From a virus, in the IMG/VR virus record IMGVR_UViG_3300019762_000012, positions 1 through 44,189 of that record: 44,189 nucleotides of DNA. The stretch is one strand, 5' to 3'. The notes beneath the pieces are model-generated. The model had not been told where the DNA came from. It did no database searches and saw only the letters and a program-made list of their open reading frames with translations. Positions 1 through 44,189 of this stretch are shown piece by piece. Both the position numbers and the translations under genes were made by a program. Each line of letters starts with the position of its first letter. The stretch's first letter is position 1.

Positions 1-123
1 AGAAGGAACTCAAGAAGGAACTCAAGAAGGAACTCAAGAAGGAACTCAAGAAGGAACTCAAGAAGGAACTCAAGAAGGAACTCAAGAAGGAACTCAAGAA
101 GGAACTCAAGAAGGAACTCAAGA
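1..123 (+). repeat. 12-bp perfect tandem repeat (coding GTQE), left end
   Basis: About 10.25 perfect copies of a 12-base unit (GGAACTCAAGAA in the coding frame) fill bases 1-123 before diverging. The same array of the same length ends the window. The last bases of the window equal the first bases for any overlap of 7+12k up to 115, so this is one array at which the assembly broke, and the copy number is unresolved. Identity between copies at the nucleotide level points to recent expansion or contraction by slippage. Confidence 0.95.
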
Positions 124-292
124 GGACGAGACCGTAACTGTTGAGGATGTGAGAAAAGCCATGAAGGACAAAGTCAAAGACCACAGAGACGAATGTATAG
201 AGGTTCTTAGTAAATTGGAGGCGGCCAATATCTCGGCTCTTGAGGAATCCAAATACGCCGAGGCTTGCAAACTACTAAACGCTATTGTATAA
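1..292 (+). CDS. C-terminal part of the tandem-repeat early protein (continues from 43623)
   Basis: This frame is open from base 2. It encodes about ten GTQE tetrapeptides, then a roughly 56-residue helical tail (EDETVTVEDVRKAM onward, ending LLNAIV) and stops at 290-292. The tail resembles a small C-terminal domain I associate with phage early proteins (a VxxVR start, then charged helices), but I cannot name its function. The 5' part of the same gene is at 43623-44189, and the frame is preserved whatever the true repeat number. The stop overlaps the start of the next gene (TAATG), suggesting translational coupling to the DUF2800 nuclease and a role in DNA metabolism. The function is unknown. 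Confidence 0.8.
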   Translation, partial: EGTQEGTQEGTQEGTQEGTQEGTQEGTQEGTQEGTQEGTQEDETVTVEDVRKAMKDKVKDHRDECIEVLSKLEAANISALEESKYAEACKLLNAIV

Positions 293-1500
293 TGGCTAAG
301 TCGGTAGACCACGAGAGTAGAGCTCATGCTGTACTCTCAGCCTCCGGCGCTAGTCGTTGGATGAACTGTACCCCTTCAGCAAGGCTAGAGGAGGAGTTCG
401 AAGAGAAGAGGGATTCAGACTTCGCAGCAGAGGGGACTCTTGCTCACGAATTTGGAGACTTAGGGTTACAACTTGCAATGGGATTCATAACTCAGGCGGA
501 GTATGGCGCCTTAGTAGTCCCACATCTTAGATCAAAGTTCTACAAAACTGAGATGGACGTAGAGGTGCAGAAATATATAGACTACTGCATGGAAAGTTTC
601 AATGTGGCCAAGAAGAAGACGCATGATGCGGAGATGTTGATCGAGGAGAAATTCGACCTAACATACTACATAGAAGATGGTTTCGGGACCGGCGACGACA
701 CTATCGTGGCAGACGGGACAATGGAGATCATAGACCTTAAGTACGGAAAGGGTATAAGAGTATCTGCAGAGGATAACGATCAACTCAAGATATATGGGCT
801 AGGGGCTCTAAGGAAGTATGATCTCATGTATGACATTCACACTGTGAAGTTGACAATTGTACAGCCTAGACTAGATCACATTTCGAGTTGGACTATATCG
901 GCTAAGGATTTAATTGAGTGGGGGGAGAGTGTAGTAATACCGTTAGCCCAGAAAGCCTATAAGGGTGAAGGCCTGCAAAAAGCAGGAACACATTGCAAAT
1001 GGTGCCGTGCTAAAGGCAGATGTGCGACTTTTGCCAGTCAAGCCTTATCTGATGCCAAGGCGGATTTTATGGACGAAGAAAAGCCTAAGGATATAAGAGT
1101 TCTTACCGACGAACAGCTTATTGAGGTATACGCTCGTGTAGGACTTATTCAGGATTGGATTAACGCAATCGAAAAGCAAGTCCTTACGGAAGCATTGGAC
1201 GGTAAGATATGGCCTGATTATAAACTCGTAGAGGGAAGAAGTACCCGTAAATGGAAAGACGAGAAAGAAGTCTATAAGACTCTATCCGCAGAGGGGTATA
1301 CTAATGATGAGATACAGGCCGCCCCTAAATTATTAGGTATAGGGGCTATTGAGAAGTTGGTTAAGAAAGCTAACTTTAATGATCTACTAGGTGGATTAGT
1401 TATTAAGCCTGCCGGTAAACCTACATTGGTACCCGTGTCGGATAAACGCACAGCTCTACCTATATCGGCCAAGGACGATTTTAAAGATATTTTAAATTAA
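292..1500 (+). CDS. DUF2800 family PD-(D/E)XK nuclease (RecB/Cas4-like)
   Basis: This is a 402-residue protein, started at the ATG overlapping the upstream stop (TAATG) rather than at an earlier TTG. The PD-(D/E)XK core is visible: H52 in EGTLAHEF, then D141, E145, D148 and K150 in VADGTMEIIDLKYG, then Q164 in the NDQLKIYGLGAL motif. A Cys cluster (C235, C238, C244) resembles the metal-binding cysteines of RecB and Cas4 nucleases, though only three are obvious. In phages this family sits next to DUF2815 and DNA polymerase A, as here, so it is probably a recombination or replication nuclease. The exact substrate is not shown by sequence. Confidence 0.9.
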   Translation: MAKSVDHESRAHAVLSASGASRWMNCTPSARLEEEFEEKRDSDFAAEGTLAHEFGDLGLQLAMGFITQAEYGALVVPHLRSKFYKTEMDVEVQKYIDYCMESFNVAKKKTHDAEMLIEEKFDLTYYIEDGFGTGDDTIVADGTMEIIDLKYGKGIRVSAEDNDQLKIYGLGALRKYDLMYDIHTVKLTIVQPRLDHISSWTISAKDLIEWGESVVIPLAQKAYKGEGLQKAGTHCKWCRAKGRCATFASQALSDAKADFMDEEKPKDIRVLTDEQLIEVYARVGLIQDWINAIEKQVLTEALDGKIWPDYKLVEGRSTRKWKDEKEVYKTLSAEGYTNDEIQAAPKLLGIGAIEKLVKKANFNDLLGGLVIKPAGKPTLVPVSDKRTALPISAKDDFKDILN

Positions 1501-1525
1501 TTTTTTAAAATTATTTTAATAAAAA

Positions 1526-1556
1526 TTTGTAAAGATGTATTAAAAGTGTATCTTTA
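1526..1556 (+). promoter_or_regulatory. Bacteroidota-type promoter for the SSB gene
   Basis: A TTTG box (1526-1529) is followed after 19 bases by TATCTTTA (1549-1556), one base off the TAnnTTTG consensus. The preceding 25 bases are an A/T-tract stretch like those before other promoters here. Transcription would start near 1562, leaving a leader of roughly 45 bases before the ATG at 1609. Confidence 0.65.
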
Positions 1557-1608
1557 CGGACGTAAGACAATCAATAATAAGTTAAACAGTTTAAAAAGAA
1601 AGCAAGTT

Positions 1609-2157
1609 ATGCCAAAAGTAATGTTAGGCTCAGAGGAGCACCCAGTAAGATTCTCATACGCAAATGTTTGGGAAGCGAAAGCGTCAGAAGGATCTGACAA
1701 ACTTAAGTATTCTGTATCAATCCTCATTGACAAAAAAGACAAAGCCTCTCTTTCTCGATTGAAAAAAGCAATCGAGCAAGCTAAGGAAGAAGGTAAAGCC
1801 TCTAAATGGGGGGGTAAAGTCCCTAAAAACCTCAAAGGTGGATTGCACGATGGGGATGAAGACCGTGAAGACGACGAGGTGTATGAAGGTAAGATGTTCA
1901 TCAACTCAAGTAGCAAAAACAGACCGGGTCTACTTGACCGCGCAAAACAGCCTATCATTGATGAAGATGAATTTTATTCAGGCTGTTACGGGATGGTGAC
2001 CGTTTCTATATTCCCTTACGAGTTCAACGGCAATAAGGGAGTCACTTGTCTTCTAAATAACATTTTGAAGTTGAAAGACGGGGAAAAACTCGGCGGAGGA
2101 GCTTCGGCAGAGTCTGATTTTGCGGATTTCGAAAGTGAGGACGAGGTTCTATTTTAG
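1609..2157 (+). CDS. DUF2815 single-stranded DNA-binding protein
   Basis: This is a 182-residue protein starting MPKVMLGSEEHPVRFSYANVW. An in-frame extension upstream would run through the predicted promoter, so the ATG at 1609 is preferred. The N-terminal pattern (residues 1-45, with KYSVSILIDKKD) and the central GLHDGD stretch fit the DUF2815 family, a phage OB-fold SSB group related in role to T7 gp2.5. The C-terminus is very acidic and ends in an aromatic residue (ESEDEVLF), the classic SSB tail that docks replication partners. Its place between the DUF2800 nuclease and the DNA polymerase supports a role coating ssDNA at the phage fork. Confidence 0.88.
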   Translation: MPKVMLGSEEHPVRFSYANVWEAKASEGSDKLKYSVSILIDKKDKASLSRLKKAIEQAKEEGKASKWGGKVPKNLKGGLHDGDEDREDDEVYEGKMFINSSSKNRPGLLDRAKQPIIDEDEFYSGCYGMVTVSIFPYEFNGNKGVTCLLNNILKLKDGEKLGGGASAESDFADFESEDEVLF

Positions 2158-2185
2158 GCCATTTTGATAATTACATATTTTGGTC

Positions 2186-2234
2186 AGAACGAATTGGTCG
2201 GCAATGTTGAGGGGCTCGACTCCCCTCCGTTCTA
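2186..2234 (+). ncRNA. tRNA-like minihelix (acceptor plus T arm, no anticodon arm)
   Basis: AGAACG (2186-2191) pairs with CGTTCT (2228-2233). Just inside the 3' strand is a perfect T-arm shape, AGGGG-CTCGACT-CCCCT (2210-2226), with a 7-base loop close to the tRNA T loop. Only 17 bases separate the 5' acceptor strand from the T arm, too few for D and anticodon arms. It is either a decayed tRNA or an acceptor/T-arm minihelix. The fold is read by eye and expression is unknown. Confidence 0.4.
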
Positions 2235-2327
2235 CAATTCCTCCTCACCACTGCAGAAGGTGATATTCAAGACTAATACATTAGGGAGGTTCAGGTATTA
2301 GGACGCGTGATAACAACGTACTGTATA

Positions 2328-2411
2328 ATGGCTAGGAAAGTTATAAAAATACCATACGATCCAAAATACATTGCTAGCAGGTGTATTGCGGAAGTTCCGA
2401 AAAATGGGTAA
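2328..2411 (+). CDS. possible 27-residue basic peptide
   Basis: A short ORF begins MARKVIKIPYDPKY and ends at TAA 2409-2411, between the tRNA-like minihelix and the first tRNA-like gene. It has basic and hydrophobic residues but no recognisable motif or Shine-Dalgarno sequence. A chance ORF within a structured RNA region is as likely as a real gene. Confidence 0.25.
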   Translation: MARKVIKIPYDPKYIASRCIAEVPKNG

Positions 2412-2434
2412 GGGGATAAGGTGACCCCCTAAAA

Positions 2435-2505
2435 GGAGGTTTCGTCTAGCGGTCTAGGACGGGTATCTAAGATACATCACAGGGGTTCGAATCCCTTAAC
2501 CTCTT
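2435..2505 (+). tRNA. tRNA-like gene with short variable loop, anticodon uncertain
   Basis: The acceptor strands GGAGGTT (2435-2441) and AACCTCT (2498-2504) pair over 7 bp with one G-T. The D arm (GTCT/GGAC) resembles bacterial tRNA-Glu. The T arm AGGGG-TTCGAAT-CCCTT is canonical. The anticodon arm is irregular: the best fold is GGTAT-CTAAGAT-ACATC with an A-C mismatch, giving T33 and anticodon AAG, but only 2 bases remain for the variable loop. Total length of 71 is about 2-3 short. The central sequence GTATC-TAA-GATAC could form a tighter hairpin instead. Identity is not assigned. Confidence 0.55.
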
Positions 2506-2513
2506 CTAAGAAA

Positions 2514-2566
2514 GTTCAATGGAACGATTGGAATAAAGCAGACTTTCCAGGGACGCAATTCCAATC
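2514..2566 (+). other. paired hairpin element with perfect 9-bp inverted repeat
   Basis: A small GTTC-AATG-GAAC hairpin (2514-2525) abuts a perfect inverted repeat, GATTGGAAT (2526-2534) and ATTCCAATC (2558-2566), enclosing 23 bases. It lies in the spacer between the two tRNA-like genes, with no T-tract after it, so it is not a typical terminator. It could be a processing signal or another degenerate tRNA-like acceptor stem. Confidence 0.45.
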
Positions 2567-2586
2567 ATCTTAATTTAGATACAAAA

Positions 2587-2668
2587 ACCGAATTAGCTCA
2601 GTGGCAGAGCGCTTCCTTGCAAGGGTGAACTAGGTATCAGGTCACGGGTTCGAGTCCCGTATTCGGTT
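2587..2668 (+). tRNA. tRNA-like gene (Ala/Cys-like) with enlarged anticodon/variable region
   Basis: The acceptor strands ACCGAAT (2587-2593) and ATTCGGT (2661-2667) pair perfectly. The D arm GCTC/GAGC with a GG-containing loop and the T arm ACGGG-TTCGAGT-CCCGT are canonical. The middle reads CTTCC TTGCAAG, then a non-complementary stretch where GGAAG would be expected, before AGGTC. The gene is thus about 9-10 bases too long (82). Reading the loop as CTTGCAA gives TGC (Ala); TTGCAAG gives GCA (Cys). GTGA/TCAC could form a short extra arm. The gene is real-looking, but function and identity are uncertain. Confidence 0.6.
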
Positions 2669-2688
2669 CTACAAAGTTACAAAAAACC

Positions 2689-2742
2689 AAAAAGGTACAG
2701 GGTCATACTCCTTAGGGATCGTACTTTGTACCTTTTTTTTTT
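2689..2742 (+). terminator. Rho-independent terminator after the tRNA-like locus
   Basis: AAAAAGGTACA pairs with TGTACCTTTTT across a 27-base loop that itself contains partial pairing, and the second arm runs into an uninterrupted run of T. It separates the SSB/tRNA-like unit from the DNA polymerase gene. Confidence 0.75.
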
Positions 2743-2744
2743 AT

Positions 2745-2752
2745 TAGTTTTG
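2745..2752 (+). promoter_or_regulatory. -7 promoter core before DNA polymerase
   Basis: TAGTTTTG matches the TAnnTTTG consensus exactly, 22 bases before the ATG of the polymerase and directly after the terminator. The nearest upstream TTTG (2725-2728) is only 16 bases away, less than usual, so this is a moderate call. Confidence 0.5.
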
Positions 2753-2774
2753 AATCATTAAATCCGAAATCAAA

Positions 2775-4748
2775 ATGGCAAAGAAACTTCACACGGATAT
2801 AGAGACTTACAGCTCTGTATCTATCAAAGACTGCGGGGCGTACAAGTATATACAATCCAAAGACTTCGAAATTCTATTAGTAGCATATGCATTTGATAAT
2901 GACCCTATTAAGGTCATAGACTTAGCGCAAGGCGAAATATTACCTGATGAATTCATAGAGGCTATGGAGGATAGCAGCATACAGAAGTGGGCGCACAATG
3001 CCGTTTTTGAGAGATTATCCTTCAAGGCTTATGGGCTAGATATCCCTACAAACGAATGGTATTGCTCTTCTATTAAGGCGGCTTATTGTGGCTTACCCCT
3101 ATCACTTGAGGGAGTGTCCAAAGCTCTGCACTTAGGAGAGAAAGGTAAGAAATCAACAGGTAAGGCTTTAATAAAATACTTTTGCGAACCTTGTAAACCC
3201 ACTAAGGTGAACGGAGGTAGAACTAGGAATCTTCCAGATCATGACCTAGAGAAATGGGAGAGCTTTAAAGAGTATTGTTTGTTTGATGTCGAAGCCGAGA
3301 GAGAAGTGGATAGGCAGCTAGAACATATAGAGATACCTGAATGGGAAAGGGGTAATTACTTAACAGATCAAATAATAAATGACCGAGGTATAGAGGTGGA
3401 TTTAACCTTCGCACAGAAGTGTGTAGATATATATACGATATTCTCCGCATCGGTCAAAGAGGAAATGATAAGATTGACAGGATTAGACAATCCCAACAGT
3501 GCCGCACAGCTTAAGAAGTGGATAGGTGAACACCTAGGAAAAGAGATAACATCATTAGGTAAAGATTTGATACCGGCACTCATTGAAGAAGCTGGAGAGG
3601 GTACTGTTGCGGATGTGCTAAGACTGAGACAGAAGTCTTCTAAAACTTCCATAAAAAAATATTCTAAGATGTTAGATTGTGCCTCACCCGTAGGTCACAG
3701 AGCCCATGGACTATTCCAGTTCTACGGAGCTAACCGTACAGGTAGATGGGCAGGCAGACTAGTACAATTGCAGAATTTACCACAGAATCACCTTCCGGAC
3801 ATAGAGAATGACAGATCCTACGTGAGAGAAGGGGATTATGATTTAGTTGACATACTATATGGGGACGAAATACCTTTTCTTCTATCTCAGTTAGTCCGAA
3901 CCGCCTTTGTCGCTCCTAAGAACCACACATTCGTTGTTGCTGACTTCTCAGCTATTGAGGCTAGAGTCATAGCTTGGTTAGCAGACGAGAAGTGGAGACT
4001 GGACGTATTCAATACAACAGGAAAGATATATGAGGCCTCAGCCGCTATGATGTTCAATGTGCCTATCGAAGAAATTACTAAGGGCTCAGACCTAAGAGCG
4101 AAAGGTAAAGTGTCGGAGTTGGCGCTAGGCTTCGGGGGAGGAGTAGGAGCCCTAACAGTCATGGGGGCTGAGAAGATGGGATTATCTACCTCTGAGATGA
4201 AAGACATTATAGCAAAATGGAGAGAGAAGTCTCCTGCCATAACTCGACTATGGAAGTCCCTGGAGAATGGGGCAAAGAGGTGTATCAGAACAGGACAACC
4301 TTACACAATCAAACAAAAAGGCATAACCTTCAGAAGAGAGGGCAAAGCTCTGACAGTTCAACTTCCTTCGGGGCGTAAGTTGTGCTATTGGGGACCAGGG
4401 TTCACCTTGAACCGTTTCGGCAGTGAATCTATAAGATACATGGGCATGAACCAAGAGACTAAACAATGGGGGTATCAAGAGACGTACGGAGGTAAACTTA
4501 CGGAGAATGTTATACAGGCGATAGCCAGAGATTTACTTATGCACTCTATGAACAGACTGACGGAGGAAGGATTCAAGATAGTTATGCATGTACACGATGA
4601 GGCTATATGCGAAGTTGAGGACTGTATGGGTAATCCCGAGGCTAAGCTTAAAGAAATGTGTGACATAATGGGGGAGAGTGTCCCATGGGCTGAGGGCTTG
4701 CCCCTTGTGGCTGATGGCTATATAACCCCGTTCTACAAAAAAGATTAA
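2775..4748 (+). CDS. Family A DNA polymerase with 3'-5' exonuclease domain
   Basis: This 657-residue protein is T7-like in size. The N-terminal exonuclease shows D8-I9-E10 (Exo I), HNAVFERL at 74-81 (Exo II) and a YCLFD Exo III segment near 167-171. The polymerase domain has the ANRTGRWAGR fingers motif near 319-328, motif A DFSAIEARV starting at D390, motif B (RAKGKVSELALGFGGG, 441-456) and motif C H607-D608-E609. All catalytic carboxylates are present, so both activities should be intact. Together with the SSB upstream and the primase-helicase downstream it forms the phage's own replisome core. Confidence 0.97.
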   Translation: MAKKLHTDIETYSSVSIKDCGAYKYIQSKDFEILLVAYAFDNDPIKVIDLAQGEILPDEFIEAMEDSSIQKWAHNAVFERLSFKAYGLDIPTNEWYCSSIKAAYCGLPLSLEGVSKALHLGEKGKKSTGKALIKYFCEPCKPTKVNGGRTRNLPDHDLEKWESFKEYCLFDVEAEREVDRQLEHIEIPEWERGNYLTDQIINDRGIEVDLTFAQKCVDIYTIFSASVKEEMIRLTGLDNPNSAAQLKKWIGEHLGKEITSLGKDLIPALIEEAGEGTVADVLRLRQKSSKTSIKKYSKMLDCASPVGHRAHGLFQFYGANRTGRWAGRLVQLQNLPQNHLPDIENDRSYVREGDYDLVDILYGDEIPFLLSQLVRTAFVAPKNHTFVVADFSAIEARVIAWLADEKWRLDVFNTTGKIYEASAAMMFNVPIEEITKGSDLRAKGKVSELALGFGGGVGALTVMGAEKMGLSTSEMKDIIAKWREKSPAITRLWKSLENGAKRCIRTGQPYTIKQKGITFRREGKALTVQLPSGRKLCYWGPGFTLNRFGSESIRYMGMNQETKQWGYQETYGGKLTENVIQAIARDLLMHSMNRLTEEGFKIVMHVHDEAICEVEDCMGNPEAKLKEMCDIMGESVPWAEGLPLVADGYITPFYKKD

Positions 4749-4791
4749 TAAAAATATTTTTAAAATATTTTTTAAGTCTCGCTAATTAGTT

Positions 4792-4799
4792 TATATTTG
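4792..4799 (+). promoter_or_regulatory. -7 promoter core before the primase-helicase
   Basis: TATATTTG matches TAnnTTTG exactly, 35 bases upstream of the ATG at 4835. It follows a stretch of A/T tracts (4748-4775) like those before the promoters at 1549, 9388, 12037, 15033 and 43197. No clear TTTG box lies 19 bases upstream. The leader contains a run of about ten A residues. Confidence 0.6.
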
Positions 4800-4834
4800 C
4801 ATTATAGAGTCAAAAAAAAAAGAACACCCTACAT

Positions 4835-7243
4835 ATGGAACACAATGGCAAAATTTCAATAGCTACTGGTATAGCAGCTAACTCTTATAAGTGGAAAAAT
4901 AAAAAGATAGAATGGTCTGATCTTGTAGAGATATTGACCACGGCTAACTACACCAATGAGACTTATAAGGAGTTCATGAACTTGTCTAAGACTGATCAGT
5001 CTAAGATAAAGGACGTTGGAGGATTCGTTGGGGGATACCTGAGAAACGGTAGACGTAAACCCTCTAATGTAGTCAATAGACAACTCCTTACCCTAGACAT
5101 TGATTTCGGGACCTTAGATTTTTGGTTAGACTTCATACTCCAGTACTCGTGTGCTGCTGTACTACACGGTACGCATAAGCATTCGGATATAACTCCTAAG
5201 TACAGACTAGTTATACCTCTAGACAGAGAAGTATCTCCTGATGAGTACGTCGCTATATCTAGACAGATAGCAGGGACTCTCGACATAGAACTATTTGACC
5301 CCACCACATTCCAACCAGAAAGGCTAATGTTTTGGCCATCGTCCCCTAAAGATGTCGAGTTTTACTCGGAAGTACAGGACGGGGAGTGGCTATCTGCCGA
5401 TGAGGTATTAGACTCTTATCAAGATTGGACTGACTCTAGTCTATGGCCTACAGTCGACAAAGAGTACGACGATGTCAGAAAGTCAGTAGACAAACAAGAG
5501 GACCCTTTAGAGAAAAAAGGCATAATAGGTGCATTCTGTCGAACTTATACTATGACAGAGGTAATGGATACGTTACTAACAGAGCATTACACACATACTA
5601 GTGGGGATAGATATACTTATGTAAGAGGTTCGGCCGCTAACGGGCTGATCGTATACGATGATAAATTCGCATTCTCTCACCATGGAACAGACCCATCGGG
5701 GGGTAAATTATGCAATGCCTTCGATATGGTGCGTATTCATATGTTTGGGCACTTGGATGAGGGGTCCAAGGCGTCTAAACGGGAAAAGTTACCTTCTTTC
5801 AAAAAGATGGAAGAGTTCGCAAGAAAGGATCCTAAGACTAAAGGGGTTATAGCTGAAGAGAATATCGCTCTAGCTAGATACGATTTTAGAGAGGACCTTG
5901 AGGAAAACACAGATAGTCTAGATGAGCAAGAGAGTGAACTAGACATGGAGTGGGCTAAAGAGTTAGAGGTGGATGCGAAGGGCAAGTATGTATCCTCTGC
6001 GGGAAATCTTAACCTCATATTCGCCAATGACCCTAGACTTAAGGACGCATTCAAACTTAATGACTTTGACGGGAAGAGATACACAGTTAAGAGCCTACCA
6101 TGGAGAAAGATAACAACTCCTGAGGATATCAAGAACGTAGACTACTCAGGTGTACGTAATTATATAGAGGATATATACGGGATTACTGGGGTACAAAAGA
6201 TAGAGGACTCACTGTCTTTGGAATTTGAGAGACAATCCTTCCACCCAGTGAAAGATTATCTTAACTCTCTTGAGTGGGACGGGGTCGCTAGAATTGACGA
6301 GTTTCTAATAAAGTACTTCGGTACAACAGACGACATATATCACCGCGAGGCTTTGCGAAAAATGATGTGCGGTGCCGTTGCTAGAATATTCCGCCCTGGT
6401 ACTAAGTTTGATTTAGTATTGACTTTTGTCAGCATAGAGGGTACGGGTAAATCATCATTCTTAGATTGTCTAGGGAAAGCGTGGTTTTCTGATTCATTCA
6501 TGACCGTGACCGGTAAGGAGGCATTCGAACAACTGCAAGGGGCTTGGATTATTGAGATGGCAGAGTTAGCGGGACTTCGTAAGACAGAGGTAGAGGCGGT
6601 AAAACACTTTATAACTAAGCAAGAGGATATGTTCAGACCTGCCTACGCTAGAACTACGGAGACATTTAAAAGGCAATGTGTATTTTTCGGAACGACCAAT
6701 AATTCTAATTTCCTGAAGGATCCTTCCGGTAATCGTAGATTCATGCCCGTAGATGTATGGGATGTTAAGCTAGTAGATAACCCTGCTCTAATGGAAATTA
6801 TAAAAGGGGACGGCACATACATCGACCAGATGTGGGCTGAGGCGGTACAACTGGTGAATGCCGGAGAAAAATTATATCTAAGTAAAGAAGCTGAAACGCT
6901 TGCGAGAATCGAGCAACATGGACACAGTGAGATTGACGAGAGGGTGGGAATCATTGAGAAGTATATATATACTCTCCTTCCTGATAATTGGGAGGAGATG
7001 GACGTCTACGACAGACGGAACTTTCTCAATGATCCTCTGTCACCTAAGGGCACAATATCTCGTAAAGGAGTATGTGTTGCTGAGATATGGTGTGAGTGCT
7101 TAGGTAAAGAAAAGAATGACATGGACAAGTATAAGACGAGAGAAATAAATGATGTCCTTCGAGGACTAGAGTGTTTGAAAGCTGCCAAATCGGCTAAGAG
7201 TTTTAGCATATACGGCAGACAGAGGTATTACAATGTAATCTAA
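4835..7243 (+). CDS. VapE-family primase-helicase
   Basis: This is an 802-residue two-part enzyme. The N-terminus resembles an archaeo-eukaryotic-type primase: TLDID with D88 and D90, then the THKHSDITPKYRLVIPL segment (113-129) and the FDPTTFQPERLMFWP stretch (154-168). The C-terminal half is a VapE/virulence-associated E helicase: Walker A EGTGKSS at 535-541, acidic WIIEMAEL at 571-578, FFGTTNN at 617-623 and an arginine-finger-like GNRRFMP at 632-638. Such fusions prime and unwind DNA at phage origins. It directly follows the polymerase and has its own promoter. Confidence 0.93.
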   Translation: MEHNGKISIATGIAANSYKWKNKKIEWSDLVEILTTANYTNETYKEFMNLSKTDQSKIKDVGGFVGGYLRNGRRKPSNVVNRQLLTLDIDFGTLDFWLDFILQYSCAAVLHGTHKHSDITPKYRLVIPLDREVSPDEYVAISRQIAGTLDIELFDPTTFQPERLMFWPSSPKDVEFYSEVQDGEWLSADEVLDSYQDWTDSSLWPTVDKEYDDVRKSVDKQEDPLEKKGIIGAFCRTYTMTEVMDTLLTEHYTHTSGDRYTYVRGSAANGLIVYDDKFAFSHHGTDPSGGKLCNAFDMVRIHMFGHLDEGSKASKREKLPSFKKMEEFARKDPKTKGVIAEENIALARYDFREDLEENTDSLDEQESELDMEWAKELEVDAKGKYVSSAGNLNLIFANDPRLKDAFKLNDFDGKRYTVKSLPWRKITTPEDIKNVDYSGVRNYIEDIYGITGVQKIEDSLSLEFERQSFHPVKDYLNSLEWDGVARIDEFLIKYFGTTDDIYHREALRKMMCGAVARIFRPGTKFDLVLTFVSIEGTGKSSFLDCLGKAWFSDSFMTVTGKEAFEQLQGAWIIEMAELAGLRKTEVEAVKHFITKQEDMFRPAYARTTETFKRQCVFFGTTNNSNFLKDPSGNRRFMPVDVWDVKLVDNPALMEIIKGDGTYIDQMWAEAVQLVNAGEKLYLSKEAETLARIEQHGHSEIDERVGIIEKYIYTLLPDNWEEMDVYDRRNFLNDPLSPKGTISRKGVCVAEIWCECLGKEKNDMDKYKTREINDVLRGLECLKAAKSAKSFSIYGRQRYYNVI

Positions 7244-7253
7244 AAAAAAAGTT

Positions 7254-7343
7254 ATGAACGATTTAGCAACAGGAATGGTGATTGCAGGATGTATCATATT
7301 GGTATCTTTCTGGTTAGCGTATAGGAATTCTAAAAAGAAATAA
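7254..7343 (+). CDS. 29-residue single-pass membrane peptide
   Basis: The ATG at 7254 follows an A-run and the stop is 4 bases before the next ATG. The peptide has a short polar start, one hydrophobic helix (about residues 6-23, GMVIAGCIILVSFWLAY) and a basic end (RNSKKK), so N-out/C-in topology is likely. Tight spacing within the operon supports its being real. The function is unknown; it heads a run of envelope-directed proteins. Confidence 0.6.
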   Translation: MNDLATGMVIAGCIILVSFWLAYRNSKKK

Positions 7344-7347
7344 GGTT

Positions 7348-7845
7348 ATGAAAAAATTAGCATTAATAGTGGTAATACTACTAGGTAGTCTAGCCGTATG
7401 CGCGCAGAGCAGGTATGAGAAAATGGCAGAGGGGGCCGCCAAGGCTTTCAACGATACACATAAGGGCTCACTTGAGAGCCTTAACAATTCAATCAAAGCC
7501 GATATTCAAAAACTAAAGTTTGGAATTATGAAGAAAGGATTTTTCAACGGTCTCACTTGGGTAGAATTACAACCCTGTGATGTTATAGAGGATACATACT
7601 TTATCTGGGGTGACTTAGTCTATCTGGTAGGAGATACAATAGAGAGGCTAGGGCGCAATAAGAGAACCTCTTTCTACCTAGAGGGTGTTACACTCATGTA
7701 TTGTGGGCAGATTGATGGAGACATACTCCTGAGAACCTCCGATACCGAAGAGGGTTGTAACTTATACCTAACCCTCAGCATTGTTAACGAATGCACCTTA
7801 TTATTACAGACAGGAGAGAATCACTTTATGGATATAAGATACTAA
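7348..7845 (+). CDS. Exported protein of unknown function
   Basis: This is a 165-residue protein with a clear type I signal peptide: basic MKK, a hydrophobic core to about residue 17, and a likely cut after VCA (residues 17-19). The Cys at 18 is preceded by V, so a lipobox is not satisfied. The mature part is mixed alpha/beta with several cysteines and no family I recognise. An exported product among early replication genes is unusual. Superinfection exclusion or envelope remodelling is a possibility by position only. Confidence 0.75.
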   Translation: MKKLALIVVILLGSLAVCAQSRYEKMAEGAAKAFNDTHKGSLESLNNSIKADIQKLKFGIMKKGFFNGLTWVELQPCDVIEDTYFIWGDLVYLVGDTIERLGRNKRTSFYLEGVTLMYCGQIDGDILLRTSDTEEGCNLYLTLSIVNECTLLLQTGENHFMDIRY

Positions 7846-7873
7846 GTATTAACATTTTTAAATAAAAAGTATT

Positions 7874-8200
7874 ATGAGTGTAAAATTACAAAAATCAGTT
7901 CGTAGACCTCTAAGAGGTTGGCTACTTGCTAAGAAGGATAGAAAGTTCAATGTGTTGCCTTTCATAGAGATAAAGGAGGCGGACGAGCACAATACTTCGC
8001 ATTTCTATTTCAGATGGCTATTCCTAACATTTTGGGTACTAGACACCCCCAACTTGGCGGTAGAGATAGCTTGTTCAGATCATTGGGGCTTCGGTGTAAT
8101 AGGCCTACTCCCATATCTTAGATGGGCTATAACCATTCCGATTCCGGTTAATCCCGACAAATGGTATGCTTTCAGCAGAAAGTTACATAGGGGAGGCTAA
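7874..8200 (+). CDS. Hypothetical protein with hydrophobic aromatic segments
   Basis: This is a 108-residue protein beginning MSVKLQKSVRRPLRGW. It is rich in Trp and Phe, with semi-hydrophobic stretches at about 47-58 (RWLFLTFWVLDT) and 74-91. They are too short and polar for confident membrane helices, so peripheral membrane association is possible. I do not recognise the family. It lies 28 bases after the exported protein and 3 bases before the next gene, in the same operon. Confidence 0.7.
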   Translation: MSVKLQKSVRRPLRGWLLAKKDRKFNVLPFIEIKEADEHNTSHFYFRWLFLTFWVLDTPNLAVEIACSDHWGFGVIGLLPYLRWAITIPIPVNPDKWYAFSRKLHRGG

Positions 8201-8203
8201 GCC

Positions 8204-8404
8204 ATGGAGATAACCAGACACCTTACCAATAACCCTGACTACTTCATAGGGGCTTGCCTGGTTCTCTTGATATTGTGCAGTTTTATTCTGCGAGTCGTGG
8301 GGCTTTTGTTTTTCTGCAAGAAAGATTATATGATGGAAAACCGGAGATTGAAGCAGGAAAATAAAGAACTAACCTCAATCATAGAATCGTTTATACATGA
8401 CTAA
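8204..8404 (+). CDS. Small membrane-anchored coiled-coil protein
   Basis: This is a 66-residue protein. One strongly hydrophobic helix (about 14-36, FIGACLVLLILCSFILRVVG) is followed by CKK and a charged heptad-like helix (about 42-63). It overlaps the next gene by 8 bases. The layout resembles small phage i-spanin or anchor proteins, but it lies in the early region far from the lysis genes, so I assign no function. Confidence 0.65.
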   Translation: MEITRHLTNNPDYFIGACLVLLILCSFILRVVGLLFFCKKDYMMENRRLKQENKELTSIIESFIHD

Positions 8405-8681
8405 GCCTGATAGTGAGAAGAAGGTCGAAAAGAAGCTTAACGAAGAGATTAAGAAACTAGGAGGTATGAGTATTAAGTTACTCAGCACACACCTTACTGG
8501 TCTCCCAGATAGACTCTGTCTTTTGCCATTGGGCAGAGTTCTATTTGTGGAGTTAAAGACCACGGGCAAAAAGCCTAGACGTATCCAGAATATAGTTATG
8601 CAAAAGATAAGGAAACTAGGTTTCCGAGTAGAAACAGTCGACTCCCTTCAAGGAGTCAATAATTTAATAGAAAGTTTATGA
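8397..8681 (+). CDS. VRR-NUC domain nuclease
   Basis: This 94-residue protein is entirely a minimal VRR-NUC (PD-(D/E)XK) domain: an N-terminal helix with E7, GLPDRL with D38, the ELK motif with E52 and K54 (VLFVELKTTGKKP), and Q64 in the following helix. In phage genomes this stand-alone nuclease accompanies SNF2-like helicases, DUF2815 and VapE, as here, suggesting cleavage of branched replication or recombination intermediates. It overlaps both neighbours by 4-8 bases, showing tight coupling. Confidence 0.92.
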   Translation: MTKPDSEKKVEKKLNEEIKKLGGMSIKLLSTHLTGLPDRLCLLPLGRVLFVELKTTGKKPRRIQNIVMQKIRKLGFRVETVDSLQGVNNLIESL

Positions 8682-9073
8682 AGGATCAGATCAAATTAGA
8701 AGAAATTAGAGTGTTTGTAGGTACAGGACTAGAACATGAGCACGAAGGGTGCATATTCTTCCTCAATAATCTCCATGTATGGGACAGCGGTAATTGGGAG
8801 ACCAAGCTCTCCACAGATGATGTTGTTACAGCGGAAAATATAGTTCCCTATGTGAGACCAATGACAGACGCAACTAACGATATCATATGCGGGCTCACTG
8901 AGAATATAAATGATGAATATCTAGAATTAGTACAACAGACATTGGGGATAGATATTCAGCAAGACACGGATCAATGCCTTACGGGTTTTCTTATCATGAG
9001 CGAGTTAGCTAAAGAGCATTATGATATATTCAATTGGATAGGTCGTAAGTTGGCTAGACCCCTAAAAGACTAA
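8678..9073 (+). CDS. Hypothetical acidic early protein
   Basis: This is a 131-residue acidic protein starting in an ATGA overlap with the VRR-NUC gene. It contains predicted strands early (EIRVFVGTG, GCIFFLNNLHVWD) and helices later. I see no metal-binding or catalytic motif and no family I know. Its position between the VRR-NUC and MazG-like genes suggests DNA or nucleotide metabolism, but nothing more specific. Confidence 0.75.
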   Translation: MKDQIKLEEIRVFVGTGLEHEHEGCIFFLNNLHVWDSGNWETKLSTDDVVTAENIVPYVRPMTDATNDIICGLTENINDEYLELVQQTLGIDIQQDTDQCLTGFLIMSELAKEHYDIFNWIGRKLARPLKD

Positions 9074-9077
9074 AGCT

Positions 9078-9347
9078 ATGAGCGAAGATATATACAAAGA
9101 AGCTATCGAGAAGTACGGCAACCTAAGTCAGATGGATATGGTTGTAGAAGAGTGTTCTGAATTAATACAGGCAGTCCAAAAATTCAAAAGAGGTGAAGAT
9201 AATAGAAGCAATGTACTAGAGGAGATCGCAGATGTGGAGATTATGTGTGCTCAGGCTAGACTAATATTTGATTTTACTGGGCATGAGGTAGATAATGTTA
9301 AGGCTTACAAACTGGAGCGCTTAAAACAAAGAATAAAATCCGACTAA
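9078..9347 (+). CDS. MazG-like nucleotide pyrophosphohydrolase
   Basis: This is an 89-residue single-domain protein of the all-alpha NTP pyrophosphatase superfamily. The paired metal-binding motifs are visible: EECSE (24-28) and EEIAD (48-52). Family members hydrolyse nucleoside triphosphates, non-canonical dNTPs or alarmones to monophosphates. In phages they shape nucleotide pools or blunt host stress signalling. It is the last gene before an A/T-tract promoter. The substrate cannot be read from sequence. Confidence 0.85.
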   Translation: MSEDIYKEAIEKYGNLSQMDMVVEECSELIQAVQKFKRGEDNRSNVLEEIADVEIMCAQARLIFDFTGHEVDNVKAYKLERLKQRIKSD

Positions 9348-9365
9348 ATAATTTTTTAAAATATT

Positions 9366-9395
9366 TTTGTAATTAATTTTTAATTCTTATATTTG
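9366..9395 (+). promoter_or_regulatory. Promoter after the MazG-like gene
   Basis: TTTG (9366-9369), an 18-base spacer, then a perfect TATATTTG (9388-9395). It is preceded by the A/T-tract block shared by other promoters here. TGCGTC (9394-9399) and GACGCA (9416-9421) form an inverted repeat straddling the expected start of transcription, a possible operator. Confidence 0.7.
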
Positions 9396-9507
9396 CGTCA
9401 TACCTACTCGTTTCCGACGCAAGAGATAGATATTAACACGAGAGCTAATTAGATTAAGAGGAGTCGGAACCTCTTTCTCTTTTTGGCTCTCTCCATTTTT
9501 AAACATT
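9396..9507 (+). promoter_or_regulatory. Structured 5' leader with attenuator-like hairpin
   Basis: There are about 100 untranslated bases before the ATG at 9508. A hairpin AAGAGG (9456-9461)/CCTCTT (9470-9475) is followed by TCTCTTTTT (9476-9484), the shape of an intrinsic terminator inside a leader. No start codon with a Shine-Dalgarno sequence precedes it. It could be a constitutive partial terminator or an attenuator; no known riboswitch class is recognised. Confidence 0.5.
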
Positions 9508-9786
9508 ATGGTTCTGAAGCACTTAGTAGATATAGGATTCAAAGTGAATAATTTCGAGGCTAATTTCAAAATCGAAAAGACCTGTAACATTGACTCTGTC
9601 ATATACGTGACATACAAGCACCCCATCTCGGACGGTACTCCTTTCAAAGACGAATACGAGGCCGTATATCCTGAAGGCTTTATGTTGGAAACACTCGGGG
9701 AGGAGGCTATGGTTAAGTTCCCTCTGGTATTAGAGGACGTCGATGAGGTACTTGGATTAATCAAAATACTTGAGAAAGATATTTAA
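9508..9786 (+). CDS. Hypothetical early protein
   Basis: This is a 92-residue acidic protein with alternating predicted strands and helices (IYVTYKHP, FKDEYEAVYPEGF, then a DVDEVLGLIKIL helix). I recognise no family. It is the first gene after the structured leader and promoter at 9366-9395 and is followed after 20 A-rich bases by the Cys-rich protein at 9807. Confidence 0.7.
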   Translation: MVLKHLVDIGFKVNNFEANFKIEKTCNIDSVIYVTYKHPISDGTPFKDEYEAVYPEGFMLETLGEEAMVKFPLVLEDVDEVLGLIKILEKDI

Positions 9787-9806
9787 AAAATTTAAAAAAA
9801 AGCACT

Positions 9807-10364
9807 ATGAGCGAGGACAAGAGACCCAATGTAATACAGGATAGATGGGTTACCATCCAAGGAGTAGAGCACTTCGTAAAAGGCAAGTTCGTAGCATGCG
9901 ACCCGTCTTTGAACAATAAGGCTTGGAATGTGACTGAGAAACATTCCGTTTGTCCTAAGTGTGCCAAGGTAAGCCCTAACAGGAATCTGTATTGGGTGAG
10001 AAGTAGACAACTTAGGAGGGATAATCCGAGCATCCCTTTAAACGAGGCGTACTGTTGCCTGTACGTATCCCCTGATCGAAAAAGATGTAATGAGGAGTAC
10101 CTAAAAATAGCAGAAGGGATAACCTGTTACAAAGGAGATATACCTGTGACAGATATACCTCACAAGATAGGGTCAGATGGGTGCGACTATATGTTTTGCA
10201 TAGACTTAGAATTAGAAGGGGATACTGACATCTATAACCCCTATGCTCCTATATACTCCAGTGACATACTATGGGACGATGAAAAAGGGGGTCTAAGTAT
10301 TTCAGACGAACTAGCCCTTGCCCTATTCGGTAGTACTGAATATGAGGATATAATACTATTTTAA
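9807..10364 (+). CDS. Cys-rich putative zinc protein
   Basis: This is a 185-residue protein with a probable zinc site: CPKC at 49-52, then Cys residues around 83-84 and 94 (YCCLY, RKRC). The start RWVTIQGVEHFVKG suggests a beta-rich N-terminal domain; the C-terminal third is acidic. It lies immediately before the SNF2-type helicase gene, with 15 A-rich bases between. I do not recognise the family; a nucleic-acid or protein-binding zinc protein is the likely class. Confidence 0.7.
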   Translation: MSEDKRPNVIQDRWVTIQGVEHFVKGKFVACDPSLNNKAWNVTEKHSVCPKCAKVSPNRNLYWVRSRQLRRDNPSIPLNEAYCCLYVSPDRKRCNEEYLKIAEGITCYKGDIPVTDIPHKIGSDGCDYMFCIDLELEGDTDIYNPYAPIYSSDILWDDEKGGLSISDELALALFGSTEYEDIILF

Positions 10365-10379
10365 AAAAAAAACCAAAAT

Positions 10380-11765
10380 ATGTTAAAAGAAAGTGATTTA
10401 CATGGCTATCAAGCTGAGGCATGTCAACATATTATAGATAACCCCTTTTGCGCTCTGTTCCTAGAGATGGGATTGGGTAAGACAATATCCACCCTCACGG
10501 CCATCAAGAAGTTAATAGATGGACTAGACGTGGGTAAAGTTCTCATAATAGCGCCTAAGAGAGTAGCAGAGAGTGTGTGGGATGCAGAGATAGACAAGTG
10601 GGAACATATCCACGGTCTAACTGTGTCTAAGGTAATAGGCACGCCTAAACAAAGATTGGCAGCTCTTAACTCTAAGGCAGATATATATCTACTAGGTAGA
10701 GATAACGTGAGTTGGCTAGTAGGACTGTACGGGGGTTCAATGCTGCCCTTTGATATGCTTGTCATAGATGAGTTCAGCTCCTTCAAGAATGCAAAGTCCC
10801 AAAGATTCAAAGCTCTGAGAGGTGTGCAACCCTCATTCTCTAGAGTGGTAGGATTGACGGGTACGCCTGCCCCTAATGGTCTTATAGACTTATGGGCTCC
10901 TGTGTACTTACTGGACAGAGGGCAGAGGTTAGGTAAATTTATATCTAGGTTCAGAGAGGAATACTTCCGTCCAGGGGCGAGTAACGGGCACATAGTGTAT
11001 AAATACAATATCCGTAAAGATGGGGAGCAGAGGATCTACGATGCAATTGGCGACATATGCATGAGTATGAAGGCTGAGGATTATCTGAAGTTACCGGAAA
11101 GGATTAACAACTATATAGATATCAGGTTCCCCGATGATCTCCAAAAGAAGTATAATGATTTTGAGAAGGAGAAAGTGTTACAACTGTTTACCGAAGAGGA
11201 CGACGACAATGATATATCTGCCATGAATGCGGCAGCTCTATCCAATAAGTTACTCCAGTTCGCCAATGGGGCTGTTTACGATGAGGATAAAGTCACCCAT
11301 GAGGTACATAAACTTAAACTAGATGCGGCCGAGGATATCATAGAAGTAGCCCAAGGCAAGCCTATTCTTATCTTCTATACTTACCAAAGTGATAGAGATA
11401 GGCTATTGGAGAGATTAGCTAAGTATGAACCTAGGGTCCTTGGAGGTGATCAGGATATAAGAGATTGGAATGCAGGCAAAGTGCAAGTTCTTATGATGCA
11501 TCCAGCCTCAGGAGGTCACGGACTTAATTTGCAAGCCGGAGGAAACATAGTAATATGGTTCGGGCAAACATGGTCCTTGGAGCTATACCAACAGGCTAAT
11601 GCAAGATTAGACAGGCAAGGGCAGACACAATCCGTGATAATTCACCACCTAGTAGCTAGTAAGACGATTGACCAAGATGTGATCAAGGCACTGGAGAATA
11701 AGAGTAATAACCAAGAGGGTCTGATGCAAGCTGTTAAGGCTAGACTCAAAAAGTATTTGAAGTGA
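10380..11765 (+). CDS. SNF2-family DEAD-like helicase/translocase
   Basis: This is a 461-residue two-domain superfamily 2 ATPase. The HGYQAEA Q-motif-like start (8-14) precedes Walker A EMGLGKT (29-35), LIIAPKRVAESVW (motif Ia, 55-67), DEFSSFK (motif II, 130-136), GLTGTPAPNGL (motif III, 158-168), then in the second domain GHGLNLQAGGN and QQANARLDRQGQ (motifs V-VI). This compact SNF2 type is the usual phage replication-module form, thought to remodel or translocate on dsDNA. Its presence with VRR-NUC fits a known phage pairing. Confidence 0.94.
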   Translation: MLKESDLHGYQAEACQHIIDNPFCALFLEMGLGKTISTLTAIKKLIDGLDVGKVLIIAPKRVAESVWDAEIDKWEHIHGLTVSKVIGTPKQRLAALNSKADIYLLGRDNVSWLVGLYGGSMLPFDMLVIDEFSSFKNAKSQRFKALRGVQPSFSRVVGLTGTPAPNGLIDLWAPVYLLDRGQRLGKFISRFREEYFRPGASNGHIVYKYNIRKDGEQRIYDAIGDICMSMKAEDYLKLPERINNYIDIRFPDDLQKKYNDFEKEKVLQLFTEEDDDNDISAMNAAALSNKLLQFANGAVYDEDKVTHEVHKLKLDAAEDIIEVAQGKPILIFYTYQSDRDRLLERLAKYEPRVLGGDQDIRDWNAGKVQVLMMHPASGGHGLNLQAGGNIVIWFGQTWSLELYQQANARLDRQGQTQSVIIHHLVASKTIDQDVIKALENKSNNQEGLMQAVKARLKKYLK

Positions 11766-11983
11766 TGGAGACCAAGATAAACACCGATTTCGAGTCAGTT
11801 AAAAATTTATGTTCTTTACAAGGGGCCGAGAAGGTTTCTTCTTTTTTCTTCCCTATGAGGGGGTATGCTATATTCCGAACCGAAGTCCCCAACGTAATAG
11901 CGGGACGTATAGTCGTAAATTGGGCTATAGAGGATGCTACACAAAAAGAGGTTATGGATTGGCTATATCCTGAAGAGGCTTAA
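11765..11983 (+). CDS. Small hypothetical protein coupled to the helicase
   Basis: This is a 72-residue protein. The ATG overlaps the helicase stop (TGATG); a GTG one codon earlier is less likely. It contains a hydrophobic aromatic centre (VSSFFFPMRGYAIFR) and a C-terminal helix ending WLYPEEA. There is no recognised family. Translational coupling suggests that it acts with the helicase or is made in proportion to it. Confidence 0.65.
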   Translation: METKINTDFESVKNLCSLQGAEKVSSFFFPMRGYAIFRTEVPNVIAGRIVVNWAIEDATQKEVMDWLYPEEA

Positions 11984-12059
11984 AAAATAATTTAAAAATT
12001 TCTTTTAAAAATATTTTGAAACTAAATTTAAAGTTGTACTTTAGCAGAGTCATAAGACA
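11983..12059 (+). promoter_or_regulatory. Promoter repeat, copy 1 (77 bp)
   Basis: These 77 bases are repeated at 14979-15055 with one mismatch (12032 against 15028). The element comprises A/T tracts, TTTG (12015-12018), an 18-base spacer, the core TACTTTAG (12037-12044) and the transcribed start CAGAGTCATAAGACA. The core departs from TAnnTTTG only at its seventh base and recurs at 43197-43204. Conservation of the whole block, including the initially transcribed bases, marks a regulated promoter class. Confidence 0.75.
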
Positions 12060-12072
12060 TTAACTAACACCC

Positions 12073-12393
12073 ATGAAAGCTATGGCGAGAGTAACTAAGG
12101 CTGAACTTGAATACGAACTTTCACAAGCGCGTAAGAGATTAAGCGATATAGAACAGGAATTACACGAGGCTAATAATTCAGTGGACTACTGGAGTACGGA
12201 GTATAACTCTCTGCTTAAGGAGTATAACTCGCTGAAAGATACCTTGGCCGAAAATGATATTCAGCCTGTATCTATTATAGATGAATTTAAGATGGTTATA
12301 CTTATGAAGATGTATAGGCACTCTAGTCTAGAAGATTTACAAAGTTTAGAACTGAAAATGGGCTTAGCGACTAAGCAAGGCCCTGCTAAATAA
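12073..12393 (+). CDS. Coiled-coil hypothetical protein
   Basis: This is a 106-residue protein (or 103 from the second ATG). It is almost entirely helical with heptads through about residues 8-60 (ELEYELSQARKRLSDIEQEL and LLKEYNSLKDTL), then a hydrophobic helix and a polar tail. There is no catalytic motif. It is the first gene after promoter repeat copy 1, suggesting an oligomerising or adaptor protein. The function is unknown. Confidence 0.7.
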   Translation: MKAMARVTKAELEYELSQARKRLSDIEQELHEANNSVDYWSTEYNSLLKEYNSLKDTLAENDIQPVSIIDEFKMVILMKMYRHSSLEDLQSLELKMGLATKQGPAK

Positions 12394-12401
12394 ACACAGA
12401 T

Positions 12402-12737
12402 ATGGCAGATAGAAAATTAAAACGTAAGTTATCAAAATTAACTTACAAAGGATTAGACGGCATTACAAAGGCCTCAAGTAAGTTAATCAAGCAGTGGGGC
12501 GTGGACGCCTTGCCTCTTGATTCTTTAGCAAGAATCATTGATCTTTCTAAGGTCAAGACAAACACAAGTGTGGAATCGGTAAATGAGTATAACAAGAACT
12601 ATAATGCTCTTCTGGACAGTATTCATTCAACCCTTAAAACCAAAGCCCGTAAGATGGGTGTTAGTAGCGTACCCCTATCCATTATTAAGGAGGTAGTTAG
12701 TGTCGCTAAGAGTTCATTTATTAAGGCAACTAAGTGA
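12402..12737 (+). CDS. Basic hypothetical protein
   Basis: This 111-residue protein is strongly basic at its N-terminus (MADRKLKRKLSKLTYKG) and predicted helical throughout, without cysteines or a recognisable motif. A nucleic-acid-binding role is possible from charge alone. Its stop overlaps the next start (TGATG), so it is translationally coupled to the 12737 gene. Confidence 0.7.
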   Translation: MADRKLKRKLSKLTYKGLDGITKASSKLIKQWGVDALPLDSLARIIDLSKVKTNTSVESVNEYNKNYNALLDSIHSTLKTKARKMGVSSVPLSIIKEVVSVAKSSFIKATK

Positions 12738-13306
12738 TGAAGGTCCTTAGAGCTAATCTAGAATACTCAGTCAAGAAAGTAATAGAATACTTTGATGCGA
12801 GTATCCCTCCCGAGGCGAAGACCTTGGCCGCGAAATTGGAGGAGGTAGAAAAACTTGAAATATTCGTAGTATTCCGCGAATGGATAGAGTCCAAAGAGGC
12901 GCAGGAGATAGTATTCCCTTATGCTAAAGTCGAGGAAAGACCATTGCCTCACAACCCTATTATCACTAATAACTTTGTTGTGATGAGCATAGGTAATGGG
13001 GAAATGGCTTTTCCTGTAGAGTCCTTATTCTATACATATAGACGGTCTAAGCAGAGGATACCTAATCATACTAATACGGTCAAGGGCACCAAGGTATCTA
13101 GCCAATCAGACGAGCTCATTAGGAGATTAGAGGAGTACTCACGTATAATCGCTAACTCTAAGGGATCTACTAAGGAGGAATTACTGGAGAGTCAAAAGAA
13201 GAGACCTAATCTAAGATTTGTGCAGATGACAAACACAGAGATAATAAATACCTATTGGAGAACAATAGAGGGCCAAGCAAATAGAATCCTGATGGAAGGG
13301 CGATAA
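12737..13306 (+). CDS. Hypothetical early protein
   Basis: This is a 189-residue protein started at the ATG overlapping the previous stop. It has a helical N-terminal part (1-60), a middle beta-like part (ITNNFVVMSIGNGEMAFPVESLFYTY, near 75-102) and a polar helical C-terminal part. No family is recognised. Its stop overlaps the start of the HTH gene (TAATG), so it may be the partner of that small regulator. Confidence 0.7.
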   Translation: MKVLRANLEYSVKKVIEYFDASIPPEAKTLAAKLEEVEKLEIFVVFREWIESKEAQEIVFPYAKVEERPLPHNPIITNNFVVMSIGNGEMAFPVESLFYTYRRSKQRIPNHTNTVKGTKVSSQSDELIRRLEEYSRIIANSKGSTKEELLESQKKRPNLRFVQMTNTEIINTYWRTIEGQANRILMEGR

Positions 13307-13548
13307 TGGTTAAGAGACCGGATATACTCAACACTTTACCCCGAGGAGCCTCCGCAGAGATAGCCGACAGACTCGGGGTAAGTCGTGGGTATGTAAGTTC
13401 TGTGATAAATGGCAAGAAGAGCCAATCTAATTCAAAAGGTCGGGAGATAATAGACTTAGCACAGGCAATGGCTGCAATCCAGCTATGGAACGAATTATTC
13501 TGCCAATGTGATGCGCCTACTCTCGACCCTTTGAAAGTTAAATTATAA
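13306..13548 (+). CDS. Small helix-turn-helix protein
   Basis: This is an 80-residue protein. A Cro/XRE-like helix-turn-helix is visible at about 17-39 (AEIADRLGVSRGYVSSVINGK), with the usual GVSxxYVS turn, followed by a polar linker and one helix. It is small enough to be a DNA-binding domain only. It precedes thymidylate synthase in the operon. It could regulate the duplicated promoters at 11983 and 14979 or bind the iteron regions; neither can be shown here. Confidence 0.8.
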   Translation: MVKRPDILNTLPRGASAEIADRLGVSRGYVSSVINGKKSQSNSKGREIIDLAQAMAAIQLWNELFCQCDAPTLDPLKVKL

Positions 13549-13562
13549 AAATCAAAAAGAAG

Positions 13563-14510
13563 ATGAAACAGTATCAAGATTTATTAAGAGAAATTTTAGC
13601 AAAAGGAACTTGGAAAGAGCCTGCTAGGAAGAACATGCCTCGAACATTATCCCTGTTCGGGACAAAGATGGAGTTCGATATGACCAAAGGATTCCCCTTA
13701 GTCACCACTAAGAAGATGTACCACAAGGGTATCATAACGGAACTACTGTGGTTCCTCAAAGGTGACACCAATATTAAGTATCTGCTAGAAAACGATTGCA
13801 ATATATGGAACCAAGACGCCTATAGATGGTACCTCAAATGGTACGGGGATGGGGTACATGATGTTCTTAATGAGAGTACATTCGATCCTTTGACGATCGA
13901 TGAATTCACCCAATCAATAAAAAAGGGGTATATCGCTGTAGGGGACTCTACATATATGTTAGGTGACCTTGGTAAAGTATATGGCCACCAGTGGAGAAAC
14001 CAAAATGGGGTCGATCAAGTGCAAGAGCTAATCAAGTCTATTAAGAACGACCCTTATTCTAGATATCATATTCTCGATGCGTGGAATAAGGCCGATTTTG
14101 ACGAAATGGCATTGCCCCCATGCCATGTGCTCTACCAGTTCAATTGCAGGAAGGGTCCTAACGGAGAGATAGGCCTAGACCTACAAGTGTACCAAAGAAG
14201 CTGTGACACCTTCTTGGGTGTGCCTTTCAATATTGCATCCGCTGCACTATTCTTGCACCTCATAGCAAAGATAACAGGCACCACAGCACACCGGTTGACA
14301 TGGGTAGGGGGAGACACTCACATATATGAGAACCATATGCCTCAAGTCAGAGAGTTATTACTCAGGAGCCCTAGAGTGTTGCCCGACTTACATATAAATA
14401 AGGAGCTCAACACTATGTCTGACCTTGTGAGACTTGAACCTAGAGATATAGAAATAAAACATTACATAAGCCACCCTAAGATTGTGGCAGAACTTAAAAC
14501 AGGATTATAA
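13563..14510 (+). CDS. thyA: Thymidylate synthase (ThyA type)
   Basis: This 315-residue protein methylates dUMP to dTMP using methylenetetrahydrofolate. The catalytic Cys is C187 in LPPCHVLYQF, followed by the phosphate-binding QRSCD (211-215). N223 in FNIAS is the residue that selects uracil over cytosine; an Asp would suggest dCMP hydroxymethylase. GDTHIYENH (250-258) is also present. Length is slightly above the bacterial 264 because of an insert near 84-125, as in many ThyA proteins. It should be active and boosts dTTP for phage replication. Confidence 0.96.
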   Translation: MKQYQDLLREILAKGTWKEPARKNMPRTLSLFGTKMEFDMTKGFPLVTTKKMYHKGIITELLWFLKGDTNIKYLLENDCNIWNQDAYRWYLKWYGDGVHDVLNESTFDPLTIDEFTQSIKKGYIAVGDSTYMLGDLGKVYGHQWRNQNGVDQVQELIKSIKNDPYSRYHILDAWNKADFDEMALPPCHVLYQFNCRKGPNGEIGLDLQVYQRSCDTFLGVPFNIASAALFLHLIAKITGTTAHRLTWVGGDTHIYENHMPQVRELLLRSPRVLPDLHINKELNTMSDLVRLEPRDIEIKHYISHPKIVAELKTGL

Positions 14511-14512
14511 TT

Positions 14513-14923
14513 ATGGGAAATTTAAATCTATGTATGCGAGTGAAAGTAGTAAGTTGTTCGACGGGTTTAGATGGAGGATATGAGGACTTAATAGGGGAGG
14601 AATTCCCGGCAAAAATAGCTGACTCTAATCACTACATGCTCCTAACTGAATCAGGAGCAAATATGTACCCTGTGCTGAAAAAAGATTGTGAAATCGTAGT
14701 AAATGAGGGTGCAAGTAAGGATCACATAAACCCGACACACTATAAACAGTACCCAGTCGAGGTAATCGATATGATGTTAGCCATATTCGGGAAGGAGGCT
14801 ACGAGGAATTACTGTCTAATGACCGCCTTCAAGTATAGAATGCGACTAGGTCATAAAGATGCCGTCGAACAGGAACTTAAGAAGGAAGCATGGTACCTCG
14901 CTAAAGCTGAGGAGCTGAAATAG
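14513..14923 (+). CDS. DUF3310 protein with extra N-terminal domain
   Basis: This is a 136-residue protein. The C-terminal half (about 72-136) matches DUF3310: INPTHYKQYPVEVIDM, an NYCLMTAFKYRMRLGHKD stretch and the terminal EAWYLAKAEEL. The first 60-65 residues form a separate domain (VKVVSC, YEDLIGEEF, KKDCEIV) that resembles the start of the 15858 protein. DUF3310 is widespread in phages next to nucleotide-metabolism genes but its biochemical role is not established. It lies 2 bases after thyA and is followed by a terminator. A start at the internal ATG 14534 is possible. Confidence 0.85.
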   Translation: MGNLNLCMRVKVVSCSTGLDGGYEDLIGEEFPAKIADSNHYMLLTESGANMYPVLKKDCEIVVNEGASKDHINPTHYKQYPVEVIDMMLAIFGKEATRNYCLMTAFKYRMRLGHKDAVEQELKKEAWYLAKAEELK

Positions 14924-14933
14924 GTGTATATTC

Positions 14934-14970
14934 AATAGCCCTCTATCGTAATGGTAGAGGGCTATTTTGA
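14934..14970 (+). terminator. Strong Rho-independent terminator
   Basis: A perfect 12-bp stem AATAGCCCTCTA/TAGAGGGCTATT with a 9-base loop is followed by TTGATTTATT. It ends the operon running from the promoter at 11983 through thyA and DUF3310. Confidence 0.85.
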
Positions 14971-14978
14971 TTTATTAC

Positions 14979-15055
14979 AAAAATAATTTAAAAATTTCTT
15001 TTAAAAATATTTTGAAACTAAATTTAATGTTGTACTTTAGCAGAGTCATAAGACA
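14979..15055 (+). promoter_or_regulatory. Promoter repeat, copy 2 (77 bp)
   Basis: This near-perfect copy of 11983-12059 (one mismatch) has TTTG at 15011-15014, TACTTTAG at 15033-15040 and the same CAGAGTCATAAGACA start. It is placed directly after the terminator and drives the operon starting at 15077. Confidence 0.75.
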
Positions 15056-15076
15056 ACAACTAAGAACGAATATACC

Positions 15077-15304
15077 ATGGAGATCATTTACAACAAATCA
15101 GTACAGACAAGACATTTTGCTTTCTTCGAGAAAGACAATAAGTCTTGGGAGGCTTATACAGTTATAGCAGAGTCAGAGCCTAGAGCTTGGGAATTGCTAG
15201 AAATGGAGTTAGGCAAAGACTCAGAAAATTACGCTATTGAGGACTTAGGAGTTAAACGTAGTCCTATGGGGCATTGTTACGAACCAACAGTAATAGAGAA
15301 CTAG
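15077..15304 (+). CDS. Small hypothetical protein
   Basis: This 75-residue acidic protein begins MEIIYNKSVQTRHFAFFEKD, with an EPRAWELLEMELG helix in the middle. The pattern of a beta-strand start followed by an amphipathic helix suggests a small alpha/beta fold, but I do not recognise it. It is the first gene downstream of promoter repeat copy 2. Confidence 0.65.
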   Translation: MEIIYNKSVQTRHFAFFEKDNKSWEAYTVIAESEPRAWELLEMELGKDSENYAIEDLGVKRSPMGHCYEPTVIEN

Positions 15305-15306
15305 TT

Positions 15307-15855
15307 ATGGGACGATCAGATAGAGAAATAGGGGGTATAGAATTCATTCAGGTATACTGCCCAGATGGGTACGAGATAGAATTAGAAAAGTCTGACCTTT
15401 CTACCGGCAAGTTGGCTCTAGTGAAAAGAGCTAAGGAATTAACCTATAGAGACATAGTGGATCAACTAATCGCATCCGGAGAAGATGTTTTTTATCAGGG
15501 TCTAGAGGGTGCGATTAAACTACCTAAACAAACCTATTCAAATGACTACGCCCACACCCCCGTCTCACGTAGTGCTGGTCAACTCCATGTGCTCCGTGCA
15601 CTCAACAAGTTACTGAATGTAGCTAAGTACTTGAATGGAGATTGGAGACCTAGGACTAAGTCTGTCAAGTATCACATACATGTGGCCTATAAAAAAGACA
15701 ACTTTACCAAAGAGGATACTCGTGTACTGAGAGTTTCTAACCATAATACTGTAAGACACAGTACGGTTTATTTCAAGACCCAAGAGGCCGCGTATGAGGC
15801 TATACGCATACTAGGAGAGAGTGAAGTACTTAATGCAATATACCTAAACCAATAG
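15307..15855 (+). CDS. Bacteroidota phage/mobile-element accessory protein
   Basis: This is a 182-residue protein started at the ATG 2 bases after the previous stop; a TTG 33 bases earlier would overlap that gene. An N-terminal IEFIQVYCPDGYEIELEKS segment, a central helix (LNKLLNVAKYLNGDWRP) and a C-terminal YFKTQEAAYEAIRILGES motif recall, from memory, a family common in Bacteroides phages and mobile elements, where a WKPDW and a FKTxExAxxAIxILGE motif recur. That family has no established function. It supports a Bacteroidota host. Confidence 0.7.
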   Translation: MGRSDREIGGIEFIQVYCPDGYEIELEKSDLSTGKLALVKRAKELTYRDIVDQLIASGEDVFYQGLEGAIKLPKQTYSNDYAHTPVSRSAGQLHVLRALNKLLNVAKYLNGDWRPRTKSVKYHIHVAYKKDNFTKEDTRVLRVSNHNTVRHSTVYFKTQEAAYEAIRILGESEVLNAIYLNQ

Positions 15856-15857
15856 CC

Positions 15858-16517
15858 ATGAAAGTAAAAATATTAAGATGTACAGACCCGTATATGTGGT
15901 ATAACCACCTAGTGGGTAAAGAAGTAGAATGCGTGTGTAAAGATGATTCTTTCTACTATACGTGCGATAATGAGAGAGGTGGGTTTCTTATAAGAGACTG
16001 CAAAACTATGAGGGCTCCTAATGAGCCTAGTCTACCTGATATACGAGACTGTATATTCTGTGATGTGGCTTTACCCGATGTAGGACAACGTTGTTTTATT
16101 CAAAGAATAGATGGTTCACGATTAGAGGGATCCACTTATTTAGGTCGCGGTTGTTTCTCTGACAACACTGTCTCCCCCAACCTCTGCTACACTGATGGTG
16201 AGATTTTTTTCGGGAAGGCGGACGAGGAGTGGGAAGCGAAGTTCAAAAATTTGGAGGCAGCTACCGAAAAAGCAGCAGAAGCTTCCCGAAGATTGGGCGA
16301 GGCTTTAGCAGTCACTAAGTCTAGAAGAAGAGTAAACCTCATCGTAAGATGGTCTATGGTATTATCCTTAGGGGCTTCTCTTTTCGTGGATATAGACTTG
16401 CCTGTGTGGGGTCCGGTAGCGTATACAATTCTGTGCGCCAGTGCTATATGGTTCTTGGTCATAGAACTTACTAAGATGGATAAGGAATTCAAAGACAGAA
16501 GAGATGGCAGGGTTTAA
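15858..16517 (+). CDS. Two-helix membrane protein with cytosolic N-terminal domain
   Basis: This is a 219-residue protein. The N-terminal region (1-120) is Cys-rich (VKILRC, ECVCK, RDCK, DCIFCD) and its first 50 residues resemble the N-terminus of the DUF3310 protein. A charged helix (about 124-155) leads to two predicted membrane helices (about 160-178 and 184-203). It overlaps the HNH gene by 14 bases. No family is recognised; membrane anchoring of a shared small domain is the notable feature. Confidence 0.7.
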   Translation: MKVKILRCTDPYMWYNHLVGKEVECVCKDDSFYYTCDNERGGFLIRDCKTMRAPNEPSLPDIRDCIFCDVALPDVGQRCFIQRIDGSRLEGSTYLGRGCFSDNTVSPNLCYTDGEIFFGKADEEWEAKFKNLEAATEKAAEASRRLGEALAVTKSRRRVNLIVRWSMVLSLGASLFVDIDLPVWGPVAYTILCASAIWFLVIELTKMDKEFKDRRDGRV

Positions 16518-17373
16518 ACCAAAGTACACTTGGTATCCCGATGAGTTGCTATTCCTCAAAAGGAACTTCTACTCTATGACTAATGCCGAATTACTAGAAG
16601 AGGTGAACTCCAGAAGACATGACAAGGTTAAACTCGGGGGGATGTTACACCAGTGTCGTCGTATGGGTTTATGCCGAGGTGTGCAGATACGTTGGTCTGA
16701 TGAGGACGTCAAGTATCTAGGTAAGATGTACCATAAGTATGGGGATACTGAACTGGCGGAGAAATTGACAAAGCGTAAGAAGACTTTCAGAGTAATAGAT
16801 GGTAAAAAGTCTTACAGAGTTTTCACGAAGAAACACATTTGCAAGAAGAGATCCTTACTTGGCTTAGTGAGAACTCCGAAAGAGATAAGGGCTATCCGTG
16901 TCAGAAATGTATCCCTGGGTAAAATGAAAGACTTTACCCCTGAGGATAATCTTTGGACAAGAGGGGTCAAGATCGCGATCAAAGAAGGGGATACTGTTAT
17001 CCAGAAGAGACCGAACGGATATAGGATGCGGATGATCAAGATAGAGGGTAAGCTTATTCCTTACACGAGATGGTTTTATAAAAACTATGTTGGTCCTGTT
17101 GCAGATAATGATAGAGTTATGCATATAGACCTAGACCCTATCAATGACGACCCATCTAACCTGAGAGTTGTGCCGCGTAGAGCCACACTGCACTCTGAGA
17201 GAGAGGAGGCAGTAAGACTGCTTAATCTAAGGATAGATAATTCACTTAAGTACCTAGACAGTTTGCAAGGTCTTAAGCTGAGAGCTGAAGAGCCAGAGAT
17301 TCAGAAAGAGATCACAAGGCTTAGAAACATTATAAGACATTTGGAATATTTAATTAACAGAAATAAAAAGTAA
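16504..17373 (+). CDS. Free-standing HNH endonuclease with Myb-like DNA-binding region
   Basis: This is a 289-residue protein. The N-terminal 130 residues hold two Trp-containing helical repeats (YTWYPDELLFLKRN and IRWSDEDVKYLGKMY) like Myb/homeodomain repeats. The central domain is HNH_3-like: YRMRMIKIEGKLIPYTRWFYK, then H207, N214 and N219 in MHIDLDPINDDPSNL. The C-terminus is a coiled coil (about 235-285). The expected His, Asp and Asn positions are present, so it is probably active. It interrupts no recognisable gene, so it is free-standing, either homing-type or functional in DNA processing. Confidence 0.85.
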   Translation: MAGFKPKYTWYPDELLFLKRNFYSMTNAELLEEVNSRRHDKVKLGGMLHQCRRMGLCRGVQIRWSDEDVKYLGKMYHKYGDTELAEKLTKRKKTFRVIDGKKSYRVFTKKHICKKRSLLGLVRTPKEIRAIRVRNVSLGKMKDFTPEDNLWTRGVKIAIKEGDTVIQKRPNGYRMRMIKIEGKLIPYTRWFYKNYVGPVADNDRVMHIDLDPINDDPSNLRVVPRRATLHSEREEAVRLLNLRIDNSLKYLDSLQGLKLRAEEPEIQKEITRLRNIIRHLEYLINRNKK

Positions 17374-17378
17374 GTATC

Positions 17379-17921
17379 ATGAAAAGAGGTAAAATAGCAG
17401 GTTGGAAAATTGACAAAGTAGCGAGTATTTTAACGGAAGGCAAAGCCGAAGAAATCGAAGCCATAGAGGCGGAATTCAGTAAGGCATACAACGAGGAGGT
17501 GCTTAAGCGTACACCTAAAGATGTCCTGTCTTTCCATAAGAAGCACCCTGATAGATTAAGAGAAGAAGGATATCACCGATTTTACTCGGGTAGAACCAAT
17601 ATGGTAGTGTATTCGGAGCTCCCTATATGTAAAGGTTTAGAGGAGGAGTACGATAACCCTGAGACTGATCTAGGTAAGTCCCTTATAGGCTTCTGTGAGA
17701 GAAAAGCCAATCTAATTAAAGAGCGAGACCGATTAATCAATCGTATACGCTGCTCCATAGAGGGCATCGGGTCGTATAAGAAGTTAAAGAATGAGTTTCC
17801 TGAGGCATACGACGTATTAACGTTGAAGGTAGACAATGAGTCTGATGCCGTTGAGGGAGAAAGCCCTTGTGACAATATAGAGAGCTTAAGGGCTGAGTTG
17901 AACCAAGACAAGAAAGAATGA
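17379..17921 (+). CDS. Hypothetical early protein
   Basis: This is a 180-residue highly charged helical protein starting MKRGKIAGWKIDKVAS. Long helices are likely at 24-40 (EIEAIEAEFSKAYNEEV) and 103-135, with little hydrophobic core. There is no motif I can assign with confidence. It ends in an ATGA overlap with the small membrane peptide gene. Confidence 0.7.
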   Translation: MKRGKIAGWKIDKVASILTEGKAEEIEAIEAEFSKAYNEEVLKRTPKDVLSFHKKHPDRLREEGYHRFYSGRTNMVVYSELPICKGLEEEYDNPETDLGKSLIGFCERKANLIKERDRLINRIRCSIEGIGSYKKLKNEFPEAYDVLTLKVDNESDAVEGESPCDNIESLRAELNQDKKE

Positions 17922-18034
17922 GCTATATACTGATAGGCGCGTGGGTATTAATATGTATAGTTGTATTGATACCCCTACGCGGGAAGACAAAGAGAAATAA
18001 GAACAATAAGGATAAAACCGGATACATAGATTAA
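17918..18034 (+). CDS. 38-residue single-pass membrane peptide
   Basis: This short ORF begins in an ATGA overlap with the previous gene and its stop overlaps the next ATG (TAATG), strong evidence that it is translated. Residues 3-20 (YILIGAWVLICIVVLIPL) form one membrane helix, followed by a basic tail (RGKTKRNKNNKDK). The function is unknown. It resembles the 29-residue peptide at 7254 in plan. Confidence 0.65.
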   Translation: MSYILIGAWVLICIVVLIPLRGKTKRNKNNKDKTGYID

Positions 18035-18237
18035 TGGAAGAAAAGAAAATAATTTATGATCACGACTTGTACGAGAGCTTGATCAAACAGAAAGTAGGAG
18101 AGGCGATGCCTAAGGATCTCAGATTCTCAGAAAGTCGCACAATGGTGAGGAAGTTTAAAAAAGTTTATCCAAACCAAAATTGCACCTGTGGCTCGGGTAA
18201 GAAAGCCAAGAAATGTTGTTATAAACCTTATCATTAG
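18034..18237 (+). CDS. SEC-C motif small protein
   Basis: This is a 67-residue protein. The last 20 residues form a SEC-C zinc motif (CTCGSGKKAKKCC, with the CxC...CC ligands also found at the SecA C-terminus). The preceding part is charged and helical. Such small SEC-C proteins in phages and bacteria are presumed to be zinc-dependent protein- or nucleic-acid-binding adaptors. It begins a run of small Cys-rich genes. Confidence 0.8.
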   Translation: MEEKKIIYDHDLYESLIKQKVGEAMPKDLRFSESRTMVRKFKKVYPNQNCTCGSGKKAKKCCYKPYH

Positions 18238-18242
18238 AAATT

Positions 18243-18656
18243 ATGAAACCGATAGAATTCGAAGAAGTAAATGTCGTGTACGGGGCTAACCAAAAAGAGT
18301 ACATACCTCTACCGTGCCACAGGACTCCCGAGGGGGAGGCCACTATGTGTATGCAGCTAAGCGAAGAAGAACTAAAGCAAGTACAAGAGACAGGGCATAT
18401 ATGGGTTACCTTACTTACGTTCAATCAAGCCTTACAGCCTATCCTGCTCAGTAGCACCAAACCTGTAGACTTGATGGGTAAACCTACTCTTGTGAAGGAT
18501 TACTATAAGAAGAGCCCATACGAATCGAAGAAAGAGATATGCCCTGAGTGTGGCGATAAATTAGCCCCTGGCATGTGTGGGGGTTTCGTTTGCCCTAACT
18601 TGCAATGTGGGCATATACGTACAGAATGGGAAGAGGAGGTACATGATGGAGAGTAA
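18243..18656 (+). CDS. Phage protein with C-terminal zinc ribbon
   Basis: This is a 137-residue protein. The N-terminal 70 residues (MKPIEFEEVNVVYGANQKEY, HRTPEGEATMCMQLSEEEL) look like a conserved phage protein that I associate with Bacteroidota phages. Residues about 99-123 form a zinc ribbon (CPECGDKLAPGMC and CPNLQCGH). The function is unknown; the ribbon suggests binding of nucleic acid or protein. Confidence 0.75.
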   Translation: MKPIEFEEVNVVYGANQKEYIPLPCHRTPEGEATMCMQLSEEELKQVQETGHIWVTLLTFNQALQPILLSSTKPVDLMGKPTLVKDYYKKSPYESKKEICPECGDKLAPGMCGGFVCPNLQCGHIRTEWEEEVHDGE

Positions 18657-18855
18657 TATAAAAGACAAATTCAAATTAGTACAGGACTCCAATAAGGCGG
18701 GGTTCTGTACAAAATGTTGTTTCTATCGTAAGAACAAGGACTGTTTGAAAGTTATGTCCCAAGAGGGTGTACTCCTGCAGGAGTTGGACGAGGAACTGGG
18801 AGACTGTGAGCACGGACATTATGAGAGGGTGAAGGATGGGATACACGATAAGTAG
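18643..18855 (+). CDS. Cys-rich small protein
   Basis: This is a 70-residue protein; the start may be either of two adjacent ATGs (18643 or 18646). AGGAGG at 18634-18639 is an unusually good Shine-Dalgarno for this genome and sits 6 bases before the second ATG. The cluster FCTKCCFYRKNKDC plus a later CEHGH makes a plausible zinc site. The gene overlaps the preceding one by 14 bases and the next by 20. The function is unknown. Confidence 0.7.
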   Translation: MMESNIKDKFKLVQDSNKAGFCTKCCFYRKNKDCLKVMSQEGVLLQELDEELGDCEHGHYERVKDGIHDK

Positions 18856-19045
18856 ACAACAGCCTGAGTGTGGTAGATGGGGGTGGTGGGAATACACATG
18901 CGGCTACCTAGATAGGGTGAACCACGAGGTTAGATATGTTTCTAAATCTTACGAAATATTCGCTCGCAGCGCAGAACATGTGCGACAACAACTAGAACCT
19001 AGTAACTGTAACCCTTACAATATAAGGAGACTGAAGGATGAATAA
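18836..19045 (+). CDS. Small hypothetical protein
   Basis: This 69-residue protein begins MGYTISRQQPECGRWGWWEYTC, a Trp- and Cys-rich start followed by a helix (YEIFARSAEHVRQQL). It overlaps both neighbours by 20 and 8 bases. There is no known family. It is the third small Cys-containing product of this group. Confidence 0.6.
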   Translation: MGYTISRQQPECGRWGWWEYTCGYLDRVNHEVRYVSKSYEIFARSAEHVRQQLEPSNCNPYNIRRLKDE

Positions 19046-19625
19046 GATTATAAAGATGTTCTACGACATCGAGACCACGGGGGTGAATGTGCGTAGGCAT
19101 AGCATTCACCAGATAGCAGGGTATATCGAGATAGACGGGGCGATAGTAGAAGAGTTCAATATTAAGTCACAGCCTCATCCTAAGTGCGAGTATGACCCAA
19201 TAGCCTTGAAGACTTGTAAGGTGACAGAGGAGCAACTTAAAGGCTATCAGCCTATGAAAGAGGCACATAGAGAACTGATAAACATCCTAGATAAGTACGT
19301 TGACAGGTACGATAAGACTCAGAAGATGTTCCAAGTAGGGTTCAATAATAGAGCCTTTGGCGACGTGTTTCTGAGAGCTTGGTTCGAGCAATGCGGGGAT
19401 AGATTCTACACGAGTTGGTTCTGGTCTGATTCATTGGACGTTATGGTATTGGCCTCAGAATATTTGATTAACAGAAGATCACAGATGCCGTCCTTCAAAC
19501 TCAAGAGAGTAGCCAAGGAATTGGGCATAAAAGTAGACGAAACAAAATTGCACGATGCTTTTTACGACGTATTTTTAACCCGCGAAATCTATATGATTGC
19601 CACCGGACTAGAAATAGAGGTGTAA
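19038..19625 (+). CDS. DnaQ-like 3'-5' exonuclease
   Basis: This is a 195-residue DEDD-type exonuclease. D10 and E12 in YDIETTG (Exo I), a conserved VGFNNRAFGDVFL segment (Exo II, about 98-110) and HDAFYDVFLT near the C-terminus (Exo III, DEDDh type) are all present. The polymerase at 2775 already carries its own exonuclease domain, so this second enzyme may be an epsilon-like proofreader, a repair exonuclease or a host DNA or RNA degrader. It is the last early gene before the non-coding iteron region. Confidence 0.9.
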   Translation: MNKIIKMFYDIETTGVNVRRHSIHQIAGYIEIDGAIVEEFNIKSQPHPKCEYDPIALKTCKVTEEQLKGYQPMKEAHRELINILDKYVDRYDKTQKMFQVGFNNRAFGDVFLRAWFEQCGDRFYTSWFWSDSLDVMVLASEYLINRRSQMPSFKLKRVAKELGIKVDETKLHDAFYDVFLTREIYMIATGLEIEV

Positions 19626-19651
19626 AAACCCTCAAAACTACAAATGTATAC

Positions 19652-19676
19652 CGCGTATATATTGTATACGCGTTTT
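19652..19676 (+). terminator. Hairpin/terminator after the exonuclease gene
   Basis: CGCGTATA and TATACGCG pair perfectly (8 bp) around a 5-base loop and are followed by TTTT. It lies 27 bases after the stop of the exonuclease gene and may be the first of two tandem terminators closing the early arm. Confidence 0.6.
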
Positions 19677-19735
19677 GCGCGAAAATCCGCCACCAGAACG
19701 ACCAAAAATCCGCCGCGCGCGGAGCTAGATTCTGC

Positions 19736-19775
19736 GAGAGCCCTATCAATTTTACCGGTAGGGCTCTTCTGTTTG
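19736..19775 (+). terminator. Rho-independent terminator closing the early arm
   Basis: AGAGCCCTA (19737-19745) pairs with TAGGGCTCT (19759-19767) around a 13-base loop, followed by TCTGTTTG. The stem resembles the terminator at 14934 in sequence (shared AGCCCT). With the hairpin at 19652 it isolates early from late transcription. Confidence 0.75.
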
Positions 19776-19782
19776 CTAAAAT

Positions 19783-20132
19783 AACACAATGAAAACACAA
19801 TAAAACACAATACATTGTTCCCTCTGTACGCCCCATATATACAGGGCTTGCCCCCACGTCAAACACAATAAAACAATAACTATACTAAACTTTTAAAATA
19901 TATAATATATAGTAATAGGATATACGTATATAATGTACATAACGCACACGTAGTATATAATGTATACATAGTATATATAACACATATAGTGATATACGTT
20001 ATTACAGAAGTTTACCAAATCATTGTGTTTATTGTTCCTGACCCCCTAAAATGCCCCTCTAGCCCAATACCGACGGGCGACACAATAAAACACAATAAGG
20101 GGAACAATAGCAAAAGCATTGTGTTTATTGTT
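19783..20132. repeat. Iteron cluster A (AACACAATA / GGAACAATA family)
   Basis: AACACAATA occurs at 19794-19802, 19804-19812 and 19862-19870, with a variant ending in G at 19783-19791. Related copies are at 20079-20097 (two ACACAATAs). ATTGTTCC, the reverse of GGAACAAT, lies at 19814-19821 and 20031-20038. A 16-base direct repeat CATTGTGTTTATTGTT is at 20021-20036 and 20117-20132. GGAACAATA is at 20101-20109. The block 19879-19915 resembles 42975-43010, and ATGCCCCTCTAGCCC (20051-20065) is the reverse complement of a stretch near 42939-42953, with one mismatch. Confidence 0.8.
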
Positions 20133-20184
20133 TTCGCACTACACCGACGACTATGTATACACCCTATACATTCGTAATTTTTGC

Positions 20185-20192
20185 TATCTTTG
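20185..20192 (+). promoter_or_regulatory. -7 promoter core abutting the first small terminase gene
   Basis: TATCTTTG matches TAnnTTTG and ends 4 bases before the ATG at 20197. Transcription would begin at or just before the start codon, so the message is predicted to be leaderless or nearly so. No clear -33 box is seen at the usual distance. Confidence 0.5.
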
Positions 20193-20196
20193 GTAC

Positions 20197-20649
20197 ATGG
20201 AAAAGGTACAGAAATCAAGACTAAAGAAATTGACAGAGAAGATCACTCTCAGACATCTAGAATTTTGCGAGGAATATCTTGCGTGTTGGAATGCCTCGGA
20301 GGCAGGTAGAAGACTTGGCTATTCCGTCAAACATGCCCGAGGGATAGCCAGTAGGATATTGCAGAGTGACGACCTTCAGGAGTACATTGCTATACGTAGA
20401 GGTAAGATACCATACCGACACGGGGAGAGAGAAACTGAATTGCACTACGATGCCAAGGGTTCTATAATCTTCACTGAAATGGCTGACTTCATGTACATCG
20501 ACATGAAGGGAGGCATTCACCTAAGAGGGGGACTGGACTATGCGACTCTCCCATTCGAGATAGTGGACCAAATAGACTACGTTCGAAACAATCCTAGGGG
20601 GCTCTCCTTGTTCTTCCTCGATCACTCATTGGCTAAGATGTTACTATAA
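20197..20649 (+). CDS. Small terminase subunit paralogue 1 (short)
   Basis: This is a 150-residue protein started at the ATG next to the promoter core; an upstream in-frame start would lie within the iterons and promoter. Residues 10-60 form a Terminase_2-like helix-turn-helix (HLEFCEEYLACWNASEAGRRLGY), and 85-125 resemble the oligomerisation region (IFTEMADFMYID, GIHLRGGLDYATLP). The same two regions occur in the 20703 protein, which is 46 residues longer. This copy lacks the usual C-terminal region that contacts the large subunit or portal, so it may be a DNA-binding regulator or a hetero-oligomer partner. Confidence 0.75.
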   Translation: MEKVQKSRLKKLTEKITLRHLEFCEEYLACWNASEAGRRLGYSVKHARGIASRILQSDDLQEYIAIRRGKIPYRHGERETELHYDAKGSIIFTEMADFMYIDMKGGIHLRGGLDYATLPFEIVDQIDYVRNNPRGLSLFFLDHSLAKMLL

Positions 20650-20659
20650 TACTAACCGC

Positions 20660-20698
20660 GCAGGTACTAGGATAATCCAAATACCTGCCCTATCTTTA
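20660..20698 (+). promoter_or_regulatory. Promoter with inverted-repeat operator before second small terminase gene
   Basis: GCAGGTA (20660-20666) and TACCTGC (20682-20688) form a 7-bp inverted repeat with a 15-base gap, just upstream of the -7 core TATCTTTA (20691-20698). The ATG follows 4 bases later (20703). The repeat would cover the -33 to -10 region, as expected for a repressor or activator site, or it may form a hairpin ending the previous gene. Confidence 0.5.
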
Positions 20699-20702
20699 CA
20701 AC

Positions 20703-21293
20703 ATGGACAGACAGAAACAAAGACAAATAGAGGAGGCAAAGGCGGAGCTCTCAGAGAGGCAACTCGCTTTCTGTCATGAATATATAATCGACTGGAACGG
20801 TACTCGTGCGGCTATTGCTGCAGGGTACAGTAAAAAGGCTGCCTCAGAGATGGCCTACCAGAATATGAAAAAACACAAGATAACTGACTACATCAAGCTA
20901 ATCAAGAACAATGTAGAGAAAGAGGCAGGTATCACCCGACTTAAGGTGGTCCAGGAACTAAAAGGCATTGCCTTCTCTGATATCTCTGACATACTAGAGG
21001 TGGATCTAATGGGGCGAGTCTTCCTGAAGGACGGCATGACCCTATCGGAGTTACCCAAGGAAGCCACTAAGTTGATAGAATCCGTCGAGCCTACTAAGTT
21101 TGGTATCAAGCTGAAACTGGTGAGTAAAGAGAACGCCATGGCTCAACTGATCAAGGTTATGGGTTATAGCGCCCCTGACAAAGTGAACGTAACAGGCTCG
21201 TTAGACACTAAGGCAAAGATCGATTATTCTGAGCTAAGCCCTGAGGCACTAGAGGAGATTGTTAAATCAGCACAGAAGAATGGACTTAAATAG
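20703..21293 (+). CDS. Small terminase subunit (Terminase_2 type)
   Basis: This is a 196-residue protein. The N-terminal HTH (about 16-60: LSERQLAFCHEYIIDWNGTRAAIAAGYS) is characteristic of Terminase_2 small subunits. A central beta/helix region (98-140: FSDISDILEVDLMGRVFLKDG, LPKEATKLIESV) and a C-terminal AMAQLIKVMGY helix complete it. It overlaps the large terminase gene by 14 bases. It binds the packaging site and loads the motor. The iteron region A lies about 570 bases upstream, a usual place for a pac or cos site. Confidence 0.9.
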   Translation: MDRQKQRQIEEAKAELSERQLAFCHEYIIDWNGTRAAIAAGYSKKAASEMAYQNMKKHKITDYIKLIKNNVEKEAGITRLKVVQELKGIAFSDISDILEVDLMGRVFLKDGMTLSELPKEATKLIESVEPTKFGIKLKLVSKENAMAQLIKVMGYSAPDKVNVTGSLDTKAKIDYSELSPEALEEIVKSAQKNGLK

Positions 21294-22713
21294 AATCGAC
21301 CTAGATGCGGATGAGGCATTAGCGGAGTTATGTAGGCGATCTTTCTACAGGTTCGTGCAAGAGTTCTGGGGTACTATAATACCCGAGACACCTGTGTGGA
21401 ACTGGCACATCGAGTATTTATGTGACGAGCTGCAGCTACTTAACGAGAATGTAATGGCTCGTAAGCCTAAGCTGTATGATTTGATAATCAATATACCGCC
21501 AGGCTCTACCAAGTCAACGATTGCGACGCAGATGTACAATGCATGGGTATGGACGGTAGATCCTTCACAGAGGATTATATCATCTTCATACTCACACCCT
21601 CTGTCACTATCTCACTCAGTCAAGACTAGGGATATTGTCACGTCGGATAAGTATAGGAGACTCTTCCCTGAGGTTAAACTGAAGGTAGACCAACAAGCTA
21701 AGTCTGATTTCATGAACGTACAAGGGGGTCAGAGGTATACCACTTCGACAGGGGGAACCGTAACAGGAATGCACGGCCACCAGATAATTGTCGATGATCC
21801 TAGTAACCCTCAGCAAGCTCTCAGCGATACTGAGAGAATCACGGCTAATACCTTCATAGGTTCTACCTTGTCAACCCGTAAGATAGACAAGGCTATAACT
21901 CCTATAATCCTGATAATGCAGAGACTCCACGCTGAGGATCCAACGGGAATGATGTTAGCCAAGAAGGGTAAGAAGGTGAAACACATATGTCTACCGGCTG
22001 AGGTCTCGGATGGAGTTCTACCAGTAGAGCTTAAAGAGAAATATGTCGACGGATATTTAGACCCAGTCAGGTTAGGCAAAGATGTACTCGATGAGGCTAA
22101 AGTGGATCTAGGTAGTTATGGGTACGCAGGACAATTCAGGCAGAACCCCGTACCATCCGAAGGAGGAATATTCAAGAAAGACTGGTTCGAGACAATCGAG
22201 TGGAGACAGGAGTTTTCTAGCCTTAAGTGGAACTTTGTGTCGGATACAGCCTATACAGAGAAAGAGAAGAATGACCCTTCCGGATTCATGTCATACGCCA
22301 AGTATCGTAATGACTTCATCATAAGATGTGCTGAGACTGAGAGACTAGAGTTTCCCGATCTGTGTAAGGCCATGGAGAGTTTCGTCAGATTGAATGGGTA
22401 CTCGCATAAATCTCTGATAGAGGTAGAACCTAAGGCCTCAGGCAAGTCACTGGTGCAATCTCTCAAGAGAGCAACTTCTCTGAATATCAAAGAAGGCAAA
22501 CCTCCGGGGAAGGACAAAGTGTCTAGGGCGAAGAACGTATCTCCCACATGTGAGGCTCTGCGAGTCAAATTGGTGAGAGGTACTTGGAACAAGGCATTCC
22601 TAGAAGAAGTTTGTACATTCCCGAATGCTCCTCACGATGAGTGTGTGGATATGCTTACCATGATGATAGGAGACACGAGACCTAAGAAGAAAGGCGTCCG
22701 ACGAGTGAATTAA
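21280..22713 (+). CDS. Large terminase subunit
   Basis: This is a 477-residue protein started at the ATG overlapping the small subunit gene. The ATPase domain shows the adenine-binding region WNWHIEYLC (40-48), Walker A PPGSTKST (73-80), motif IIVDDP (169-174, Walker B with adjoining acidic residue) and a coupling motif around LIMQRLH. The nuclease domain begins at FVSDTAYTEKEKNDPSG with its first metal-binding Asp; a second acidic site lies near LIEVEPKASGK, and HDECVDMLTMM is near the C-terminus. The motor cuts and pumps DNA through the portal. Confidence 0.95.
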   Translation: MDLNRIDLDADEALAELCRRSFYRFVQEFWGTIIPETPVWNWHIEYLCDELQLLNENVMARKPKLYDLIINIPPGSTKSTIATQMYNAWVWTVDPSQRIISSSYSHPLSLSHSVKTRDIVTSDKYRRLFPEVKLKVDQQAKSDFMNVQGGQRYTTSTGGTVTGMHGHQIIVDDPSNPQQALSDTERITANTFIGSTLSTRKIDKAITPIILIMQRLHAEDPTGMMLAKKGKKVKHICLPAEVSDGVLPVELKEKYVDGYLDPVRLGKDVLDEAKVDLGSYGYAGQFRQNPVPSEGGIFKKDWFETIEWRQEFSSLKWNFVSDTAYTEKEKNDPSGFMSYAKYRNDFIIRCAETERLEFPDLCKAMESFVRLNGYSHKSLIEVEPKASGKSLVQSLKRATSLNIKEGKPPGKDKVSRAKNVSPTCEALRVKLVRGTWNKAFLEEVCTFPNAPHDECVDMLTMMIGDTRPKKKGVRRVN

Positions 22714-22725
22714 GATATTATTACA

Positions 22726-22733
22726 TATATTTG
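22726..22733 (+). promoter_or_regulatory. -7 promoter core for the abundant-looking late protein
   Basis: TATATTTG matches TAnnTTTG exactly and lies 13 bases after the large terminase stop and 37 bases before the next ATG, with an A/T-rich leader. A dedicated promoter inside the late operon suggests high demand for the next product. Confidence 0.6.
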
Positions 22734-22769
22734 TAATGCAATAAAGTTTAATTTAAAATAATAGAAACT

Positions 22770-23411
22770 ATGGGTTTACTAGTAAACTGCCCTAGAGGTG
22801 AAGCAATAGCCGATGTACCTATCAGCGATTGCCCTGAATCTTTGGGACAAATCCAAAAAGTTGTTTTCCAAAGAGTTAACTCTGCGGCAGGCACAAAGAA
22901 TAAGTTTGTTATTGCAACGGCAGATCCTTCGCTATTGGCGTCATGGACACCACTGTTAGCTGCATCAGACGGAACTAAAGTAGTTCAATCTCCGTACATC
23001 CAGTCACCTGAGAATGAGCCAGGGGAGAGTAAAGAGTATGGAGGTGGTAACGAGACACTTAGCGGTATTCCTATTGTTATAGGTAGAGACCACACACCTT
23101 TCACAGGTAATCTGTTGAGAGTACCGCAATCAACGATCAAAGAACTCAAGAAGTTACAAGGAGAGGTCCTTGCCGTGTATTTCATTGATGAGTTCGGGAG
23201 AATCGCGGGGTTAGTAGACGATCACACGACTCCTACAGAGTTCAGAGGTGTACCTATTACGAGTCTATTCATAGGGGATAAAAAGCTCGGCGGATTCGAA
23301 GGGATTGACATGAACGCTATTAAGTTCAATCTTTACCCTAACTGGTCTGATGATTTACACATGATAACTCCTTCAGACTTTGATGCTCTAACTGAGTTAG
23401 TAACCCCTTAA
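22770..23411 (+). CDS. Late structural protein, candidate major tail (tube) protein
   Basis: This is a 213-residue protein beginning MGLLVNCPRGEAIADVPISD. It is beta-rich with Gly/Pro turns (EYGGGNETLSGIPIVIGRDHTPF, EFRGVPITSLFIG), no cysteine pairs and a helical segment near 120-133 (STIKELKKLQGEVL). Its size, composition and private promoter suit an abundant virion protein. No other major tail candidate lies in the usual place between the tail terminator and chaperone, so a displaced tail tube protein is my preferred inference. A head decoration protein is the alternative. Confidence 0.55.
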   Translation: MGLLVNCPRGEAIADVPISDCPESLGQIQKVVFQRVNSAAGTKNKFVIATADPSLLASWTPLLAASDGTKVVQSPYIQSPENEPGESKEYGGGNETLSGIPIVIGRDHTPFTGNLLRVPQSTIKELKKLQGEVLAVYFIDEFGRIAGLVDDHTTPTEFRGVPITSLFIGDKKLGGFEGIDMNAIKFNLYPNWSDDLHMITPSDFDALTELVTP

Positions 23412-23421
23412 TCTTACAGAC

Positions 23422-23619
23422 ATGGCGAGAGTAAATAAAGTAACTCTGCAAGTCGGAGAGAAGACACAAGATTTTGAAGTTAGCCACGCTGAGCGCATCC
23501 TGAGGATGCCGCTCAACGGAGGTTGGAAACTACCAGAAGACTCTAAATACACCTTAGACGAGAAACATGGCCTTATCAAACGAACAAGCACGAGAGCGGG
23601 TAAAAGCTCCCAAGAATAA
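23422..23619 (+). CDS. Small late protein before the portal
   Basis: This 65-residue basic protein starts MARVNKVTLQVGEKTQDFEV, with two early beta strands and a basic tail (KRTSTRAGKSS). It overlaps the portal gene by 53 bases in another frame. Small beta proteins here may be head or tail accessory factors; no family is recognised. Confidence 0.6.
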   Translation: MARVNKVTLQVGEKTQDFEVSHAERILRMPLNGGWKLPEDSKYTLDEKHGLIKRTSTRAGKSSQE

Positions 23620-25297
23620 GAATATCATTGCAAAAGCCATACAACATGAGAGCCGAATACGCTTTCATGTTGACTGTGCTTTGTCCCCAGGGGAAGTATC
23701 TCACCCTGCCACAGTATTCCTTGATTGGGTTAAAACTCTAATCCCTAAGGACAAGTACAATATATTTGTAAGCTTGTTCAAGTTTCCAATACCAACCGTA
23801 GATTTAACTGAAACAATATTTGGGGAACTTGAGAGGGTCTTTGATGGGCGTAACCCTGCTATGGACTACCAGTTCACGGATTCGCTTTACAAGGAAGATT
23901 GGGAGGAGTACCGAGAGGAAGTTCTTAAGGAGCCACATGTATGGCGAATCAAAGGGTGGGAGGCTGTAAAGACTGCAATAAACTCAGTACTTATAGTGGA
24001 CTTACCACAAGATCAAACAGGATCTACCCCTGAACCATACTTCTACTTCTTGAAGATAAACAATGTTCTGGACTTCGGTTATAAGGGGGATAAACTTGAG
24101 TACATAATATTCAGACAAGAGAATGACACTATCGCAGTATATGACGACGAGAGATATAGGGTGTATCAATTGGATTCTAAAGGAGCTATAACTGACACTC
24201 TTGTGGATGAGGCTCACGGCTTAGGGTATTGTCCTGCTAGGTTCTTCTGGACGGACGATGTTGATAGCAAGAATAGGGGCCTTAAGAAATCACCAGTATC
24301 TAACCAATTAGCCAACTTAGATTGGCTGTTATTCTTCTCTATATCTAAGAGACACCTAGACCTATACGCCCCTTACCCTATATATTCAGGGTATGAAGCA
24401 AATTGTGACTTTGAGAATAACGAGACAGGAGACTATTGTAGTGGCGGGTATCTACGAGATAAAGATGATAACTATAAGATACAGGGGGATGGGGTTATAC
24501 AGCCTTGTCCTGTGTGTGCTGAGAAAAGACTATCCGGTGCAGGATCCTTTATCGACGTCCCTGCGCCTGACAGTAAAGATGATCCAGACCTACGTAATCC
24601 TATCACTATAACTACGGTTGATAAAAGTTCACTTGACTACAATGTGGAAGAGAAGGAGAGGCTTAAGAATAGCATTATACAGGCTACAGTCGGACTAGGC
24701 GAGAATGTGCAGCAGAAGCAAAGTATCAATGAGATGCAAGTCACTGCTAACTTCGAGAGTAGAGTATCAATCCTTAATAATCTTAAGGGTAATCTAGAAG
24801 CCGCCCAGAAGTTCGTAGACGATACTGTGTGTAGACTCAGATATGGGGACTTCTTTAAAGGCAGCTCTATATCCTACGGTACAGAGTTTTATATCTATTC
24901 TGTAGAAGACCTGTATAAGCAATACAAGCAAGCTAAAGAGAACGGTGCGGCAGAGTCACAGTTGGGCTCAATCAGTACACAGATACTTAGCACTGAGCAT
25001 CGCAATAACCCTACTCAGTTACGACGAATGTTGTTACTTAAACAGTTAGAACCTTACAGGCATTACACTCTGGACGAGTTGATACAACTTAAGTCTGAGG
25101 GGCTAGCAGATGAGGAATTGTTGAGGATTAAAATAAATTTCAATACATTTGTAGAGAGATTTGAGCGAGAGAATATCAATATCAATGAATTCGGTATCCT
25201 CTTGGATCTCGACAAGAAAATCAAAATAATAATCGAAAAATTTAAAGAGTATGCAAAAGAGCAAACAAGAGCAGTTGGACGAACTGTTACTGATTAA
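23567..25297 (+). CDS. Portal protein with inserted zinc-like Cys cluster
   Basis: This is a 576-residue portal candidate, judged by size, position between terminase and scaffold, and domain plan: clip/stem-like helices, a wing region with WEAVKTAINSVLIVD, and a long C-terminal helical part (QKFVDDTVCRLRYGD, SILNNLKGNLEAAQ). An unusual insert holds C280, C291, C314 and C317 (CPVC), a probable zinc-binding pair of knuckles not typical of portals. The protein forms the dodecameric DNA channel at the capsid vertex. It overlaps the next gene by 47 bases. Confidence 0.8.
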   Translation: MALSNEQARERVKAPKNKNIIAKAIQHESRIRFHVDCALSPGEVSHPATVFLDWVKTLIPKDKYNIFVSLFKFPIPTVDLTETIFGELERVFDGRNPAMDYQFTDSLYKEDWEEYREEVLKEPHVWRIKGWEAVKTAINSVLIVDLPQDQTGSTPEPYFYFLKINNVLDFGYKGDKLEYIIFRQENDTIAVYDDERYRVYQLDSKGAITDTLVDEAHGLGYCPARFFWTDDVDSKNRGLKKSPVSNQLANLDWLLFFSISKRHLDLYAPYPIYSGYEANCDFENNETGDYCSGGYLRDKDDNYKIQGDGVIQPCPVCAEKRLSGAGSFIDVPAPDSKDDPDLRNPITITTVDKSSLDYNVEEKERLKNSIIQATVGLGENVQQKQSINEMQVTANFESRVSILNNLKGNLEAAQKFVDDTVCRLRYGDFFKGSSISYGTEFYIYSVEDLYKQYKQAKENGAAESQLGSISTQILSTEHRNNPTQLRRMLLLKQLEPYRHYTLDELIQLKSEGLADEELLRIKINFNTFVERFERENININEFGILLDLDKKIKIIIEKFKEYAKEQTRAVGRTVTD

Positions 25298-25793
25298 GGA
25301 GGAAGACAGAACTCCTCAAGAGAAAGGTATGATCACCAAGCTTACTAACCAGATTGAGTCGGAGTTACTAGGAGAAGACCCTAATGCTGAAAAGAAAGCT
25401 AAGCAAGAAAAGGCTGATGCTGAAAAGAAAGCTAAGCAAGAAAAGGCTGATGCTGAAAAGAAAGCTAAGCAGGACGCCATCGACGCGGAGAAAAAGGCAA
25501 TAGCTGACGCTCAAGGCGGGAAAGATAATGACTACTTACCTCGACGTGGCGAGAGGCACCTATTCCACGTACTTTTAGGAAAAGCAGGATTTGACACCTC
25601 TACAGGTAAAGCTAAGACAGAGCCTTATCCATTGAGTGAAAAAACTGTATTTGACGAAAATACTGGGAAGCCACTACCTAAGTCACACTTAGATAAGTTC
25701 ACCGATGCAGAGTGGAATATGGTTTCTAAGAACGTGCATACCAGAGGTCTAATTTATAAGATCATTTGGAATCCAAAAGCTTACAAAAAGTAA
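25251..25793 (+). CDS. Late protein with Lys/Glu-rich tandem repeats
   Basis: This is a 180-residue protein. The N-terminal helix (1-40) leads into an AEKKAKQEKAD repeat (about 46-85) encoded by near-perfect 33-base units, surely a single long charged helix or coiled coil. The C-terminal part (YLPRRGERHLFHVLLGKAGFD onward) is globular. Between portal and scaffold it may be a capsid maturation or internal head protein, but I do not recognise it. The repeat number may vary between isolates. Confidence 0.7.
   Translation: MQKSKQEQLDELLLIKEEDRTPQEKGMITKLTNQIESELLGEDPNAEKKAKQEKADAEKKAKQEKADAEKKAKQDAIDAEKKAIADAQGGKDNDYLPRRGERHLFHVLLGKAGFDTSTGKAKTEPYPLSEKTVFDENTGKPLPKSHLDKFTDAEWNMVSKNVHTRGLIYKIIWNPKAYKK
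25386..25478 (+). repeat. 33-bp in-frame tandem repeat
   Basis: Two identical 33-base units (25386-25418, 25419-25451) and a partial third encode AEKKAKQEKAD. Nucleotide identity rather than mere amino-acid similarity indicates recent duplication. Confidence 0.9.
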
Positions 25794-25834
25794 AGCGTTA
25801 ACAAAATATTTAATCATAATTAAAGGGTAAAATT

Positions 25835-26776
25835 ATGGCATTAACACCAGAAGTTTTAAAGGCTAATGAATCATTAGCAGGATTATCGGAAGATCAGTTA
25901 TCAACTATCGCAACTCTTTCATCTAACGATGAAAACACTGTTATAGGGACTAAGATTGGAGAAGTTCACGGCAAGTACGAACAAGATGTATTCGCAGTGG
26001 CGGGAATCGAAAAGAAGCAAGGCGAAAAAGCCTATGACTACACGAAGAGAGTCCTAGGGGACTTCAAAACAAAAGCCGAGAGCTCTAAAGAGGTTCAAGC
26101 TAATTACGATAAGGCTTTACAAGACATCGCTGATCTTAACAGTAAAATCGAAGCGGGTAAAGGTAATGAGGTAACGGCTCAACAACTCAAAGATGCTAAC
26201 CAAAGACTGAATGACCTAGATAAGCAGTATAACACTGACAAAGCGGCTTGGGCTGAAAAGGAAAAAGGATTCGCAACAGAGATGACCTCTTATAAAGTTA
26301 ATTCTGAATTCAGTAAGGTCTTAGGAGGCCTTAAGTTTAAGGCTGAGTATGGAGACAATATTCAGAAGATTCTTATCAAGAACGCTCAGGACACAATCCT
26401 AGGACAATACACTCCTGAGTGGCAAGAAGTACAGGGGGTCAATCGAATGGTATTCAGAGATAAGGACGGTAACCTTCTTAACAACAAGGCTAACGGACTC
26501 AACCCTTACACGGCTGAGGAACTTATCAAAGAAGCACTGGGAGAGGTACTTGATGCGGGTAAAGTATCGAAAGGGGGAGGCTCTGCTAATCCTGACGGAT
26601 CTCCTGCAAAGGTCGACCTTATAGAGGTATCCCAAGCTACAACTCAGGTGGAAGCTGACGAGATAATCAGTAAGTATCTTATGCAGAAGGGTATTACCCG
26701 AGGCTCAGAAGAGTTTGCCGCAGAGCAGACCAAACTCCGAAATGATAATGGGGTAGCCAAACTACCTATTCAATAA
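25835..26776 (+). CDS. Capsid scaffold-like protein
   Basis: This is a 313-residue protein immediately upstream of the major capsid gene. Central residues about 80-160 are a long charged coiled coil (SSKEVQANYDKALQDIADL, AQQLKDANQRLNDLDKQY), the hallmark of scaffolds. The C-terminus is basic/polar. No protease motif is seen, so it may act without a prohead protease or with one from another gene. Scaffolds direct capsid assembly and leave before DNA packaging. Confidence 0.8.
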   Translation: MALTPEVLKANESLAGLSEDQLSTIATLSSNDENTVIGTKIGEVHGKYEQDVFAVAGIEKKQGEKAYDYTKRVLGDFKTKAESSKEVQANYDKALQDIADLNSKIEAGKGNEVTAQQLKDANQRLNDLDKQYNTDKAAWAEKEKGFATEMTSYKVNSEFSKVLGGLKFKAEYGDNIQKILIKNAQDTILGQYTPEWQEVQGVNRMVFRDKDGNLLNNKANGLNPYTAEELIKEALGEVLDAGKVSKGGGSANPDGSPAKVDLIEVSQATTQVEADEIISKYLMQKGITRGSEEFAAEQTKLRNDNGVAKLPIQ

Positions 26777-26788
26777 AGAATATTATAG

Positions 26789-26825
26789 ATGCTTTCCTTT
26801 GCTCAGTCAAGGGAAAGCATTACTT
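26789..26825 (+). terminator. Hairpin between scaffold and capsid genes
   Basis: ATGCTTTCC (26789-26797) pairs with GGAAAGCAT (26812-26820) with some extra pairing inside, followed by TACTTT. The T-tract is weak, so it may be a partial terminator or an RNA stabiliser that sets capsid above scaffold expression. The rest of the 120-base gap has no clear TAnnTTTG core. Confidence 0.5.
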
Positions 26826-26896
26826 TAGTAAGTGAAAAACGAACGTGCAAGGGTAACACGGACACACATATCGTATAATTTAAAAACTTAAACACT

Positions 26897-28009
26897 ATGA
26901 GTTTAGTAAACACTAGGATTCAAAACATCCGTGCTAAAAGTAATCTCGATAAAAACGAGATTAGACCTTCGCGTTACGGGGCACTGGATTTATTCAAGAC
27001 TCAGTCAGATAATCCTGCGGGAATCTTGACACCTGAGTTAAAAGAGAAGGCGGCCAAGTCTATTGGTTCGACACTTCAGACGCCGGTAATTGACTTCGAC
27101 GGGGCTATCTCGATAGGTAACACCCGAACAGTTACTATCGCAGACAGTGAGAACACTTCGCAGATGGTGGATATCACATTCACTACTTATGCGTGGGGAT
27201 TCACTCAAGTGCCGGCATTATTTCACAATAATGAGATTGGCGAACAGGCCGACTTCGAGGCTAAGTTCATGCAATACCTTAACAAGTTTGCAGCTACACT
27301 AGATACTGCGGCATTGACTGCCTTATCTACGGCTAAGACTCAGGTATTCGGGGACTTACTTACTTACACTGAGACAGGTAATGTTGTAATAGTACCTTTC
27401 TCGCAGAGGGAGAGTTCAATAGGCGACACTAATGTTATGATGGGGGCAAACGATTACTTCGGGGACCTTCATATCGTAGGTAACGGAGGAGTTGAGTCTA
27501 CTATCCGTAAGATGGCAGAAAGCGGCTTATACAATGCCGAGAACAAAACCATGCAGTACTCGGACAAAACTCTACACTTTACTCCAAGATTGGCTAACGG
27601 GGTAGATGAGTTCGCAAACATGTACGCGGTAGAGGGAGGATCTGTTGCAGTATTACCTAGATTCGAGGTAGAGGCCTTGAGAGGCACTAAGACTAAAGAC
27701 GGTCACGAGTGGGGAATCGAAACACTTCCTATGATTAACTTCCCTATAGGAACTTATGAGTATGAGTCTGTTAGTTCCCAAACAACTATCGCTGGTGCAG
27801 CTTCGGCTCACTTAGACCGAGTTCTGAAGAAGCATTATGGATTCGCTGTTGATGTTGCGTTCCTTACTGCTTATAACTCGGATATAGCGACTAAAGCTAA
27901 TCCAATCATGAAGTTTACAATTGCATCTAAGGCCGTATCTGACGCCCTAGCCGTGAACATTGTGAATACTGCAGCTGACCCAGTCAACACGTTAGAAGTC
28001 ACACCATAA
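26897..28009 (+). CDS. Major capsid protein
   Basis: This 370-residue protein follows the scaffold and precedes a strong terminator. Its composition fits an HK97-fold shell protein: an N-terminal arm (1-60), a long beta-containing domain with FTTYAWGFTQVPALFHNNE, a spine-helix candidate (FEAKFMQYLNKFAATLDTAAL, about 118-138), and late strands. Many Ala/Gly/Thr residues and no cysteines are typical. The family assignment rests on position and pattern, not on a diagnostic motif. Confidence 0.82.
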   Translation: MSLVNTRIQNIRAKSNLDKNEIRPSRYGALDLFKTQSDNPAGILTPELKEKAAKSIGSTLQTPVIDFDGAISIGNTRTVTIADSENTSQMVDITFTTYAWGFTQVPALFHNNEIGEQADFEAKFMQYLNKFAATLDTAALTALSTAKTQVFGDLLTYTETGNVVIVPFSQRESSIGDTNVMMGANDYFGDLHIVGNGGVESTIRKMAESGLYNAENKTMQYSDKTLHFTPRLANGVDEFANMYAVEGGSVAVLPRFEVEALRGTKTKDGHEWGIETLPMINFPIGTYEYESVSSQTTIAGAASAHLDRVLKKHYGFAVDVAFLTAYNSDIATKANPIMKFTIASKAVSDALAVNIVNTAADPVNTLEVTP

Positions 28010-28043
28010 CATAGGTTTTTTCTGATTTTTGATTTTTGATTCT

Positions 28044-28078
28044 AAAAGGGTGAAGGCGTTTGTCCTTCACCCTTTTTC
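28044..28078 (+). terminator. Strong terminator after major capsid
   Basis: AAAAGGGTGAAGG and CCTTCACCCTTTTT pair over about 12 bp around a 7-8 base loop and end in a T-run. It would reduce downstream connector and tail transcription relative to capsid. No promoter core is evident before 28094. Confidence 0.85.
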
Positions 28079-28093
28079 TTTAAACAAAACCAT

Positions 28094-28189
28094 ATGATTG
28101 AGATTAAATACCGCATAGGGGTAGATATGGCGGGGCAACCCCTATATACTACACATTACTTAAAGCTAACAGACAGAAACTATGTATAG
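28094..28189 (+). CDS. 31-residue late peptide
   Basis: This short ORF begins MIEIKYRIGVDMAGQPLY and overlaps the next gene by 8 bases. It looks like two beta strands with a turn. Its start and stop fit the tight gene packing here. It is unrecognised and could be a small accessory head or connector peptide. Confidence 0.45.
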   Translation: MIEIKYRIGVDMAGQPLYTTHYLKLTDRNYV

Positions 28190-29342
28190 AGCAAATGATA
28201 TTAAAACAGGCCTGTATGGGATGATAGGGTGGAGGCAACACTACGATGCCAACCAGTTCCAAATAGACGCAGGACTCACTAACAGTGAGAGTGGTATATA
28301 CTATCAGGATTTACATCCTATGGTTACCCTGGAGAATGTGAGAGCCGTGTCCCCTAACTTCAACACAAGTGCGGAATTCGACACATGGCTAGAAGAAAAG
28401 ACTAAGGCTTCAATTCTCAAAGCTATAAGAACTTTCTGGGATACTAAGATGTCCGAAAAGACAGCAAACAGTATACTGGAGAATAAAACTATATTCGACG
28501 GTACTGGGAGAATCTCTGACCTAGTAGAGAATCAATCGAACCTAGTAGGATTCGAGATAAATGTTAATCGCTCCAAAGGAGTTACAACGAAGATAAATAA
28601 GGTAGGATTACAATTCAAAGGCACAGGAGTTGTCAAACTTTATATAATGCATTCTAGCAGACCTGATCCCATTAAAGAGATCACAGCGACGAGGACACGA
28701 GATGGTGGTATGGAGTGGTTTGATTTAACGGGCGCATATCTACCTTATGAGAGTGCAGACATAGACTCAGGGGGGAGTTATTATCTCGTCTATGATCAGA
28801 CGGAAGTAGAAGCGAACGGGATGCAGGCTATCAAGAAAAATAGAGATTGGTCAAAATCTCCGTGTAATTCTTGCAACTCGTCAGAAATTAACAGTTACAG
28901 GGTTTGGAGTAGATACTTGGAGGTTCACCCTTTCAAGGTATCCAAAGAAAATGGCCCAGTAGTATTATGGGATATTCAAGACAATGTATACACCTACGAA
29001 ACTAACTACGGGATTAATCTCCAGTTAACTATCGAATGTGATGTTACGGATATCATTCTTCAGCAAAAGAGATCCTTCCAAAATATTGTAGGTCTTCAAG
29101 TCGCGATGGATATGATGAGGGAATTTGCATATAATCCACAATTCAACATAGACAGACAGAGTACCAATTTCTCAAAGCAAGACATCTTGTACGAGATTGA
29201 TGGGGATAGTCAGAGTTATAAAAAGAGTGGCATTAAGTTTGAGTTCGACAAAGCCCTTAAGTCTATAATGTTAGACACAACTAACATGAGTCGTGTCTGT
29301 TTCCCTTGTGGTAAGAAGGGAGTAAAGTATAGAACTACCTAA
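28182..29342 (+). CDS. Head-tail region structural protein with two CxxC pairs
   Basis: This 386-residue protein follows the capsid gene. It has beta-rich central repeats (FEINVNRSKGVTTKINKVGL, VVKLYIMHS) and helices in the C-terminal part. C228/C231 (CNSC) and C373/C376 (CFPC) could make one zinc site in the folded protein. Position suggests a connector or adaptor linking portal to tail. The family is not recognised. Its stop overlaps the next start (TAATG). Confidence 0.65.
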   Translation: MYRANDIKTGLYGMIGWRQHYDANQFQIDAGLTNSESGIYYQDLHPMVTLENVRAVSPNFNTSAEFDTWLEEKTKASILKAIRTFWDTKMSEKTANSILENKTIFDGTGRISDLVENQSNLVGFEINVNRSKGVTTKINKVGLQFKGTGVVKLYIMHSSRPDPIKEITATRTRDGGMEWFDLTGAYLPYESADIDSGGSYYLVYDQTEVEANGMQAIKKNRDWSKSPCNSCNSSEINSYRVWSRYLEVHPFKVSKENGPVVLWDIQDNVYTYETNYGINLQLTIECDVTDIILQQKRSFQNIVGLQVAMDMMREFAYNPQFNIDRQSTNFSKQDILYEIDGDSQSYKKSGIKFEFDKALKSIMLDTTNMSRVCFPCGKKGVKYRTT

Positions 29343-29782
29343 TGGAAAAGCTTAAGAATCTTATCAAGAAACTAAAAAAATTCGAGAAAGACCTGTTCAT
29401 GATTATTGAGCAGGTCATAAAAGATAACGAGGATATCGTCGTCGAGATGAACTCAGAAAGTCAACTATTTGACAGGGGTATCGACAGAGATGGGGTTGCT
29501 ATCGAGAGTTACATGCCTTACTCCCCTATCACCGTAGAGCTGAAGAGGGAGAAAGGACAACCTACGAGTAGGGTCACCCTTAGGGACGAGGGGGATTTTC
29601 ATTATTCTTTCTTTATCGATTTCAAGAGTGACGGATTCGAGATAAGGGCGACGGATTGGAAGTATGGGGATTTAATAGATAAGTACGGGGAGAAGATCCT
29701 AGGGCTTACAGATGAGAACCTAAACGACCTAGTGCAGAATTACATTAAACCAGTGTTAATACAAAAATTCAGAGAGTTATGA
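29342..29782 (+). CDS. Head-tail connector-like protein
   Basis: This is a 146-residue protein. A basic N-terminal helix (MEKLKNLIKKLKKFEKDLF) is followed by a region with RVTLRDEGDFHYSFFIDF and a helix at the C-terminus. The RxTLxDxGxFxxS pattern is seen in phage neck or tail-completion proteins and fits the position between the connector and the tail terminator candidate. It is coupled to the next gene by ATGA. Confidence 0.6.
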   Translation: MEKLKNLIKKLKKFEKDLFMIIEQVIKDNEDIVVEMNSESQLFDRGIDRDGVAIESYMPYSPITVELKREKGQPTSRVTLRDEGDFHYSFFIDFKSDGFEIRATDWKYGDLIDKYGEKILGLTDENLNDLVQNYIKPVLIQKFREL

Positions 29783-30360
29783 GAATCACTACCACTATAC
29801 CCGCAGCGCCTAAACCGGAGAATCCTGTTTTCATTGACAAGGTTATAGCGCAGGTGCAGGATTCACTTATAAGTGAATTATCTTGGCTAGACCATGCCTT
29901 CGGGCAAAGTCAAAGGCTTGTGAAGAGGAAAGGGAGCAAAGAATACCAATACCCGGCGGCACATGTCGGGAAAGGTAAATATGAGAGCCTGTTACCGGAT
30001 AATAGATTCCAGAATTTTTCCTTCTTCATAATAGAGGACCCCCAGACTGTAGAATTTAACCCTAATAGCTTCAATGATGTTAAGGTGGATTACTCTCTGG
30101 TGTTTTGGTTAAAGTTGGACTCTATATTCTCGGAATCTGAAGATCGGGACAAGGAAGCCGTCAAAGTCGAGATACTTCGAGTCTTGACTAGGAAACTAAG
30201 ACTTACGTCTGGGCGACTGAGTGTGACAGAGATATACGAGAATGCTGAGAATTTATACAGAGAGTATTCGATCAGAGAAGTAAACAGTCAATTTTTAATG
30301 CAGCCTTATGTGGGTTTTAGATTCACAGGGGAGCTAACACTTGTAGAGCCATGTATATAA
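29779..30360 (+). CDS. Tail terminator/completion candidate
   Basis: This is a 193-residue protein. The central VDYSLVFWLKLD strand and the C-terminal MQPYVGFRFTGELTLVEPC beta ending, with helices around AVKVEILRVLTRKL, resemble the alpha/beta tail-terminator fold that caps the tail tube. This is judged by pattern and position before the chaperone and tape measure. It overlaps the membrane protein gene by 10 bases. Confidence 0.55.
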   Translation: MRITTTIPAAPKPENPVFIDKVIAQVQDSLISELSWLDHAFGQSQRLVKRKGSKEYQYPAAHVGKGKYESLLPDNRFQNFSFFIIEDPQTVEFNPNSFNDVKVDYSLVFWLKLDSIFSESEDRDKEAVKVEILRVLTRKLRLTSGRLSVTEIYENAENLYREYSIREVNSQFLMQPYVGFRFTGELTLVEPCI

Positions 30361-30614
30361 ATGTAATAGTATTCACATTAGCAGTTAGTTGTCTAGCTGC
30401 TTTTTTCATTCTGCTAATAACTAAATTAGGTATTAGAGAATTTGTACAAACCTTTGGGAATAAGTTGTTTTCAGACATGTTCAATTGTGACTTTTGCCTC
30501 TCCTTCTGGACCGGCTTAATTGTCACTTTATTTTTGGCTACATTTGTAAGTATAGGGGCTTGGGTTATACTAGTCCCATTCATCGCAACAGTAATAACCA
30601 GAAAATTAATATGA
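30351..30614 (+). CDS. DUF1360-like small membrane protein in the tail module
   Basis: This is an 87-residue protein. Two membrane stretches (about 5-26 and 53-83, the latter long enough for two passes) flank C46-x-x-C49 and W53 in FNCDFCLSFW, the signature I associate with small phage membrane proteins of the DUF1360 type. It lies between tail terminator and chaperone genes, where a membrane protein is unexpected. It overlaps the next gene by 4 bases. Confidence 0.65.
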   Translation: MYINVIVFTLAVSCLAAFFILLITKLGIREFVQTFGNKLFSDMFNCDFCLSFWTGLIVTLFLATFVSIGAWVILVPFIATVITRKLI

Positions 30615-31369
30615 AAAAGATTCGAGTAGGTAAGCACATGATTGAGTACTATGACTCAATAGAAGAGTTGCCAGTGAAGAGGTTCCATAAGTTCAATAAG
30701 TATATGCTGATAGACTCAGGTATAGGGTCTGATTTAAACGATGTGAATGAACATATCGATAAAGTGGCACGTTATATAAAGTTTGACACGAAAGCCGCAA
30801 GGACTGAACTGGAGAACCTTAGACAGTCCTTATACCTAATCGCAGAGGGTACGAATGTCAAGCATCTATCATTCGCAATATTAATATATTCCATTGATAG
30901 CAGAGTGATGCATGACATATCGGACGAAAACATAAAGAGGGTGTCTAGGATGATGTCCGATTCACCTAAGAGACTACTGGATCAGTTAATTGATTCGGTT
31001 AAAAAAAAAATTGACCTAGAGCTAAACCAGTATTTCCCTAATCAATTCCAAGACTCTACAACAAAAGAGCACTACGACAAATTAAAGAAGAGAGTCCTGC
31101 TACAGTTACACGAGGCTAAAACGGGGGAGGATAGCAGTAAAAAGGTAGAATCCATAGATAATGAGATATTGATGGACAACAAGCCTAAGACTTTCGCAGG
31201 GAAAGAGAGTATTGAGGTCTTATACGATAAACAATTCGAAGAGAGTTGTATTTATCTACGTAAAGAGCTAGGGGTGGATATTGACAGCATGTCGACTCAG
31301 CAATTCTACAACTCAATAGAATATATAGAAAAAGTAAACAAAGCTAAATCTAAGGCAAATGGCAGATAA
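30611..31369 (+). CDS. Tail assembly chaperone candidate
   Basis: This is a 252-residue helical protein started at the ATG in an ATGA overlap; an earlier in-frame start would run through the membrane protein gene. Position directly before the tape measure defines it as the chaperone candidate. A run of ten A residues (31001-31010) encodes K131-K133. Slipping there by one base either way gives a stop within a few codons and hence a protein of about 134 residues. Siphophage chaperones usually come in two lengths made by slippage, so the short form here may be the slipped one. Confidence 0.7.
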   Translation: MKKIRVGKHMIEYYDSIEELPVKRFHKFNKYMLIDSGIGSDLNDVNEHIDKVARYIKFDTKAARTELENLRQSLYLIAEGTNVKHLSFAILIYSIDSRVMHDISDENIKRVSRMMSDSPKRLLDQLIDSVKKKIDLELNQYFPNQFQDSTTKEHYDKLKKRVLLQLHEAKTGEDSSKKVESIDNEILMDNKPKTFAGKESIEVLYDKQFEESCIYLRKELGVDIDSMSTQQFYNSIEYIEKVNKAKSKANGR

Positions 31370-34300
31370 CCCAATTAAATACAGTGACTTCGTCAGACCC
31401 GACAACAGTATAACCGATGCGATTAAGCAGCTTGAGTCTCTCGGTAAAACTTATGAGAAGACTCTCACTAAGGTGAAAACTGATGCGTCTGCCGCAGAGG
31501 AGGCAATTAAAAAAACGAACGGTGCCACGAAAGAAGGGCAGGAAGTTATAAAAAGAGCTGTTACCGATGCCGAGAAACTTACAGCGGCTAGGAAGAAGCT
31601 AGGCAAGTCCATGACTGAGAATGCTCAACAGTTGGCTGATCTTAAGGAGAGACAACGAGAGCAGAATAATATAAATAAATTGACGGCTAAGCTCAATAAG
31701 TCTCAGGCAGGATCTTACGACAATCTCTCAGCCCAGTACTCCCTTATGAAAATCCGAATCAATAAGATGTCGGAAGAGCAAAGAAGGGCTACTAAGACTG
31801 GACGAGCAATGGTTAGCGGGGCTAACAAGATTTATGCAGAAATGAAAAGACTGCAAGAGGCTACTGGTAAGACTTCATTGAATGTAGGTAACTATACAAT
31901 GAGTATGCGAGAGGCTATCGTTCAGGCTAAGATTTTCGCAAAGGCTCAGGGTAAGGCTGGGGATGCCACCACTATATTAGCACACGTGATAAGCACACAA
32001 CGTAAGAGGGTGCAGGGCTTAACAGGTACTAATAAGAAGTACGAGAATAGTCTAAGAGGGGTCAATGGGGCAGCCGCTAACTTAGGGGCGTCAATTAAGA
32101 CTCTAGCGGGGTCGTATCTAGGACTTATGGGAGCGCGACGACTGATGTCTAGCCTATCGTCTACGATGTTTGACTTCGAGAAAGTAATGAGTGGGGTTAA
32201 AGCCATATCAGGTGCAACTGGGGACGAGTTCACGCAGTTAGAAGAAGATGCACAGAGACTAGGTGCGAGTACATCTAAGACCGCTAAAGAGGTAGGCCTG
32301 TTGCAAACGGAGTATGCTAAGTTGGGATTCTCAACTCAAGAAATACTCGACGCTACAGAGGCCTCTATTCTGTTATCTGAAGCAACTGGTGAAGATGTTG
32401 CACTGGCGGCAGAAACTGCAGGGGCGACTATCCGAGGTTTTGGAAAAGATGCGAGTGAGACAGGCATAGTCGTAGATGTTATGGCTAAGTCCTTCACCTC
32501 TTCAGCTCTGAACCTTAACAGATTCTCTGAGGCGATGGGTTATGTAGCGCCAATCGCTAAAGCTGCTAATATTTCACTGGAGCAAACTACAGCAGCGATG
32601 TCAGCACTTGCCGACGCGGGTATTCATGGTTCTAGAGCGGGAACTGCTCTAAGAATGATTATATCACAATTGGATAAATCGGGTAAACCATTCGGGGAAA
32701 GACTGCAAGCCTTAGCAGAGAAAAATCTAACTCTAGCAGATGCCGAAGACGAGGTGGGGAGAAGGGCACAGACAGCCTTATTAGTATTGGCTGATAACAC
32801 CGATAAGATAGCAGAATTGAAAGATGCCTATGATAATGCTGCGGGTTCGGCCAAAGAGATGGCCGACATACAGAGAGATAATGTCGCCGGAGCAACTAAG
32901 TTACTATCTAGTGCATGGGATGGATTCATTCTTAAATTCACAAAAGGCGGTACCGTAACAAGATCAGTAGTAGATAGTCTTACAGCATTTTTAGGGGTAT
33001 TGACACGAAATGCAGTTATGCTTAAAAACATATCTAAGTTCTTAGTCCTAGCGACGGCCGCATGGGTAGCCTATAAGTTGGCAGTGGTAGCTACTAACTT
33101 AGCCTATAAGTTGCACATAGTAGGGATGTTGAGACTCATAAGAGTGCAAGGACTGACTACAGTAGCCACTAACTTATCAACGGGGGCAATGATAGCCCTT
33201 AACACCGCTATCAAGGCTAACCCAGTAGGACTACTTATCTCTCTTGCAACAGCAGCGGCTTCGGCTCTGTGGTTATTCAGTGACAGTGCAGACGCAGCTA
33301 CTGAAAGCCAAGACAACCTGAACGAGAGTATCAAGGAAAATAAATTCGACGATCTAATAGGTAAGAAAGTGCTCGCTAGAATACTGGAGACACCTGACGC
33401 TATCGATAATGTTGGCGAGGCAATTAAGAAGATGTCTTCCGCTGAACTCTCAGAGTTTGCATCAAGGGTTCAGTCCGAGATGGGGGACCTTAATCGAGAG
33501 ATCAGAAATATGTCTGCGGCAGGATTTATCGACGAAGATACTAGACCTGTATACGATAGAGCTAGGACGTTCTACGAAGGCATTACTGCCCTCATAAAAA
33601 AAGAGCAGGAGAAAACTAAATCCATAGCAGAACTTACAGAGAAAGAAAAAAAGAAATTGGCTAAGGATGAAGCCAATAGAATCAAGTTACGTCTATCCCT
33701 TATGGAAGACGGAGAGATCAAGGAGCTCGCTGTTCTTGCTAACAGTTACGAGCAGAAGAAAAAAGAATTCACGAAACTTGGGCTAGATAAGGTCGCTCTA
33801 GAATATTGGGTGGCCAATGAGAGATATAAGATAAATAAGAAGTACAGAGACCGCGAGACTAAAGAAGAAGAGGACTTTAACAAGAAAATAGAAAGTGAGA
33901 CAGAGAAAGAGATCTTAGCAGACCTTGCAAAACAGGATAAGATCAACGCAGCTAAACTTAAGGCCATCGGGGAGCAGAAAGCCTACGCCATATCTGAGAT
34001 AGATCTGCTTAAAGTTACAGAGGCGGAAAAGACAAAATTGAAGCTACAGGCTGAGAAAGACAGGTTAAAGGCGGTTTTAGACCTTAATAAAAAAGGAGGC
34101 CTAATTTTATCCAAGTTACAGATAGACACTATTAAAAACCAAATTAAAGCGATAGGGGCAGCTATAACAGCCCCCGAAACTAAAGAGTACGATCTTTACT
34201 CCATGGCGGGGCTCAATCTGACAGATGAACAAAAAGATGCAATCGGTAAGTCTACCGAATTTGCAATGGGGCAACTGGCATCATTCCTAGATGCTAAAAT

Positions 34301-35051
34301 ACAAGCAGCTAACAGAGGAGTAGAACTTGCGGACAAGGAAGTCGACAATGCTTGGAGGGTACTAGATGCAGAAATGCAGGCAAGAAGCGAAGGATACGCC
34401 TCTAATGTTTCTCAGGCACAGAAGGACTTAGCCTTAGCCAAAAAGACCCAAGCCTCAGCGCTAAAAGAGCAGGAGAAAGCGAACAAGGCTAAACTATTGA
34501 TGGACTCAATTAACCAAGCTAGTAGTCTGGTAACCTCCTCAGCTCTTATATGGGGACAACTGGGATTCCCTTGGGCGATTCCAGCTCTTGCAGTAATGTG
34601 GGGATCATTTGCATTTTCTAAGGTGAAGGCAGCACAAGTTTCTAAGCCTGCAAAGACTTTTGGAGATGGGGGGATGGGTATCATTGAAGGAGGTTCTCAC
34701 GCTTCAGGTGACGACGTATTATTCGGTAGTGAGAAAGATGGTACCGAGAGAAGAGCTGAAGGAGGAGAAGCTTGGGCTGTACTGAATAAAAGAAGTACAG
34801 CTAAGTACAAGAGATTACTCCCTAGCGTCATAGCTTCCCTGAACAAAGGGGATTTTGAAAAGAAATATGGGAATGCTTATTCTCAGGCTAGTCCTACCAA
34901 TGTAAATGTGGTACAGCAGGGACCTAGCCTAATAGGCTTAGAGCGTGACGTTAAAGAGATAAAGAGACAAGGAGAGAGAAAAATATACACCGATGCTCAA
35001 GGGCACACGGTGGAGACTTATAAAAACCTAAAAACAGTGTATGTCAATTAA
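31359..35051 (+). CDS. Tail tape measure protein
   Basis: This is the longest gene, giving 1230 residues. Residues about 1-200 are coiled coil. Residues about 270-480 match the TP901-type tape measure core (EEDAQRLGASTSKTAKEVG, YAKLGFSTQEILDATEA, AMSALADAGIHGSRAGTALR). Hydrophobic segments lie near 560-585, 623-640 and 1053-1090, and charged coils between. The protein sets tail length (by the usual 1.5 angstrom per residue rule, about 180 nm) and is ejected at infection. Its presence makes a long non-contractile tail likely, as no sheath gene is seen. Confidence 0.95.
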   Translation: MADNPIKYSDFVRPDNSITDAIKQLESLGKTYEKTLTKVKTDASAAEEAIKKTNGATKEGQEVIKRAVTDAEKLTAARKKLGKSMTENAQQLADLKERQREQNNINKLTAKLNKSQAGSYDNLSAQYSLMKIRINKMSEEQRRATKTGRAMVSGANKIYAEMKRLQEATGKTSLNVGNYTMSMREAIVQAKIFAKAQGKAGDATTILAHVISTQRKRVQGLTGTNKKYENSLRGVNGAAANLGASIKTLAGSYLGLMGARRLMSSLSSTMFDFEKVMSGVKAISGATGDEFTQLEEDAQRLGASTSKTAKEVGLLQTEYAKLGFSTQEILDATEASILLSEATGEDVALAAETAGATIRGFGKDASETGIVVDVMAKSFTSSALNLNRFSEAMGYVAPIAKAANISLEQTTAAMSALADAGIHGSRAGTALRMIISQLDKSGKPFGERLQALAEKNLTLADAEDEVGRRAQTALLVLADNTDKIAELKDAYDNAAGSAKEMADIQRDNVAGATKLLSSAWDGFILKFTKGGTVTRSVVDSLTAFLGVLTRNAVMLKNISKFLVLATAAWVAYKLAVVATNLAYKLHIVGMLRLIRVQGLTTVATNLSTGAMIALNTAIKANPVGLLISLATAAASALWLFSDSADAATESQDNLNESIKENKFDDLIGKKVLARILETPDAIDNVGEAIKKMSSAELSEFASRVQSEMGDLNREIRNMSAAGFIDEDTRPVYDRARTFYEGITALIKKEQEKTKSIAELTEKEKKKLAKDEANRIKLRLSLMEDGEIKELAVLANSYEQKKKEFTKLGLDKVALEYWVANERYKINKKYRDRETKEEEDFNKKIESETEKEILADLAKQDKINAAKLKAIGEQKAYAISEIDLLKVTEAEKTKLKLQAEKDRLKAVLDLNKKGGLILSKLQIDTIKNQIKAIGAAITAPETKEYDLYSMAGLNLTDEQKDAIGKSTEFAMGQLASFLDAKIQAANRGVELADKEVDNAWRVLDAEMQARSEGYASNVSQAQKDLALAKKTQASALKEQEKANKAKLLMDSINQASSLVTSSALIWGQLGFPWAIPALAVMWGSFAFSKVKAAQVSKPAKTFGDGGMGIIEGGSHASGDDVLFGSEKDGTERRAEGGEAWAVLNKRSTAKYKRLLPSVIASLNKGDFEKKYGNAYSQASPTNVNVVQQGPSLIGLERDVKEIKRQGERKIYTDAQGHTVETYKNLKTVYVN

Positions 35052-37239
35052 GTATAGATTTAAACTAGATGTAGAGGACGAGGTGTCAGACGTTCACCCT
35101 CTATATAAAGACGATTTGTCTAAGGAGTATGAGATGCAATCCCAACAAAGATTCTACCGTGCCAATCTATCGGGCACATTAAAATTCATAGGGTCCGAAT
35201 TCGAATACCTAAAAAGTAAGGCTTTTGATACTCTGTTTCTATTAACTATCCAGAAGAGTAACGATAATGGTCAGACTTGGGTAGACTACTGGAAAGGTAA
35301 ATTTACCAAGGCTGACGGAAAGTGGGACGAGGATGGCAGAGTCGTAACTGTTAAGGTGGAGACTCTAGATGAATACACAAACCTGATGAAAGGGATAGAC
35401 AAGGAGTATAACCTAGTGAAATTATTACCCTCTATAGAAGGGGTTAAATTGGATAAAAGACCCTTGATACAGATATACACTCCAGGGGAGAATGTAGTGG
35501 GTTGTTTTTTAGGCGGTAATTTTTGGGAGCAAGAAGTAACATCTCCAATCTCTGACTTATCTGAATTAACGGGCACCTATCATTTCGGGAATGCGGGCAC
35601 TTTCACCGAGATAGATTTGACTGGGGCTACGACCCCCTCAGACTCAAATGGGAAGTATTATGAGATATCGGATAAGCCTGCAGGGGTTTATCAATATTAC
35701 GTCCACAACACCAATGGATATGAGATAAGGGCTTATGACGTAATAAATGGTGGCATTCATGAATTAGATTATGAATTAATACGAATTTCTGACGAGGTGG
35801 TGTTATTCCGTGCAGAAGACCAACCTTTCAATTTTACACCAGGGTCATATTCTATCCCTTTTAATTCAGTCTCAGGGGAGTCCTCGGGATCCCCAGATGG
35901 GGCTATCGAGATAGGGGCAATATACGCCCGTGAGGTTTCGGACGTGTTAACCCTACCAGGGGGGCCAACCTACGAGATACCTAGTCCTGACCTTGTGGCA
36001 GATAACAGGAATTATCACCGAGTATCTAACAGGTTCAGTGTAGACGTTCAGTTGTCATTAGCTACGTCACCCAATCCAACCGAATTCGGTAAGTCCGAGA
36101 ATGGTGAATATTTCGAAGAATACACAGAGGGAGGTAAACACTTCCCTGTTGCGAGGAGCACTTGGGGGAGAGTATCCAAGTGGGTCATAGCAGGGGCTAT
36201 AAGCCCCTCAGATGAGATAGCAGGGCGTAAGGAGTATACACTCAGAGATGGCATACCCTTGTCCGAAGCGATTAAGGTATTGGTCAAAGAGATAGACCCT
36301 AATTTAACACACGAGGGCACTGAACTGTATAGTGAATTTTTATACGCAGGATCGACTCTCATCCTAGATGATATAGCCACTGTCCCTACACCTAATCCTA
36401 TTTCAGGGGATATATTCCGGTTAGGCATCACTCCTAAGAGTAATATACTATATGGGGACTATGATCGCCCTGCTGGGAAAGCACCTATAACTCTACAAAG
36501 TATTATGGCTATGCTGAGGGACACATTTCAGTTATATTGGTTCATCGAAAATGATAAATTCAAGATAGAACACATATCATGGTTTAAAAATGGGGGCAGT
36601 TATACGGGTTCACCTTCTATAGGCGCGGATTTGACTAGCTTATCGGACATTAAGAACAAAAAATCTTGGGGTTTCGCAGCTGATAAATTCGAATTTGATA
36701 AGCAGGACATCCCTGAGAGAATAGAATTCAAGTGGATGGACGATTGCACTCAGGCCTTCGAAGGGTATCCTATTGAGATGAGGTCTAACTACGTACACGA
36801 TGGGAAAGTGGATCCTGTCAATGTGGGAGACTTTACTTCGGACATTGATTATATGCTGCTTAATCCGACCGACGTGAACCCTGACGGGTTCGCGTTAATG
36901 ACAACAGATTTAGATAACAATTTAATATACAAGGATATATCTGTAGACAATGTGAGTCTATCTTTGCAAAATGGGATAGTCAGTTGGCTGTACCTTGCCC
37001 CTAGTTTTTGGCGACACGATCTACCCTGCAGAAATGTATTGATGAATAATGCAGATACTCCCATATCTGTGTTGGGCGTGAGTCGGAAGAAAAAACAGCA
37101 GGTTAAATATCCTAGCCCAGAAGACCCTAACCCATTACTGTTGGTGAAAACCCAATTGGGAGAGGGTGAAATTCAAAAAATAAATGTAAATTTGAGTTCA
37201 AGGATGAACGAAATTCAATTGAGATATGACACCGAATAA
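35041..37239 (+). CDS. Distal tail/baseplate protein
   Basis: This 732-residue protein follows the tape measure with an 11-base overlap. The N-terminal part (1-125) looks like a Dit-type beta domain (LSGTLKFIGSEFEYL, LLTIQKSNDNGQTWVDYWKGKF). The middle has long loops and beta strands, and the last third contains RDTFQLYWFIENDKFKIEH, like a tail-associated hub (Tal/gp44-like) fold. It probably joins the tube to the fibres. The precise family is not certain. Confidence 0.7.
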   Translation: MSIKYRFKLDVEDEVSDVHPLYKDDLSKEYEMQSQQRFYRANLSGTLKFIGSEFEYLKSKAFDTLFLLTIQKSNDNGQTWVDYWKGKFTKADGKWDEDGRVVTVKVETLDEYTNLMKGIDKEYNLVKLLPSIEGVKLDKRPLIQIYTPGENVVGCFLGGNFWEQEVTSPISDLSELTGTYHFGNAGTFTEIDLTGATTPSDSNGKYYEISDKPAGVYQYYVHNTNGYEIRAYDVINGGIHELDYELIRISDEVVLFRAEDQPFNFTPGSYSIPFNSVSGESSGSPDGAIEIGAIYAREVSDVLTLPGGPTYEIPSPDLVADNRNYHRVSNRFSVDVQLSLATSPNPTEFGKSENGEYFEEYTEGGKHFPVARSTWGRVSKWVIAGAISPSDEIAGRKEYTLRDGIPLSEAIKVLVKEIDPNLTHEGTELYSEFLYAGSTLILDDIATVPTPNPISGDIFRLGITPKSNILYGDYDRPAGKAPITLQSIMAMLRDTFQLYWFIENDKFKIEHISWFKNGGSYTGSPSIGADLTSLSDIKNKKSWGFAADKFEFDKQDIPERIEFKWMDDCTQAFEGYPIEMRSNYVHDGKVDPVNVGDFTSDIDYMLLNPTDVNPDGFALMTTDLDNNLIYKDISVDNVSLSLQNGIVSWLYLAPSFWRHDLPCRNVLMNNADTPISVLGVSRKKKQQVKYPSPEDPNPLLLVKTQLGEGEIQKINVNLSSRMNEIQLRYDTE

Positions 37240-38077
37240 CAATTTATCTGTATTACCCTTCTACGATTCTATTAATAAGCAGAATCATAGGAAGGACTAC
37301 GCCTTCGGGGAAATTTTCCCCCTTACGGTACCCGACCGGAGAGTTTTACCTTTCCAGATTATAAGGCCTACTAGCCCAGAGAGTATTATAGGTGTTAAAT
37401 TGGTCAACCTGAGTACAGGGGACAGAGTCGGGATTCTAGAGGCATTAGGATCAGCTCTCACCATAAATAGATTCGAAACCGAAGGGTATGACATCATACA
37501 ATGTAACAATATATTACCTATGAATATCAATACCCCTGAAGGTCAATACTATCTAGAACTTGACGACGGGGTGCAATACTTCTATAGCGAGGTATTCTGT
37601 ATCGTCCGAAATACTGATAATTACCTTACCCTTGAATACGGGGATGAGGAGGATCTGATATTTGAGGGAGGGAGAGTGTGCTATGCCGACGGGTTCAGAT
37701 TTCGCGTATATCTCCCGACCCAACTAGGGAGACCAGACTATGAATTTTCAGAGCAAGTGGATGACAGGGATGGGTATAAGTTCATAGAAAAACAGATAAG
37801 TGAAAAAACATATAAATTTAATTTCACCGCCCCTGAATATCTTTGTGATGCGATGCGTCTAGTTAGAATGTCTGATTATGTGACTGTGACCAATAAAGGG
37901 GATTCTTATAACGTGGATTCCTTCCTCATGACACCTACATGGTTAGAGGGAGGGTATCTGGCGAAGGTAGAATGTGAATTTCAGTGTGATACTGTTATAA
38001 AGAAGTTAGGGAGAGCCTCCGGTTCCGAGATACCCAACTTTAATAACGACTTTAATAACGACTTTAATAAAAACTAA
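37226..38077 (+). CDS. Tail tip protein with C-terminal FNND repeats
   Basis: This is a 283-residue beta-rich protein overlapping the previous gene by 14 bases. It starts MTPNNNLSVLPFYDSINKQN and contains strand-rich segments (YYLELDDGVQYFYSEVFCIV) and a C-terminal tail FNNDFNNDFNKN made of 12-base repeats. Located between the hub and the fibre, it is a baseplate or fibre-attachment candidate; I do not recognise the family. Confidence 0.65.
   Translation: MTPNNNLSVLPFYDSINKQNHRKDYAFGEIFPLTVPDRRVLPFQIIRPTSPESIIGVKLVNLSTGDRVGILEALGSALTINRFETEGYDIIQCNNILPMNINTPEGQYYLELDDGVQYFYSEVFCIVRNTDNYLTLEYGDEEDLIFEGGRVCYADGFRFRVYLPTQLGRPDYEFSEQVDDRDGYKFIEKQISEKTYKFNFTAPEYLCDAMRLVRMSDYVTVTNKGDSYNVDSFLMTPTWLEGGYLAKVECEFQCDTVIKKLGRASGSEIPNFNNDFNNDFNKN
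38039..38074 (+). repeat. 12-bp in-frame tandem repeat at a gene end
   Basis: Two perfect copies of TTTAATAACGAC and a third diverged copy (TTTAATAAAAAC) encode FNND-FNND-FNKN at the extreme C-terminus before the stop at 38075-38077. It has the same unit length as the GTQE array at the window ends. Confidence 0.85.
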
Positions 38078-38079
38078 TT

Positions 38080-40749
38080 ATGTGGACAGACCTAAAAGCG
38101 GCTATAGATGCAGTAATTAATACAAATGGGACACAGTCTATAACAGGCGAGATTCTTAGACAGACCCTCAACTCCATAGTGGACAATGTAGGGGAGAATG
38201 CTACTTTCAAAGGCGTAGCCATCCCAAGTGATAATCCAGGCACCCCTGATGGTAATGTATTTTATCTTGCTGTGAAAAAAGGGGTATACCCTAATTTCAA
38301 CGCCTTATCGGTACATGATCAACCTGGCTTCCTGATTTGGGACGGAGAGTGGTCTTTCTCGGGGATAGGCTCGGCTAGTTTCGATGTTTCCGCTAACATA
38401 TCCCGGGATCTCGCCGAGTTCATGAATCTGAGCGTTTTAAAAAATACTAGATTCACGAAGAGTGATTTACATCTCGCTGGGGCAATAAACACTACTGGAG
38501 GGTTCGTAGGGTCTTCTGTTTTTATAAGCTCAGGATATATAGATTTACAGGAGGCCAATGTGATAAGCATAACTGTGCCTGTGAATGAATCTGATGTAGC
38601 TGCATGTTTCTATGGAGACGACTATTCCTTTTTATCGAATGTATATGAACCAGGGGAGAAGGCATCAGTCTTCAAAAATGTAGAAATCCCAGTTGATGCC
38701 AAATATATAAGACTGACATATTGGGCGGAAACGTATAATGATACGGGATTTGAATTCATGGCAGTACTGCAGGACGTAGACCCTATTAATATAAACTCTT
38801 TGCGGGCGAATCTTGCATTATTTACAGGGCAAAACGGGTATGTAAAAATGAAGGGTTGTGATTTAGAATTTTCGGAGTTATACATATTGGATAGAGGGAC
38901 AGGTAAAAGATGTTATCTGACTGACGGGGTCAACGATTACGATGTACTCAATTCCATCACTCTCAGTGATTTTGATGCTATTTATATAGATTACAAGGAC
39001 TTCCTAGATTCGGCACCCGAGGGGGTTGTATCCCTTAAGAACAAAATCTGGACATCTTTGGACGCGACTAATAAGTCAGTAGGTATAGCCATGGATTGTG
39101 ATAGTTTAGGAAATTCAGATTATCACGGTGAGATCTTTGAAATTGTAAAAACCTCAACTCTAGACAAGGTATCCTTAGCTTTAAAAGATAATCATATAGA
39201 GGAAGATAGTAGATTAGACCATAACACTACTACAGATGGAAGCTCCGCGGGGGATTTTGACATACGATTCCCTAACGCTAATAATTATATACAAAAATTA
39301 GGCTCGGGGGAGTCTACATATTTCAAGGTATCCCTGAATACTGATGGGGGGGTGAATCCCGCAATATGGATGTTGGACAAATTACCCGAGAGTTTACGTT
39401 CCCAAAATTGCTTACTATCATTCGAGGCTAAATCTGACATAGCTGACACCTTATTACTGAACACGGACGGGGTGACCCAAGATGTCCAATTGACAACAGA
39501 CTGGAATGCGTATAATATAAATACCACCTTCGGGGAGGTTTATGGTGACATGCGATTGATGTTATATAAAAATGCCAATATAATCTTTTACATAAAGAAC
39601 ATATCACTGTATGCGGGCATTAATGCTAATATAAAGAGTTTAGATATCAGAATGACCGACGTAGAGGGGGCGATAGATGATACTCTCAGATCCTCTGATT
39701 TAAACCTAGATGCGGTACCTGCCCTTTCAGTCAGATTGGGAGAACTCGAATCTCAGGGGATAGGCGTTGTTAACGTGGGCCTTTTTGGGGACAGCTGGAC
39801 CCATGGAGTGGGGACTTATTCAGTAGGATTGATAGCCTATGCAAAATATCTAGTCAGGTTACTCCAAGAGCGTTATGGTTATGCCGGTCTAGGGTGGTTT
39901 GACTTTGGGCAAGCGAGTGCGACAGATATGGGTTGCGCTGACGATGAGGCGGTAACATTCACCAAGAGTGGGGGGTTCACCTATAAAAACCATACTAGTG
40001 ATTGTCTAGGGATAACGATCTCTCACACTTTGATGGAGGTCTCTAGCTGGTATGATTTAACATTTGACCAAGGCAAAGATGTGGATTCTGCAAAAATATG
40101 GTATTACAACGATGCCCATTTCGAGTACAGCGTAGGGGGAGCCTCAGCGACAGAAGTTACCGCAGACGGCATCACGGGTTGGCAGTCTGTCACCATTGTA
40201 GGGGCTATTCCATCTCTCAAGATAACTGCTCTCTCTAATGACTGTATAATTTTTGGGGTAGATTTAAGCTATGGGGATACGGGAGTCAAAGTGCACAAGA
40301 TAGGATGTAGAGGCTTGAATTCCGCGCAAGCGGTTTCGGTAGATGCCAATAATTGGATCCAAGGATTACAATCTTTAAATCTGGATTTTTTCTCCAGTTT
40401 ATTATTCACGAATGATAGGACTCTGGGATTTACGCCTTCCTCTGTGGTAGCCAATACGGAAGAGATCTTCAGCAGGGTTAACTCCGCCTATCCTAATAAG
40501 TTAGATTTCGCAATCATATGTCCGTCGGAAACACCAGGAGGGACTGGAGCATATCCTGTAGGAGAGTACACCTCTTCCCTATTCGATTATGCGGCAGAAC
40601 AGAATATACCCTTCGTGTCCTTAGTACCTATCTTCGGTACGATAGCACAGATAAATGAATTAGGGACGTTCTATGACACTGTACACCCCAACACAACCGG
40701 GATGTATATGATAGGCAGGCACCTAAATAAAAAGTTATTCCTATTCTAA
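38080..40749 (+). CDS. Tail fibre / receptor-binding protein with C-terminal SGNH hydrolase
   Basis: This is an 889-residue protein. Residues 1-110 (GEILRQTLNSIVDNVGENAT, NPGTPDGNVFYLAVKKGVYP) match an attachment region I recall from Bacteroides phage and prophage tail fibres. The middle (120-560) is beta-rich. The C-terminus (566-889) is an SGNH/GDSL esterase: GDSW with the nucleophile S572 and the DTVHP motif with D866 and H869. It probably binds capsular polysaccharide and removes acyl groups during adsorption. It is by far the best host-range determinant here. Confidence 0.88.
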   Translation: MWTDLKAAIDAVINTNGTQSITGEILRQTLNSIVDNVGENATFKGVAIPSDNPGTPDGNVFYLAVKKGVYPNFNALSVHDQPGFLIWDGEWSFSGIGSASFDVSANISRDLAEFMNLSVLKNTRFTKSDLHLAGAINTTGGFVGSSVFISSGYIDLQEANVISITVPVNESDVAACFYGDDYSFLSNVYEPGEKASVFKNVEIPVDAKYIRLTYWAETYNDTGFEFMAVLQDVDPININSLRANLALFTGQNGYVKMKGCDLEFSELYILDRGTGKRCYLTDGVNDYDVLNSITLSDFDAIYIDYKDFLDSAPEGVVSLKNKIWTSLDATNKSVGIAMDCDSLGNSDYHGEIFEIVKTSTLDKVSLALKDNHIEEDSRLDHNTTTDGSSAGDFDIRFPNANNYIQKLGSGESTYFKVSLNTDGGVNPAIWMLDKLPESLRSQNCLLSFEAKSDIADTLLLNTDGVTQDVQLTTDWNAYNINTTFGEVYGDMRLMLYKNANIIFYIKNISLYAGINANIKSLDIRMTDVEGAIDDTLRSSDLNLDAVPALSVRLGELESQGIGVVNVGLFGDSWTHGVGTYSVGLIAYAKYLVRLLQERYGYAGLGWFDFGQASATDMGCADDEAVTFTKSGGFTYKNHTSDCLGITISHTLMEVSSWYDLTFDQGKDVDSAKIWYYNDAHFEYSVGGASATEVTADGITGWQSVTIVGAIPSLKITALSNDCIIFGVDLSYGDTGVKVHKIGCRGLNSAQAVSVDANNWIQGLQSLNLDFFSSLLFTNDRTLGFTPSSVVANTEEIFSRVNSAYPNKLDFAIICPSETPGGTGAYPVGEYTSSLFDYAAEQNIPFVSLVPIFGTIAQINELGTFYDTVHPNTTGMYMIGRHLNKKLFLF

Positions 40750-40761
40750 AATGAAAATACA

Positions 40762-41202
40762 ATGGATCAACTAAAGTGGTTTTTATCACACACTTATAAC
40801 TGGATATGCGGCTTACTAGTCGCATACGTCGGTTACTTCTCCCCCATAATTGGGGTTATAAATGTCATGATGGCAGCAATAGTCATTGACTTGATAGTCG
40901 GGGTCATAGCAGCTAGATGCAGGGGGGACGGTATTAAGTCCAAGAAGTTATGGCGGACAGGATATAAGTTTTTCTTCGCACTCATGATAGTGCATATGAT
41001 GTATGCGATGGATAAAGAGATGGGCATGGTAGAGATGCACAGGGTCATAGCTTGGCTAATAACAGGATTCGAAATGTGGAGTATATTAGAATCTTGTGCG
41101 AGTATTTCAGACCATAGAGTATTTCGCATCATCAAGAAACTTATGGCTGATAAAATTAAAGATAAAACAGGAATAGACATAAACACTAAGCAAGATGAGT
41201 AA
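40762..41202 (+). CDS. Holin (phage holin family 4-like)
   Basis: This 146-residue protein has three hydrophobic stretches at about 13-30, 33-52 and 67-83. The DLIVGVIAARCRGDGIKSKKLWRTGYKFF pattern (about 43-72, read in two parts) is typical of the toxin-secretion/phage-lysis holin family. A charged C-terminal tail ends KQDE. It overlaps the amidase gene by 8 bases, the classical holin-endolysin order. It forms lesions in the inner membrane at the set lysis time. Confidence 0.85.
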   Translation: MDQLKWFLSHTYNWICGLLVAYVGYFSPIIGVINVMMAAIVIDLIVGVIAARCRGDGIKSKKLWRTGYKFFFALMIVHMMYAMDKEMGMVEMHRVIAWLITGFEMWSILESCASISDHRVFRIIKKLMADKIKDKTGIDINTKQDE

Positions 41203-41773
41203 ACCTATAATATTATTAGATAATGGCCACGGGGTAGATACCTCGGGAAAACGCAGCCCTAAATGGGCTGATGGAAGTCAGTTGAAAGAGTGGGAGTTCA
41301 ACAGAGATATAGTTAAGAGGGTGGCACGCGCCCTCTCTGCTAAATCTATATCTCATAAAATCCTAGTACCTGAGGAGGAGGATATATCACTTAAAACTAG
41401 ATGTAAGAGAGCTAACAAACACAAGAGTGCAATCTTGATAAGTATACACGCAAACGCGGGAGGTGGCTCAGGCATAGAGTGCTTTACAAGCGTAGGAGAT
41501 ACTTACGCAGACAGATTAGCTACTATTTTCTTACAGACTGCCCATAATGCCATGCCTAACGTTAAGATGAGGTATTCCTTAAGCGACGGGGATATAGACA
41601 AGGAATGTAATTTCTACATCCTTAAGCATACACGCTGCCCCGCTATACTCACTGAGAACTTCTTCATGGATAACGAGACAGATTGTAAGTTCTTATTAAC
41701 GGATGAGGGTAGAGATAAGATAGCAGGGTACCATGTGGATGCTATCCTAGAGATGTTAAACCTTTATAAATAA
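41195..41773 (+). CDS. Endolysin, N-acetylmuramoyl-L-alanine amidase (Amidase_3)
   Basis: This 192-residue catalytic-domain-only enzyme has zinc ligands H12 (DNGHG), E34 (KEWEFN; E32 is the alternative) and H85 (ISIHANA). The catalytic E154 is in AILTENFFM. No signal peptide or cell-wall-binding domain is present, as usual for endolysins of phages with Gram-negative hosts that rely on a holin. It cleaves the amide bond between MurNAc and L-Ala in peptidoglycan. Confidence 0.93.
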   Translation: MSKPIILLDNGHGVDTSGKRSPKWADGSQLKEWEFNRDIVKRVARALSAKSISHKILVPEEEDISLKTRCKRANKHKSAILISIHANAGGGSGIECFTSVGDTYADRLATIFLQTAHNAMPNVKMRYSLSDGDIDKECNFYILKHTRCPAILTENFFMDNETDCKFLLTDEGRDKIAGYHVDAILEMLNLYK

Positions 41774-41779
41774 AACGAT

Positions 41780-42472
41780 ATGAAAATCTATTTTAAAGAG
41801 GGTAAGTTATTTGTGGAAGACGGGACTAATCTGTCTAAGCATAACCCTACCCAAGGGATAATCAAATGGGGGGTGGACGAAGATACAAATCTAATCGTTA
41901 CACTTAAGTCTAAATTAGGACTTATAGTTGAAGCCGTGAAACTTAGTGATATTAAGACCGAAGCCGACGCAGCATACACTCAAGAGAGTTTCGAGACAAT
42001 GCTTGCTAATTTTTTTGTTGATGCCCTGTTGAGACATACGGGGCTGTATTTAACCCAACCCGAGGGTGAGGAAAACTGGGTATTCACAGCTCTGTCTGTT
42101 GCGGGCGATTGGTATGATGTCCAAGGGACTTTCGAACTATCCGAAGACCCTGATGGTTTTGCGATAATAGAAGGAGTGCCTACCTACTTAGGACCTACAC
42201 AAGTTAACCTGTTTACAGGGTCTTCAGATGTTAAAGTGGATAAGAACACGGATCTGTCTTACGGTTTATTCGTTAATAATGAGACCGAGCCCCGTGCAGT
42301 AAGTTTACACACATTTTCCACGCCTAACGCATATGAGTTGATGGCTATCTCGAAGGAGGTGACTCTCGACTATGGGGATAAACTATACCTGAGGGCCAAA
42401 GCGAGTGCGAACACGACGAAAATGACTCCTGCCGATTTAAACACTGTTTTCTGGGGATCTAAACCGATGTAA
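41780..42472 (+). CDS. Virion or receptor-related beta protein of unknown function
   Basis: This is a 230-residue protein after the lysis genes. The first 70 residues (MKIYFKEGKLFVEDGTNLSK) form beta hairpins. The last 130 (WVFTALSVAGDWYDVQGTFEL, LYLRAKASANTTKMTPADLN) look like a carbohydrate-binding or jelly-roll-type beta domain. It could be a head fibre or accessory fibre. I have no specific family; the assignment is inference from composition. Confidence 0.55.
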   Translation: MKIYFKEGKLFVEDGTNLSKHNPTQGIIKWGVDEDTNLIVTLKSKLGLIVEAVKLSDIKTEADAAYTQESFETMLANFFVDALLRHTGLYLTQPEGEENWVFTALSVAGDWYDVQGTFELSEDPDGFAIIEGVPTYLGPTQVNLFTGSSDVKVDKNTDLSYGLFVNNETEPRAVSLHTFSTPNAYELMAISKEVTLDYGDKLYLRAKASANTTKMTPADLNTVFWGSKPM

Positions 42473-42474
42473 TT

Positions 42475-42864
42475 ATGGGGTGGTTAACGAGTTTATTTAA
42501 GAAAATTGATGTAGGGAAAGCGGTAGATACTGTTTTCTCCGGCATAGATAAGTCAATCCTAACTAAAGAGGAGTTGGTAGACTACGAGAGTAAGAAGGCC
42601 GACATGCTAACTAAGTTCGTGCTTAACGACAATAATATTACCAGGGGGATATCTAGGAGAGTAATAGCCTTCATGTTCAGTATTGTCTTCCTGGCATTGA
42701 TCGTATTAGGTGTTGGGGTATGGACTGTCAATGAAGAGTACTCGGAGTTTATATTCACCGTGATTAAAGAGTTATTACTTACTCCAGTGAGTATGATATT
42801 AGCGTTTTATTTTACTTTGTACGGTATTGATAAATTCAAAGGCTTCCGAAAGAAGAAAGAATAA
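42475..42864 (+). CDS. 3TM-type membrane protein, second holin-like candidate
   Basis: This is a 129-residue protein. An N-terminal amphipathic helix (MGWLTSLFKKIDVGKAVDTV) and a charged region precede two membrane helices (about 64-84 and 100-118) and a basic tail (KFKGFRKKKE). The DNNITRGISRRVIAFMF lead-in resembles the Phage_3TM/holin-related group often placed last in a lysis module. It may be an accessory holin or anti-holin. It is the final late gene before region B. Confidence 0.65.
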   Translation: MGWLTSLFKKIDVGKAVDTVFSGIDKSILTKEELVDYESKKADMLTKFVLNDNNITRGISRRVIAFMFSIVFLALIVLGVGVWTVNEEYSEFIFTVIKELLLTPVSMILAFYFTLYGIDKFKGFRKKKE

Positions 42865-42877
42865 AATTAGGCAGAGT

Positions 42878-43134
42878 AACACAATAAGGAACAATATAAC
42901 ACTATGTATTGTTCCTTTTGTTTTGCCTGATTTTAAAGGGTTAGAGGGGCATAGGAACAATAGGAACAATAAATACTATAAACTTTAGAAATATATAATA
43001 TAGGGTAATACTAGGGCACCGATAACAACATATACACGTATACAGGGTTTTTCTAGTTTTAGGGGAATCATTGTTCCTATTGTGTTATCCTGTGCTTATA
43101 TCTCTGACCTTCAAATATTTACAGGGGAACAATA
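42878..43134. repeat. Iteron cluster B (GGAACAATA family)
   Basis: GGAACAATA occurs forward at 42888-42896, 42954-42962, 42963-42971 and 43126-43134. It occurs in reverse (TATTGTTCC) at 42907-42915 and, as ATTGTTCC, at 43070-43077. AACACAATA is at 42878-42886 and its reverse TATTGTGTT at 43079-43087. The tandem pair at 42954-42971 is directly adjacent to the AT-rich core. Confidence 0.85.
42886..42924 (+). terminator. Iteron-built hairpin terminator after the late operon
   Basis: AAGGAACAATA (42886-42896) and TATTGTTCCTT (42907-42917) pair perfectly around a 10-base loop and are followed by TTGTTTT. An outer AGGCA/TGCCT pair extends it. It may serve both as a terminator and as a palindromic protein-binding site. 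Confidence 0.65.
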
Positions 43135-43173
43135 AATAATAGAATACTTTTTTAAAAATATTTTTAAAAAATA

Positions 43174-43204
43174 TTTGTGATTTAAAATAAAAGCTATACT
43201 TTAG
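43174..43204 (+). promoter_or_regulatory. Early promoter with TACTTTAG core
   Basis: TTTG (43174-43177), a 19-base spacer, then TACTTTAG (43197-43204). The core and following CAG are identical to those of the 77-bp promoter repeats. The ATG at 43209 is only 4 bases beyond the core, implying a leaderless message or one starting within the codon region. It is the natural first early promoter. Confidence 0.65.
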
Positions 43205-43208
43205 CAGC

Positions 43209-43367
43209 ATGGAATTGGTACTAAGATATCAGGTGTTCAAATGGTTCTCTAATCAGAATCCCCACATGGATGAGGAAACATTACTGTTTGCCTTCTCTAT
43301 GATGAGCGACAAGATGTTGGCAGCGACTTATGGACTAACGTATCTGAGACCAGGGTATTTTTACTAA
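43209..43367 (+). CDS. 52-residue first early protein
   Basis: This short ORF begins MELVLRYQVFKWFSNQNPHM and ends at TAA 43365-43367. It has two helices rich in aromatic and Met residues (LLFAFSMMSDKML). It is the first gene after the TACTTTAG promoter and was predicted from promoter position. There is no recognised family; first-transcribed small phage proteins often target host functions, but that is speculation here. Confidence 0.6.
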   Translation: MELVLRYQVFKWFSNQNPHMDEETLLFAFSMMSDKMLAATYGLTYLRPGYFY

Positions 43368-43385
43368 TAAAATTTTTTAAGAGAG

Positions 43386-43595
43386 ATGAAAAAAATAGAC
43401 TTAAAGGAAGTGATTGAAGCAACAGGAGTGGATAGTTTGGATCTAGCTCGCGTCCTATTCCCTTCAAACAAATACCCACAAGTAGCTCTGGAGAGAGTTA
43501 TGAGAGGGGAGTCAGAACTGAATGCAACTCAGATATATAACTTATCTGATCATACTGGCCTAGAAATTAACGACCTCTTCACTGAGGTAAAATAA
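43386..43595 (+). CDS. Small Cro/XRE-like regulator
   Basis: This is a 69-residue protein. The pattern of helices (IEATGVDSLDLARVLFPSN, YPQVALERVMRGESELNATQ, LSDHTGLEINDLF) fits a compact XRE-type helix-turn-helix, with the recognition helix near 31-41, a GES-type turn and a final LEINDLF helix. It lies next to region B and is a good candidate for binding the iterons or the TACTTTAG promoters. Neither binding nor role is shown. Confidence 0.7.
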   Translation: MKKIDLKEVIEATGVDSLDLARVLFPSNKYPQVALERVMRGESELNATQIYNLSDHTGLEINDLFTEVK

Positions 43596-43622
43596 TACTA
43601 ACCCTATAAAATCAAAAATCAA

Positions 43623-44189
43623 ATGGGACAAATCAATTTTGACATGTCTATCGATATGAATGATAGACATCAAGCTAAAGCTATGGCAGCTTTTTTCGCA
43701 GTATTGGCTGGTGGGGCTACACCACTAGAAAATGAGGGAATCCGAAAAGGCGCTCCTTTCGACGAGGACTTAAAGTCTTTTCCGGCTGAAAAAGAGCCTG
43801 AGAACTTGACTAAGGTAAAAGAAGTAGTTCCGGACCCTCACAGGTTTGCAGCTGTACAAGGGACTACTAATGACCCTATAAGGGGACAGCACGCAGATTG
43901 TATACACCGTGTCAGCGTACCTACCTATAAAGAGATAGCCAAACTTTCTTTCGGTGAATTGAAAGAGGCTTTCCCTGAATTCAAGGCAAAAGGCATAGAC
44001 GCATTCCTAAACAAATTAGTCATGGCGGGGGCAATTGAGGCACCGGTGGGTTCCGATCTGAATAAGGGAACTCAAGAAGGAACTCAAGAAGGAACTCAAG
44101 AAGGAACTCAAGAAGGAACTCAAGAAGGAACTCAAGAAGGAACTCAAGAAGGAACTCAAGAAGGAACTCAAGAAGGAACTCAAGAAGGA
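43623..44189 (+). CDS. N-terminal part of the tandem-repeat early protein (continues at 1-292)
   Basis: 189 codons run open to the last base. The product begins MGQINFDMSIDMNDRHQAKA; an early hydrophobic patch (AMAAFFAVLAGG, about 20-31) is followed by a charged globular region with FGELKEAFPEFKAKGIDAF (about 111-129). The GTQE array begins at residue 149. The protein therefore has two domains joined by an extensible hydrophilic linker. It sits between the XRE-like regulator and the DUF2800 nuclease. The function is unknown. Confidence 0.85.
   Translation, partial: MGQINFDMSIDMNDRHQAKAMAAFFAVLAGGATPLENEGIRKGAPFDEDLKSFPAEKEPENLTKVKEVVPDPHRFAAVQGTTNDPIRGQHADCIHRVSVPTYKEIAKLSFGELKEAFPEFKAKGIDAFLNKLVMAGAIEAPVGSDLNKGTQEGTQEGTQEGTQEGTQEGTQEGTQEGTQEGTQEGTQEG
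44067..44189 (+). repeat. 12-bp perfect tandem repeat (coding GTQE), right end
   Basis: 123 bases, 10.25 perfect units, run to the end of the window and are identical with the array at bases 1-123. See the entry for the left end. Confidence 0.95.

Follow-up and report, generated by a model that had tools for sequence, protein, structure and literature searches.

The window, by which we mean the whole stretch of DNA analysed here, is IMG/VR record IMGVR_UViG_3300019762_000012, a viral sequence of 44,189 bases whose main genes lie on the + strand in two arms that we label early and late from their gene content. The early arm runs from about 43209, through the ends of the window, to 19625, and encodes an exonuclease, a ssDNA-binding protein, a DNA polymerase, a primase-helicase, a second helicase, a thymidylate synthase and an exonuclease subunit. 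The late arm extends from the terminase at 20197 to 42864. The non-coding regions A (19626-20196) and B (42865-43208) lie where the replication-gene arm meets the terminase and structural arm, one at each junction. The terminase small subunit family phrog_51 is matched by two tandem genes (20197-20649 and 20703-21293), and the gap ahead of the DNA polymerase gene (2435-2669) holds a tRNA-Leu(taa) together with another tRNA-like gene whose anticodon is unclear.

The portal protein is closest to those of phages of Croceibacter, Bacteroides, Alistipes and other Bacteroidota, and the closest named relative is Croceibacter phage P2559Y (NC_023614), a circular record of 43,153 bases with a matching layout, in which only genes are annotated at the module sites and no origin is named. 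A megablast search of window positions 19001-44000 against phage records gave no match. A reading made earlier from the sequence alone had placed the two regions on a 44 kb circle, and the circular record of P2559Y, with the same layout, agrees with this; closure of the window itself is supported and not proven, because its apparent 115-base terminal overlap consists of a 12-base tandem repeat, AAGAAGGAACTC, that lies at both ends (1-123 and 44067-44189) within an open frame.

Two iteron modules built on one plan

Regions A and B make up 2% of the genome, and between them they hold every copy in the window, on both strands, of the short iterons AACACAATA (six copies) and GGAACAATA (seven copies), 13 of 13 in all. 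When a degenerate form of the iteron is allowed, 20 of the 22 genome copies fall in the two regions (12 in A and 8 in B), with two elsewhere, and only four 9-mers with at least six genome copies are concentrated there, each of them an iteron. The iterons stand in both orientations. The sequence-only reading was right that the two regions share them, and they are commoner there than in the rest of the genome.

The modules follow a common plan. Outer iterons come first, then a tandem pair repeating about every nine bases, an AT-rich spacer containing a core, an inverted tandem pair and, last, outer iterons again. Module A, which we propose as the origin copy ahead of the late (terminase) arm, occupies 19783-20134 on the + strand, with 12 iterons and inward-facing tandem pairs around its AT-rich spacer, and lies at the same place in relatives. 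Its outer left iterons (19783-19821, + strand), the last of which is inverted, are followed by the left tandem pair at 19862-19878 on the + strand (AACACAATA and AAAACAATA, period 8-9), the AT-rich core at 19872-19917 (+ strand), the right inverted tandem pair at 20021-20038 on the - strand (AACACAATG and GGAACAATA) and the outer right iterons at 20089-20134 (+ strand; two forward and two inverted). Module B, its proposed counterpart ahead of the early (replication) arm, spans 42878-43134 on the + strand and repeats the plan and orientation of A with eight iterons. On its left side an inverted iteron pair followed by a T-rich tail (42886-42917, + strand) doubles as a terminator-like hairpin of 13 pairs that closes the late arm. 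Further along are the left tandem pair at 42954-42971 on the + strand (GGAACAATA twice, period 9), the AT-rich core at 42965-43010 (+ strand) and the right inverted tandem pair at 43069-43086 on the - strand (GGAACAATG and AACACAATA).

The cores, AACAATAACTATACTAAACTTTTAAAATATATAATATATAGTAATA in A and AACAATAAATACTATAAACTTTAGAAATATATAATATAGGGTAATA in B, were compared by self-BLAST and position by position, since a global MAFFT alignment of the two regions placed the core wrongly. A BLAST search of the genome against itself pairs 19865-19917 with 42957-43010 at 81% identity (E 1.8e-6), and over a 31-base stretch of the core, AAACTTT..GTAATA, 27 of the 31 positions are identical, which bears out the proposed match between the AT-rich cores. 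A 15-base GC-rich block, ATGCCCCTCTAGCCC, near 20050 agrees at 14 of 15 positions with the reverse complement of 42938-42952 (ATGCCCCTCTAACCC), in the opposite orientation that had been noticed; the TATA palindromes noticed with it are present as well, simply as part of the AT-rich spacer. The two modules lie in direct orientation, A preceding the late arm and B the early arm, at distances of 23.1 kb and 21.1 kb, in agreement with the earlier estimate of about 21-23 kb between sites at the early and late boundaries. A scan for inward-facing tandem repeats that presupposes no iteron word found groups of several hits only at A and B, and gave 0 hits in five shuffles.

Conservation of the pair and of its iteron word

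We widened the set of genomes through matches to the primase-helicase and defined the clade as those whose primase-helicase is at least 53% identical to that of the window, a cut-off of convenience that does not come from a tree. The pair of modules is kept in 15 of the 18 complete or near-complete clade genomes and in the more distant phage TCUEAP1 (50% helicase identity), so that the expectation that related phages keep both regions is borne out, and in the paired genomes the modules are found at the two arm boundaries. P2559Y carries both at the same places, with the iteron GTAAACAATA and a near-identical core in its two modules, and both are likewise at the same places in four IMG/VR genomes (G002, G003, G005 and G009). 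In these scans, the exceptions within the clade were G032, with one module, and G040 and G042, with none seen. In G032, moreover, the portal match is weak and lies on the opposite strand. Among viral contigs, exact pattern searches returned 12 contigs with the iteron pattern and no match to the core pattern.

The iteron words themselves vary among phages, for example GTAAACAAT, GAAACAATG in G002, GTAAACAAA, GTAAACCAT in G026 and TGTCTCAAA in TCUEAP1, and within each phage the word agrees between both sites. Of the 32 modules, 23 find their best match, among the 31 others, in the partner module of the same genome. This agreement within phages points to one trans-acting protein that binds both sites, and because the words differ between phages and match within them, the group supplies existing pairings of initiator and site through which recognition could be mapped.

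The pair also shows a consistent association with one set of genes. In most of the further primase-helicase relatives a relative of this terminase is undetected or only distant, and in several that we examined (G026, G034, G036 and G031) the pair is kept despite an unrelated or distant terminase. P2559S, TCUEAP2, AS73P1, PD691P3 and BK649P1, which have related portal and tail genes and lack such a primase-helicase, show no comparable pair. The pair is thus tied to the replication module rather than to the terminase.

Primase-helicase and the proposed origins of its wider family

The primase-helicase, a VapE-like protein encoded at 4835-7243 on the + strand, is the proposed iteron-binding initiator. 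It matches PHROG 256 (E 1.7e-300) and the VapE-like family PF05272 (E 3.5e-75), and its profile positions 363-786, the C-terminal part included, match PDB entry 7pds, 'Similar to D. nodosus vapE' (E 2.4e-102). We take 7pds to be the SaPI Rep of Qiao et al. 2022, a study that reportedly concerns staphylococcal self-loading helicases. In SaPI Reps, the C-terminal domain recognises an iteron origin directly downstream of the rep gene (PMC7581432), and in the mapped PICI origins an AT-rich region is always flanked by two sets of iterons (PMC6092414).

A corresponding arrangement is widespread in the family of this helicase. Among loci whose helicase is less than 53% identical to that of the window, 62 of 103 carry iterons clustered at the 3' end of the helicase gene and pointing both ways, and 41 lack such an adjacent cluster at the threshold used, against a rate of 0.4-2.4% for such clusters in random windows; the loci are related, so these family counts are not independent trials. 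At the clade loci (at least 53% identity), this phage included, none of 50 has an iteron cluster at that position. Adjacency was measured from the end of the tblastn match, with both orientations required, whereas a start at the stop codon gave 57 of 103 and missed clusters overlapping the gene end; we chose the cluster thresholds by hand and changed the definition of the adjacency window once. The word-free scan, which looks for inward-facing tandem pairs around an AT-rich spacer, gives a similar division. It recovers the architecture downstream of the helicase gene at 54 of the 103 loci of the wider family (shuffled sequences, 11 of 515; upstream of the gene, 4 of 103) and at one of 50 loci in this clade, and it recovers it in 28 of the 32 A and B modules of the 16 paired genomes, both modules of the window included (shuffled, 19 of 320). 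With no cluster at 50 loci and one scan hit in 50 against 28 in 32, the usual origin site of the family is empty in the clade, where this architecture is found at A and B instead.

Loci L163, L166, L175, L182, L186, L213 and others have a layout like that of PICI and SaPI origins directly 3' of the primase-helicase gene, and such helicase-adjacent layouts occur in viral contigs as well as in bacterial genome contigs of Bacillota and Bacteroidota. Direct similarity between the A and B modules and the helicase-adjacent origins is marginal in BLAST (mean best score 29.7 bits, compared with 27.3 for reversed controls), so the modules are tied to these origins by architecture and by the helicase. 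The iteron words of the family have a common GG/GT..AAC flavour, and 25 of 47 fit a small set of patterns that about 1% of random 8-mers fit, a likeness that is suggestive only, because the patterns were picked after the words had been seen. An alternating ACGCG/CGTATA element, located between the core and the right iterons, was not used as a main argument: it occurs in 38 of 52 helicase-adjacent layouts (controls 14%) and in only 15 of 32 A and B modules (controls 22%).

A proposed pair of origins and its alternatives

The anatomy of the modules and their conservation, the agreement of the iteron word inside each genome, the tie to the replication genes and the helicase's homology make it likely, in our view, that a single iteron-type origin is present twice, as A and B, and is recognised by the VapE/SaPI-Rep-like primase-helicase of the phage. 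The sequence-only reading had left the choice between origins, a packaging site and operators, and it is the origins that the replication module and the helicase-adjacent architecture favour. In related phages the origin site is usually single and right behind the helicase gene, and most likely it has been moved and doubled in this clade. We envisage that the C-terminal domain of the helicase would bind the tandem iterons flanking the AT-rich core, that two helicase rings would be loaded facing each other, and that the core, the proposed melting site, would then open; the fused primase domain would prime, the phage DNA polymerase (2775-4748) would extend, and the origin copies would fire in this way. 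GC skew, which had been put forward as a marker of the origin, is uninformative here, being positive throughout the genome with no switch of sign at A or B.

Each part of this arrangement has a described counterpart. Like PICI and SaPI origins, the modules have two iteron sets flanking an AT-rich stretch and go with an element-encoded helicase of the VapE/Rep type, identified here by its PF05272 and 7pds matches; those origins lie directly 3' of the rep helicase gene, whereas here the site is elsewhere, in two copies and in a phage genome. In Bacillus phage SPP1, two similarly organised origins with direct repeats and an AT-rich DUE are found on a circularised 44 kb genome (PMC6316719), a likeness in which anatomy alone is compared. 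SPP1 uses gp38/gp39 and the DnaB-type helicase gp40, its oriL lies inside gene 38 and its origins are about 13 kb apart, whereas here a VapE-type primase-helicase is the candidate initiator and the sites stand where the arms meet. Among the proteins of the window scanned with PHROGs, in which small ORFs were covered in part, there was no gp38-like match, and the VapE-type primase-helicase and a second helicase (phrog_62) were found. The satellite phage P4 has two iteron-bearing regions, ori and crr, both bound by its alpha primase-helicase, of which one is the origin and the other a region required in cis; its likeness to A and B is one of description and not of sequence. We did not find the combination, with its conserved pair of moved and doubled sites, in the open-access literature searched. 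The earlier remark that this is not a described phage element therefore holds for the combination, and not for its components, since both the origin type (PICI/SaPI) and dual origins (SPP1) have been described.

On the best reading, then, these would be two relocated copies of a Rep-type origin, functionally like oriL and oriR of SPP1. Behind a homologous primase-helicase gene, the PICI/SaPI plan recurs at many loci from viruses and bacterial genomes, and in one clade it has probably been moved and doubled, which makes the group a natural case for asking why a virus would treat its origin in this way; the isolated phages P2559Y, TCUEAP1 and BF486P2 permit direct study of why two origins are retained. 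More tentatively, and with somewhat less than even confidence, we suggest that a whole clade of Bacteroidota phages replicates from two Rep-type origins, one at each end of the early arm, which evolve in concert and derive from one helicase-adjacent origin by relocation and duplication, and that these separate start sites set replication and gene dosage for the early and the late half.

A tandem-iteron site could instead serve partition, copy control or fork arrest. One such arrangement, which overlaps with the reading of two origins and which we would give a minority chance, has a single active origin, the other region being a cis element for the same protein (in fork arrest, copy control or a concatemer switch). 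For oriR, the second origin of SPP1, a role in stalling the fork and setting off concatemer synthesis has been proposed (PMC6316719, PMC3485210), and the iterons of module A outnumber those of module B in most paired genomes. A simple roadblock, however, would not need an AT-rich core, and the complete plan, core included, is present in both modules of most clade genomes.

It is improbable, in our judgement, that the iterons are operators bound in both regions by the small HTH-like protein encoded downstream of B, which would thereby control the early and late arms. A transcription arm does follow each module, and several sites are near-palindromic, such as GTAAACAATGATTGTTTAC in G005. The gene (43386-43595, + strand) is among the first early genes, directly downstream of B, and is conserved in the clade; in a relative, modelling predicts an N-terminal domain of five helices. 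Pfam support for an HTH is weak, Foldseek gave no match to the model at E <= 0.001, and the Foldseek rows with high target coverage are small transcription regulators. The operator reading is weakened because the same architecture also adjoins the helicase gene in members of the family in which we detected no HTH relative; moreover, the iterons mostly lie far upstream of the likely promoters, flanking an AT-rich spacer, and early promoter-like copies near 11983 and 14979 are without iterons. The protein of the window has 69 residues and lacks the C-terminal beta domain present in the other aligned clade members, and a second small protein (13306-13548), with a sub-threshold HTH_3 match, is another possible DNA-binding regulator.

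A packaging (pac) function for A, with B as a related site for packaging or for processing concatemers, is very improbable, for although the terminase genes lie directly downstream of A, B is far from them, the pair persists alongside unrelated terminases and structural relatives with another replication module have no comparable pair; a packaging role for both regions is accordingly unlikely, and a separate pac function within A is possible.

Between module B and the first early ORF, immediately upstream of the latter, inspection shows an AT-rich, early promoter-like stretch with TATACTTTAGC (43140-43208, + strand). The element is repeated at 11983-12067, 14979-15063 and 43151-43207, where the copies are 79-96% alike and end in a TACTTTAGC-like box, and it looks like an early promoter of the phage. 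A scan with a generic sigma-70 promoter model gave no excess of sites over shuffled sequences, and the Bacteroidota-type promoter motif was judged by eye. Repeats similar to this AT-rich promoter-like element are also present in G002.
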